Shown here piece by piece: positions 1 to 64,000 of a stretch of DNA of 64,000 nucleotides. Positions within the stretch are counted from its first letter, which is position 1, and each line of letters begins with the position of its first letter. This stretch comes from Owenia fusiformis (Eukaryota > Annelida > Polychaeta > Sabellida > Oweniidae). A program made the position numbers and the translations under genes. Below the pieces are notes generated by a model, which was not told the origin of the DNA, searched no databases, and saw only the letters and a program-made list of their open reading frames with translations. The stretch spans positions 7,941,375 through 8,005,374 of the forward strand of contig CAIIXF020000005.1 of assembly GCA_903813345.2 (NCBI GenBank), given 5' to 3'.

Positions 1-111
1 CTATTAAGTATAATAATCATCTTAATTTAAACCCCTGGTCTTCAATTAATCTATTAGATTTCACTTAATTTGAAAAAATGACATATCTTAAGATGAATGG
101 TGCATCTATAT

Positions 112-279
112 CAATGTTCTCCACAGGGTTTTTTCTCAAATGGGTGCAAAATATGCCAATTTTTCATGATTTTTCTCATTTTTAAGTGGGTGCAAATGAT
201 TTTCAGGTGGGTGCAAGCCTGTTTTTAAAATCTCAGGTAGGTGCTGCATCCACTTGCTTTAATGCTTGGGAGATCACTG
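112..279. mobile_element. Degenerate hAT-type MITE in upstream NCKX intron
   Basis: The ends CAATGTTCTCC and, inverted, CAGTGATCTCCC are diverged forms of the CAGTGTTCTCCC end seen at 44177. Inside, GTGGGTGCAA is repeated, like the subterminal repeats of that element. No clear target duplication, so the call is tentative. Confidence 0.35.
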
Positions 280-382
280 CATATAGACATTGTCACAAAT
301 ATGATTAAAATATAAACATGTACTAAATCTAAATTCAAACGAATGATTATATAATATAGGAATGTTGGCTTGTTGTTTTCAG

Positions 383-483
383 ATTGTCCAATTGAATTGG
401 TACCCTATGGCCAGAGACACCATATTTTATGCCATCAGTATTGTAGCCTTAGTCATAGTTATTCTAGATGAAAAAATATATTG
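383..483 (+). CDS. NCKX exon a (membrane segment after alpha-1 cluster)
   Basis: Starts after a TTTTCAG acceptor in phase 0 and ends at a GTAAGTA donor in phase 2. It encodes [16 protein letters not shown] and a hydrophobic helix, ending DEKIY; the split Trp codon is finished by the next exon. Confidence 0.88.
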
Positions 484-3400
484 GTAAGTATTGTAATGAG
501 TTGTTTTAATTATTATAAAAAACATTATATAGTAAAGTGCCAAAAATGTAATACTAAATAATTATAATATACACTGTACCTTAGAAATCAATCAATCAAA
601 AAAAAGAAAAAGTAACATATATTTGAAATCCATATTTAAATTGTTCTTATGCTGTTGTCATATGCCCTACTCACTGATTGGTCAATATGATATCATGTGA
701 CAAAAGGGTACCATCGTGGATTTCAGAAACACATATTCACAAGGCTAAAATCAATGGTCCATCCTATGATTTTCAAGAATGTCAGATGAAAGATGACTTA
801 AAAATGTTTCAGTCAAAGATTTGGAGTTAACTAAATGACAAGGTTGCTCAAATTATGTACCCAGGGGTATAAGAGCGTAAAATCTGAAGTGAACCTTAAT
901 CAAGAAAATGGATGATTTTCTATTGGTCTTTGAGGCTGGCCTGTTACCTTAGTGTTTATACTTGGTTTCACTAGAATATCAAATCAGACAGTCGAGATAT
1001 AAAGAAGTGAACATTATTATTATCTGTTTGATAAGTAGGAGGCATTCATATTTAAATACTGTACAATTATTCCATTTGTCACTGAGTAATTTGGCCATTT
1101 TATGTCATTAAGTTGTTAGACACTTATGGTCCTAATGTCATTTCAGGTATGAAGGACTAATTCTCCTTTTGCTATATGCCTTGTATATACTGCTGATGAA
1201 ATTCAACTCAAGAATTGAAGCCTACTGCTTGCAAAAAGTGGATGGATGCTGCAATTGTACAAAATTCTCATGTACAAAATCTTCTGAGGATAAAGAAAAA
1301 ATATTGATGAATGGTAAGTCCAGCATCCACATAAGTGTCATGGCAATGTCAACTACTTTGGTGACGGTTTGTCATGCTTACTATGCCATATCTTTGGTGA
1401 GTTTATAACTTACAGTTGTTAGGAATATCTATATCCCATATAACAGTACATCTCCATTTGTTTCAATCTCAGACACAGTGTTTTATCATGGACTATGAAA
1501 TGCTGTTGTTTTTTATTTTATCTGAAAATCCTAATTATCATCTCTGTTTCAAAATATTGAAGCTTGGGAGAAGCCATTATGAGATACGTTCATTTTTATG
1601 CGATAACATAATTTGGAAAGGCATTTTTGGGGATCGACCAGGCGTCCGTCCGTCCGTTGGTCCGTCCATCTGTCCATCTGTCTGTCCGTCCGTCCGTCAA
1701 CATTGGCCACACAAATTAAAACTGCTTTTCGGATTGAGTCATATCCACATTCATTTTATGCATATCCATAATGCCTATTTGACCTATCATTGCCATTTCT
1801 CAAGTTCGCCCAGTTTCCGAGAAATTGCGGATTTTGATGTCAAAAAGTCAAATTGATTTTTGGATGTAAATTTTGGTCAGCTTAATCACAAAAGACCTTA
1901 CTGAGCTCTGAATAAGTAAAATTTTCAAGGTCAAAGGTCATCAAACTAGGTCACACAACTTTGCTATCTAAGTTTCTCAAAGTTCGAGACTACAAATCCA
2001 AATCAATATGTTTGTTTGAAAGTCAGGATGTTCCTCTGAAGGTTCCAAACTGTGTGAGCACAGGACCGTGGGTCCTTCATTTTCTTTATATCCACCGAGA
2101 AGGGAGCTATAATTCTATAAAGAGATACATGATGGAATGTTGCATTAAATGATAGTTTAATAGGGCAATATACATTTGATTGATTTACAGTATACAATTA
2201 CATGAGATCATCAATACAGATTCATCTAGCTGAATCCAAGAGAACTGAGTACATATTTTCCACAATTTTGTTGATGTGTTTAAATTTTTCACATCATAAT
2301 GACCAAGTAACCTATTCTCCAAATACGTTTATGTTTATCACTTCAGGAGTTTTACTGCTTTTCTTTTAGGTAACTCTGTCTCAGAATCCATGAATTACAA
2401 CTCATTGAAGGACAAACACGAGACTGGTGACACTTCTGAAAGTGACTTTCCTAGTGATGGTATAGAAAATGATTCTAGAGGTATTTTTCTGCCTTCATTC
2501 TATCATTTTACATGTTCTTGAATTGAATATCAAATATAAAACAGTGTTTCTAACTCATATGATGATAGCATCTACATATAGTGTCATGTACAGCCATGCC
2601 ACTAGTCATTGTTATCTTTCAGAGCTGTCATTTCTAGACATGTAATTCAAATGTAGGCCTGCGTGTTAAATCTGTTCACCTGTCTTATTAACTTTTAATG
2701 AAATTATAATTATTAATCTGTTTGATAAGTAATAATCACCAAAATAATCTTTTAATAATCAATTAACAAGAAAGATAAAGAACATATACTGGTTACTGTT
2801 GTTGTTTGTGGTGAAGCCTTATACATCTCATATGCTGCAGTTACATGGCCTCGTCAACTGCTGTATTTGTTTTCTCACTTTTCTTATCTCATTTTCCTCT
2901 CAATTCTTTGTCGTTATGTCACCACAAGAAGGGGTGACATATTGTTGTAGTCTCTATCTTTTTTCTGGATGGTGGTTGGAGGTTGGTAATTGACATTTGG
3001 CCTGTAACAAACGGCAGGTGGTGACATTTTGCATGTTAATGCCTTGTTGAAATTCACTTTTTAAGTGAATTTGGCCATTTTTGGACCAAAATTGTCACAA
3101 GTGAACCCCCCTGGAATTTTTACAAGTTCTAGATCTGTGTGAAATAAAACATTTTGGATTACTGTACTTATAACAGAATCCAAATCTATAACACCGTCTC
3201 TTTTAGACTATTTACCCTATTGCACTATTACATGATTGCAGATATTACACTAATACAATGTTCATAACCTTGTGTTTTAGAATTCCATCCACTTCTTATT
3301 GCTCAAGGTGGTGATAACTCTATGCACTGCTTTAATACTGACGATGAAGAAAACATGGTGCAGGGTAATTTCAATTTTATCATTTATAATTGACGTCTAT

Positions 3401-6400
3401 AAGATTTGTCAACTCTTATCAGTCTATATCAGCAAACACAAAATTGATTTTATCTAGTTTCTGTAACACACATAAAAACAGACCACAGGTTTAAATCCAG
3501 CAAAATGGTAGGCTGTTAAGAACTATTTTATATATCTGTTGTGCATGTATGTTCAATGTCAATGTCATTGTTTGACGTTGGTATTGACAAACAAATGAGA
3601 CATTATCTAATAACATGCACTATTATATATAAATACAACATGTAATGTTTGCTGTGTGAACTAAAATTTCTACCAATGAAATGCATGACTTTTTGGCATA
3701 TCTAATTTGTTTGTTTTTTATGTTTTTCAAAGACAATTTTGTTCTTGTAGATAAACCTCTTATTGACTGTTCAAATTTCTTTTCACATGTTGCCCTTTGT
3801 GTTTTTTATTTATTATCATTTATTGAATAAAAGCAATAACAACATGGAAAATTGTAATTTATGTTTTACACACTCAGCATTCAACAATTAATGTTGAATT
3901 AAATCCTAATTATGAATCATGATATTGAATGTTATTATTTGTTCTTTATTAGCTTAACAGCTTGTAATGACTTATCATTCATCTTGAATAGCGCTATAAT
4001 TAATAAGAGGTTCATTAATGCAGTCTTGATTTTATGTCACCAGCCAGCAGTGGTGGCATATTGTTATAATCTCCAACTTTTTTGTGGATGGTGGTCGGCA
4101 GTTGGTGCCTGTAACAAATGGCAGGTGGTGACATTTTGCATGTTAATGCCTTGTTTTAATTTGGAGACTTAATTTTAGAAAATGATTGGGCATTTCAAAA
4201 AATGAGCAAGAAATATTGAAAAATTGTGACACTTCTTCTTCAAAAAGTTAAAACATGACCCTGCCCGTTGCTGTTCCATTTTATTTCCTGTCGTTATTAA
4301 CCACATGTATGTGCAGGGTGTACTTTGAATAAATGGTTGCATATTCAATTAAGGATTTAAGCCCTGGACTCAGTGCATTGTTTGCTGAATCATGCCATGA
4401 AGGTGTTAATTCCAAACCTTTGCATGACTGTGCAGCGGGCTTAAATTTTGTCTTTGGCTTAAATTCTTTTCACACATTGCAATTTTTTCTACAAAATCAT
4501 CCAAAAGGGACGAAATCACTAAAAGAACACATTTGCAAGGGTCAAGTTGGCAAGTCATCAAATCCAGTGTGAAATGTCCATTCATCACCATGACAACTGT
4601 TTAACTATATAAAAACTGGTGGTCAGTGGTCGGCCTCAGCAGATGGTGACTTTTTGTCTAGTGAATAACTTATTTTTATAACGTAGGCTTTACCAAGTAT
4701 ATGGTTTCTCGCTTTAAACCTTATATTGATATCTGTATTGTAATTGTTTGTGCATATCTAAAATGAGTCAGATCAAACTGCTAAATAGCATGTTCTTTTA
4801 CATTAGCCTTCATGCAAATAATAATCATGAAAAGTGTTTGTTTCACCTTTCATTATTGATATAACAACAATAAAATGCGTGATTGTTTGATTGTTCATCA
4901 TTATAACCTTATTATGATTTATACCAGTTTGATTGATTTACCATAAACTTCCGATTGGATGATATACTCGTAGTCGACAATGTAGCATCAGACGTTTGCT
5001 TCAGATAATGTGAGAATATTTCAAATTGGTGTGTAATTAGAGACATAAAAGAAATCCTGGGAAGCAATTTTCGTGCCATTCATCTCAGGATATTGGATAT
5101 AATTTTATAATTAACTTCCATTACATACAATCCAACCTATTCCATGACATATGCTAATACCCCTAATTTGGAAAAATGGGCAAGTCCAAAAACAACAGGA
5201 TAACCTGAATCCCTCTAGGTCAACTGACCTAACACCCCTTTATATGCTATAACTTCATAATTGTACTCATAAATGTATGGAAAAGTGGAAAAAATTTTAG
5301 AGTCCAGTTTTTACTCTATCTGCTAGAAGTTTTCTTAGATAATTGGTAAATTTATGGCAGATAAATGCAGGACTAGGGGTTACCAGATTGTTACGGGAAC
5401 CTAGTCAACGTGATAGTCTTCAGAAGTCGGAAATCTACAATCTGAACTGGCACAGATGACCAAGTAGCCTTATCCCGTGCCAGGACTATAGTCCTGCATG
5501 CAGAGCATTCTTTTGCCTGTACGATTACAACATGGGAGAATTTTCTACGCTTTTTACACTTAAGATACCTATTTCAATAGATTCCTTGTTATTTTAGCAT
5601 TCTTTTCTTGTAGTTGAATCCACAATTGTCTGGGTTTATCGGCAGAACAAAGAAATTTTCGTTTTTAATCACAATATTTGCGTGTACTATTTAACTTATT
5701 TCAACCGTCAAATTCCTCCATTTTTGGTGCTTCCGGGCCACTTCCGGGTCAGTCAAACGGGGAATCCCCTTTTAAATCCAACCGCCATCTTGGAAAGTGA
5801 TGGAATATCTCTCGATGAAAAAGAACAATGTTCCCGTTCTGCCGATATACCCAGACAATTGTGGATTCAACTACACGAAAAGAATGCTAAAATACCCAGG
5901 AATCAATTGAAGTAGGTATCTTAAGTGTAAGGGGCGTAGATAATTCTCCCAAGTTGTAATCGTACAGGCAAAAGAATGCTCTGCATGCAGGACTATAGTC
6001 CTGGTACGGGATAAAAGTAGCCAATCTTTGGGATAGCAAGGTGCATATTAGAAGCATGCACAACGTGAGTAGCAGTTTACTGAGGGAGTTGGTGCCCACC
6101 ATCCCATGGTAGATCTTCAAGACTATACCTCAGCAGGGCCTCCTCAGCAGCAGAAGGTACTTGGACAGAGTCACAAGTCATTCTTCAGTGCAGTGAGCAC
6201 ATTTTGTGGTTGTATTTTAGTGTACTTCTAACACTAGAAACAGGTCAGTTTTTAGGAAATCCTTCCATGGATTTTATTTTCAAGCAACATGTTTACCTAA
6301 CAGTCAATTTTAGGTTAGCCTAGCTTGTCTTTCAGGCCTCCTAGACTTCCAACAACGCGAACATCAGTTCTGATACCGCGAACTACGTTCCTTGCACTCG

Positions 6401-9400
6401 AACCACGAATCTTATATCGCGAACGTGAAATCTTATGTCGCGCACCACCATTTCCTTGTTTCCGAACATATTTCTTGTACCTCGCACAGAGATCCGTTAC
6501 CGCGAACAATTTGTACATAATACATCCGGGTGTTTGGGATTCCAAGTTACATGTATATACCATGCAACGGAGTGAAACAAGGAAACGAAATTCAGTTTCT
6601 CCTCCGCTTTCGCCGGACTTTCGTTCCTATGAAAAGCATGCACTTGCATGTTAGATGACCCATTCGTCACTGTATTTTGAAACGTAATCTTAAGATTTAC
6701 ATCCATGCCCCGAGTTGGCAGGGCTTTAAATGATGTGCAAAAGGAAAGCACTGCGTCCCACAGTCATTCATTTTTGGGATCAGAGAGTATCTGCGCACGG
6801 TGTGGTGTAATAGGAGATGTCATTTGTAAAAGCGATATTTTTTTCCTTTTTATGACCGCCATTTTTTCAGACAAGTTTCTAAAATTTTAAAGATTGTATC
6901 ATTTAGAGCAATATATTGGGCACATTTCTGAAAAATTCAAAAGACTCTGTTCATTGACCTTTCCTATGCTCCTACTTAAAGCTATTTACAGTGACCTTTT
7001 CAGAGGACTGAAAAAGTTATTTCATCATGTCTAGAGTCATTCTGACCATGGTCAGTGTGATCCTGGCCACACTGCATCATGCGACCCGACTACAAGGTTT
7101 ACTTTTATACAGTACACCTACATTGTAGTAATCAGTTATGGCTGTATTCTGTGTAGATGCACTGGCCCGCCCCTCCCTCTGAGATGGGCCCAGAAAAAAG
7201 GGTCCGACATTTTAGCGCTCCACATGTCTTGGGTCAGATATCGTCCTGGTTGCTGAAGTCAGGAATTTTTTGGGAACATGGGGCAAAACGGCCCTCATAA
7301 TAGTTTGATCCGTGCAGAGGTTTTTCTAATCTGTCAATTATCGCGAACTTTCATGTTCCATCTTATGAAGGGAAAATAATGTTGAGAGTAGGGCAAAATG
7401 GCCCATGGGTGGGGCAGAACAGCCCACAATGAAAGCTTCGGTTTTAAAACCAAGATTAATTAACTACAGGACTCGTCAACACACATTTATTTCAGACGGT
7501 CAAAGATTAGACAGATAAAGTATTCTTAGCCCTTACCCTAAAATTACGATTTAGTAGTCATTTGATGTATGTTTTGAAACAAAAACCAAGTGTTAAAATC
7601 TTTATCAGGATGATAGATTGTTATTTTCCTGTATGTAAACAGTTAATCACACAAGCCGTAATGGGGGAGGGGGCAACATTTAAGTTAAGTTTTCATCTAA
7701 AACGTTGACAGGCAAAGGGTAGCATCTTCAAATTATCAGTAGCTGGAGCGACAGACATAGCACATCAAGTATTCTATAAAATCAGGCTAGGAATATTGTA
7801 CATAGGGTAACTCATTTCTTTATTATGATGCAATCATCGGCTCAAATGGACAAATTTGGAAAAAGCTGGTAAAGAGAAAGAAGATATTCTGGATTTTGAA
7901 GCCCTGTGATCGGAGGATGTCAATTTGGCCATACGGGTTGTTACTATAAGTCAGGTTTTTGTTGTTATTACCCAGCCCTTTCACTGAAAATGTCAATGCG
8001 CGTGATTGCAAGGTAGTCCCAATATCTTGTGTTTCCTAGAGCTTGAAAATACTGTTATCGTCAATGATTGGATATTCATTCACATGCATGAAAAACTGGG
8101 AAAATATTTCTTCCGCATTCCACATGAAAACACCTCTTTGGAATTACACTTATGCGTAATAATACGAACGAGATTACGGACTTTTTCGATCAGATGCGTG
8201 GTTCGCGGTAACGGATCTTTGTGCACGGTACAAGAAATATGTTCGGAAACAAGGAAATGGTGGTGCGCGACATAAGATTTCACGTTCGCGATATGAGATT
8301 CGTGGTTCGAGTGCAAGGAACGTAGTTCGCGGTATCAGAACTGATGTTCGCGTTGTTGATAGTCTAGGAGGCCTGTCTTTGGGACAATAAGTTCAGACCC
8401 AGTTGAACTTTATTTGACCCCTACTGGCTTGTATTATCTTTTTTTGTAAAGGTTTTTCACTCATACTTGTACCTTCCTATAAGGGACCTTTACTCTTCAA
8501 CCCTATACTAGTATACTTTTACTAGCCCTAGGGTTCTAATCCTTTGAGTTCATGACTATACTTTTGTGTAGTATATTTTGTAATGATGACCTTCTAGGTT
8601 CATAAGGTTATTCCCCTTATTCATGCACCTACAGTTGCTTTGTTGGAGTTCATTGCTTTGAATGACTATTCCTTAGTTTTTCACTCAGTAATCATTACAT
8701 TCAAGCTGTGCTTATCCACTGAACAGTGTTTTCTTTTTTGAAATGTTGTGTTCAGGGATTATGAATAGGTGGAGTTTTTCTAAGAACTCTACTGATTGAT
8801 GAGTGTAAATTTTTATTACACTTTACTTGTATCGAAAGATCTTTTTGCTGATCTTTCTTGTTTCTTTTTCTTACTTTTTATTAGTCGGGAATGATAATTT
8901 ATATTCGTTTGAGCGTAGCGATTTAAGAATATAAATACTTTCTTTAATGTGCAGTGAAGTGAAGTGAAGTGAAATAAGACAAGAAAGTCGTGTTCGTTTA
9001 GAGCGACTGTTTTTGAGGAGTATTGATCTCTAGAGTGAGTAGTAGGTTTTCATTCTGGGCTTGGTCGCGCAACACTAAATTCCAAAATTTTAATTAAAAT
9101 TTCTTGACAATCTTTAGTTCGAGTAGAGTTTATTTTAGATATCCTGATAGGTTGAGAGGTGGTTACATACCTTTCCAAGGGGCATCGACTTCAGTCGAGT
9201 AGCGTCTTTGGTTTTAATGGTGACCAACCACCTTAATATCAATCGGATAAATCTTAACATAACACGAAATGTGAATTACAAAATGTATCGGGCAAAATTA
9301 TATCAGCAGACGTCATAATTATGTACTCGCAATATGCACAATAAAGCTGTAGCGACCACAAGCCAAAGCTTGTCCTAAATTAGAAAAATTGGTTTTGTTA

Positions 9401-12400
9401 ATGTAACGTAATATAACGTAACGTACAGTATAGAATTAGTCTTAACTTTGTTTCTAGTTTAGTAACTAGCTTGACTAGATAACATATTTTTCAGTTGGAT
9501 TGAATCTGCATTGTTCCTAGATGTAGTTAATTCTCATCTTTATTCACAATCACTTTACACCCTTTGTAGGGTTCTTGGTTCCAGCACCTTATGGAATTGT
9601 GTGGTTTAGCAGTCAATTAATTTAAAATATTAGTTTTTTGACATTTTAAGAGATGTGAACGTTTCATTCACTTGCTACTCTTCACATCACTTGTTTTCTA
9701 TGTTCTGTTTGTTTTCTGCTTACAGATACACTCAGCAAATTACTTTTGTATTTCTTATTCATCAACTAATTTTAGGTCTAATTTTACATTCGTGTAAAAT
9801 TAGTTAGTTTACAGAAGCCTTACTTTAAGATACATTTAATGGCTCATTAATGCCTTCTGGTCACAACATATTCATTCTTTATTTATACCAGGGCATAGGA
9901 TGTTTGTTCTACAATCATTTTGGATATCTTGGTTTTCAAATCTTGTTTCATTATTTTCAATTTTACAAGGATAATTTTTACTAAGTTTTTTGTTTTTGTT
10001 TGTTTGTACTTTTGTGTCTCTTTATGGAGATCTACATTATTGTTTATCTACATATCTCAGATCCACTCTATGTCTTAGAATCTTTTGGTTAGTTTTACCC
10101 TAACCACAATTTTTTATGGAGTGGCTCACCTTAAAATATGCTTCATACTTTTGAACAGCTACTTATCAATCACTCCTTTTCTGGTATTGATTGGTTTCAT
10201 GCATATTTTCTAAGTAACTATATGTTTCTTTATAAGTGGTGTACCTTCACACATGTTTGAATCTTGTCTTAAATTGATCAGATCATGAGTCAATTGATTG
10301 AAATATAATTTTATTTTATTCAATCAACAGTAGAAGAGAGGATTCTACGCATCGGTTCAGGTTCTTTATACTATGAATCTTGTGTTTTAAACATGCTTCT
10401 AAGTGATGGGCTCTCATTTTTATTATCTGGAGCCTGTTTTCTTTCTTTGTCTTTCTTATTCATAACCATATTACTTATTCATTCGTGATTGGTTATTATT
10501 TTCAAACAAGGTGGTTTTCATCTAATATTGAAAACACATCCCTTCGATTGTGAAAGTTGCCTTTGTGGTTTTCGGGCCTGGATTGCCTTAAGGTTTCACT
10601 CCAGTTCCAGACTTCATTTGGTCTTATATTTTTACTAGTTCATGTTCATAGTACTAATACTACTTTTTAACTAGTAAAAGCATGGTAGTTTTAACCACTT
10701 GGATAAACTGACCATGTTTCTTTTGATATAGTATTTTCCCCTGAGAAAATGCGAGTCACTTTTATTGTGGAATTCATCTTTGTGGTCTTTGGGCCTGGAT
10801 TGCCTTCAGGTATCACTCCACTTCCAGACTCCTTTTGGTCTTATTTTATTACTAGTTCATGTTCATAGTACGTATACTACTACTTAACTAAAACAGGCTG
10901 GTAGAATTAACCAATTGGATAAACTAATCATGTTTTATGATATCGTTTTTTCCATTGAGAAACTACAAGTCACTTTATTTGTGGAATTAATCTCGGGCTT
11001 TTTGGGCCTGGTTTGCTTTAGGTTTCACTCCAGTCCAGACTTCATTTGGTTTTATATTATTACTAGTTCATAGTACTTATACTACTATTTAACTAGTAAA
11101 AGGCTGGAAGTTTTAACCATTGGATAAACTTATCATGTTTTATGATATAGTTTTTTCCCTTGAGCAACTGCAAGTTTGGCTTAAGACTACTGAAAAGTAA
11201 TGTTCTTGGACCAAGTGTTGTATGGATCCAACATTGACTGGTAGACACATGCAGTAGTACTTCGATGATCATGCGGGCCTGATGTATATCCTGTTGATAC
11301 TAGAGTTTCAACTCCAAGCCAAATTTGATCTACAAAGGTTATGCTCCAAGTCAAGAACTTTGTGGATCCAGCACTACCTTACTACATACTGTAGTGTTCC
11401 AATACACCTACATCCATGATGTATGCTCTTGGTAGCTTTAGACAGACCCGGGAGAAAAGCTGACTATTCTTGTCAACCAGTGCTGCCAACTACAAACCTG
11501 GATGAATTTAAAGGTTACGTTTTTGGACACAGATTTTGGTGGATCTAGCACTACTATACTCTCATACTATACTAGTAGTGCTTCCTTTTGTAGCAGTATC
11601 TACGTTCAATGCTGTTATACTCTTAAGACAGATAGATGTACTATCCATTGAAGATACCACTAGTCTGTCTTTTGCAAGCCTGCGAAGAACATTTAAAGTT
11701 TTTGGTTCCAGGCCAAGAATTTTGTTGATCCAGTGAGTTTCTGAATTCTTCTGCAGTATTCTGTCAATATGCAGCACTAGCTATGATGTTTGCTGTTTAC
11801 AACCTGGACAGATGGATGTTCTAACCACAATCCAATAGTTTATCAACTACGATGCCGAATACAACAATTGAAGGTTGCATTCCAAGCCAAGCTCTTTGTG
11901 GGAACAACACTTACCAGTGCTTTGATGGCAGTAGAATACTTTGTTATGCTATGGCCACTATAGACAATCATAACAGTGATATCCTCATCTTAAAGATGTC
12001 TAAGAAGTTTACCAACAAATGCAAGCTTGTTTCCAACCACCTTTAGATTCATCTCCATACTAATCCTTTATAGATAAGTATGGACCTCTATGCTGTACTA
12101 CTTTGTGCTTGATGTGCCACTGTGTCTACTAGGGTAGCTGTGTTACAGTTTTTATACAGATGGATAGACTGTCTAGATGCACTAGTTTGTCCATTGAACA
12201 ACTTGTTTTGGCCAGATGGAAGATGTCTCTTCTTGCCCAGGTCAGCAGTAATGGTTGATCTGTTCTATGATGAATACTAATTGGTACTACAAAGAAGATG
12301 GTTTGACTTATCCTTGTAGTTATCTGATGACTGTACCAACCTCGACTGGCTGGGTCTACGGAGGTGTCTTGCTCCATGTAATTTTGTTATGGATCCAAAA

Positions 12401-15400
12401 GACAAGAAGCACTTAGCAGATGTGTAGTGGTATTGTTCTTTGTCGTTAAACCATTCTACAAGTTGGCTGAAACGGCCTTATGATCATCGCTGGTCCAGAC
12501 TTGATGTTTATTCAACTAACAACCAACTCTGAGAGCAGTGACAAGACACATGTAGTGTGTTCCACCTCACTTTGTATGCAAGACTGGTTCCTTTAGGACC
12601 CTGTGCTGTGACTCATGGTAGTTGATTTATCGGCAGTTTCCTAGAATTCCAATGGATGAAAGGATGATGCCTTTGTCTACACTGACAAGAACTACAACAA
12701 TGGCTTGGATTAACTCTTGTATATCTCATCCAAGCTGCAGGTGGGTCTACAGCTTCAAGAACTATATACAACTTTAAGTACTCTGCAACTTGTTACCAAC
12801 TCAGTATTGCACTGTAGTCTGGTGATTGGAAGTAATACTGGGTGGACTTGGTTTGTCTTTATCTTGTACACAGCCATTCCTTGTCTATCCAGTTCTTGTG
12901 TAAGTGGAACTGTTTTGCAGAAGGGTTCAACTCAACCAGCTTGTGACCTGGACCTTTGAAGAACTACAAGGTTGCCTCGTTTGGTTAAACGGCCCATCCT
13001 TGGCTAACCAGTTCTGTTCATAGGAGTTATTCGCAACCCTTAGATGGGTAAGGATACTCACTGTGAAAGGACATACAGTCTCCCAGATGTGTAGCTGACC
13101 ATAGGCCCATCCGGCCTCCCCGCAGTATTTTTAAGTTTTACTGCGTACAATTATGAAGTTATAGCATATAAAGGGGTGTTAGGTCAGTTGACCTAGAGGG
13201 ATTCAGGTTATCCTGTTGTTTTTGGACTTGCCCATTTTTCCAAATTAGGGGTATTAGCATATGTCATGGAATAGGTTTGTATTGTAATTAATAGAAAATT
13301 TACTTGTAAAATTTCTCAATTTTAGCACATCCCAGATTATATTAATTTTGATTGAAAGATGTGTTGTGGAAAAATCTGTATATTTTAGGCTGCCATCTTT
13401 TAATTTCAAATTTTATTTTTGAAATTTTATTTTTATTTTTGAGTTTCATGAGTCTATTTTTTAGTTGGAATTTTGATTAATGTAGATGGTCCAAAGCCCC
13501 CTTGAATAATTGGATCAGTAGAAGCTTTACCATAAAGCTTTAAAATCTTGTTAAAGTCTCATTTTTAATGAGATAATAATGACCTGACCAAAACCCCTGC
13601 TTTATGTAGCCACTCCTCTATTGAAGGAAATTCTCAAACACCTCCGAGAGTTATGCTCAAAACACAAGTGCCTTTGCTATCATACAGTTGTATGTTTTGT
13701 TTAACGAGCAATATAAATGTACTTCTGAACTCATGTCATACAATGAATAATGTGGAACTAAAGGCAGTAGCAACAATACAAAGGCAGGGTCATCTTTCAA
13801 GGAAAGAGCAACATTAAACAGCCATTGGTGGTATAAAAATGAAGGAACTTGTCTATATAACTGTTTATTACAATTGTAGTGAAGACGCACCTAGAAGAGG
13901 AAGTGGAGTCTCCATTCCTCCCCCCTAAAGGCTGCTGGAGAAAGGCTCTCTGGGTCATCTCTCTACCACTCATTGCGTTGCTCTTCATTACCATTCCAGA
14001 CTGCAGAAAAGTAAGTAAAATGTGGCTGTTGGATGTTTAGAATGGGAGGGTCAGATGGTAAAAATATTTGGAGGCCTAGTCTAATCAGATATCTCAAAAC
14101 AATTTGTTCCTAGAACATATGTATCTGCTAAGTTTACCGAAAACACTTAATGATGGCAGGTACTTTTCCCTTGCTATCAAACGCTGTAAAAAGGATCTTT
14201 GCCTTTGTTAATGATGTCATGTCATTGACAGCATATGCTTTATTCAGTCCTTTTTATTATATTATATATTTTATATTATATACAGGGTGGGCCAAAAAAA
14301 ACGCCACTTTTTTCAAGACACTACAACTTTTTTATTTTCCAACCCTTTCCAAGGGGAGTTCAAATGGTCCGCCTCCCTAATTGATGACATATTTTAGTTT
14401 TAGCCGCCTTGCTGATATTGCAATGTTAATGAAATGTAAGCTAAGTTTTTTTCAACCTTTAGTTGAGCAATTTTCTAGATTTGGTGCCTTCATACAATCT
14501 CCTGGAGACCTTCCCATACCTTATACTCACTGGAGTTTGCATCGAGGCTATTAGCTCGGCGATCATCAGGCCGTATCAGTTCAGGAACATTTTGCAAATT
14601 ATGCTTATTTCTCATGGCACACCACATGTTTAAGTGAGACGCTGGTGACATATTTTATTCAAGTAAAAGTGTATAATTTATGCTCCATGGCTAGATAACA
14701 ACCTCAAGTTTCATTTGGTATTCAAATTATGATTTAATATCAAAAATTAAAAAAGTTGTAGCATTTTGAAAAAAGTGGCGTTTTTTTTGGCCCACCCTGT
14801 ATATATATTATATTATTACTTTATTTATGTTAATCATTGTTTTTTGTTTTAGGAACGCTGGAAAAAGTGGTATCTTCTGACATTTTTAATGGCATGTATA
14901 TGGACTGGTCTGTTTTCTTATGTAATGGTCTGGATGATAACAGTTATTGGTAAGTTCTTTTTTGTAATTCCATCAAAGTACAAAATATGTATGTGAAGTG
15001 AAATACAGCAAAACCTGTTTAATCCAAAATGCTTTTGGGAATGGCCAAAAGTGTTTGGATCAGCAGGTATGCTTCAATGTTTTGTAACTTGTGAATTGAT
15101 GGGAGATAACAGGATAGGTCTGAGAAAAGTGTTCACATTGAGAGGTGTTCGTATTCGAGAGGTAATTAGCAATGCAGAAGTTCTGTAGTATATATGACAT
15201 CATCATAATATGTTCTCCTTTTAATCGCACTTTGAAAAGTGCAATTTTGCCATCATCTTTCCAAGAATGTAAATGCTCCTTTTAGTTACAATACTGTTAA
15301 ATTAATACAGTATTTACAGCCTTCTATTTTGTATTGTAGGTCATACGATAAGTATCCCAGATTCCATTATGGGGCTTACATTTATAGCAGCAGGGGCTAG

Positions 15401-16903
15401 TGTACCAGACGCCATATCCAGCCTTCTTGTTGTCAAAGATGGTAAGTTATTCACCAATTCTATAGTACCCACTGTTACACTATAAATGAGGTGTTTTTTA
15501 ACTTAGGAAATGATGTATTGTTTAAGACGTTCAGTTAGATAAGTGGTGTGAAATATAAGACTGAAATTCTGTGCACATATGTAAAAGTACTTCACAAGAT
15601 ATCTTTGTTTTGTTTTAGGGTTTGGGGACATGGCTGTGTCTAATGCAATAGGTAGCAATGTCTTTGATATTCTGCTGTGCCTTGGATTACCATGGTTTCT
15701 GAAGTCAATCATTCAACAAAGCCCAATTGTTGTATTTAGCGATGGTAGGTAAAGCTTATGACGTAAAATATCAAAGATAGTAAATGATTGAATTCAACTT
15801 AAGTAGCCTTTAGCACTCAGTCATTTTCTTCTTTTACATGATGGCCACTGTAGCTTCATCTGGAATGGCATGAATTGATTTGAACATACAATAAATGATC
15901 TTTATATGGCAACCTGGATTTAAAATCCCTATAGATACAAAAATGATACTTTAACATTGTAATGATCGTGACATAACACAACGGCATTTACCTGAATCTG
16001 CAAAACCAGATCCATGTTTATTATTGTCAATAAAATTGTGCATTTATAACTGCTCTTTTACCCTGGATGGCTTGGTTATCATATTAACATATACCAAAGG
16101 CTGTTATCGAAAGATTTGTCCGCTGTGACGGAGCATGCTATTTTTCATAAGAACACTAAGAATACTTCCAAAATTTAGTTTTTAACTCACATGCTTCGTT
16201 ATATCAAATAAAATTACTTACTCAATGCAATGGATATATAATTTGCGGGTAACTTTCACTTCTGTTTGAAGTCCAATAATGCTATCAGTAAAAGCTATTG
16301 AAAACGGCGCCAGAGTATGATACTCCAAAATGTGCCATTTCTTTTTAACTTTTTAATGGCATGATATAGTGACACTAAAATATTTACATATGTTTTTAAC
16401 ATAACTGTAACTCTGAATGTATTCATGAGATCTGGATGTATTGGGTCTTTTTAATTTTTTATAAAGAAATAATGTTCAAATTTTTTGTCTGCTGCGACGG
16501 AGCAGTTTCACAGTTCACTTTTGCAACTGCTCTGTCACAGCTTACAAAAAAATTTAACATAATTTTTTTGTAAAAAAATGACAAGACCCAATACACCAAT
16601 ATCTCATTAATACCTTGTCACAGCAGACAAATCTTTCGATACTAGCCTGTGTATACATGTACTAAATATTTAAGATTAGGAGAATATTGTTGTTTATTTT
16701 CAGGTCTGGTCTACTCCTCCATAGCATTGTTCTCCACTGTAATCTTCCTACTACTTGTAACTTATTTGAATGGTTGGAGATTGACAAAACTATATGGAGC
16801 TATACTCATGGTGGCTTATTTCGTTTTCCTAGTTTTTGCATCATTATTTGAAATGAATGTATTTGGGGATTTTAATCCCCCTGTCTGTCCAATTAAGTTA
16901 TGA
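383..16903 (+). CDS. K+-dependent Na+/Ca2+ exchanger (SLC24/NCKX family), C-terminal part, nine exons
   Basis: A membrane antiporter that exports Ca2+ and K+ in exchange for Na+. Exons: 383-483, 1147-1313, 2370-2480, 3281-3364, 13880-14010, 14853-14949, 15340-15441, 15619-15744, 16704-16903; they join in frame into 372 residues ending NPPVCPIKL and a stop. Order: a membrane segment ([17 protein letters not shown]), then DEKIYWYEGL and a second segment ending LLMKFN, an acidic Ser/Asn-rich cytosolic loop, ESPF and then [15 protein letters not shown], and the membrane cluster with the alpha-2 repeat ([14 protein letters not shown], then [16 protein letters not shown]), which in this family lines the ion site. 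The DEK-W-EGL and ESPF/PDC signatures resemble NCKX3/4 more than NCKX1/2, from memory of the family. The N-terminal cluster with alpha-1 must lie upstream of the window. Family call strong; paralogue uncertain. Confidence 0.93.
1147..1313 (+). CDS. NCKX exon b (membrane segment and start of cytosolic loop)
   Basis: TTTCAG acceptor, GTAAGTC donor. It encodes [20 protein letters not shown], then a Cys-rich start of the cytosolic loop ([16 protein letters not shown]) and [13 protein letters not shown]. The reading frame is the natural continuation of exon a. Confidence 0.9.
1640..1880. repeat. Dispersed element with (CCGT)n simple repeat
   Basis: A run of CCGT/CTGT units at about 1648-1698 starts a stretch that reads like a dispersed marine-invertebrate repeat (GGCCACACAAATTAAAACTG after the run). 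It sits in the intron after exon b. No coding signal. Confidence 0.45.
2370..2480 (+). CDS. NCKX exon c (cytosolic loop, phase 1-1)
   Basis: TTTTAG acceptor, GTATTT donor, 111 bases. It encodes a hydrophilic loop rich in Ser, Asp and Glu ([18 protein letters not shown] in its second half). Entry and exit phase are both 1, so skipping it keeps the frame. Confidence 0.75.
2915..3048 (+). repeat. GTCACCACC repeat family, copy A
   Basis: Begins ATGTCACCACAAGAAGGGG and ends with the family tail GTGGTGACATTTTGCATG, TTAATGCCTTGTT. The two ends hold short inverted GTCACC/GGTGAC motifs. Same family as the copies at 4034, 40229, 54031, 55860 and 61799. Confidence 0.7.
3281..3364 (+). CDS. NCKX exon d (cytosolic loop, phase 1-1)
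   Basis: GTTTTAG acceptor, GTAATT donor, 84 bases. It encodes [18 protein letters not shown] followed by the acidic [10 protein letters not shown]. It is symmetric in phase like exon c and is followed by a 10.5-kb intron. Confidence 0.7.
4034..4155 (+). repeat. GTCACCACC repeat family, copy B
   Basis: Starts ATGTCACCAGCCAGCAGTGG, contains GTAACAAATGGCAGGTGGTG, and ends TTAATGCCTTGTTTTAAT. Nearly the same tail as copy C. Confidence 0.7.
5121..5265 (+). repeat. Left arm of a distant inverted repeat pair
   Basis: About 145 bases that recur almost exactly in reverse complement at 13146-13290. The core TCAACTGACCTAACACCCC and CCTATTCCATGACATATGC match without gaps by eye. The pair could be the ends of one 8.2-kb insertion or two copies of a dispersed repeat in opposite directions. 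Confidence 0.8.
5470..6014. mobile_element. 545-bp MITE with 8-bp target duplication
   Basis: Terminal inverted repeats of about 175 bases starting TTATCCCGTGCCAGGACTAT; the right end mirrors them to ACGGGATAA. The 8-mer AAGTAGCC flanks both sides exactly (5462-5469 and 6015-6022). The loop of about 190 bases has no transposase. The end also holds the palindrome CAGGACTATAGTCCTG. An 8-bp duplication is typical of hAT and P elements, but the terminal bases are not the usual hAT CAGNG, so superfamily is open. Confidence 0.88.
6334..8374. mobile_element. 2-kb foldback-type element with GCGAAC-periodic arms
   Basis: Long inverted repeats at 6334-6507 and 8200-8374, near identical in reverse complement, beginning AGGCCTCCTAGAC. 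Each arm is built of about eight degenerate units of roughly 21 bases around CGCGAAC or a variant. Flanks are GTCTTTC on the left and GTCTTTG on the right, a possible imperfect 7-bp duplication. The 1.7-kb middle has no visible transposase. The architecture (tandem short repeats inside long inverted repeats) matches foldback elements such as sea urchin TU. Confidence 0.75.
10550..11178. repeat. Tandem array, three ~210-bp units
   Basis: Units at about 10550-10766, 10767-10980 and 10981-11178. Each holds GGGCCTGG(A/T)TTGC, then CACTCCA, TTCATTTGGT, ACTAGTTCATG and GGATAAACT in the same order. The copies have diverged by substitutions and small deletions. No reading frame spans them. Confidence 0.75.
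11195..11915. repeat. Degenerate tandem array, ~176-184-bp units
   Basis: A marker like CCAAG-CAAGAACTTTGTGGATCCAG recurs at about 11200, 11345, 11520, 11705 and 11882, so the last units are spaced 176-184 bases. Between them GACAGATGGATGT-like segments also recur. Strongly diverged; follows directly after the 210-bp array. Confidence 0.55.
13146..13290 (-). repeat. Right arm of the distant inverted repeat pair
   Basis: Reverse complement of 5121-5265. Similarity ends at GTAC on the inner side of both arms and near ATTAC on the outer side. Confidence 0.8.
13880..14010 (+). CDS. NCKX exon e (end of loop and first C-terminal helix)
   Basis: Acceptor TTGTAG, donor GTAAGT. It encodes [20 protein letters not shown] and then [22 protein letters not shown]. 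The ESPF motif and the Pro-Asp-Cys end of the helix are typical of NCKX proteins at this place. Confidence 0.9.
14283..14799. mobile_element. Tc1/mariner-type MITE, 517 bp
   Basis: Ends CAGGGTGGGCCAAAAAAAAC and its reverse complement, flanked by TA on both sides (14281-14282, 14800-14801). The inverted repeats run about 30 bases. The interior has no transposase frame. Lies in the intron between exons e and f. Confidence 0.9.
14853..14949 (+). CDS. NCKX exon f (second C-terminal helix)
   Basis: Acceptor TGTTTTAG, donor GTAAGT. It encodes [19 protein letters not shown] and [13 protein letters not shown], a Trp-rich helix before the alpha-2 repeat. Confidence 0.9.
15006..15190. mobile_element. 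Degenerate MITE of the CAGYAAAACCTGT type
   Basis: Begins CAGCAAAACCTGTTTAATCC and contains GTGTTCACATTGAGAGGTG. The same end occurs at 19167 and, inverted, near 57393. The right border is unclear. Lies in an NCKX intron. Confidence 0.5.
15340..15441 (+). CDS. NCKX exon g (first half of alpha-2 repeat)
   Basis: Acceptor TTGTAG, donor GTAAGT. It encodes [20 protein letters not shown] and [14 protein letters not shown]. The GLTF-AAG-S-PD core with its Asp is the ion-coordinating signature of the family. Confidence 0.95.
15619..15744 (+). CDS. NCKX exon h (second half of alpha-2 repeat)
   Basis: Acceptor GTTTTAG, donor GTAGGT. It encodes [20 protein letters not shown], then [33 protein letters not shown] is the second half of the alpha-2 repeat. 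Confidence 0.95.
16102..16642. mobile_element. MITE with 28-base inverted ends
   Basis: The left end TATCGAAAGATTTGTCCGCT is mirrored at 16613-16642. The motif CTGYGACGGAGCA occurs at both ends and again as an inverted pair near 16490-16540. No coding. It fills most of the last NCKX intron, ending about 60 bases before the last exon. Confidence 0.75.
16704..16903 (+). CDS. NCKX last exon (two terminal helices and stop)
   Basis: Acceptor TTTTCAG. It encodes two hydrophobic helices ([18 protein letters not shown], then [20 protein letters not shown]) separated by NGWRLTK, then a short tail ending CPIKL and TGA... the stop read here is TGA at 16901-16903. The C-terminus is therefore inside the window. 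Confidence 0.92.
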
Positions 16904-17244
16904 AATCCAGTGATGAATATTAATTGACGAGACACCAGTGATTAATGGGAATGCAATCCAAATTGCTATTCAAAAATCAGATGAGCTGATTCAAAAATCA
17001 GTGGAGAAATATTTACAGGATGTATGGGATGGAAAAAAGATATTTACAGAAAAAGTATCTGAGAAATTATAAACAGGTCTCTCTTTTCACTGGTCTCCAC
17101 TTATTTACAAGGATATGGGTCATTCAAGCAGCATCACGGATGGGCTTCCAGTACACGAGCATTTTTCATTTCACTTATTTTCTAAAGCTAAGTGGAAAAG
17201 TCTTGCGACTTTGTTAAAGTTGCATTCTTGGAACAGTATGAAGA

Positions 17245-17250
17245 AATAAA
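17245..17250 (+). terminator. Possible poly(A) signal of the NCKX transcript
   Basis: First AATAAA after the NCKX stop, about 340 bases downstream. A second AATAAA lies at 18176-18181. Which is used cannot be told from sequence alone. Confidence 0.35.
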
Positions 17251-19166
17251 ATTGTATTTTCTGATTTGAACTGGAAACTGGGTGATATTTTTCAAGTAAA
17301 TATTGCTGCTAGCTTTTTTAGCTAAATATGAGAATGTAACTTGACTTCTTAAAGGATGAAAGAGGAGAGTGATGAATTATCTAAATATCAGCTGTTGCAG
17401 AACAGTCCTATCTAGATGGGGACCAGTGCTTTTGAAAAAATTATTTATTCATTATATTTTTATTCTTCATTTTGGTGATGTGAAAAAATTGCCAATCTTT
17501 ATGTATATTTACTTGAACTCATTGGCGTTCTAATCAATGTGACTTTATTTTGTGTGGTCAAAATTACAAAATTTACAAATGAAGTACAAGTACAATAATT
17601 TGACATTTTGACACTGTTATTATTTTTGTTTTAATGTATATTTGATATTTTAAAGATGAATCTATATATAGAATCTCTGTGATATATTTTACATCACGTA
17701 CTGTGTGTATAGTACATGTATAGCATGTAATATTTGTGTTTAAGATGTGTTTCGAACAAAAAAAGTTGCAGTAGAAATCAAAATTTGTCAAATGTTTTCC
17801 TCCCCACTGTATATTATTTAAACAGAATAATTGATTTGAAAGACTGTATTTCATTTATAATTCTAAATCCATGTAACCATTGATTGCTGATGAAATAATC
17901 TGCAGTAAAACTTGTTTTTGTGATGTCGAGAGTGAAATCATCAAAATATCAACCTTTTTCAGTTTTTGAATGCCCCGTTAACTCATATCATAGGAATCTC
18001 TAAATGTGAAATTACAGTCTTTGAACCTTAATTCTGAGGAAGGTCACAATGCTAAGTTCAAAGTTTTGTCAAGTAGCTATCTAATGGGCTAAAACATGTT
18101 ACATAAGTTCACAGTCAGCATACTTACTGTTAAAGGTGGAGCCACCATTTGTCCTTAGATGAGTGATGAAATCTCAATAAAGACAACGAATCATTTGTTG
18201 CATTTTACTTTATTGACAATATGAACGTCAAGGGTTTTCATATAACATGTCTTACTGTACTATATTTGACAGGGAAATGTGATTTATTACTACGTAGGAG
18301 AAGATTTGTCTAAAACAGGTTTTAGTCTACCTTGAAAGGGTCTTTGCAACCCTGTAAAGTCTTTCAGTTTGTAGATTTCTAAACACTTCCATAAAAGTTA
18401 AAAGTGTAAGATGTATTCTATTTTTAAATTGTTATTTAGTGTAGCCTGTTGACTGATTTCATTAAAGTAAAAAAAAATGTGTGTACTGTATGTTAAAGGA
18501 ATTAAGGTATTTTAAAAATGTAAAATTCTACCATAATTTGAAGTGATTTAGTGTAATATAGAATTATAAATAATGAGACTAATGTATTTAAGCAAGTGCA
18601 CTTATCACCTGACTTATATATATATGTACACGTGCAACATGTTGAACATGTGGGAAGTAGTTATTTATGGGTTCTTTAAAGGGACTTGGTCATGTTAAAA
18701 ATAACACTTTGTATAGTCCTGCATACAAACAAGATTAACCAGGCTTCTATACAGGACCTTCTACATCACATTTATTGAGAACTGTTGTTTTAGGTTGCAA
18801 AATAAGCAATTTTTTTAGGGGTGGATGCAATATCAGAGTTGAACTACTACAGTATTATTTTGTAGTAGCCTCATTGATATTTGTTGCTACAAGCTTATTA
18901 TTAGAACCTTAAAACAAAAAATTATATATGTACACCCAATGATATTAGTTTGAAAACAGGAAATAGTAAAAAATCCGTAAGCTTACTTTGTTCTGTAAAA
19001 TGATATATAACAAACGTAAACAATGTCTGTTCGAGTTCTTGCTACCACAATATATAAGAAATGTATATACACATAGCACAAGAAGTACAAATCTAATTAG
19101 AATTCCCAGGGCAAAGAAAGATCTGATATATATAAATACTATATATAAGCAGACTAATAAGATATA

Positions 19167-19272
19167 TAGTAAAACCTGTGTATGTTGAACATTTTTGCAA
19201 GAAATATTTTCAGCGTTGTGTGGAGGAAGGGTGTTCAGTAGAAAGAGATGTTCACACAGACAGGTTTTACTG
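19167..19272. mobile_element. Short MITE, TAGTAAAACCTGT ends
   Basis: The left end TAGTAAAACCTGTGTATG is mirrored by CACACAGACAGGTTTTACTG on the right. TA flanks both sides. About 106 bases, able to fold as a hairpin. Confidence 0.6.
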
Positions 19273-19503
19273 TACATTATTGATCCTATTAAGTGTCTTG
19301 ATTTTATTATATGGGTTCAATCATAAAATATTTATGTCATGATGAATCTCATATTGATCCTAAGAATATAATTAAAATGGTTTTATAAAGTAATAACTTT
19401 AACTATGAAGTGTGGTTGTTTCATGTTTGAGACTTATGTTGGTCTTTTTATAATTTAGATTGAATGTGTAAACAATTTCACAACAGGAATGTTTCACTTA
19501 TAA

Positions 19504-19820
19504 TATTGTGTTTGTCTTTAATTTGACAAGAGTTTTAAATTGGCAAATTAAAAAAATCGCCAAATCATATAGTCGCCAAAATCCCTGGGAATATGACATG
19601 TTTTTCATTTGGTGCACTTCATGTTATAAGAAAGATACCAAGATGGCTGGGCTGGATAGAAACAGCAAGAAATATTGACAAATTGTTCAATATTTTGAAT
19701 TGGGTTGGATGGGAGGATGTCTGAGACACTTGAAAAACCGCCAAATTAAAGAGACACCAATAGGCCCAAAAACAGAAAATTCTCAAATTAAATAGCGCCA
19801 AATTAAAGACAAATACAGTA
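19504..19820. mobile_element. MITE with TTTGTCTTTAATTTG ends
   Basis: TATTGTGTTTGTCTTTAATTTG-like left end (19504-19525) is mirrored at 19799-19820. Inside, CGCCAAATTAAA-type motifs recur in both directions. Right border fits, target duplication uncertain. Confidence 0.55.
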
Positions 19821-20087
19821 GTTGTTTCATAAATGACCTCAACTAGCCTGCCTGCATGAGCATTCTTAAATTCAAAAAGACCAGCTGCTATTGAGATCCT
19901 TTAAGATTAACAACTTTTTCAGAAAATCCTGAGAATTGGATAAAAAAGCCTTTAGTAGTTAATAGGACAGCAAAGACTAAAGGTCTGTTTAAGGTTTAAG
20001 TTCATCAGGCAAATTGATTGAGAAAGTGGACTCGCCTTTTTCAAGACATTCCTACATTTTAAATATTCATAAGTAATACCTTTCAGG

Positions 20088-20193
20088 TAGCCTTGCCCAA
20101 GTCGGTATTTTTTTACTTATCTTGAATCTTGAATTATTACCATGTCATAATAGAAATCAAGATAAGTAAAAGAAACCAACTTGGGCAAGGCTA
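20088..20193. repeat. Hairpin element, ~40-base arms
   Basis: TAGCCTTGCCCAAGTCGGTA and the following A/T-rich arm to TTACTTATCTTGA pair with the inverse at 20157-20193 across a loop of about 25 bases. Could be a very short MITE. Confidence 0.6.
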
Positions 20194-20789
20194 ATGAAAT
20201 GGCAATATCTCCAGTTCTATTCAGTATTTTTACTCCAAATTTTGACAAGTTGTTCTAATGTGGTAATCATTACTAAAAATTGTATTTCAGTGATAAAATT
20301 CAAGGTATAGGTCACGGGATGGAGGTAATTTGCAGTTTTCCACTAAAAAACACTCTTACTTATCCGTCACCAGGGCCAACATTTTCCTCTTATATTTACA
20401 TCGGGCAAGGGTTAACCTATATTTGACAAGAAATCTCATTTTCCAGAAAATAAAATTAGGATTACAGTAGCACCTTTTTGAATAGATAGCTTTCAAGTCT
20501 ATAGTCTTTGCTGTCACTTGGACTGTTGAATGGTCCTTTGATTACAAAAAATATTTTAAATATGGATGTTCAGACTTCATTTCTGATAGTGGATATGGTT
20601 TTCCACAGTTTCTCATGTTGGTTGTTTGCATTTTGATAATGCAATATATATTTTTGTTAACTCCTATATATAAATAAACACCAATTTTTAATGCTGTTAA
20701 ATTATCTTATGTGTTTTTTATTATGCACATGTTTACAGTCAAAGTATCAAATATATCATTCACAGTTTCCAATGATAATTCTACAGGTC

Positions 20790-21000
20790 TGTAGCCAGGG
20801 GGTGGTCTTTGGGAGGACCCCCTCCTGAAAAAAGTCTTTCACAATCATGCAGTTTCCCACCATACTGAGCACTTTAAGTGGGCCAAAGTTGTCAAATGTG
20901 AACCCTTTTGGAATTTTTTGAAAAGTGAGCGCCCCTTGGCAAATGCTGAGTGGGCTGGAGTTTCACAATGCCGTACTACTATTATAGCAAAAGGCTCGTA
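20790..21000. repeat. Possible hAT-derived remnant
   Basis: CAGGTCTGTAGCCAGGGGGT at 20785 resembles a hAT end (CAGGNCTGTAGCC), and GTGAGCGCCCCTTGG and AAGTGGGCC inside recall the subterminal repeats at 44177-45662. No matching right end found. Confidence 0.25.
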
Positions 21001-22245
21001 GCCAGCTTTTCTCAAGGGGGTTATTTTATAAAACTTTATTTCAATGTTTTACTTATTGCTCTTATTTCTCAATTAAAGATGTCAGGATATACAGTATCAT
21101 ATTAGATACATGCGAGTGGTATCTGTTCCGCACGATCTGGGTAAAAATAACACTCTCGGGGTAAAAATCACTTACAGGTAGGTCATAAAACTGCATCCAA
21201 ATCACAATTCACTGTGATTATTCTGTAGTGTTTATGGTGAATCACATATTTACCTACCCTACTGTATTCACCCATGGAGCACATCAGCTTATCTCAAGTT
21301 TTTTCCCAAACTGGCACACAGTTAAGATGTCAATTTGTGCAGTCTCGTGAACAACCTAGATAAATGTAAGTACATGTATTCTAAAAATACAGATGATGTG
21401 AAACACATTCTGCTAGCTAAATATACTAACAAGAACAAGCAAGGTCGATGAACTTTTGTTTTGTTGTTTTGTTCCAAAATCTTGCGAATTTTACCAGAAT
21501 CTGTGGATTTTGCATGAGAGAACTGTTTGATGACTACCTTTGTAGATTTCTAACCTTGTGTTTGACAGTGTTGCTCTTTTATTTTGGCATAAGAACTTGT
21601 ACCAAGAGTTACATCCAATCACAAGACCATTCCCTGGCAAATAAGATTTAAATGACAACCTTAAGCTTCCTTGGTCATGAAATTTAGGCTCTCTATCGTT
21701 TCAGGAAGATGTCAACCATATTGAACACAGGCCCTGGAAGATTAACCCCCCCAGTCACAATATAGCTAATGTAAAAAAAAGTTCTACCTAAATACATAGT
21801 GAGTGGGGGGTGAACTCTTGTTCCCGTGTCTGTTATATTGGATGTTGATAAGTTGCTCTGAGATTTGGTTGCTACATAATTTGACTGTTCCCGGGCCTAT
21901 GACAGGGAATGTAGTTTGTTCAAGCTGCTACATGAGCTGTAATCGGAATATCTCTGTTTGTTTACATGCCACGCCCCCTTCATGTCAGCCTGACATTACC
22001 GAGGTCAAGGTCCTCGTCGTCTGCTATTTTGTTTCAAAACGAGGCTATATTTTGACGTCACTAACCACTTGCAAAGTAATAACAACATGTTCTCTGCGTT
22101 AGTTCATCATTTTCTGAATGTATAGCATGACAATAGCAGCTGGATTAAATATGTTCAATTCAACAGTAACTGAGGAGAGACAATATGCTGATTTTGTTTG
22201 AGAATGTAGACGTTTTATACATAAAAACATAGGCCTACTCTCGAT

Positions 22246-22809
22246 ATGTCGAAGGAAAAGAAAAAAGTTGAGGAATTTTTGCAAAAAAATCCACATTTTC
22301 TCAAAGAATGGATTAGAGAAAATGCAAGCCCTGAGTTGAAGGCAGAATTATCTGATGAGTTGAAAGTTAATGAGCCTGTTATCCAATATGATAGTAGCGC
22401 CAGAAATTCCATAACACAATGCATGTTCAAAAGTTATGTGGAGGGGAAGAGGTCGAAAAAGATATCTGTGCAGAAGGATATCTCGGCTCTTCAGAGTATG
22501 AACGAGAAAGAACTGTTCATGGAATTGATAAGAGATGTTGCAAATGAGCTTGATGTAAATGTATTATGCCATAAAATTCTAGTCAATGTCAGTATGCTGA
22601 CAAAATGTGATCGTGGTAGCTTATTCCTTGCAAGGGGTCCAAAGGAAAATCGTTTCCTTGTGTCCAAACTCTTTGATGTGACACAGACTTCAACAATTCA
22701 AGAATCCATTCATACTGCAGATAATGAAATAAAAGTTCCATTTGGTGTTGGAATTGCAGGTTGTGTTGCAGAAACAAAAACCATGATAAATATCACTGAT
22801 GCTTATGAG
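22246..22809 (+). CDS. PDE11A: PDE11-like exon 1: start codon, N-terminus, first half of GAF-A
   Basis: 188 codons from ATG at 22246 to a GTAAGA donor, phase 0. An in-frame TAA 24 bases upstream (22222-22224) supports this ATG as start. The first 80 residues ([19 protein letters not shown], then a Lys-rich stretch with GKRSKKIS) resemble the short helical N-terminus of the family. GAF-A follows, with [31 protein letters not shown] and ITDAYE. Confidence 0.93.
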
Positions 22810-25800
22810 GTAAGAATGGCGTGTGTTTACAAATGAAGTCTGGCCTTGCTATAGCACACATTATCTAATCTTCTTCATCGCACGATTGTCCTAAATAGCT
22901 AAAATATGCACCGTACATCTTTTAAACCAACTAGTCAATCATGTACCCCTTGCCCCTAAAAAATTGATGATAACTTTTTCCACTTACATTGTAAGTTACA
23001 AGAATTTATTACAGGTTTTGTAGACTTGTGCATGTTGGTTGTGTGGTGCCTTAACAGATCTCATAACTGGGGGGGGGGGGCATAACTTAATCTTAGAAGC
23101 GAATCGGTTCAAAAAAAATCCTAGAAGACCCAATATATTTTACCATACCGCGCGCCTATTCATTGAGCAATTCAGTAGTAAACCTTCTCTTAAAAAAATA
23201 AATCTTCCATATTTGTTGATTTGATTGCAGAAATCGCTTTCCCCTCTCCGTCCCATTTTCCCAGTCACCAGGCGTGTATCTTACCCTTTTAAATTTCAAT
23301 ATGAAAATTGCAATATGCGCTCATTAGATCGAAAGAATATGTGATATAAAAGTCACATATTCAGGGCTGTCACCAGGAAATATTTAGGGTGTGGTGCTAA
23401 CATCTTCAGAAGAACCGTTCAATCGTGATAAATCGAAAATTATGTTTTATCCTTTTTACATGCTATTATTGTATATTCTGTCATGATTTGCCAATAGGGT
23501 GTGGAGGGAACTAAATAGAGTGTGGTGCTGCGCCACATTCTAAAAGCCTGGCGAGAGCCCTGCATATTGTAGGCTGTTGTAAAAATAGTTGTTTGTTTCC
23601 AGATATTTCCATCAGTAGAATTTTTTCAGACTGATGGGATACTAGTCATACAGCAGTTGGAATTCCGAATCAATCAGTATCTGTAACAATTGTTTCACTT
23701 TTCAAACCATTTAGGCATTTAATATAACTTACTAGGTGGCAAAATTTTGTCATATATATGCTTTGATAAAATTTGGGGTAATATAGGGTCAGAGTTAAGA
23801 CTGATCGGTGATCAATAGCACTTTTAAGAAGCCTTTGTTATAGATACAATGAATAGATCTGTAAATCATTAGTTGTTACAGTGCGCGAAATAGACGTCCG
23901 ACATCGGCCATTGGCCTGACAAAATTATAGATGGCTTGTTTTGATAAAAACACCCAGACATTTTGGCCTGCTAGACATTTGTGGCATTCGTTAGATTGCC
24001 CATGAATAGAACTTACATATCAGTCCGGAAATCCTCCGAATTCCCTGCGTTTTCGGCTTATTTCATGACTTTTGTTGAAGATTGAAAAACATTTCAAAAT
24101 ATTTTTGTTTGGTACCGAAGCACAAGATATAACGTGACTTTCGATTGGCTGTTGTTGTTTGTTTAAATTACGGTGATTTTGATTGGCTATGAATGACTCA
24201 TTTCTTAATTGTCGTTCGCAAATCGAGTGCATTATCAGTATGCCGGATGTAGGAAAGAAATTGAAAAATCGAGCCGGTGTGAAAGAAATGATGGTCCCGC
24301 AGGGATTATGGTCCCCTTTCTTAACGGCCCTTACTGGCCCTGATTGTGTATAAGATAATGAGGGAAAGAGTTGTATTTAGGTCACCATATAAATCAATGG
24401 AGAGTAGGACCATAATTTGATAGGACCTCCTACCCTTTTACACCTGCATCTAAGTCGAAAAAGTCGGCAGTTTGGAAGTATTTTGGGACTCCGATATCAC
24501 AAGGTAAACGAATTGGTGATAGTACACCATGCAGACTATGTGAAATGCCGATCACATTCGCGGCAGATGCTTTATATTTGATTTAATTGACGTATTTCTG
24601 AATGTGATTTTGAAAAGTGAAACTGAAAGTGAAACTGTCATCATCAGACGATTGTATCATTTTTAGTGTTCTGTCTGTCCCGTCCCGTCCCGAAAGTACC
24701 GTATCCCGAGACCATTTGTACCGATCCAAACCGTACCGAATTTTTTGGACCGTGACACCAATAATATATACCTTGAATTTTAGTGGAGTCTGTGTACATA
24801 ATATGTGTTTTTGAATACCTTGAAGCTTCTGATTTCTGAGCAATTCTAAACCGACCAAAATCAGTACAATTTAGTTTGATCAATATGTACATCAGGCCTG
24901 TCAACTGTCCCGCAATTTGCGTATTTGTCACGCATTTGCTGAAGAATTTGAAGTCACGCCAGTTTTTTTTGCGTGACAGAAAATGTCACGCAAATACGCA
25001 TTTTACCTGGTAATTGTCACGCAAAACTATTTCTGTAGAAATTTTTGCGAAATATGTTTACGATACGGTAAAAATACGAACGTCGGAATAAAACCGAACG
25101 CAATTTGTTCGGATTTGTCACGCGAATCCCGTATATGTCACGCATGTTCATTGGAAATTTTCGTACCTAGCTGAAGAATTGTGACATCTAAATTTGATCA
25201 GCGCCAGTCAACGGCTTGCTGTTTGTCTCAAACTGTAGCCTACATATGGGCTCATATGTGTCTAGTTTCCCCGTGCATGAAGGATCGCGGATGTGCTTCT
25301 ATGGCGATCAGGAGTTCTAATCGTGTTTTGTTCGATACCCATTTCCAATATGGCGGTTAAACGGAAATACTATCGACGCATGCGCAACTTGGGAAACGTC
25401 AAGCCGCCATATTGAATATACCTGGCCAAAACTTTTGACACGACCAATAAAATGAAGTCCTGATCGATACATAGGGCAGTGAGACGTTCTATAGTTGAGC
25501 TGAATGAAAGATGGCGATGTAGGATACATTTTCAGGTATATAATGTGCAACATGAGTCAGCTGAATTCCCTGAAATTTTCTTTGAAGTCAGGATTCTTAA
25601 GCTGTTGATTCTAGCGATAGAGAGCTATACTTTAAAAAATCTAAGTAGCTCTCGACGGGAGTAAGTACAGTATAGTGAATGATACATGACATGCAATATG
25701 CAATTAGTTTTATCTTTGTTAATATTGTACTAAACTAAATCTCAATTTAGAGTGGTTGTGGAGAAATATGGTAAGTGAAATTTTTGGCCAGAGAAGGAAG

Positions 25801-28800
25801 AAACAGCCTGCCAAAAATTGGCCTGAGAAAAAATGATATGGCTTGTTAAAATCTGGCAGGCCTGCCAAAATGTCTAGGTTAAAAAAATCCTTATTTCATG
25901 CACTGTGTTATGATTTATCGAATTTTTAAAGTATCTTCACTCTTAATTGCTCTATCTAAACTTAGCTAGGTTGTAATATGTTCCATTAAGATCATAATAT
26001 TATTTCAGGACCCAAGATTTAACAAAGAAGTGGACAAAAAAACTGGGTACAGAACGCACAGTGTCCTTTGCATGCCTATTTGTAACCATGACGGAGATGT
26101 GATAGGTGTTGCACAAATTATCAACAAAACCAATGGAAATCATCAATTTAATGATGATGATATTGAGGTAAGTCTTGATTCAAAGGATTATATGAGTGAT
26201 TGCATGTTTATCGGTTACATTCTAGGATACATTGAATTGATTAACAGAGCAGTGATTTTGTTGGTATTTCCATATTATATATTGATGTATTCTAGATGTG
26301 TAAACAATTAATTTTGGTCTAATTATTACAAAATATTTGAATACAGACACAAACTAAACAGTGCTTATGGACAATCATATACAATATAGGAAAGAAAATT
26401 AAATACATATAATTGTAATGTTTGGTTCATCATCCTGAATATAGAATTCACCATCTCTAATCAAAATGTTGCTTTCTCTAGTTTGTGATAATTAAAGAAA
26501 TACATGTATGTATATGTAGACAGACACACAGTTCACTTGATTGCTGAAACATTTATTGATCCTTCTCACTATGAAGTGTTAATTGCTCATGGATCTATTT
26601 CTTATTTTCTAAACATTGATCTGTATCAACTTACATGTGTGATAGGTTAAAACATGATTATTAAATATTTTAATGTTTATTATTAACTATTTTTATGTAA
26701 ATGTCTGCATGATGGACATACAGACCTAATCTGTTAACCAGATTCATTAAAGCCCCATATAAAGTTTAAACCTCTTTGACTGATATTAAAGTCTTTCCCA
26801 ATGTTATCAAAATGTGTTATGTCAAACTTTTCAATTTAATTTCAAAAAGTTGATTTTGAAGCACTTAATTTAGACCATTCTTGTAACATACATTCTAACC
26901 TATTTTGTGTTAAAAATAACTTATAAGCGGAGAAAAGTGGTCAAGAGAAAAAAGTATTTTAAAATATTAGTTCCCATTGAATCCAATGGTACATCAATAT
27001 TTAGAGCATGATAAAAACTTATTTTCAACTAAGATAAAAATTATTCAATGTCAAAACAATATTATGATTGAATAACTCAAGTTCATTTACTTCAGAGAAT
27101 AATGATTTAATTTCGTCGTTTGGCCAGTTATCCTACCAGCTTTATCAAGATTACATTTAAAGTGGAAGTATACAGTTATACTATTTATGACGTTATAATT
27201 GAATAATACAATACCCAGGTATTTGCACCATGTAATGCAATAGCCAGGTATATTATGATTATGTTGAAAACCAAAATTGTAAACATTAAACATCAAATGT
27301 TTTTTGCTTTCAGGTCTTCAAAAACTATTTAACATTCTGTGGGATCGGCCTGACTAATGCACAGCTATTTGAAATGTCTGTGCTTGAATATAAAAGAAAC
27401 CAGGTATGATTTAGTTTAATCAAAAAATTGACCGCAATTGTTCAACCGTGCCTTGTCTCATTTGGATTAAAATGTCTTGATTTATCTTACATTGCAATTC
27501 TAAGTTGCAACTTACCAAGGCATAAAATAGATGCAAAGAAAAGTGAAGTGTATCAAAGTTTCTGTCGTATTGTACTTTTGAATGCTATATTGATATTCAC
27601 ATGGGTTTTCTAAAGCTAGCATTCAAGAAAGCCCATTAATACAGTCATAATAACATATTTTTCTAAATAGCTAGCTGATTTTTTATCACACCATCGGTCA
27701 TCACGATTTCAGGAAAACTGCTCATCAGATATTCTCCAAGTTGGCACGCAGGATATCAAGTTCTAGAGCTGATTAACTTTTGGGTAGCCCTCTTGTTTTC
27801 TGGCAGCCACTTTGAAGGTTTTTCAATGGTGTGATCTCGTTCACGTTATGTGCCTTGTTTCTCCAAAATCAACACATTTGGTGATAGGCAAACTCAATAT
27901 ATATTATTGTTCAGTTCTTGAAACAATCAAATTCTAACCTAAACCTACTTATTAGTTTATGAAATACCTTTATTTAGGGAGTGTTTGCTTTTACTTTGCA
28001 TATGGTTTAGAAAATACAAAAGCAATGATAAACTATGAGGAGTTCGCGGAAATAATCACTCTGCGCCTTGAATGATTGACAAATACATGTACATTGTACA
28101 TAATGTTAAATGCATCTTTTAAAATTAAAGAAGCTCAATTCTATTATCTTGTTATTCTGATCTCAAATACACCAATGATAGTACATGTACATTCATTGTT
28201 TTTTAGTTTGCCTTTAGAGTTCTTCAAGCTGTTTTAAAAAATGTCCTTGGAATACCTTTTTTTCATACAATTTACAGGGGTTTCAATAAGCACAGGCGGG
28301 TGGCGAAAACGCCTGTTCAAATCTCAATTACGCCTGTTCAAATATGTAGAAATAAAATTCACTGTTACTTACCTTAGTATCTTGTTGATTTACATGTAGA
28401 TGCTGTTGAAAATGGCTCGGAGTATTTTTGAGGAACAGTCGAATCTTGACAATCTGGTCCAGAAGATCATGCTTGAATCACAAGACTTGTTAAAATGTGA
28501 ACGCTGTAGTGTTTATATCATCGATGATACCATGGAGGGGGTATGTAAACTATTTTATAAACATTCTTACCTCACCTTTGTAGTACTAAGTGGTTGATTT
28601 TGAAAGTGGGAATTCTATCAAATATAATATCTCAGTATGTGTATGTATATTCTCATCTCAATTGGAATCTTGAAGGGATTTGATCTTGGATTTTGGATTG
28701 ACTAATAATTTTTTTTATTATGCACCTTTAGATACTGCAATATGATTGGTTCTAAGCTGCTTGTAATTTGGCAATACTCTGCTCTTTTCTGAAAACTGCC

Positions 28801-31800
28801 AGATATTTTTATTTCAATATCTGACCCTTTAGGGTCGGATATTTTTTTAATGTATTTGCAACATTCCCCACTATGAGTTTCATTTATCAATAGCTCGAGT
28901 ACTACTTAAAGCTAACATCAGAAACTGGTGGCAAACAAAAGAAAAAGTGTACTTAATCAAACAAATTTACACTTATCATTCAAACATTATGCATAAATGT
29001 GCAAGAACACCTCAAATAAATGTAAATTGGATCTCGGGAAAAAACAATGCTTTTTCGTACGGTATATAGGTAGACGGTACATCATAGCACACTCATAATA
29101 AAACAAATACTGGATGATCAGGAGCTGGATATGGCCAGAATACCTATCCTCGAAAAAATATTGGGCGAGGCAGGAGCCGAGCCCAATATTTTTTTCTCGA
29201 ATAGGTATTCTGCCATATCCAGATCCTGATCATCCAGTATTTGTTTAATATCCTGTATTTACACACAGTGTGATAGATACCCATATTGCCCTCCAATGTC
29301 ATCGAGTTCACATGCTTTGATGTTTTATTCATTTTTGTTAAAAAATTTGAAACACCATAAGTGCCCAATATCAACTGAACAAAGATGTTATTCAATGATT
29401 TTTTTGCAAATAGAAAATAGTGTGCTACATATCAAAAGAATCAGTATTCACTTATTCAATCATAAATACAGACTTTCCCAGGCATAATATTTTTAATGAA
29501 AGTTATTCAGTGCTGATCATTTTTTAGTTTAGAAATAGTTTATTGATAATGCAATTTCAAAGATCAAATCTCTAAGGGATAGGATAAGGTTGAGTATGGC
29601 TGAAGGGTTTATCTTGAGAGACCTTCTTTAAGTTTTATATTCAAATGTTCAGAATCAACTTTTTAGATTTCATCTTAATTCAGCACCCAATACATGATGA
29701 TGTCTATATTATTATACTACTTATGAGAGTTATATTATCTATGCTGCAAGTCGAGATAAGATACATGTTAAATTGTATTCTTTATCAGATCTAATAATAG
29801 AACAATTCTTCCAGTTGTTGCATGGTATGCTTCTACTTGGTACAGCACAATATCCTCTTATGTGGATAGAATGCATGTGAAAGTGTAGACCACTCATAAT
29901 TATTTGTTATCATCCATTTAAAAATGACCATTGTTACACTATTAAATGAAATATAATAAGGTAGAGAATGAAGTAATAATGGACATTTATTTCTGTATAT
30001 GGTGCATGATGCCAATGATATATAATAAATATTGATTAGTGATCATTTATGACATCAATTATACATAAATCACTTTGTAGGTATCAGTTATATGATACAT
30101 TTGAGGATGAGTTACATGATTTATTGCAGATATTCCATTCAATGTATGCAAACCCAATGTTGTAAAACATACTTAGAAAGAAATTACACTTTATAACATA
30201 TTTTTATATTTATTTTAGATATAAATGTTGATGTTTTGTACTAAAATTTCTGAAAACTTTCAGATCTGCTTAATGCACTTGTAACGTTACATGTCTATCC
30301 TTCCATATAAGACAGAAACTTCACTTTACCATAGCAACAAAAATTGTGTTTAGGTGCTGAAATCTTAAAGCTGTAGGATGATTTACGTTTATCAGTTTGT
30401 GCCTTTTAGACAAATACTGCTGAAGTCAGATCAATCGTTATAATTCTTGTGATATGTAAAAGTGCTCAAATGATTTTATGTTCTGGTATGTGTGAGGTCT
30501 AACTTACTTCAATCCTCTTCTTGGAGAGGAGGGGGATGTTTGGCTGCTTGCTATCATGTGTTTCCAGATTGGCATTAAAGAAAACAAAATTATATGTTCG
30601 CTTAATGAATATAAATCAACCATTGTTTGATATCTATGTAACTATGTACCTATACAACTGGATATTGTACATTATCTTAATCAATAATTTCTTCACTTTT
30701 AGATTAAGTAAACTAATGTCAAGATGATCAGATGATATTATTTTACCATTAAATGAGTAAAGAATAAAATATAAGAGAATATTAAAGACTATTTAAAACA
30801 GTTTCCTTAACTTTCAGCTTTTGGAATGTATTTTTGGTATAATCAATATAATAATTGAATCATGCAAACTGATTGGAAGTAAAAATTCAAAACCTACCAA
30901 ACCATAATTTTAGAAGAATATTAAAATGTTTCTATATAAGTCACAGAACAGCTAATCTTTCTAAAAAATGTAATCTTTGATAACTCAAATACCATTTGAC
31001 AGATTTGGTTCAAATTCTATTTTTCAATGCCTTGGGACTTAAGTACATAAGACAACTCGTCAAGAAGAAATTTTTAACATGGCCACTGAATTTTAAAATG
31101 GCCACAATGAATTTTTATTAAAAATAGAATTTTTGATTAGCATATTCCATACATCTTCATTTATATTGATGAGAAATAAGGGACCAATGCAAAAGATCGA
31201 TGTCGGAAGGTGTTATTGTCCCAAATAGTTAAGCTCTGCCGACATCGATTATAGAATTCCTTGGAATCTTCGCCATGGTCATATCGTCCAATGGAGACCA
31301 CCATTCTTTTTGAGGAATGAGCAGTTTCATTCTTTCACCAGTCTTCATCGGTCTAGTTTGTTAAAATCTGATCACGTGATACTTCCATGGTAACTGAGGC
31401 CTTCATAGATGACATCACACGGTCAGAGGGGATTTCATTGTCATTGGACTCAACAGAACTCAGTGTAAATGAGGCTTTAGAGTAATTCAGTTGTAATGAT
31501 GCTTCAATTGGCTTTCCAACAAACTTCATCTCTAAGTCAGAATAGTGTGTGACTCTATCATCATTGTCATTAAACAATAGAGCAATCAACTTATGCTTTT
31601 CCATAATCCACATTGACAGCTGCATGCAAATGGAATAAACCATTTATTCTACAATACCATCCCTCACAATGAGTTCTATTCAACCAACCCTGAATAAAAT
31701 AACCTACCCTGTGACTAGGAGCCTAGTTCTAATTACAACTCTCTGAATAGGACAAATAAATATAATTTTAATGCTGATAATAGGGAGTTTAAGCTTGCAT

Positions 31801-34800
31801 AAGATCGAAACGCCAACCTATACGTATGACCAATCGCCCATACAAGTGCATTGCACAAATAACGTTCGCGTTTAGGTTGTGAAATACAGTGGTAAACTAT
31901 CTAATATCTTAACAACCTCAAAAGTAGTGACCATGATCTTTCAAGAGTGTGAATATGATTTTAATGCCAGCTACTTAATAGTACTTATGAAGTCATTCAC
32001 TTCTGTGACTGCAGTTCTGATTAGGCAGCTGGATAAGAAGAAGCTCTTTTTTAGGCCCGAATCAAATTATTTCAAGAGTAAAAATAACCTTTTCTGTATT
32101 CCTTATATTATTCAAATAAGGTCTGAGATATATAAGGGTTATGTACTGGGAGGTTTTGGATACAGGGTTTATCCCAAGGGAAATATGTGTATCTCACGAG
32201 GGACCGCAGGGACCGAGGGAGATACACATATTTCCCGCGGGATAAACACTGTATCCAAAACCAACCGTACATAACTGGTGTATCTCAGACCTTTACCATC
32301 TTTTTCAAATGACAAGATAGGCCTATACTGTAAAAGCACAATTTATATTTAACATTTTCATAATATTCCTTTAATTCAATACAATAGAATTGTAACATTT
32401 AAACTTTTGGAAAAATTTTAAACTTCTGAAATTAAAATTTTTAAAATTTTAAAACTTTTTTAAACTTTTGAAAAAATTCCCGGGAGCGGGATGGATATAT
32501 TATATCTGCCCGCATTTGGCCTAGAGCGGGACATATACAATATATCCTGCCCGCTCCTCAGATATGATATATATTCCCGGGTGATATCTACCCCAAACCC
32601 ACTCAAGTATGAAATACATATAGGTTATTTACTGGGAAGGATTGAATATGGGTTTTATTCCGAGGGACAATATGATATTGCCCAAGGTCAATATCATATT
32701 TTCCGAGGAATAAAACCCATATTCAATCCCGACCAGAAATAACCTCTTTATTCCATAACTCTAAAATGTTACATTTGGATAATGCAAACATTACATTAAT
32801 AAATGCACATTGTTTGCGCTCCCTCGGTCAATATCATATTGCCCAATGTCAATATAATATTTCCCGAGGAATAAAACCCATATTCATTTTATCAATTAGT
32901 CAAGGTTAAAAATAACCGGGAAACCCAAAATAAGTTAATACGCTCCCTTTATTTTTTCTAACTCTTTATTTTTCAGAATTTGATCTGCCAGTGCTATTAA
33001 TATGGCATTCGTTTGGTTTGAAGGTTGAACATCATCAATTAATCCTAGATCTTCATATTACCAATTATAAAGGAACATGTTCAAAGATAACCTAGATTTT
33101 TCTGATTATCAATTAATGTAATGTGCACTTAATGGAACAGTCACTTCTCTAGATTTTCTGAAGCAATGAACTTTAATACTAATCAGTAGTCATGCAACCC
33201 CTTAACACTCCCTATATTAAATACTGGACCCAGTGCTAGGGATGACTATACATCTACAACATACACGAACAAGAGTCCCCTATTCACCTTTCTTGATTCT
33301 TACCAAGGTCTACTTGACGAACATTGTCATGAAATCTAGAAGGTATCCCACGATTTATAACTTGTCATTTTGTTCTCAAATGAGCAACCTTATTCTTTTG
33401 TGCACCAAGTTTTAGTAAAAAATCAGTAATGTAAAAAATCGGTAAAAAATGACTTGTGCAAACATGTCATTTTTCGGTAGCACCGTAGGTAAATTTCCCG
33501 GGAGAGTTGAGTGAAAATATTTCACAGGGTATCATGTTTCCATAGTGAAATGAAACATCTTTCCGAACCTCATTAGAACAAAACGACATAAATACAACGT
33601 GCTTAGGTCTCTCAATATTGTTGTTGTACAAAGGAAATTTTCGTTGATTTAAAAAAAAAATCTTGTTAATGAAATAAAAGGTTTATCTTGATTTTTATCT
33701 ATTTTGGGGGATTTAATTTTAATTTTTTGAACACTTTTGAAATCAACCATAAATTCCTTTGTATAACATATAATATTGAGAGGTCTATGTTGTATATGCT
33801 ATTTTGTTCCAACAAGGTTCCGAAAGACATTTTATTTCATTCTCAAGAATTGTTAGAAAGGAGCAAAACAATTGCACTAAAAAACAAAAAATGTTAACAA
33901 AAACAGTTATATAAAATATTTCTAAATTTTTAAATTGTTGTCAATCAGTCAACATTACATAAAATACCGTGTTTTTTTACAGAATGTTTTCAATAATTGG
34001 TTTAAGAGAAAACATTGTTGAATTCAGTTCACCATATCGATACCTATCCTTAGGCAAAGTGATGTCATATTTGAAATCTACATGTAAAAGTACATCTAGA
34101 AATATGGTTTCAAAAATTGTTTATCAACTTTGAAAATTAAATTTTTTTTAAAAATGTGAAACTCAATACCACCCTTGGTATACGCAGCTAACGAAAATTG
34201 ACCGGCACGGGTCAAAAGCTGGACCGGCGGGTTAATGGTTTTATTTGAATTTAAAACAGCCATAACTTGCTCAATATTGACTTCCTCGTGTCTAATTTGA
34301 AATATATGATTCCTCCCGATGCTTTTAAGTACCCCAATTTTTTACAGATTTTTAAACGGACCAAAACTCTCTAAATGCGCATTTATGCTCTTTTCTCTCG
34401 AGAACGACTGTCTCATTTTCACGATAACTTTTATTTAGTACTTCTAACATATAAGATCTATTTTTCCCCATCAAGGTATGATGTAAATGACATGCTATTT
34501 ACATCTTGTGAGTTTCAATGACGCGCGTTTGATTTTATAAAAAATGCCAAACTTTGTGACAAAGAATTTCATCCTGCTTGCAGCGAGAAGACGGACCGGT
34601 TCGGGGCAATCTGCTTGCAACGAGAAGACGGACCGGTTCGGGCAAAAGCTGATGAATTTCTTTGTCACAAAGTTTGGCATTTTTTATAAAATCAAACGCG
34701 CGTCATTGAAACTCACAAGATGTAAATAGCATGTCATTTACATCATACCTTGATGGGGAAAAATAGATCTTATATGTTAGAGGTACTAAATAAAAGTTAT

Positions 34801-37800
34801 CGTGAAAATGAGACAGTCGTTCTCGAGAGAAAAGAGCATAAATGCGCATTTAGAGAGTTTTGGTCCGTTTAAAAATCTGTAAAAAATTGGGGTACTTAAA
34901 AGCATCGGGAGGAATCATATATTTCAAATTAGACACGAGGAAGTCAATATTGAGCAAGTTATGGCTGTTTTAAATTCAAATAAAACCGTTAACCCGTGCC
35001 GGTCCAGCTTTTGACCCCTGCCGGTCAATTTTCGTTAGCTGCGTATACCAAGGGTGAATATATATACCACCCTTGGTATACGCAGCTAACGAAAATTGAC
35101 CGGTACGGGTCAAAAGCTGGACCGGTACGGGTTAACGGTTTTATTTGAATTTAAAATAGCCATAACTTGCTCAATATTGACTTCCTCGTGTCTAATTTGA
35201 AATATATGATGCCTCCCGATGCTTTTAAGTACCCCAATTTTTTACAGATTTTTAAACGGACCAAAACTCTCTAAATGCACATTCATGCTCTTTTCTCTCG
35301 AGAACGACTGTCTCATTTTCACGATAACTTTTATTTAGTACTTCTAACATATAAGATCTATTTTTCCCCATCAAGGTATGATGTAAATGACATGCTATTT
35401 ACATCTTGTGAGTTTCAATGACGCGCGTTTGATTTTATAAAAAATGCCAAACTTTGTGACAAAGAATTTCATCCTGCTTGCAGCGAGAAGACGGACCGGT
35501 TCGGGGCAATCTGCTTGCAGCGAGAAGACGGACCGGTTCGGGGCAATAGCTGATGAAATTCTTTGTTCGTTGTGTCAACACCTCTAACTGTTATATAGCA
35601 TAAATATATTATAGATCGTCACACATTTATAAAAGGGTGATTTTTATTTTGACAAATCAATTCCACATTTATGGGTGTAGTTTCAGGATCTTCTATTTGT
35701 GTATAATAAGGAAAAATTGGCATCTAAATTTCCCCATAACGTAATAGCACACAGCTTGGCATATATGAAATACCCTACCAATGAAACAAAGCAGTTCTAA
35801 TACAAGGATTTATATTGGCTGTTGTACATGTATTCTTTGAACACAATCACTCTTTGGATAATGTTTTCAAAATCATTATAAACGGATTACTTTATCTCAA
35901 AGACAATTTCAATAAACTGGATTTTACAGAACTCCCCTTATTTCTTAAAAATGGACTGACTAGTTGATTCGCCTGGAGCCGCCATATTGTTTTTATACTG
36001 GAAGCTTATCGGAACCCTTTAAAGGCAGAATCAGATGTATAGGGGTGACAAAATTACAAGCAACATCTATCAATCTATTCCTTACAATCTCAAATATAAT
36101 ATCTCCCAAAAGATTCACGATATGTTATAAATTGATGGTTGTCATGGATTTAAAGTGCAAAAATGGGTAAAAAATGTTTTCCTGAAATAAAGTGTGCACT
36201 TTGGGCATTTTTAGAAAATAGACATGACATGACAAGGAATGATATGAGCCAGAAATATTCTAAAATTGAAAGAATTTTTTGTTGGCCTGCTCGCTAGATC
36301 TGATACTCTCTTTAATGTCAATATATTACATAATAGGCATTTATTCTATAGTCATTACCACTGGATATTAAAACAGGCAAAGATGATCTAATATCTACAA
36401 GTTTTATGACCCCTAATTAACTGAAATATAAGCTGAGATGAATGTTCTCAAAAATCTTCATTTCAAATCTGGGCTCTCTTGGATCACTGAATTTAACCCA
36501 TAATATATCATGGCATCATATGGCTGAGAAGAAATGAGATGTCATGGTTTATCGTGATGCTAAATTGCTGCAGAAGTAAACTTAGAACAGTTTTTATTGT
36601 TATCTACCTCCTGGTAATTATCCTGATGACGTCTATAAGTCACTAGGTGGGTGGATATCTCTGGTGATGGGATAATACTGTTTATCCCATACTTGGACGT
36701 GTTTTAGGCACAGGTTTTAGGTACTTAAGTAGGTTGTAAAGAGTTGTGTTTTCATCAGCAGGCAGGATATAGCTTACATCTCGGCTGAGCATCTGCCCGC
36801 TACGTCATAGTCACTGTTTGCATGTTGGTGCATTTTTGTTATGTTGGTGCTGCATTTGTGTACCCTTCGCATAATTATTTCTGTGAACAGCAATAATGAG
36901 AAAAGCAGATCACAATCTGTTTAATGATTTAAACAAAGGAAGGAGCATTCCTATCTGGGTATACCTCTTAATCAAAGATTCAAAAGCATAAATGTCTATG
37001 AATTTCTGAAATGCTGGATAATATTTCTTTTTGATTGTTCATTATCTCCTGACATCAATCAACACAGATATCAAGTCTGTTAATATGGCCATAAAAGAGA
37101 AGTAGGAACAGTTCAATTTTCATTTCCATCTGGTGTTATCAAGCATAGAAACAGTAAAGATAGAATATATTTCCTGTACTTAGCAAGGTCGCAAGGTCCA
37201 TATGCCTTTGGTAAAAAAATATTCAAGTAGTTTTTTATAATCGGCTTTTAGATAATGATGGTTAAAAAAAGGCACAGGGGTATTTTTGCAAATTAATAAT
37301 CTATATGAGATAAAAATGAGTGAAATCGGCTGCATTTAAATTTCTACATGTTCAAAACAGTTCTCCAACAAATCAATCATAATAGCTTAGAGAATATGTT
37401 TTCAGAATGTTTATAATTATGATTAATCGTAATGCCTGAAGATAATTTATTGCTGGATTGCCCCTGTCTGCAACTCTCTCCATGAATTACTGGGTTTAGA
37501 GATTCTCTTGCATAAAAGAACTACAGGGTGGTCCAAAAAAGTGAACCCCTGCAACAGGCTATATTTTCCTTAATACTTGCATGAATTTGCTCATATTATC
37601 ACATCTTGTAGAGAAAGGTCTCAAATTTTTGTTGACACCATAATTTATTCTCAGTCTTGAATTTCAAAGAAATTACAAGACTTAAACAAACATGCCTTAA
37701 ATTAGATTTTGTCCAAAATTTTACCAATGTGATTGACGGAAATTGTTGATACACATTAGATGATCTTAAAAAAGGTTTCAGTTTGAGATTATAAGTTTAA

Positions 37801-40800
37801 ACCCTACCATATGACAAATGGAACACTATTTGAGTAGAAAACACAGTTCACACTTTTATTGACCATTTTGAAGCTGTTTTAACCATTTAACAGTTTAGAG
37901 GCATGTTACCTACACAAACAGGTAGAGGGGGGCAAAGTTACCCCTTGTGACCCAAAATCTGAGAAGCCCTTCATATAAAATCTTACAAAAATCAAAAGGA
38001 AATCTAATATTCAGTGTTTTGAGCCATATTTCATTAGAATTGGTCCATGATTAATGAAGATATTGACATTTTAAGACCATATAGGGTTATGTTGCGATTT
38101 CACTGGAAGATGTTCTCATCTTTGGAAACATTGAACATTTCTTTTGATCACAATAACTTTGCAACTAACAGAGGTAGGATGCCAATTTTTACATCATATA
38201 GTGTGAATTCAAAACCAAACAAAGTTAGAAAACATTAGGCTTCCCAGACTCCGGCTTAAAAGATTTCCATGGGAAGATTGTTGAAGGGTTGAAGAATCGC
38301 AGATACTGAATTTCACATTTTACCCATTTTCAGTGATGTTTCGTTAGGGCTTATAATTTTGGCAAATTTAAATACTAAGAAAAATGTATAGTACCAACAA
38401 AAATTTTAGACCTTCCTCTACAACATGTGAAACTATGAATGGATTCTAGCACGTAATAAGGGAAATATAGCCGGTTGCAAGGGTTCACTTTTTTTTGGAC
38501 CACCCTGTATATTACTCATGTGTAAAACTACCAACAAAGAAGCCCCGAATTCACCGCTTTATGCGCTAATTTTGCAATTATGCTGACTGGTTGAATTATC
38601 TTTGTTGAAATTAATTATCTGAAACTTGAATAAATCGGGGTAATCCATATGTTATCTGATTGGTCATCAAAGTTTATCAGTATGGTAACATGACCAAAGG
38701 AACTCCATAATTGGCAGTTCTGGAAATTCAGTCAAAGTGATGTCATATTTGAAATTTACATCTAAATTGTTTATCAACTTTGGAAATTTCATTTTTGTAT
38801 GCTGTTCTCTTGTCCTCAGAAAGGGTGCTTGATCTGCTGAAGGTATATCCCCAATTGATCATAGGAATTCTATTTCAATCGACTTTGAAAATAATTGATC
38901 ATCACTTGTCTAATTTAGAATTTAAAGGAACGTTGCAAAGAATTATAGAGGATAAAACTGTCACGCAATCTCTGTAAATTAATCTGGATATGATTCCCTC
39001 GACACTTATTTTACGAACTAGAATCTGTGATTGCAAAATACATGTATGTGACTTGCATACAAATTGGTGGATAGACTTGTTATATAACTTGAGGTGTCAC
39101 AAATACCAGATTTTGTTCTGACCTGCAGAATTCGATTGGATTACAGAACAAAAAGTCAACATTTTACTTTTTGCATGTGTGACTATCAAGATCTTATCAG
39201 CATTAAAATTATATTAAAATGCTCTAAAGGGTAGTATTTTGCTCTGGCGTTTTGCTCCAAACATCTGGGTTTCAGGGTAGTGGCTATCTATCATGGATGC
39301 ATGAGTAGCGAAGATGGATTTAATGATTGTCTCAATCATTATTGATGAGAACTAAATCCATTTAATCATTCAAATGTCTCTTATGAATAATGAATGACTG
39401 CTTAAACAGGCAGTAATTTGTTTCCATGGTGATATGCATATAACAACATGATGCAACTAATCATGCATATATATTAAACACATCTTATATACAATCTGCC
39501 TCAAAGCTGGGAAGTTACATAATCATTTTCATGAAAGTATGTCTTCCCAGGAATTATCATGTGTAGATTTTGTATCTTGAATAATAATGTTTTAACTTGA
39601 TATATTACCTCCAAATTACATAGGAATTATCTCAGAATAGGTATAGATAGATGTGCTTATCATTTTCCTGACTCCACTTTCCAAAAAAACATAAATTACC
39701 TGTATTTAGAGTAGTATGTACTTTTATTGACTCGTAATTAAGTCTCTGAACATTAGATATTATATGTGAACTACAATATGTTGCACATATGGTATATGAA
39801 ATATCATTTCATCTTAATAAAAAATGAATTATTTACCTCTAAATGTCAGATTGCCGTGATAGTATCTAAAACTGTTATTACATCTAAACAAAAAATATAG
39901 TATTCCCAGGAGAGGAATAATTTATAAGGACTATATTAACCAACCTCATTGTACCCTTTGCATTCCTTCGACCTTATTTCTCAAAACAGAGCTTCGTCTT
40001 CACTCTTTCAGTTTACAATAAATCTTTGATCTCACCGAGCCTATTAGAGTTCATTGTCAAAATGTGGACGACTTTCTATATGGTCATTTCTTCTGACATC
40101 ACCACATAGTTAAAGAGCACGTATTTAGCACGTGTTCCTTCCACTTGCTGACTGGTTGAGAAAGGGCCATTTGAAATCAGATAATCAGATAATCATGAAA
40201 AATAGAATTTGGTTTTTTATGACTTTATTATGTCACCACCAAAAGTGGTGACATATTGTTATGGTCTCCGTTTTTTTGCGACGGCGGTTGGTGGTTGGAG
40301 GTTGGCGTCCGGCGTCCGGCGTCTGTAACAATTTCTTACAACTTCCTATAACTTAACAAATACTGTTTAGACTGACTTCAATTTTTTTCTAAATCATCTA
40401 CATGTTCTCAGAAGTTCAAATCTGACTTTACATTAGACATTTGACCTTCAATGACCTTCTCAAGGTCAAAAAGGTCTTTTTTCAATCAACTTGCTTCACA
40501 TTGACTAAATTTTTTTTCAAAATCATCTACATGTTCTCAGAAATTCAAATCTGACTTTAGATTTGACATTTGACCTTCAATGACCTTCTCAATGTCAAAA
40601 AAGGTCAAAAAGGTATTTTTTCATCTTGCTTCAAATTGACTAAATTTTTTTTTCAAAACCATCTACATGTTCTCAGAAATTCAAATATGACTTTAGATTT
40701 GACATTTGACCTTCAATGACCTTCTCAAGGTCCAAAAAGGTCTTTTTTCAACTTGCTTCAAATTGACTAATTTTTTTTTTCAAAATCATCTACATGTTCT

Positions 40801-43800
40801 CAGAAATTCAAATCTGACTTTAGATTTGACATTTGACCTTTAATGACCTTCTCAAGGTCAAAAAAGGTCAAAAAGGTCTGTTTTCAACTTGCTTCAAATT
40901 GACCAAATTTTTTTTTCAAAATCATCTACATCTTTTCAGAAGTTCAAATTTGACTTTACAAGTTCTCAGAAGTTCAAATCTGACTTTAGATTTGACATTT
41001 GACCTTCAATGACCTTTTCAAGGTCAAAAAGGTCTTTTTTCAACTTGCTTCAAATTGACTAAAAAAAATTTTCAAAATCATCTACGTGTTCTCAGAAGTT
41101 CAAATCTGACTTTAGATTTGACTTAAGATTTGACATTTGACCTTCAATGACCTAACTAGGTGGTGACATTTTGTCATGTTAATGCCTTGTTTTAATTTAG
41201 GAAGAACATGCAGCATACCAACAGCATAGAAATCCTGTAGAAATGATGAGAGCTCAACAAAGGATTTCAGTGTCATCAGTGAAAAAATTTTATCACCCTG
41301 AGGTATACACTAATTAAGAAAATATTCTGACTAGCCTGTTGGACCGTTCAATAATTAAGTGTCATGTATTATTTCATCGCTTAATTGATTCTTTTTATTT
41401 GTTTTATTTTGATTTGTATGAAGTTGTTTTGCACTAACAGAATTCATGTTAACATTTTTCTTGCGAAGGATCATTTGAGTCATAATTTGTATTCAGGCTC
41501 TCATAGAAAAAAGATAAAGATATAAAAACCTAATTGATGATACCTAAAAATAGAATTTCATGTTATAAATTCAAATGGGGTGTGGGAGAGTAGAATAAGT
41601 AAGTATCGAGAGAAAAAAGTGTGTAATAATTTGCCTTATTAACCAAATCATTGAATGAGAATATAACTTTTTCTCAATTTAAAGAGAAATCCTGTGGAAT
41701 TACATGACCAAGATTGTCAGTTAGTATTCTGGAATCGCTAAATCCAGAAGACTGTAAAAACAGGAATGTAAGAGAGATAATGTTTTATGATCATGGTTGA
41801 CATTTTATTGAAGGATTATTTCTCTGGATGAGGAGAATCTTAGAGCTGATTGTGAGTTACTATTCTCAGGGGTTTTCAATCAAATTATACTTCTCATTAA
41901 ATATTCGAATAGAATGTAAAGTAACATCTTGGTATTTATCATATTTCATAAATCTTGTTAGCTTTTTCTTACATAGTTTCTTGGGATTGAAATTGTATTG
42001 GAGTAGAATTCATTTAAGTGCTAATTACTGTGCCCACCCATAGATGGCCCCACAGATTACCAGGGAGATACTGGTTTAAGTAAACAAGAAATAAATATTA
42101 TGAGACCTTGATATTTCCTAATAAATCAGCATTTTATAGCATTTTTTCTCTCATTGATAAAACTATAAATATGTAACAGTCACATTACTGGAATAAATTG
42201 CCATCAGAAGGAGCAATTTCCATTTCAAGCCAAATATCATAATTTGTACTTCTCGTTTTATATTTTATTCCCTCTAGGACCTAGGATATAGAGTGAAGAG
42301 GTGTTTAAACTGATAAGGTGGCCCATGGAAATGTACTCAATCATTTAGAATTCTCAAGAAGAGATAAACCTTATTTATTTAAATAATTGTAATTTGTCAT
42401 TTTCAGAATTCCCTGAAGCAATTTCAAAACAGCAATGAACTTACAGTGACTTCACCTCTGAGGAGGTTTTCTGTTGACCAGAGAAGATTTTCTGCAGAAG
42501 GGGCTTTTATATATGACCCCCCCTTGTCCCCTAAGGTATATGATGCAGTCTAAATTATCAGCATGTTTCCTCTAGGTTCCTTTCTGCTAGATCCCCTGAC
42601 TCTAATGTACAATGAAAGCAGGTGATAGACTTAACGGGCTAGGCATATAGCCAGAATCAGAAAAAAGCAAAATTTCATATTTGGAATGTTTATAGATGCG
42701 TTTGCATTGTTTGTCTCATTTTGTTCTTCAAATGTTGCCCCTTGTGCTTTATGATCAACCAGGAAGTAGCATTTCCTGAGACTAAGTCTTAGATTTTGCT
42801 GAGATTAAGAATGCACAGATGGCTATATTTGATAAACAAAAGAACAAACAAATAACACTTAATTCATAATAATTATATTAAACCAGAAATCAAGAACATT
42901 TTTATGGATTCAGGTCTTGATTTAGAATCTTATTTCTAATCTGAAAGTCCCCTGGTCTATCAACTCTGCTTTCTAAATAGGAATTAGATACTTTCAGTTA
43001 AGCTACATAATCTTGCAATAGACTTTCACTATTAAAGGCAAACTAATTGTGTATTATGGTTCAGCTTTGTCTCCTGTTAGTTACAGTTTATGATGCTGTT
43101 GCTTGTGGTTTGAAACATCCCTTATTTTAATGTAGAACTTATGGTGCTTGCTGATTAATATTACTGCCCCAGCTAATTCCATATCCATTCATGCCTGTTC
43201 TACATGCATCTCAATAATGTCTAAAAAATAATTTCATGCTTTTCGACTTTATTACTCATTAATTCTTACTTGGCTGGTCTGCTTGAATTATTGTGTGAAA
43301 ATGTGGCAATTGTGATAAAATTTCATTTAATGGTAAGTTCTCTCTTGAGATTTGGGATTCAAAAACAATGATTGATTATGAGAGTTGCTAGTATCATTAA
43401 ACTTAATTGGTTATGATACTCATTTGTTCATATGAATTGCAGATATTTCCATGCTTGTCTCCAGCTTTCATCAGGATATTTTACTTCATATGAATCTCAA
43501 GTTTCAATTTTTATCGCACCCTAAGGTGCTATATTGTAATCAGTTTGCCGGGCGGCGGGCGTCCCGAATAATCTTGTCTACAGGTTTCCATCCAAACCGT
43601 CTGAGGGATTCATTTGAAATTCTCAGGGATGTTTCTACCTATGAAAGTTTAGAAGTGATTAGTTTTTCGGCATTCTGGGTAAATGTTAAGGCGGCCATTT
43701 TGGATGTTCAGTCCTAAAATCTTGTCTGTCAAGGCTTGTCTACAGGTTTCCAGCCAAACCGTTTGAGGGATTCATTTGAAATTCTCACGGATGTTTCTAT

Positions 43801-46800
43801 CTATGAAAGTTTAGAACTGATTAGTTTTTCGACATTCTGGATAAATGTTAAGACGGCCATTTTGGATTTCCCGTCCTAAAATCTTGTCTGTCAAGACTCA
43901 ATTTGTCTACAGGTTTCCAGCCAAACCGTTTGAGGGATTCATTTGAAATTCTCAGGGATGTTTCTACCTATAAAAGTTTAGAACTGATTAGTTTTTCGGC
44001 ATTTTTGGTAAATGTTAAGGCGGCCATTTTGGATTTTTCGTCCTAAAATCATGTCTGTGAAGGCTTGTTTTAAAAAAGAATTTCCCATTGAGAGCAATGT
44101 TAAATTAAAACATTTTTTTTTAGAAATAACTAAACGGTCAATCTTTCCTATTTTCACATATTTTGTAATACATCAGCAGTGTTCTCCCTAATTTTTCAAA
44201 AGTGAGCGGTAAAAATTTTAAATGAAAATTAATGGGTGGTGACATTATTATTACAGTGGTGCAAAATTAAATAAAAAAGTGCCTTAAAAAAATCGGCGAT
44301 ACCATTCCTGAAACAACTTATATATATTAACATAAAATCACATCCATGTACACTAAACTTGCTTTATGGTTTTATTTTCACATGTACAATAGTATAAACA
44401 GAACAAGTGTTGTAAACATCTGCTAAACATAGGACATTTCAAACAGTAACAGAGTAAAGTTGCACCATTACAGTTTCAAGCTCTCAGTAGTCAGATAAGC
44501 AGTCAGATAATCTCAAAGACTATAAAGCCTCCTGTCATGTATTCCATGACCAACAATTACAAAAATAATCATAAACATGTTTTAACACCTGTATTTAAAA
44601 TAAGACAGGATAATGAGATTAAGTAACTACATGTAACTTAGCTGAAAAGGGTGGTTTAAGTGAAAATAACACGCCTCTCTTGTTTGTTTGCAAAAATGTC
44701 TATGGCCCGTTTAAAATTGAACACCTTGATATCTGGACCTTCTATTACAATTGTCATCAGTGCATTTAAAACTTTTTGATTGAGCCTATTTCTTTGTTTT
44801 GACTTGATAAGTTTCATCTGACTGAATGACCTCTCACATTCAGCAGTGGTCATTGATGATTTGACGAAAAATTGCCGTCTAAAAATTGGCAAGGAGTTTC
44901 CTAGGATTTTTACACTTATTTCTGTGAGAAACATAGTTGAAATCGTAATCAAAATATGTATCATACTTACACTCATCGTTTTCAAACAAAAAACAGCGTG
45001 GATCAGCTTGGTTGCCCATCAAATCATTGATAGTACACGACCTCGTAAATTGAAAATTTTTCCCTGGAAAACCACCTGAGCATAAACAGCGAGAAATGAC
45101 AGCTTTTGCGCAAAATAATATTCTACTTAGTCAGTTTCCTACTCGGCACAAGGGCTTGGATTTGTATTCAGATATCATTAATCCATGCCAATCTTATATT
45201 CTCTGGGAATATTGTTAAATGTTAGTGTTGATAACCGCGATATAAAAGCATCCAAGTCCGTCTCTCAGATTTCCTCCCGGGAATTATTCATGGACTTGGA
45301 AGAGTACGATCGCACTAAACGAACTGTTGAAAAAGATTCATTTCCGGTCAAAATTAAGAATCAAAACAAAGATCGTTTCTAGTGTTTTTTGCTTATATTT
45401 ATTGATTGAAAGTAGATTAGAATCGAAAGAATAAACAAGGTAAGTATTCGGCATGAAAGTGGAATCGTGAATACTAATTTGACTATACAGCCTAAAAGAA
45501 GAAAATATTTTTCGCTATAGTATCTTGATGTCAGGCTAGACTCTAGTCTAAGTCTAATGCGTGGCGCTGTTAATTTATGAGTGGTGCGAGATAATTCAGG
45601 GTGGCGCAGCCAAAATTCGCGTGGCGCAAGCGCCACACATTTTCCAGTAAGGGAGAACACAGATCAGTATATCTTTTACCAGGATTTTTTACAGGAAAAT
45701 CTGAATTGTAGAAAAAAGCTGATATACTGTGAAGTAATACCTTAAACGTGTCTCTTGAGGGTTGTTTACAGGTTTCATGGATTCATCCTAAAATTTTAGA
45801 GATGTTTCTATGGAAAGTTTAGAACTGATTAGTTTTTAGGCAGTCTGGGCAAATGTTAAGGTGGCCATTTTGAATTTTCCATCCTGAAAAGTGTATTCTG
45901 TTCAAGGGTGCGATTCTGTTCACCCTGTGGCTTGTTTACATTGAAATCAACATTGGACAATTTTAGCCTTGCTAATAATGAAAGTTTTGTCAGATCTTAA
46001 GAATTTTCTTGAAAATTAGGAATTTTGTCATTTGCAAGTTTTCATGAAAAATAAGAAATGTTCAAAATTGCCAATTTTCCTTCAACATTACTAATTTTGA
46101 TGCCAAATATGTATTTTGACAAGAATTTTTAAGAAACTTACAAAGTAACATAAAAATGTGAATCAAATCACTGAAATATTACAAAATGATGAAACCTGGA
46201 TTGAATCTAGTGCCTTAAACAATATTTTTAGTGTTATAAAAGTGACGTGCATCTCATCCTAGGTGGCACAAAGCTCTACATATACACGAGGTACCTGAGC
46301 TAATCCCAGCATGTACCAAGAGCTTATTGCAGATCGATAACTGCTTTATATACCATCTTGATCCATCATTTGAAGGAATACACTGGTAGGCCTATAAAAC
46401 AGTATTTTCTACATATGATGCAAAACCAAAGGCACTTTTATAAAATAATGTCTGATGGGACTTCACTTCAATGCTTCAATCTGCCTGTTATGCATCAGCT
46501 ACCAATTAATCCTAATGCATGCTTCAATTTGCTCTTGTGCCTCGGTATAATATTGATGTTCCTCCTCTTTAACTTCAACATAGACACGTTGACCCAATCT
46601 CTAGTTAATAACACAGATATGATTTTTGTTTGAAGCAAGCTTTTACATTATGATTTATTCCACAGGGTATTGACTTGTAGATTGGATTTTTGATTGAATT
46701 ATGTCCTTTAATTTGTTCATCTTTAGTTCTCTCACTTAGATTATAGATTTTCTCAAAATGAATAGTTTAATAATGTTCAGAGATCAGCAAGGATTGGAGA

Positions 46801-49800
46801 ACATTTTAACAAACAGGAAATCCCTTGAATTTTTTGTCTTCTGGTTTTGGGATTTTTATTTAAATATGCTGTCTTACTTTATTTTTTGATGTTGTAAAAT
46901 TATTTGGATTTATATACACAATATATAAGACTAATGTTATATTAGTAATGAACTTATAACTTGTAGTATTTTCCTCTAATGGGATCGGACAACCATCAGT
47001 AGATATGTATTTTCTAGTGATATGAAGTATAGGGAGTTTGATTGTTACAACTTGTATATTGCATTTTGGCAAGAATGGTCCAAATATGGTGGGGGCTGAT
47101 CTTCAGACTGAACCAAACATGCATAAACACCAACTTGGGATGCTTCAAGAACCTGGGTAAAAGAATTAAAAATGGATAATTTAAGATTCTCTATACTTTT
47201 CATCAATATGGATAATGGAAAAAGTTATTCAAAATTTGTGAATAAATGGTGCTGTCATTAAAACAGAGCAATACAATTAGTCCCCATGTAAAATAATATG
47301 GATATTTGTATAATCTGAAGCGAGTGGTCCAGTTTTGTACTAGGTTAGGTTCCAATCCATAACTACAATGTTATGTTGATTGTGCCAGGAGACAAAATAC
47401 AGGTAGCTAGGAGCTCCTACCAGATCAGGTCTCCATAACTTACAAAGAAACATTGATCTGAGGATTGATCTACCTCATGGCTAAATTGTCACATTGGCCT
47501 CCTTATTACAGATCTTATTCTTTAAAATATAAATAAAGTCTCAGATCTTTTGTTTTTTATATATTCAGCATGTGGTCCCAACATATTTCTTTATTCCTGT
47601 CTAGCTTCTCTCATTTCTATATAGTTATTTCAGATTTTTAAGAAAACCCAGAATGGTATTTTCATTCTGGGCTAATATAGCTTTAAGTATCCTCTATGTA
47701 ATGTATTGGTAATCATTCCAAGTGCTAAGTGCTAAATACTTGTGATTGTCTCTGTAAACTTATCCAAATATTATAATGCCATTAATGGTTTTCAAGGAAG
47801 TATTAGATTTGTGTAATTTGATATACATATTGAATATCTGGCTATGTTTGCCACAATTCTCATTGAAACAGTATTACTTCAAAGGAAAGAGTAATTAACC
47901 TAAGTGCTTTAATTTGACAGCTATAATTTGTTCAATTGCACCAAAAAGTATGTACATGTACATACAATCTGCATCCCTTTAAGGTCATTTTTCCAAAGTA
48001 TATTGGTTTGCTGTTACTTTTTAAAGGGACTTACCTGAGGTTTTGATCAAAAGGTATCTTGCAGTGAATTCACTAACAATTGTAACTGATCAAAACAAAC
48101 CCCATAATCATATTGTTATAACAAAGCAGGAACAATATCCAGACTTAGTTATATACATCACAGAGGTTTAACTGGTACTTGAAATGAACATTGATTATTT
48201 ATTTTACAAATATGCAAATGCAAAATACTGACTTATTATACATTCTTGAAGGGATCTACATCAATGCAAATCTCACTATCTTACAGGTTAAGTAATTGCA
48301 TTAGTGACAACTCAATAAATATGGCTTGAAGTTCATGTTTAATGAATCAATGCTAACTTGAGTAATTGCTTTGATGAGACATTAAACAATGTGCTGGTAT
48401 GTTTAAGATAATGATTCGGAGCGTACCATTAATAAAAACAATATATAAAATGATAATTTGATAAAGCCATTCTGATATCAAAGCTAATTGATCTGTCAAT
48501 CATTGAGGGTAGCAAATCTGTCTCTGCCTTAGGAATCCATACAACGATTCATCAGTTGCAATTTGAACTATTCAGTCAACATTCATATTTGGAAAGCTTA
48601 ATCAGTTATCTCAAAGGAACTGACATAATACAGTATCATTGTACTTTTCTTTAATCCATACTTTATCTAATACATGCAATATTCTAGTTATAGCACCCCC
48701 AGAGTAATCATCTAGGTACCCATTTTGTTTCATTACTGTTTTGTGAAATTGGTCTATTGCTTTTTTATTCATTTATGCAATTCTAACTTCTTTTAGTACC
48801 TTACACTCATTGTAACCCTTTGTTGTTTATTGTACGCTTGTCTTTTCAGAAGGTTTCATTAGCTCATTTAGTTTTATTAGGATCCCAATGAGACAAATTA
48901 CAGTCCAGATGCATTTAATGCTTGGTGGAGATTAATAAAGGCTAATCTTTAATGAGAAAGCAATAAAGTGTTAAATTGAATCCCTATAGTTTATTAAAAT
49001 GATAAAAACAGACATACATGTACATGTACTATATATCTAGTATTACATTATTATGAAAAAGACCAAAACATAAATGTTTCACTCCACGGAAAAACCAGAT
49101 CCTTCCAGGATTCTAACCTGAGACAAAGAGAGTTGTAATATTGGCATTAAAAGCAGATACCTAAGACACTCAGCCATCCTGACCTTACTGTAAAACTAAG
49201 ATGATTAATTCAGTAATCATTACCCACAAGGTTCAAGATAATTACTCCGAAGAAAAAGATGTTTTAGCAATGTCCCCTAAGTCATGAGTATTTCAAAGAT
49301 TTTTCTCAGTATTGTCCTCTGTGTAAATAAATCACAGTTGATCCTGCTTTCAAAGGTTACTTAGCCCCCACTTGAGAAAAAATTCTGTGGAGATCACTGA
49401 TATCCCTCACATAAGTAAACTTAAACGAGCTAAAATTGTTATCTGAGATCTAGGCTTGTATTTTACAATTACTCTTATGAAAATTATGAATTATTATGTT
49501 TCTAGAGGCATGGGCCTAAATGGGTCTGTAGACCATGGACTTATCTGAAGTCCATGTTTAGTCCCAACAGAACTTAGACAATGATGATGATAACAATGAT
49601 GATTAAAGAAACCATCAGTTAAGTTCATCAGTCATTGACTTTTCACAAAGTTTGTGCTGTGCAGGTTGGAATTAAACACAGCACAACCACATACTGTTCA
49701 AATCTGCTTACGCAATAATTTTTAATTAATTTCTATTTCTATCAGTATATCTTGTTAGATGAAGTATTATGTGGGTAGGGATGATTAATTGCTTAACTGT

Positions 49801-52800
49801 GTTCACCTGATCTGGCCCAGTGCTAATCAAAAAAAAACACTGATCAATCATAATTAAAAGTGAGTCTCATCTACATAGCTACAGAGACCTTATTCCTGTA
49901 ACCAAGATACTAATATCAATCTCAGTGCATTACTATTTTCATTATCCCATCGAACGAAGTTCGGAGGGATATAGGGAACGCCTCCGTCCGTCCGTACGTA
50001 CGTACGTACGTACCAGTAATTTAGGTACTGCACATAAAACTATAATAGCAATATGTTTTAAATGTAAAAAAGTTATATAGGACATTGATTAAGCTAGAAA
50101 TGTAAATATAGAAGAAATACATGGCAGCCTTGAATGAAATTTTGTTCATATTTGATATGTGAATACTTTAAGTATGGCACATTGTCTAATAAAACTTTTG
50201 GGAGTAGTCGGCCATTTTGAAAATTGGCCACCATTTTTATGTGTGTTATTTTACATTTTTCATTATAACTCAAAAAGTAATAGAGCGATTTTGTTCATAT
50301 TTGATATGTGAATACTCGTAAAGATTGCATACTGTCTTATGACATTTTGAGTAGTAAGCGGCCATTTTTTAAAATGGCCAGCATTGGCGATTTTTTAAGA
50401 ATTTTATATGTGGCTACCTTAAAAGCATATTACTTCTTCTGAAGACAACTTGGCTAGTGATCAACCATTTTGAAAAAGGTGGCCTTTCTTATGGGTGTTA
50501 TTTTATGATATTTGCTTTGGCGATTGGCGTTGCCGTTGTTCTGGTTTCATAATTATTCCATCGAACGAAGTATGTACGTCCTTCTGTACGTTCTGTACGT
50601 CCATCCAGTCAATAACTCAAATACTGTGTGCTCAATTTTGTTAATATATTTTACACATATATTGTATGGGGGTAGAAGTTTTGCTTAAAAACTGATTTTC
50701 AAAATGGCCGCTCATTTAGAAATGGCAGCCATTTTAGTGCCGATTTTAGCTATATGTTTTAAATGTAAATAAATTATATAGGACATTAACTAAGCTAGAA
50801 ATGTAGATATAAAGAAGCACATGGCAGTCATCCTGAAAAATGGCGGCCTTTACATGCTATTTTATGATTTTTGCTGTAACTTGGAAAGTAGTGGAGCAAT
50901 TTTGTTCACATATGTGAATACTATAAGCTTGGCCCACTGTCTAATGACACTTTTGGTAGAATGTGGCCATTTTTATGTTTTTTTTACTATAACTCGAAAA
51001 GTAGTAGAGGGATTATGTTCATAGCATGCTGTCTTAAATGACACTTTTGGTAGAAGGTGGCCAATTTTCAAAATAGAAAAATGGCCGCCATTTTATAGTT
51101 TTTTACTACAACTCAAAAAGTAGTGGAGATATTTTGTTCATATTTGATATTTGAATACTATTAGCATGGCGCACTGTCTAATGGCACTTTGGGAAGTAGG
51201 TGGCCATTTTGAAAAATGGCTGCCATTTTTATGTGTGTTATTTTACCTTTTTTACTATTACTCAAAAAGTAATAGAGCGATTTTGTTCATATTTGATATG
51301 TGAATACCCATAAGCATACTGTGTAATGACATTTTGACAAGTAGGCGGCCATTTTTCAAAATGGCCGCCATTGACATGTACGTGTGTGTGATTTTGTTGA
51401 AATTTTATGTGTGCCTCCTTAGAAGCATATTACATTTCCTGATGACAATTTGGCTATAGTGTCAGCTATATACTTTGTTTGTAAAAATGCCAGCCATGGC
51501 TGTTCGATGGGATTTGCTACGCTTTGGCGATGCTGTTGTCTAGTTGGCCTTATGAGATTCTATCTCTGTTTGAGAATCATTTGTTTGTTTCCAGTTGCTT
51601 CATCATTGATTCTATAGCTTTGCATCAAGGTCTTGTTTGCAGAGTTAAAATACTTAATAATAGGAGACTTATAATTGTAAGGTTATTGCTTCCTTAGGTT
51701 ATGCTATCCTTCTTTAAGCTAACCAATGAGATTAATTAATGATAAGTATTCAATTCTTCATGTGAATTGCATCATTTGTCAATTTGATATTTCTGTTTTT
51801 CAGATCTACATGCCTTGGAATGAGAATCAAATTTCTGTCATGGGAATTAACTTTACTCTTTAACCCACTGATCAGTAGACCAAAGTGACCATAGTGAATA
51901 CTGATTGCCCAAAGTTTATCTTGGTCCTTTCAATTTAAACATTACACATTTTCTTACACCCATGGGTGCTATATTGTGATTAGATTGCCGGATTTGTGGT
52001 TACATATAGGCAAATTCTTGCATCGACACATTAATTTCAAATTTTCAGGAATGCTATGAATGTCTAGAACTTGAATGCACATCTTTTTTGAAAATATTAT
52101 CATCAATGACCTCTGATTCAGTTTTTGCTATTTTGATTTTATCTCCTTTCATGGACCGTTGAAAATGTGTGACTATATGTTACATCTTTCATTGCAAGTC
52201 TGGTAACTGGGATGTTTTAGTCAATAACAGTCTCCAGGGAAGCCAATCCCTCATAATGTCATTTAAAGCATATTTTGTATCCTCAAGGCATTGCAGAATC
52301 ATTTTTTAGAGTTGGAGTCTTCTTGGACCTTGAAATCTTCTTTGCGAGTCAGGTCATTAATAGTTTTTGAATCTTAGAATCTCTGGCTAGTGTTCTTTCA
52401 ATAGCATACCTGATCATGGACCTTGAATATCACAATTCATTAGTTAATGCATTTAGGTTTGGGGTGTTTTGACCAATGTTGATCAACTTTAATCATATAC
52501 TCTACTGAATTTATGAGGGAACAAATACATTACTGGTAAGTGCTGTCTTCGTTAATTTCCTTAGAAACATAAAACAGGAACATGATGATTCACAAACCTC
52601 AACGAAGCATGTTTGATCTAACTTCTATTTGACTTATGCTTGACATGGTGTGTAAACCTATACATCCCCTGTGACAGTGTTTCCGATCTATTCACTTTCA
52701 ATTTGATGTTTTCTCAACTTACTCTAATGGATTGTCAATACATTTACGTCATACCTGACAATCTTTCATGTTAAGAATAAATATGGTTTCATAAGACACA

Positions 52801-55800
52801 TGGGATTTATCATAAGTCTTTGGACAAGTGAGCTACATAATTTCGAAGCCCTTTGATGGATTTTCTCGAAAAGCTAAAGTAATTCCAATATTCCCAAAGC
52901 ATTTTATCATGCTGTATAAGAGTGTTGCCAATGCTTTCATGATCATTTGAATCATTTGGGAAATAGACAATTGCATCCACAATGATGAGGTAGTGCTCTA
53001 TATTAAGGTTTATTTCCTGTTGATACATCTTTTATACTGTGAGCCTGGCCATGGGTTATGTATCTCATCATCTATCTACATGTACTGTTTACTTTTTCTT
53101 AATTTTAAGAATTTTAAGTCAGCTGCATATTTGAAACTTAGAGTCTAACATTCTAAAAATACATTTTCAAAATTATGATCATGATAAATGTCCAAACCCA
53201 AAACTATAAGAGTGATGTAAATTTTTAATATTTGAAATATGAAAGTAAAATTTTAAAAAAGTTTTTGAAATTCAATGATGATTGAAAACAATTCATTTAA
53301 AATTTTTTTTTTATATATTTATTTTTTTATTTAAACTTACTTATACGTTTATTAGACATCATTGAACATGTATAAGAATAACACACAGTTGGACATTAAT
53401 TTTTTGTTTTCAGAATTTTACTCTAGTTTTTTTTCAAATATGTCCCAGTCTCTAGGATTCAGAAGTTTCAATCAACATCCTTTCATTTTTAATATGAAAT
53501 GATAGTTGTAAGTCAGTTTTATTATTAGTAGTTCATTGAGTATCAATGAATTTGTTTTGATTTTTATTCTGTTGACATTTTCTTTGATTTCTGTTTGAGG
53601 GGATTAGGACTTAAAAGATAATTTCTTTATTTAGGTCTTTTTCATTTTAGCAAGCTGAAATGATAGATATCTGAGCATTGTTGTTGCATGAAGCCAAGTT
53701 TTGGTATACCAGGTATATGCATGTTCTAGGGATATTTGGCAAAAACTGCTTATTTTTCAGGAAAATACAAAAGTAACAAAAGCACTTAGGAGCACTTGGT
53801 GAGAAATTTTGAGGAACTGCATATATTTCTTGAATATTCTGATCAATTCAATATCCTATCATTAATCTAAATGGTATAACAGAATTAAACTGCAAACATA
53901 CATTCATAAATAATTTATAGAATGCCTCTTAAAATCCCTGGACTAGCAATCAACTTAAGCATTCTGAAAGATTATCATTTTGAAAGTATAAAAATGTTTC
54001 CATATTTTGGCAAATGTGTGACTCCTTTTTATGTCACTATCAGAAGTGGTGACATTGTTATAGTCTCCATCTTTTTTTTGTGGATGGCGGTTGGTGTATG
54101 TCGGTTGATGTTCGGCAGTCAGCATCTGTAACAAATGACAGGTGGTGACATTTTGCATGTTAATCCCTTGTTTCTTTTATGATATCTTTCTTTCATTATA
54201 TTTGTAATGAAAATTGGAAAGTGAAAATAATGTTTTTCAAATTAAAGTTGTAATTGTCATAATGAATGATCCATCAATGAATTATTCCTGCAATTAAATC
54301 ATTTTACAATGTTAAAAGTAGAACTACTTTTATATATAATTATTTGTATTTTAGGTCTCCTCTTTTAGTATATCATGCTGGAGTTATATGAATTATGCTT
54401 TATTTATAATTTTTAGAGTTGTTAAAATATATAATTCAGTTTAACAATGTTTGTTCACATAATCTACAGAATGTGTCTTTGTACATGTATATCATTAGTA
54501 TAATATTTTAAAGTGTAACTGTGTTTATCTACAGAATATATTTTTAATAATCTATATTCTATGTTTTTACATATATTTTGTGATCTACAAAATATTGATT
54601 TTCAATCATACTTATAACAACAATGAAACAATATAGTGGTATATAAATGTTGCATTTTTTCTCATATCAGCTGTTACATTTAGGAATGACAGTACCTATA
54701 TCCTGTCTACATGTATTTGAATAATGAAATTCATATTTTATCTGGCATTTAATTCTTTTTTTCGTAATATTTCCAGGATATAGTGTTTGAGAAAGCATTC
54801 GATCTCTTTGCTTGTGATAAAGAGAACATCAAGAACCCAAGGTAAGGAATAAACAAGAATTGCCCACTTGGTCGTCTGTCTGTCCGTCTGTCATCCGTCT
54901 GAACTATATATAAAAATATGCTCATGACCATTTTATTAGGTGGATGCTGGTCATTTAAACCATATTGGTCCAGCCCTCCTACTTTTCCTTGGCTTTGGAG
55001 AAATCGGCTTTTACTATTTTTTCAGGGTGCTCTATAAATTTTGCAAAAAGTTTGACCTTTTCAGCAACTCACACATTGATATCATGATGAGCGAACTCTG
55101 TTGATCATGGGTTACATTTCTTATCCTATTTGACATACTTTTGCAACTTGAATGATTTAGAAAATGACCGCTTAAAATTACGGAAAACGCTAGAGTCAAA
55201 AAAGGTTTTTCAAAAAGTATACCTTCATGAAAGAAGAGGAGATAAGGTTGAACTAAAAACGACCTCTTCTGCAATACCTTCATTTTCATCGCAAAGTTTC
55301 CAATATCTATATTATGAATACTGCACATTGCTGTGATGTTTTAATTGACATAATCATATTTCTTTCTTTGTCTTAATATATAATAACATCATAATATTGT
55401 TGCTTAATTATCCCAACGAACATAGTTCGGTAGGTATATGACAGGATTTTATGATATTTCCATGATGAAATTATTGGCACATGATGATATCCCCAGCCAT
55501 GTTAAGTCAATGGTGCATATGTTTAGTCAATACAACCTTGCTGAACTCAATCTCAGCCTATGTGGGTCCAAACATAAAGATATTTTCATTGTAGTCTTCA
55601 TTTTACACCTTATAAAATTTCACTCTGACCATGGGGGTGTTTGCCCGATTTTGCAACCCGTCCTTTGCCTCGATCAAAATTCTAATAATAAACCTCAATT
55701 TATAAACATCCCAGTAAGTTTGAAGGGAAGGGGGGTGAAGTGAATGTTTATGATTCCCATCATGCAGATCCAAGATCAGGAAAAGTAGTTTTTGATTTAT

Positions 55801-58800
55801 TTATATGATAGTGTTTCTTCTCTGCTTTCTCCATCTGCCAACTTCTATTTTATGATTTTTATGTCACCATTTTTATCGTTAATTGTTTTATAGTCTTTTT
55901 TGTTGAAAGTGCCCGGCAGTTGGCATCCATAACAAATGGCAGGTGGTGACATTTTGCCAAGTTACAGAAAGCCAATAAAATCATTTTAGTAGATAAGAAC
56001 ATCCATCCAACAATCCGTATTGAAATCACAATTTTTTGTTTATTCAACCTCAAAACAGATTTACATTTTTTATTAAGGGATAACATGATAAGACAGCTCA
56101 CCTTGATTAGATTCATACTTCGTTAACTTCTTGTTCTTTCAGTTGATGTTACAGGAAACAGAATTTGAATGTGCATTAATGATGGGACATTGAAGTGATT
56201 AAATATATAGCTTTTCAAGAGATTGTGTCCAAAATGACAACTGTTTCAGAAAAAACATGATTTAGTTTTAATTTCACCATGGGCTTTCAAGAGAGAGCTC
56301 ATAATTTAAATCTGAAATGGAACATCAAAAACTTTCTATTTTTCAAAATGTAAATAATTTCATCTTCCAAATGTAAAGATTTATGTCTTGACCCATTTTT
56401 CTTTGACACATTATTTGTAAAGACATATTTACAGTCTGACTTTGCATTTAATTATATCTAGGTCAGTACTAATTTACAAGAATTATGTGTTTGTATTGAT
56501 GATATTTTATTGCATGAAGAAGATTAAAAAATACAAATTTAATATCTGACAAATAACATGACTTCACTATTTATGAGACTCGTGCAAATATCTTATAAAG
56601 ATCAGTGAGACATGATAGAATGATTTGTGATCTGAAAGCTATTTTTGGTTGCCAGGCTATATTGTGGCATTTCAATTTAGGATTTCCATTAATCTTGCGC
56701 TCTGAATAGATTCTTTGTTGATCTGCATTTAATTAGATAAAAGGAATCTGTACAGTATTTGGAAATTTTGTTTCCAGACCTCGATCTTAATCTGATTGCT
56801 CCTTAGACATTTAGTGGTGTAATTATATTTCATCAGGAAAAGTCGCTATCAGAACCAGTTATAGATTCTAAATTTTAAGAGCTTTCTCATTGAAAATTAG
56901 TCTTACCAAGTTACCATAACCCTTGTCTCCTTAGAAATAGAAAGTATCTAATTTCACATTTGTAGAAATATTTGCAAAAATTATACCTGGATTGACTCAA
57001 TCAGGGGTATGGTAAAATAAAATTTCTGAATTATGATTGTTTTTCAGTACAAAAGACCTGGAAAGCTGGAATAATGCTGAGATAGCTAGGCATGTGGCAA
57101 CAACTGGTGAGGTAGGACAACATTGATATAAATTATGAGTCTTAAGTCTATGAACACCCAACACTTTCTACTTCACCTCTGAGGGTGGGGGGGGGGAAGT
57201 GTTCACAAGGTTGTCAAGCTAGGCAATAAAAAAAACTTGTAAAGTGGAACACCTCTAGAAGTTGAACAGCTCTCTGGGTGGAACACTTTTTAGAGTCCCA
57301 AGACCAACTGACCTGACTTAATGTTAAATGTACCTCTATCAAGTGGAACAATTCATAGAGGTATCAAAAGAGTTCCACTTAGACAGGACTGTATAGGGTG
57401 TTTCATATGTATGCAACCCCCTATAAACTCATACATGTAGCATTGCCATCCTATCATGTTATATATCATTTTCTTTGTTATGAAAAGTTACATAAGGTTC
57501 CAGAGTTTCAGAATCAAGAGGTGTCCCTGAAAAATATACAATCCATCAAAATATGTGGGGTCATTTATAAGCAGTTTTGTAAGGATTTTTAAGGCAGTCC
57601 AGTGATCTGTTCACTTTGTCTGCTACCTAATTTTAGTGATAAAAGTGGTACCATGGTCCCTGACCTCGCCATTAGCCATTGCATGAATCCTGTCTATACT
57701 ATACATTTGTGCATAATTGCCACAGACATTTGAACTGAGCTCCACCATGGTGACAGTAGCTAGAAATGTGCAATACGGAAACTAAATTTGTCTTTTAAAT
57801 TGTCCTCAAAATCTCCAGAAATTGCCATCTAAATGACCAGTACTCACAATCATTGATGCATTGTATCTTTTGTCAGTGACACCCCTGGATTCTGAAACTT
57901 TGCAATCTTATGTAACTTTCCTAAAGGAGCAAACTGATGTATAAAATGATAGGGTGACAATGCTACATGTATGAGTTTAGAGGGGGTGCATACATATGAA
58001 ACACCCTGTATATAGAAAAGAGACACTATTGATAAATTATTGACCATTTAAATTCTAATGTTTTCATAAGCTTAACACAAACATTTTACATATGTTCCCC
58101 ATGCAAAAAGCACATTTATATTTGATCTGTCTCATTAAGAATAAAAAATAATAAAAGTGAACATGTTTATTATTGAGTACATATGCAAATAGATTGATAT
58201 TTCTGACAAATGTGTGTGGTTGGATGCCATCACACATGGTACTTGATTAAACTGGTAACAAAATGTTCTTTTATGTATTATGTCATGGGTTATATCTGCC
58301 TAAAGACTTGGATTTCTGTAAATTCTTAGTTCTCCCTTAAAGGAATATTCCTTGCCAAACCATCTCTCTCCTCATATGGTAGCTATAACCATATTTATGC
58401 TTGCCATGTTTAGCAAAACACGCAAAAATGTTTTGATATGGTCAAATTTGATCACTTAGAAATGTGATGCTCAATTCCAGTAAGCTGCCATCTTTTAAAA
58501 TTTCACACAGGAAGTGATGTCATCGACTCTCAACTTTGCATATAGCATTAGGTGAGGAGCTATTAAAAATTACAAAACCAGCTAAATATTCTTTTTCAAC
58601 TTTGTATCTTATTTAATCCTTCTGAAAATCTCTTCTTTTATTCTAAGTTGACAAGCCCTGAAAATATTTTTGCACAGAAAGTAATGATCACTTGTCTAGC
58701 AGAATATTCCTTTAAGTATAGCTTTCTTATACTCAAATTTAAGATATTCATACATGTAATAGTTATTATTATTGAGACAAATGGTCTGATAGCTGATAGA

Positions 58801-61800
58801 TAAACAAGATTGAAGGTTCAGAATTCAGCAGATTATACTTTAAAGGTCCAATTCCCCTAAACTTGAATAATGAATAAATAAAGTGATTGTGATGCTGCTG
58901 ACACATGCTTGTAGTAGTGAAGATTCTGCCTATACATCTTGTGAAATCATGAAAAAGGAAAATTGTACCATACAATCCCACCTCAAGGCTGCACAATTTT
59001 GTTAACGAAATGGATTCATTTTCGTAATTAGCTTTGAGTTCTTCTACAGTGACTAGGTTGGACTGTCCCCTTAGCACAGAATTTTATTTGACTAGTATAG
59101 GGTCAGGAAATTTGGCATGTAAGACAAGGCTGCAATGCTTTATATGACTTGTTTTGCAGTAAAGTAAGCTTGTCCTTCTAGCTCTGTGGCACTAGCATTA
59201 GCCTTAATAGCAAGGGGTCTTGGATTTGATCCCGATTGGGATGGACTGACTTTTTCACATCAGCCCTCACCACAGGAGTTCATTCTGTTTTCATTAGCTA
59301 CATTTTTGAAAATATTTGGAAGCCAAATTATAATTTGAAATTGAAAATAAATTGATTTAAGGTCTTATTACTGACTTCAATTTCTTTAGGTGCCCCATAA
59401 CGATAGACTCAGCTTTCACCATCATTGTACCGACTCTATACTTTCTCCAAGTAATTGCTTCAATTGATATTTCAGACCATGACTTACATAGAGTTAATTT
59501 GCAATTCCACGTCATCAACGACTGGCATCCAATTTGCAGCTGGATGAAAAACACAAGTTCCGACCTTGTTCTGGAGATAAGGGGCAAATAAGTATCTATT
59601 GAGAAGTGATATTACTAATAAGTAGAGACTAACCATGGTATTTACATGCGATATAAAGCAGGGTGGTGAAAAGCACAATATTTATTGCATCTCGGATCTA
59701 TTCAACTTTTTCTTTCAGAATAGCATTGAAATATTGTAATTTCAGGTCCTATCTCAATCCGAGTCATTTCTTGAATGAATACTTTAATGCGACTAATGAA
59801 AATAATACACATGTGAGTTAAAGATTCAAAATATCAGTCTAGTTTCCCATCGTGCCCTTTTAAAAGGGATTATTAGTTGCACTGTTATACCAAGGATTGA
59901 TAGAGGAAGATGCTTCCACTAAAGTTCATTTTGTTCATTTATCTCACAGCAGATAACAAAAGTCCAACATGTTAATCCAATGGAGATATTGTTATGTTAT
60001 TAGTTAGAAACAGAACTTAAGTTTCCTCAAAGGGACTGTATTCTAGTTGTTACCATTGACTGGTTAAGGTAGATTGAATTTTTATCATAATAATTACCAA
60101 CATTTAAAGGAAGTATCAGATCTAGTAAGCAAAAATTGTTTCAATTTCAGGATATTATTGATTCATATCATTCCTTATCATGTCTTTGTTCTAAAAATCC
60201 CCAAAATGTATATGATTTGAGGAAAACTAAAGAATTTTTATGTTTACAATAATGTTTTCATTTTTCTATAAATGTGGTCACCACATTTATTACCGGAAGA
60301 TTTTAAACATTTTCCCCCATTTTAAAATATTAAATAACTCCACCCGTTGATAACAAATCGCTGATCTTTTGGGAGATATTATGTTTGAGATTGTGAGGAC
60401 AAATTGGTAGCTTAACTATTTGGGACAATAACCCCCCCCCCTCCTCAGCTATCAGAATATAGTTAATCATATCTGACATAGATCTTTTGCATTTATCCCT
60501 TACATATCATTATTTAATATATAGTTCAAAATCAAAATATTTTATTAGAACTATCTTCAATTGATATTTCTATAAATTATTTATTTGAGGAACTACCTTC
60601 AATATATTTTCCAAGCTACTGCAAAATTGAAAAATCTTCTTTTTTAAGGTAACAGCTTAATGTGCCATCTCATTCATAAACAACTTCAGGTGATGAGTGG
60701 AGAGTCTAAGTACATTTCAATTGTTTATTGCTAATTGTATTCTAGTAATGGCTCCCTATTCCAAGGATATATGGATTAGTATAATCTGATTCAATTGCCT
60801 AGAAAATATTTATCTTAAGAATTTAAGCAATCTCACTAATATTAATGTGGAAATAGGGCTGTGTCTTAGAAAACAAGTTTGTGAGATAGAACTAATTGAT
60901 CTTAATAGGTGCAAATCAAAACTATAATGTTTCAACTGAGTTTTTAGAAATACTTTATAGCCCCCACAATGATTAGAAGAGTTCAAATGATATAGTCTAT
61001 CAGATGATTAATGAAAACACAGAATGAAATCCTGCGGGGTTATATAAAAAAGTAAGTCTACCCCAGTGGGGATCGAATGCACTTTTCCAGGCATCTTTTT
61101 GTGCCAAATTGTTTCTGATAAAAGGACATTTATACAACAGAGTGGAAATATTAGATTCTCAGATCAAAAGATGATATCCCATCTGAAAGTGTTAGTTCTA
61201 GGTTGTAGGTTATACAAATGGAAAGATTTCATGGAAAATCGAATCATGTCAATTCAATTTGTTGTAATTGGAGATAGCTCTTATTTGATCGGACAGAGTG
61301 CATCTATAAAGTCCTATCCAATAATCTATGCAATCCAATATACTTGAAATACAATATGGTCAACATTAGTAAATCAAAAGCAACCCGCATCCTTATAAAG
61401 TATAAAGTATAAGCAAATAGCTGATTATTTAAAAAATGAGAAGGAACAGAGTGTAAAATGTCAATTAAATCTTTTAAAAATGCATGCTTTAAACTCCTAA
61501 TTCTATTTTCTGAATAAATTGTGATATCTGATCAAATATAGATTTAAATTGCAGACTATGAGAATTGAAAAATGGGACATCCCTTTAATAATTTTAGTTT
61601 TTGCCAGATAACCTGAAAATTTCAAAGGGTTTTCCTGAAATGATGTCAACCGACTGACTTTTTAGAAAATAACTATAACATAGAATGAATCTAGTAAAAA
61701 TATTGAGCATTTTTATATGTATTGTTTGGATAGCCCAATAAATCAATCTGCTTGATATCTCCTTGAACACAGCTATGTACCACACTGCACAACTTTTTAT

Positions 61801-63031
61801 GTCACCACCACATTATAGTCCCTTTTTGTGGACTGTGTTTGGTATTTGCCATTTGCCATTTGTAACAATTGGCAGATGGTGACATTTTGCATGTTATTGC
61901 CTTGTTATACTTGGAAAAATCTGAATATTATTTTCAGTTCAAGAATAATGAGTCCTTAGGCAGGAGAAGTTGAAGCATGTTAAAACTTACATGTAATAAC
62001 TACTTGTCTGTAGAACAAACCATGAGAGTTCAAGCAAAATGTTTTACATCAAATACTTTGACATTCTAAAGCTAACAAATGGATTACTTCCATTATAGTG
62101 TATCAGTATTATCAGATGCCAATACTTTTTACATAGATCAATCTCACCAAGATTGTTTTTTTTGCAGGGGAAGAATTTGTATTCTCCGTTAGAAACCTTT
62201 AATTCTTACAACTCATCTTTTAATCTTGTCATGACATCTTGTTAGACACCTCACATAATTGATTTATAAGATTAACCTGGAAAATGTCATGAGTTATGTT
62301 TTACCTTTTCTGTACTATTAAGCAATCACCATGGTTTCAGCATGATCAATCAAATATAATCAGAAGTCTAACATTTGTTCAGCAATTAAAAATAATGTAA
62401 ACTTCGTTGAGAATTGCTTGGATATAGTCCTGAATTTAGTGTCTGTATATGCATTCATGCGGGTTAAATGTCACTTATTTTGTAGTAGAGAATGATTTAT
62501 AGTGATATCATATCCTTGGAAATTGAATTCTATAGATTTTTTCTATCTTTAAATGTTATCTAAGATTAAATCATATAGGAAGTAATGAGGCAAATAGATA
62601 GGGTTTGTTCCAAATGTGGTAAATCTCTCTCCTCCATGAAGTTTGGACCACAAAACACATCTTGATTAACAAAACCATATTTTGGCACGCTATTTCATCT
62701 TGCTCACAGTTTCTCACTTTATAATGAATAATCGCTAACTAAATTGCCAGTTAGGATCCTCTGAATGGCTCTCCAGCCACATTTAGAATATCTTATCTAT
62801 TGGTTCAGGTAATTATTTGAGTGTAAGTAGAGCTATATGTCATTCCAACCAAACACTCCAAGTGACACTTTCAACTCATTATGGGCTTTAACATTTTCTA
62901 TTGATTGTTACTCAGGTAAGCGGATGATTTAAAATAATGTAATCTGTAATTAAATGCTTTTGATGTTTTTTTAGATCCTGAACATTCCAGATATTGAGGT
63001 AGATGCAAAGTGGGGTAAAAACCAAAAAGTG
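22246..63031 (+). CDS. PDE11A: PDE11A-like dual GAF cyclic-nucleotide phosphodiesterase, N-terminal part, nine exons
   Basis: Family members hydrolyse cAMP and/or cGMP in the cytosol, with tandem N-terminal GAF domains that regulate the C-terminal catalytic domain. Exons: 22246-22809, 26009-26167, 27314-27403, 28400-28540, 41201-41302, 42407-42535, 54777-54841, 57048-57111, 62975-63031; they join into 457 residues and continue past the window. GAF-A runs from about residue 85 ([16 protein letters not shown]) through [25 protein letters not shown] and [10 protein letters not shown] to [16 protein letters not shown] starts near residue 275 ([19 protein letters not shown]). LLKCERCSV matches the PDE11A signature better than PDE5. 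The catalytic HD domain lies downstream, so activity cannot be assessed. Symbol given as closest orthologue. Confidence 0.9.
23362..23562. mobile_element. hAT-type MITE, 201 bp, 6-bp target duplication
   Basis: CAGGGCTGTCACCAGG at left is mirrored by CCTGGCGAGAGCCCTG at right. CATATT abuts both ends directly. GTGTGGTGCT occurs inside several times near both ends. CAGGGCT is a usual hAT terminus; 6 bp is short for hAT, though some subgroups are described with 5-6 bp. Confidence 0.75.
23879..25905. mobile_element. Non-autonomous hAT-type element, 2.0 kb
   Basis: Ends CAGTGCGCGAAATA and, inverted, CAGTGCATGAAATA, with TGTTA next to both ends. Subterminal segments on both sides share GGCCTG, ATGGCTTGTT and ACATTTTGGC in mirrored order. 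No transposase frame found. A second hAT-like end sits inside at 24893. Confidence 0.7.
24893..25160. mobile_element. hAT-like end with TGTCACGC cluster
   Basis: Starts CAGGCCTGTCAACTGTCCCG. The octamer TGTCACGC or a close variant follows at 24926, 24953, 24971 (inverted), 24984, 25015, 25116 and 25136. This looks like the terminal and subterminal repeats of a hAT element. No right end was found, so it may be truncated. Confidence 0.5.
26009..26167 (+). CDS. PDE11A: PDE11-like exon 2: middle of GAF-A
   Basis: TTTCAG acceptor, GTAAGT donor, 53 codons. It encodes [26 protein letters not shown] and [10 protein letters not shown], then [12 protein letters not shown]. The NK-F-DE motif of GAF domains is present as N227-K228, F235 and D239, but Ile stands where Glu is usual, with Glu one residue later. 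Confidence 0.95.
27314..27403 (+). CDS. PDE11A: PDE11-like exon 3: end of GAF-A
   Basis: TTTCAG acceptor, GTATGA donor, 30 codons, phase 0. It encodes [20 protein letters not shown] and [10 protein letters not shown], the last helix of GAF-A and the start of the linker. Confidence 0.93.
28400..28540 (+). CDS. PDE11A: PDE11-like exon 4: linker helix and start of GAF-B
   Basis: ATGTAG acceptor, GTATGT donor, 47 codons, phase 0. It encodes [40 protein letters not shown] and IDDTMEG. This is the segment most telling for PDE11A. Confidence 0.95.
29101..29246. repeat. Long hairpin H1
   Basis: 66-base arms (29101-29166, 29181-29246), nearly perfect reverse complements, from AAACAAATACTGGATGATCA inward to TATTGGGC. 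The turn reads GAGGCAGGAGCCGA. TACTGG near the arm tip is shared with H2 and H3. Confidence 0.85.
31120..31250 (+). repeat. Dispersed repeat, copy 1
   Basis: AATGCAAAAGATCGATGTCG and TTATTGTCCCAAATAGTTAA recur, inverted and diverged, at about 60400-60600. The copy also has a short inverted pair ATCGATGTCGG / CCGACATCGAT (31196, 31239). Confidence 0.55.
31353..31643 (-). CDS. Unassigned minus-strand ORF, 96 codons
   Basis: Reads with a protein-like composition ([40 protein letters not shown]). Just before CTGTCAATG the minus strand has TGCATGCAG, a possible splice acceptor, so it could be one exon or a pseudogene fragment. No family is recognised and no partner exon was found. It lies antisense in PDE11-like intron 4. 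Confidence 0.2.
   Translation of the reverse strand: MVYSICMQLSMWIMEKHKLIALLFNDNDDRVTHYSDLEMKFVGKPIEASLQLNYSKASFTLSSVESNDNEIPSDRVMSSMKASVTMEVSRDQILTN
32119..32293. repeat. Long hairpin H2
   Basis: Arms 32119-32200 and about 32218-32293. Outer AGGTCTGAGATATATAAGGG pairs with the inverse ending TCTCAGACCT; inner TTTTGGATACAG pairs with CTGTATCCAAAA, and AAATATGTGTATCTC with GAGATACACATATTT. The turn is GAGGGACCGCAGGGACCGAG. Confidence 0.85.
32483..32556. repeat. Hairpin H4, GC/AT alternating
   Basis: GGGAGCGGGATGGATATATT pairs with AATATATCCTGCCCGCTCC over about 30 bases. Loop about 12 bases. The stem alternates between CCCGC blocks and AT blocks. Confidence 0.75.
32617..32745. repeat. Long hairpin H3
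   Basis: Arms from AGGTTATTTACTGGGAAGGA inward through ATTGAATATGGG and TTTTATTCCGAGG to CAATATGATATT, mirrored on the right. It has the same layout as H2 with different sequence in both arms. Confidence 0.85.
32815..32892. repeat. Half copy of hairpin H3
   Basis: Carries the turn and right arm of H3 (CGAGGAATAAAACCCATATT) without the left outer arm. It shows that the unit duplicates or breaks at the turn. Confidence 0.65.
33546..33843. repeat. Inverted repeat, ~100-base diverged arms
   Basis: Left arm 33546-33645 and right arm 33745-33843 match as reverse complements with mismatches: GAACAAAACGACATA versus GAACAAAATAGCATA, and TAGGTCTCTCAATATT versus TAGACCTCTCAATATT. No target duplication seen. 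A MITE is likely. Confidence 0.6.
34170..35056. repeat. 887-bp near-perfect palindrome
   Basis: Arms of about 404 bases (34170-34573 and 34651-35056) from CACCCTTGGTATACGCAGCT inward, with few mismatches. The 77-base centre holds two tandem 36-base units around GAAGACGGACCGGTTCGGG. Because of the symmetry the two strands show almost the same 61-codon frame, which is not evidence of coding. Confidence 0.93.
35068..35567 (+). repeat. Third, direct copy of the palindrome arm
   Basis: Repeats the left arm and centre of the palindrome 11 bases after its end and stops about 15 bases into what would be the right arm (GATGAAATTCTTTGT). The copy differs from arm 1 by scattered single bases. Confidence 0.92.
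37524..38507. mobile_element. Tc1/mariner-type element, 984 bp, non-coding
   Basis: The ends CAGGGTGGTCCAAAAAAGTG are mirrored on the right, TA on both sides. Inverted repeats extend about 45 bases (AACCCCTGCAACAGGCTATA on the left). No transposase motif is readable, so it is a MITE or a decayed copy. Confidence 0.9.
40229..41196 (+). repeat. GTCACCACC repeat family, copy C, with ~130-bp tandem units
   Basis: Starts TATGTCACCACCAAAAGTGG and ends GTGGTGACATTTTGTCATG, CCTTGTTTTAAT. Between 40370 and 41155 about six units of roughly 130 bases hold CATCTACATGTTCTCAGAA, GACATTTGACCTTCAATGAC and AAGGTCAAAAAGGTC. This is the long form of a family that elsewhere is about 120 bases, so the short copies look like internally deleted ones. 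It abuts exon 5. Confidence 0.85.
41201..41302 (+). CDS. PDE11A: PDE11-like exon 5: GAF-B insert, part 1
   Basis: Acceptor AATTTAG, donor GTATAC, 34 codons, phase 0 at both ends. It encodes [20 protein letters not shown] and [14 protein letters not shown], hydrophilic and without GAF resemblance. It starts 8 bases after a copy of the GTCACCACC repeat. The frame would also be kept if it were skipped. Confidence 0.7.
42407..42535 (+). CDS. PDE11A: PDE11-like exon 6: GAF-B insert, part 2, with RRFS sites
   Basis: Acceptor TTTTCAG, donor GTATAT, 43 codons, phase 0 at both ends. It encodes [32 protein letters not shown] and [10 protein letters not shown]. The two RRFS motifs (Ser374 and Ser381 of the joined protein) fit the consensus of cAMP- and cGMP-dependent kinases. 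Confidence 0.75.
43514..44066. repeat. Tandem repeat, three ~165-bp units with GGCGGCCATTTTGGA
   Basis: After CACCCTAAGGTGCTATATTG and a GCCGGGCGGCGGGCG stretch, three units contain CTACAGGTTTCCA, GAGGGATTCATTTGAAATTC, GATGTTTCTA and GCCATTTTGGA in order. A fourth, diverged unit lies at 45765-45900 behind the hAT remnant; 51953-52070 begins similarly. Confidence 0.8.
44177..45662 (-). mobile_element. Internally deleted hAT element
   Basis: Ends CAGTGTTCTCCCTAA and, inverted, CTGTGTTCTCCCTTA; ATCAG abuts both ends (44172-44176, 45663-45667). The right side carries several GTGGCGC motifs. A transposase C-terminus is encoded on the minus strand. At 1.5 kb it is too short for a full autonomous hAT element. 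Confidence 0.85.
44656..44985 (-). pseudogene. hAT transposase C-terminal fragment (dimerisation region)
   Basis: The frame holds [20 protein letters not shown], then [19 protein letters not shown] and FNFKRAID, the signature of the hAT C-terminal dimerisation domain as in ZNF862/KIAA1586-like proteins. The catalytic core and the N-terminal zinc finger are missing. The first residues may be intronic: GTAAGT and TTTCTCACAG border a possible 48-base intron before [10 protein letters not shown] remnant, not a host gene. Confidence 0.85.
49100..49184 (-). repeat. tRNA-Leu/Ser-like pseudogene or SINE head
   Basis: On the minus strand it reads GGTCAGGATGGCTGAGTGTC, with an A-box-like TGGCTGAGTGT, and later GGTTAGAATCC, a B-box-like motif. 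At 85 bases it has the size of a class II tRNA. The acceptor stem does not pair well, so it is not a functional tRNA. Confidence 0.5.
49944..51545. repeat. Two tandem copies of an ATCCCATCGAACGAAG element with inner repeats
   Basis: Copy 1 about 49944-50545, copy 2 about 50553-51545. Each begins CCATCGAACGAAGT and a CCGT/ACGT run and ends CTTTGGCGAT-G-TGTTGT. ATCCCATCGAAC at 49944 is mirrored at 51502-51513. Inside, units of roughly 170 bases carry AATGGCCGCCATTTT, ACTCAAAAAGTA, TAGAGCGATTTTGTTCATAT and GTGAATAC. A lone left end (CCCAACGAACATAGTTCGG) lies at 55408. Confidence 0.8.
54031..54172 (+). repeat. GTCACCACC repeat family, copy D
   Basis: ATGTCACTATCAGAAGTGGT at the start, GGTGGTGACATTTTGCATGT at the end. 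Like copies A and B in length. Confidence 0.7.
54777..54841 (+). CDS. PDE11A: PDE11-like exon 7: GAF-B continuation
   Basis: TTCCAG acceptor, GTAAGG donor, phase 0 to 2. It encodes [21 protein letters not shown], whose VFEKAFDL matches the VKF-K-F-L strand expected right after the end of exon 4 in family members. Confidence 0.82.
54842..57047 (+). other. PDE11-like intron 7
   Basis: 2.2 kb with copy E of the GTCACCACC family, a lone ATCCCATCGAAC-type end at 55408 and a short GTCTGTCCGTCTG run near 54880. No exon seen. Confidence 0.7.
55860..55964 (+). repeat. GTCACCACC repeat family, copy E (short)
   Basis: Starts ATGTCACCATTTTTATCG, contains ATAACAAATGGCAGGTGGTG, and ends GACATTTTGCCAAGTTA, so the usual TTAATGCCTTG tail is damaged. 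Confidence 0.6.
57048..57111 (+). CDS. PDE11A: PDE11-like exon 8: GAF-B continuation
   Basis: TTTTCAG acceptor, GTAGGA donor, phase 2 to 0. With the split Ser codon it reads [20 protein letters not shown] then GE, matching the IA-VA-TG segment of a GAF domain. Confidence 0.85.
57200..57393. mobile_element. MITE of the CAGYAAAACCTGT type, inverted, partly preserved
   Basis: AGTTCCACTTAGACAGGACTGTA is the inverted family end; GTGGAACACCTCTAGAAG and CAAGTGGAACA repeat inside. The left border is unclear. The next element (57394) is inserted at its TA. Confidence 0.4.
57394..58008. mobile_element. Tc1/mariner-type MITE, 615 bp
   Basis: AGGGTGTTTCATATGTATGC at left is mirrored on the right by GCATACATATGAAACACCCT, with inverted similarity over about 60 bases (CATACATGTAGCATTGYCA). 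TA flanks both sides. The first base of the left end has changed from C to T. Confidence 0.85.
59165..59250 (+). repeat. tRNA-like segment, probable SINE head
   Basis: TAGCTCTGTGGC resembles an A box and GGATTTGATCCC, 44 bases later, a B box. The context AAGGGGTCTTGGATTTGATC is typical of tRNA-derived repeats. No clear terminator or tail was identified. Confidence 0.45.
60400..60600 (-). repeat. Dispersed repeat, copy 2
   Basis: Reverse complement of the unit at 31120-31250: GCTTAACTATTTGGGACAAT and the inverse of AATGCAAAAGATC are shared. It carries a run of Cs at about 60432. Confidence 0.5.
61799..61909 (+). repeat. GTCACCACC repeat family, copy F
   Basis: ATGTCACCACCACATTATAG at the start and GGTGACATTTTGCATGTTAT, TGCCTTGTT at the end. 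Confidence 0.65.
62975..63031 (+). CDS. PDE11A: PDE11-like exon 9: GAF-B continuation
   Basis: TTTTTTTAG acceptor, GTAAGT donor, 19 codons, phase 0. It encodes [19 protein letters not shown], which fits the N-I-D-Y-D-RF region, although the usual DAY-DPRF is poorly kept. The gene continues beyond the window. Confidence 0.8.
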
Positions 63032-63400
63032 GTAAGTAATATTTACACATTGTTCCCATACATAATCATTGTCTCATAAAGTATAAGGGACCTGAAATTT
63101 ACATTACAAATGATTCACAAAATATCCATGGTTGGAAAAATAAAGAATGCAATCAAATACATTGATGTATCAAGGAATATTGTCTTACATAGATTTACTG
63201 TATTATTTATGGACTATAATCATATGAATTTCACAAACAGTGCTAGGTTTGACACTGGTGATCCGCTCGATTACGCTGGTTACCGAAACAGTTCAAAACA
63301 AACAATTTCTTTCTTGCTCTGAACTCCTCTCTGTCAATTCAACTTCATTTAATAAACAATGTTGCATAACATGGTTAATACTGTTTCGTATGTTATTTAA

Positions 63401-64000
63401 CCTTTAGCGTGCTGCCGGCGGACTCGTCCGCCGAGACTAAAATGTCTCTCACAACTGCCGGCGGACCCGTACGCCCGATTTCAAACTTTTAAAAACTTTA
63501 CTTTTTCGCGCCATTCGTATTGTCCAATTAGATTGCCCGATTTATTCAGTGCCTAACATGACTTCCTGTTGACCTAGAAATGCGATATTTCGAAAAATAA
63601 TTCTCAATTCAACAATTTAAACAGTGTTTAAGTCGTTTTTAGTGAACGAATGGTACAAAATGGTGGACAAATACGATCACAACGAAAATGTGGAGGGAAT
63701 GGATTACGATTTCGAGCTCTTTAGGCTCTTGGAAGCCAATAACGGTCATCGAAAATAGAAGCTAGAATATTTTCTGAATTGAAAAATTGAACATTTGATC
63801 GCTGCAAATTCAGATTTGGATTCTGACCAGACGAAGAGGCAGAGCGGCGGATTCCGGAGGAGTATTCATGGTATATTTATGCCCAGTCGTGTTAATGTAC
63901 GAAAAAATTCATGAGAACATTTTTTTCATGAGCCAGGCCACTGTGTCTTCCCTTTGTGAAAATTTTATCCAGATTCATTCAGTAGTTATTGAGATATTAA
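63401..64000 (+). mobile_element. piggyBac-type element, left end (runs out of window)
   Basis: CCTTTAGCGTGCTGCCGGCG directly follows TTAA (63397-63400), the target of piggyBac. TGCCGGCGGAC occurs twice (63413, 63455), like internal repeats at piggyBac ends. The right end is not in the window. Confidence 0.6.
63660..63758 (+). CDS. Short acidic ORF inside the piggyBac-type element
   Basis: 32 codons: MVDKYDHNENVEGMDYDFEL, FRLLEANNGHRK and a stop. The Asp/Glu-rich start with DYDFELFRLLE would suit the N-terminus of a piggyBac-type transposase cut by a stop, but this is a guess from composition and position. Confidence 0.3.
   Translation: MVDKYDHNENVEGMDYDFELFRLLEANNGHRK

Follow-up and report, generated by a model that had tools for sequence, protein, structure and literature searches.

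We found that three long hairpins (H1, H2 and H3) in a 64,000-nucleotide stretch of Owenia fusiformis DNA, hereafter the window, are the 3′ ends of abundant non-autonomous elements, none of which is single-copy. The elements probably represent three non-autonomous Helitron2/HINE-like families, in which the 3′-terminal hairpin would act as a terminator read by its shape. H1 occupies 29101–29246 on the plus strand; H2 lies at 32135–32277 on the minus strand, its tandem G-A mismatches being of the plus strand; and H3 spans 32618–32745 on the minus strand, its 3′ end directly abutting the first base of the H2 element at that element's 5′ end. An earlier note on this DNA had placed the three hairpins here, and both their positions and their great length and stability were confirmed. 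Ungapped palindrome scores were 32 for H1, 35 for H2 and 23 for H3; when the window was Markov-shuffled ten times, the best score was 16. Folding with RNA parameters gave −101.6 kcal/mol (z −18.3) for H1, −111.9 kcal/mol (z −17.0) for H2 and −73.8 kcal/mol (z −12.1) for H3, and for each hairpin none of 200 dinucleotide shuffles was as stable. Hairpins of the three families are about 125–145 nt long. What the note had called H4 was ambiguous, the candidates being a palindrome towards the 5′ end of the H2 element and internal to it (32483–32557, minus strand; weaker when folded as 32475–32590, at −46.0 kcal/mol, z −3.8), and a partial copy of the H3 hairpin (32826–32886, strand unassigned, 92% to 32665–32725, also hit in one of the copy searches).

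Three hairpin searches yielded 2,290, 1,465 and 492 first-look candidates, 40 of which were scored, and hairpin patterns matched 594 and 536 times compared to 5 and 3 times for the reversed pattern. A viral source was rejected, the H2 tip pattern having no exact match in viral contigs. The elements are about 480–520 bp long, with no apparent coding capacity. Junctions and copy alignment delimited an H2 element of 486 bp on the minus strand, running from its 5′ end at 32617 to its 3′ end at 32132. The H1 element (28712–29247, plus strand) lacks an internal part present in the element at locus L034, which aligns to it at 28714–29028 (82%) and 29094–29247 (94%), and its 5′ end was set, by extrapolation, 2 nt beyond the aligned part. 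The termini are GTATTTC...CCCTTAT in H2 and TTATTATG...GTTTA in H1. All three families carry an asymmetric terminal inverted repeat (ATIR) of up to about 35 bp, whose 5′ copy is repeated in inverted form immediately internal to the 3′ hairpin. In the H2 element, the 5′ copy was found at 32583–32617 and a remnant of the 3′ copy at 32280–32287 (both minus strand), where other copies are 26 nt longer than that of the window. The 3′ repeat of H2 lies about 150 nt from the element end. The 3′ copy of the window H3 element lies at 32744–32759 (minus strand). The element junctions spoke against treating the H2 repeats as ordinary terminal inverted repeats with a hairpin inserted alongside.

Comparison with paralogous empty sites revealed gap-free joins for H1 at L034, L035 and L036 and for H2 at L004 and L013, and these five insertions lay beside NTAT without target duplication. 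Not counted as empty sites were the joins for L001, L007, L009, L015 and L017, each of which matched the locus it came from, and that for L014, which was weak (81% over 47 nt). The H2 3′ flank read NTA in 20/20 copies and NTAT in 18/20, and the base preceding the 5′ end was T in 15/19; in this junction set the motif used to find junctions did not catch L008, L019 contributed its 3′ side only and L021 is a duplicate of L001. These sites bear on whether a cut-and-paste (DDE) transposon gave rise to the elements as ordinary MITEs whose ends are long palindromes. Their inverted repeats, high copy number and apparent lack of coding capacity agree with such an origin; however, the empty sites of the five insertions show no target duplication, and the two ends differ, since the second repeat is placed internal to the hairpin. 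Unless the empty sites are secondary losses, they largely refute a DDE origin, which we regard as very improbable.

When six subfamily consensuses were compared, two-sided changes occurred in 19 of 61 pairs, against a shuffle mean of 5.4, and none of 500 shuffles was as high; slid versions gave 1–3 two-sided pairs. The consensus groups did not include L099 or the 4 of 30 H3 hairpins that lacked the motif used for extraction. Within subfamilies, 149 of 218 changed pair cells were one-sided breaks and just 3 were two-sided and still paired, 2 of them at the sole position separating subfamilies a and e. Because covariation is strong between subfamilies and nearly absent within them, resident copies appear to decay, the fold being kept only by spreading lineages. 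Within subfamilies, unpaired positions changed somewhat faster (80 of 1,780) than paired positions (230 of 7,892), so some constraint on resident copies may remain. The earlier note had held that each left-arm difference between H2 and H3 is matched in the right arm. Its example, GGATAC/GTATCC in H2 against GAATAT/ATATTC in H3, is correct, and 11 differing pairs of the two consensuses were two-sided and paired; 2 further pairs were one-sided and paired, but 9 were one-sided and unpaired in the alignment register used, making the general claim too strong. It had also set covariation against one ordinary MITE family with random unpaired mutations. Mutations within subfamilies are indeed mostly unpaired, whereas the covariation survives between subfamilies, and the lack of target duplication together with the asymmetric ends indicated that these are not ordinary MITEs.

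Comparison of the consensus sequences thus supports selection on the folded strand between subfamilies, and retention of the fold while the sequence of spreading lineages changed suggests that the moving machinery reads shape, not sequence. Covariation between subfamilies cannot by itself separate selection from rebuilding of arms in source lineages, which it also fits: template switching or hairpin conversion from arm to arm would rebuild one arm from the other and produce covariation without selection on the fold. Candidate traces of such events are present in the window. The innermost tip of H1 is inverted relative to the other 9 of the 10 H1 copies read, and in H2 positions 32280–32293 are complementary to the outer flank at 32118–32131 at 13 of 14 positions, at the place where other copies have the additional 26 nt, which gives one arm of this copy the look of a patch taken from its flank. 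The scarcity of two-sided paired cells within subfamilies (3/218) stands against rebuilding, as do the mismatches in the stems. Among two-by-two loops in the six consensuses, 12 of 16 were tandem G-A (GA/GA), the other strand having T-C. Copying of an arm would turn GA/GA into GA/TC, so the recurrence of tandem G-A makes it doubtful that arm copying is the main cause. Events between arms may happen, yet in the copies studied they are too rare to explain the pattern, and we consider them an unlikely explanation of it. The earlier note had left the choice between selection on a fold and arm rebuilding; the former gained support between subfamilies, and the latter looks too rare, in the copies studied, to be the main cause.

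The mismatch census was made by arm-to-arm alignment, which reaches loops behind bulges, with one microsatellite removed (1 of 28 families). For hairpins that belong to neither the H1 nor the H2/H3 cluster, the evidence for a G-A excess comes from 2 of 23 loops (p 0.04). When 42 hairpins were folded, 82 two-by-two loops of the GA/GA type were counted, but this census was not relied on, because the collecting pattern forces one such loop per collected copy. The CGAGG...CCGAG turns reported in the earlier note are present in the sequence, and we found that they are tandem G-A mismatches. Furthermore, in 6/6 consensuses the strand with G-A gives a better fold than the complementary one. This strand preference, together with stable folding under RNA parameters, would also agree with selection of the hairpin as RNA, either as a small-RNA source or as a structured transcript, with mobility incidental. 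An RNA role is at odds with the lack of maintenance in resident copies and with the position of the hairpin at the element end beside a terminal repeat in three families, and we judge it quite unlikely. An RNA gene was rejected as a candidate, as an Rfam search of window positions 28700–33000 returned 9 matches at E up to 1, all of them below the gathering score. Such DNA elements can mimic structured RNA genes in covariation scans, which is a warning for their use.

If the elements are Helitron2/HINE-like, an autonomous partner would be expected to share their ends. The genome contains 58 matches to PF14214 (Helitron_like_N), indicating that candidate helpers exist. Pfam analysis of part of one open reading frame revealed OTU, PF14214 and PIF1 domains, and a putative C-terminal endonuclease was judged by eye. 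No autonomous element with H1, H2 or H3 ends was found among the Helitron-type loci and repeat ends examined. Three Helitron-type loci (L069–L071) have their 3′ region in common and end without a long hairpin, a short terminal hairpin being read by eye; in this search the 3′ end was not placed for L068, L072, L073 and L114–L118. Twenty repeat ends without a listed partner, all of them from C1 and among the first listed of 1,125, matched the H2 element in 20/20 cases; one of them, L119, is an H2 element with most of its body missing. The Y1 HUH transposase domain PF01797 had no match in this genome, compared to matches in 5 of 14 control genomes.

Under the Helitron2/HINE-like reading, the elements would be mobilised by a rolling-circle (HUH) nuclease-helicase, and the hairpin would form in single-stranded DNA and mark the 3′ end. 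The enzyme may read the shape of the stem, the positions of the mismatches and the turn, the stem sequence being nearly free, so that changes would persist in spreading lineages only if compensated. The signal being almost a palindrome, the mismatches could help the enzyme to distinguish one strand from the other. We tentatively suggest, as a possible extension, that tandem G-A/T-C mismatches are a strand code by which the rolling-circle nuclease recognises the strand of the transposon. Were this true, the stem sequence could drift freely by compensation, and the hairpins would be the eukaryotic counterpart, several times longer, of bacterial mismatch-dependent REP hairpins, with an enzyme not yet linked to ends of this kind. 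Strand choice by tandem mismatches, if it occurs, is testable. To our knowledge, recognition of the 3′ end by Helitron-like enzymes has been worked out for few elements, whose hairpins are short (PMC4778049). The many copies, several subfamilies and compensated divergence in one genome amount to a natural scan of the features that the enzyme reads, and compensated change in spreading lineages versus uncompensated change in residents separates selection during transposition from mutation in place.

The architecture matches the Helitron2/HINE plan, and membership in that class is putative. The earlier note could name no described family, which holds insofar as membership is unproven, but the architecture does match a described plan (PMC3627910, PMC4067079). 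Counting against this reading are the missing autonomous partner, the far longer hairpin, the distant 3′ repeat, the differing target and the first base of H2, which is G and not T. Among the titles and passages covered, no title was recognised as describing long mismatch-bearing Helitron hairpins, absence from print being unproven. As described in passages of Bao and Jurka 2013 (PMC3627910), Helitron2 elements have ATIRs of 8–15 bp, about 20–30 bp from the 3′ end, and a target of TTTT followed by T or C. Like them, all three families here have ATIRs with the 3′ copy immediately upstream of the 3′ hairpin, and H1 and H2, like short Helitron2 elements, insert without target duplication. Unlike them, the ATIR reaches about 35 bp with its 3′ copy ~150 nt from the end, the hairpin is about 125–145 nt, the target is NTAT (18/20 H2 copies) and no partner protein is linked. 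The Helitron2 5′ hairpin involves the 5′ ATIR, and the H2 element has a palindrome close to its 5′ end (32483–32557). Compensatory changes were already noted in that study at the ends of two related mosquito Helitron2 elements.

The non-autonomous Helentrons HINE/DINE-1, in the passages available (PMC4067079), have a 3′ palindrome of 5–10 bp and a TT target. They share with our elements short non-coding bodies, inverted repeats near both ends, a 3′ palindrome and an AT-rich target, and differ in having no long hairpin and in the TT target, which our elements lack; those passages mention no mismatch motif. Fusarium FoHeli elements, in the portions of the report covered (PMC5148889), likewise have ATIRs, terminal hairpins, an AT-rich four-base target (TNAT) and reconstructed empty sites, but their hairpins are short, they are autonomous and their target lies on the other side of the element. 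In the Helitron1 element Helraiser, according to passages of PMC4778049, the 3′ hairpin is a transposition terminator whose stem can be swapped and whose loop is not replaceable; Helraiser differs in its 19-bp palindrome and its 5′-TC and CTAG-3′ ends. The Helitron1 ends 5′-TC and CTRR-3′ are absent from the H1 and H2 termini. Finally, bacterial REP sequences, as presented in passages of PMC8266576, carry a conserved two-base stem mismatch, and the HUH enzyme TnpA-REP depends on this mispairing and works on a single strand. REP hairpins differ from ours in being about 29–37 nt long, bacterial and served by a Y1 enzyme, and the likeness, which concerns working and not kinship, is that both are abundant hairpins with mismatches in their stems.

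Three long hairpins in the window, H1 (29101-29246), H2 (32135-32277) and H3 (about 32618-32745), are repeats. Folding revealed that their stability is far above that of dinucleotide shuffles, and their palindromes exceed those in ten Markov shuffles of the window. We searched the 498-Mb assembly (525 contigs; C1-C12 have chromosome size, as judged for C2 and C7 from hit positions, and C13 measures 0.66 Mb) with each hairpin, and a first look returned at least 2,290 candidates for H2, at least 1,465 for H3 and at least 492 for H1; 40 were scored for each, with identities of 96-100%, 84-100% and 94-100%, respectively. The pattern CTGGGAGG-N82..112-CCGACC, located in the outer stem of hairpins that are H2-like and of some that are H3-like, had 594 + 536 genome matches compared to 5 + 3 for the reversed pattern. 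The window also contains a near-perfect inverted repeat at 34813-35311 (244-nt arms, 11-nt spacer) with a 37-bp tandem repeat nearby (35474-35547), another inverted repeat at 5493-5991 (156-nt arms, 187-nt spacer) and a 203-codon open frame on the plus strand (22225-22836), which we take to resemble the start of a GAF-domain phosphodiesterase.

Aligned H2 copies defined an element of 478-521 bp with unique sequence on both flanks. Read 5' to 3' (minus strand in the window), it consists of the start GTATTTCATACTTGAGTGGGTTTGGGGTAGATAT, an internal palindrome and AT-rich body, an inverted copy of the start, the hairpin and the 3' end CCCTTAT. Its terminal repeat, with 3 mismatches allowed, matched the genome 556 + 569 times and the control 0 times. 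Most H1 elements begin with TTATTATGCACCTC (a 5' motif present in 8 of 10 loci), carry GAGGTGCATAATAA directly upstream of the hairpin and end in GTTTA, while H3 elements at two other genomic loci, L022 and L028, start with TATTTATTCCATAATAC, the inverse of which adjoins the hairpin. Since the start repeats of H1, H2 and H3 all recur inverted beside the hairpin, one asymmetric plan is common to the three families.

The 3' end of H2 is followed by NTA in 20/20 copies and by NTAT in 18/20, and the base preceding its 5' end is T in 15/19. The joined flanks of the H1 copy in locus L036 match a paralogous empty site in L035 (98.6% over 138 nt, no gap at the junction), and those of the H1 copies in L035 and L034 match paralogous empty sites, again gap-free at the junction. 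Gap-free matches were also found for H2 copies in L004, where the flank is a tandem repeat, and in L013 (84%, the first post-junction bases differing). Target duplication was absent at these paralogous empty sites of H1 (L034, L035 and L036) and H2 (L004 and L013). Hairpin elements frequently lie within or beside one another (L034, L035, L036, L011, L009 and window 32617/32618). In the window the H3 3' end abuts the H2 5' end exactly (32617/32618); L009 holds an H2-H2 join, in L011 an H2 element sits within an H1-like hairpin, and the L035 insertion has its empty site inside another hairpin, in L036. Such insertion is possibly a target preference.

The earlier note held that hairpin arms co-vary between copies, through either selection on a folded RNA or DNA or rebuilding of one arm from the other. 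We gathered a set of 86 hairpins, made up of 22 from subfamily a (H2), 5 from e, 18 from b, 7 from c, 4 from d, 26 from H3 and 4 outliers; a and e were split by hand from one cluster, and outlier L099 was excluded from comparison. The observation stands: across the six subfamily consensuses, 19 pairs of a 61-pair structure had two-sided changes, compared to a shuffle mean of 5.4, with 0/500 shuffles reaching 19, and slid structures had them in 1-3 pairs. Standard cells made up 94.9%, a percentage that is partly circular because the structure was derived from the same sequences; two-sided changes are less so. Pairs that were two-sided and paired, one-sided and paired, or broken numbered 7, 1 and 1 for a versus c, 10, 1 and 1 for b versus c, and 11, 2 and 9 for a versus H3. 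The single outliers L080, L097 and L098 had numerous broken pairs.

Within subfamilies, 149 of the 218 changed cells were one-sided breaks and 57 were one-sided changes still pairing. Two-sided changes broke the pair in 9 cells and kept it in 3, two of which fall at the single position distinguishing a from e. The rate of change was 4.5% at unpaired positions and 2.9% at paired ones, with the unpaired rate exceeding the paired one in five of the six subfamilies and falling slightly below it in a; weak constraint within subfamilies, or a variable tip, is therefore possible. We mainly read this as a lack of maintenance of resident copies, with the fold preserved along lineages still spreading. 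At the level of those lineages, selection on a fold is supported. Arm-to-arm copying may occur, but with 3/218 two-sided pairs it looks rare. The tip of the window H1 (29160-29190) is inverted relative to 9/9 other H1 copies read. At the window H2, the right-arm junction (32280-32293) is complementary to the left-arm host flank (32118-32131) at 13/14 positions, and other H2 copies have 26 more nt there; the junction resembles the product of a single arm-to-flank template switch.

Two-by-two mismatches interrupt the stems; one strand has GA in each arm and the other strand has TC, in the contexts CC-GA-GG versus CC-GA-GG, GG-GA-CC versus GG-GA-CC and C-GA-G versus C-GA-G. Such GA/GA loops accounted for 12/16 two-by-two loops in the six consensuses (the others being AA/GC, AA/GA and, twice, GA/AA), although for b, c, d and e the pattern used to collect copies itself required one outer GA/GA. 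Among palindromes gathered with no motif required (27 families), 4 of 26 two-by-two loops were GA/GA or TC/TC (expected 1 in 72; p 0.0004); without the H1 and H2/H3 clusters, which had prompted the G-A idea, 2/23 were (p 0.04): one of these belongs to another long hairpin (L070 3391-3540), the other to an unrelated palindrome. Except at the window H1 tip, GA in H1, H2 and H3 is carried by the complement of the strand on which the element reads 5' to 3'. In all six consensuses, folding favours the G-A strand over its complement with DNA and RNA parameters, the margin for e with DNA parameters being only 0.3 kcal/mol, and the L070 hairpin showed the opposite trend with DNA parameters. Similar turns, together with CGAG- or TGAG-type mismatches, also mark the long hairpins at L070 3391-3540, L011 699-861, L028 1100-1243 and L036 1813-1913; they showed no relation to H1, H2 or H3 at the blast cut-off used and probably represent additional families of this type.

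In Helraiser, the 3' hairpin is a terminator, and about 90% of activity survived a swap of the stem sequence but not a change of the loop (PMC4778049). A signal of this type would be expected to show compensated drift with retained irregular features, matching the hairpins here. For E. coli REP hairpins, the HUH enzyme acts on one strand and requires a stem mismatch, seemingly the mispaired state rather than the bases (PMC8266576). We infer that the tandem mismatches serve recognition or strand choice. The architecture, the mode of insertion, the covariation between subfamilies with little of it inside them, and the recurring mismatch are observed directly, whereas strand choice, the single-stranded DNA form and the enzyme class are inferences. 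They offer a testable idea on how a transposase tells strands apart.

PF14214 had 58 matches in the genome, many of them within open frames roughly 3,000 aa long, and part of one such frame contains OTU, PF14214 and PIF1 domains, making these genes plausible candidate helpers of the H1, H2 and H3 elements. At three PF14214-type loci the common 3' region ends without a long hairpin. Several of the matches cluster on the small contigs C13, C505, C515 and C158, not on chromosome-sized ones.

The elements share their plan with Helitron2 (PMC3627910), HINEs (PMC4067079) and FoHelis (PMC5148889). Covariation as such is not new, because compensatory changes are already noted at Helitron2 ends in PMC3627910; as far as could be seen, what is new here is how long the hairpins are, the motif of tandem mismatches, the target, and the contrast within and between subfamilies.
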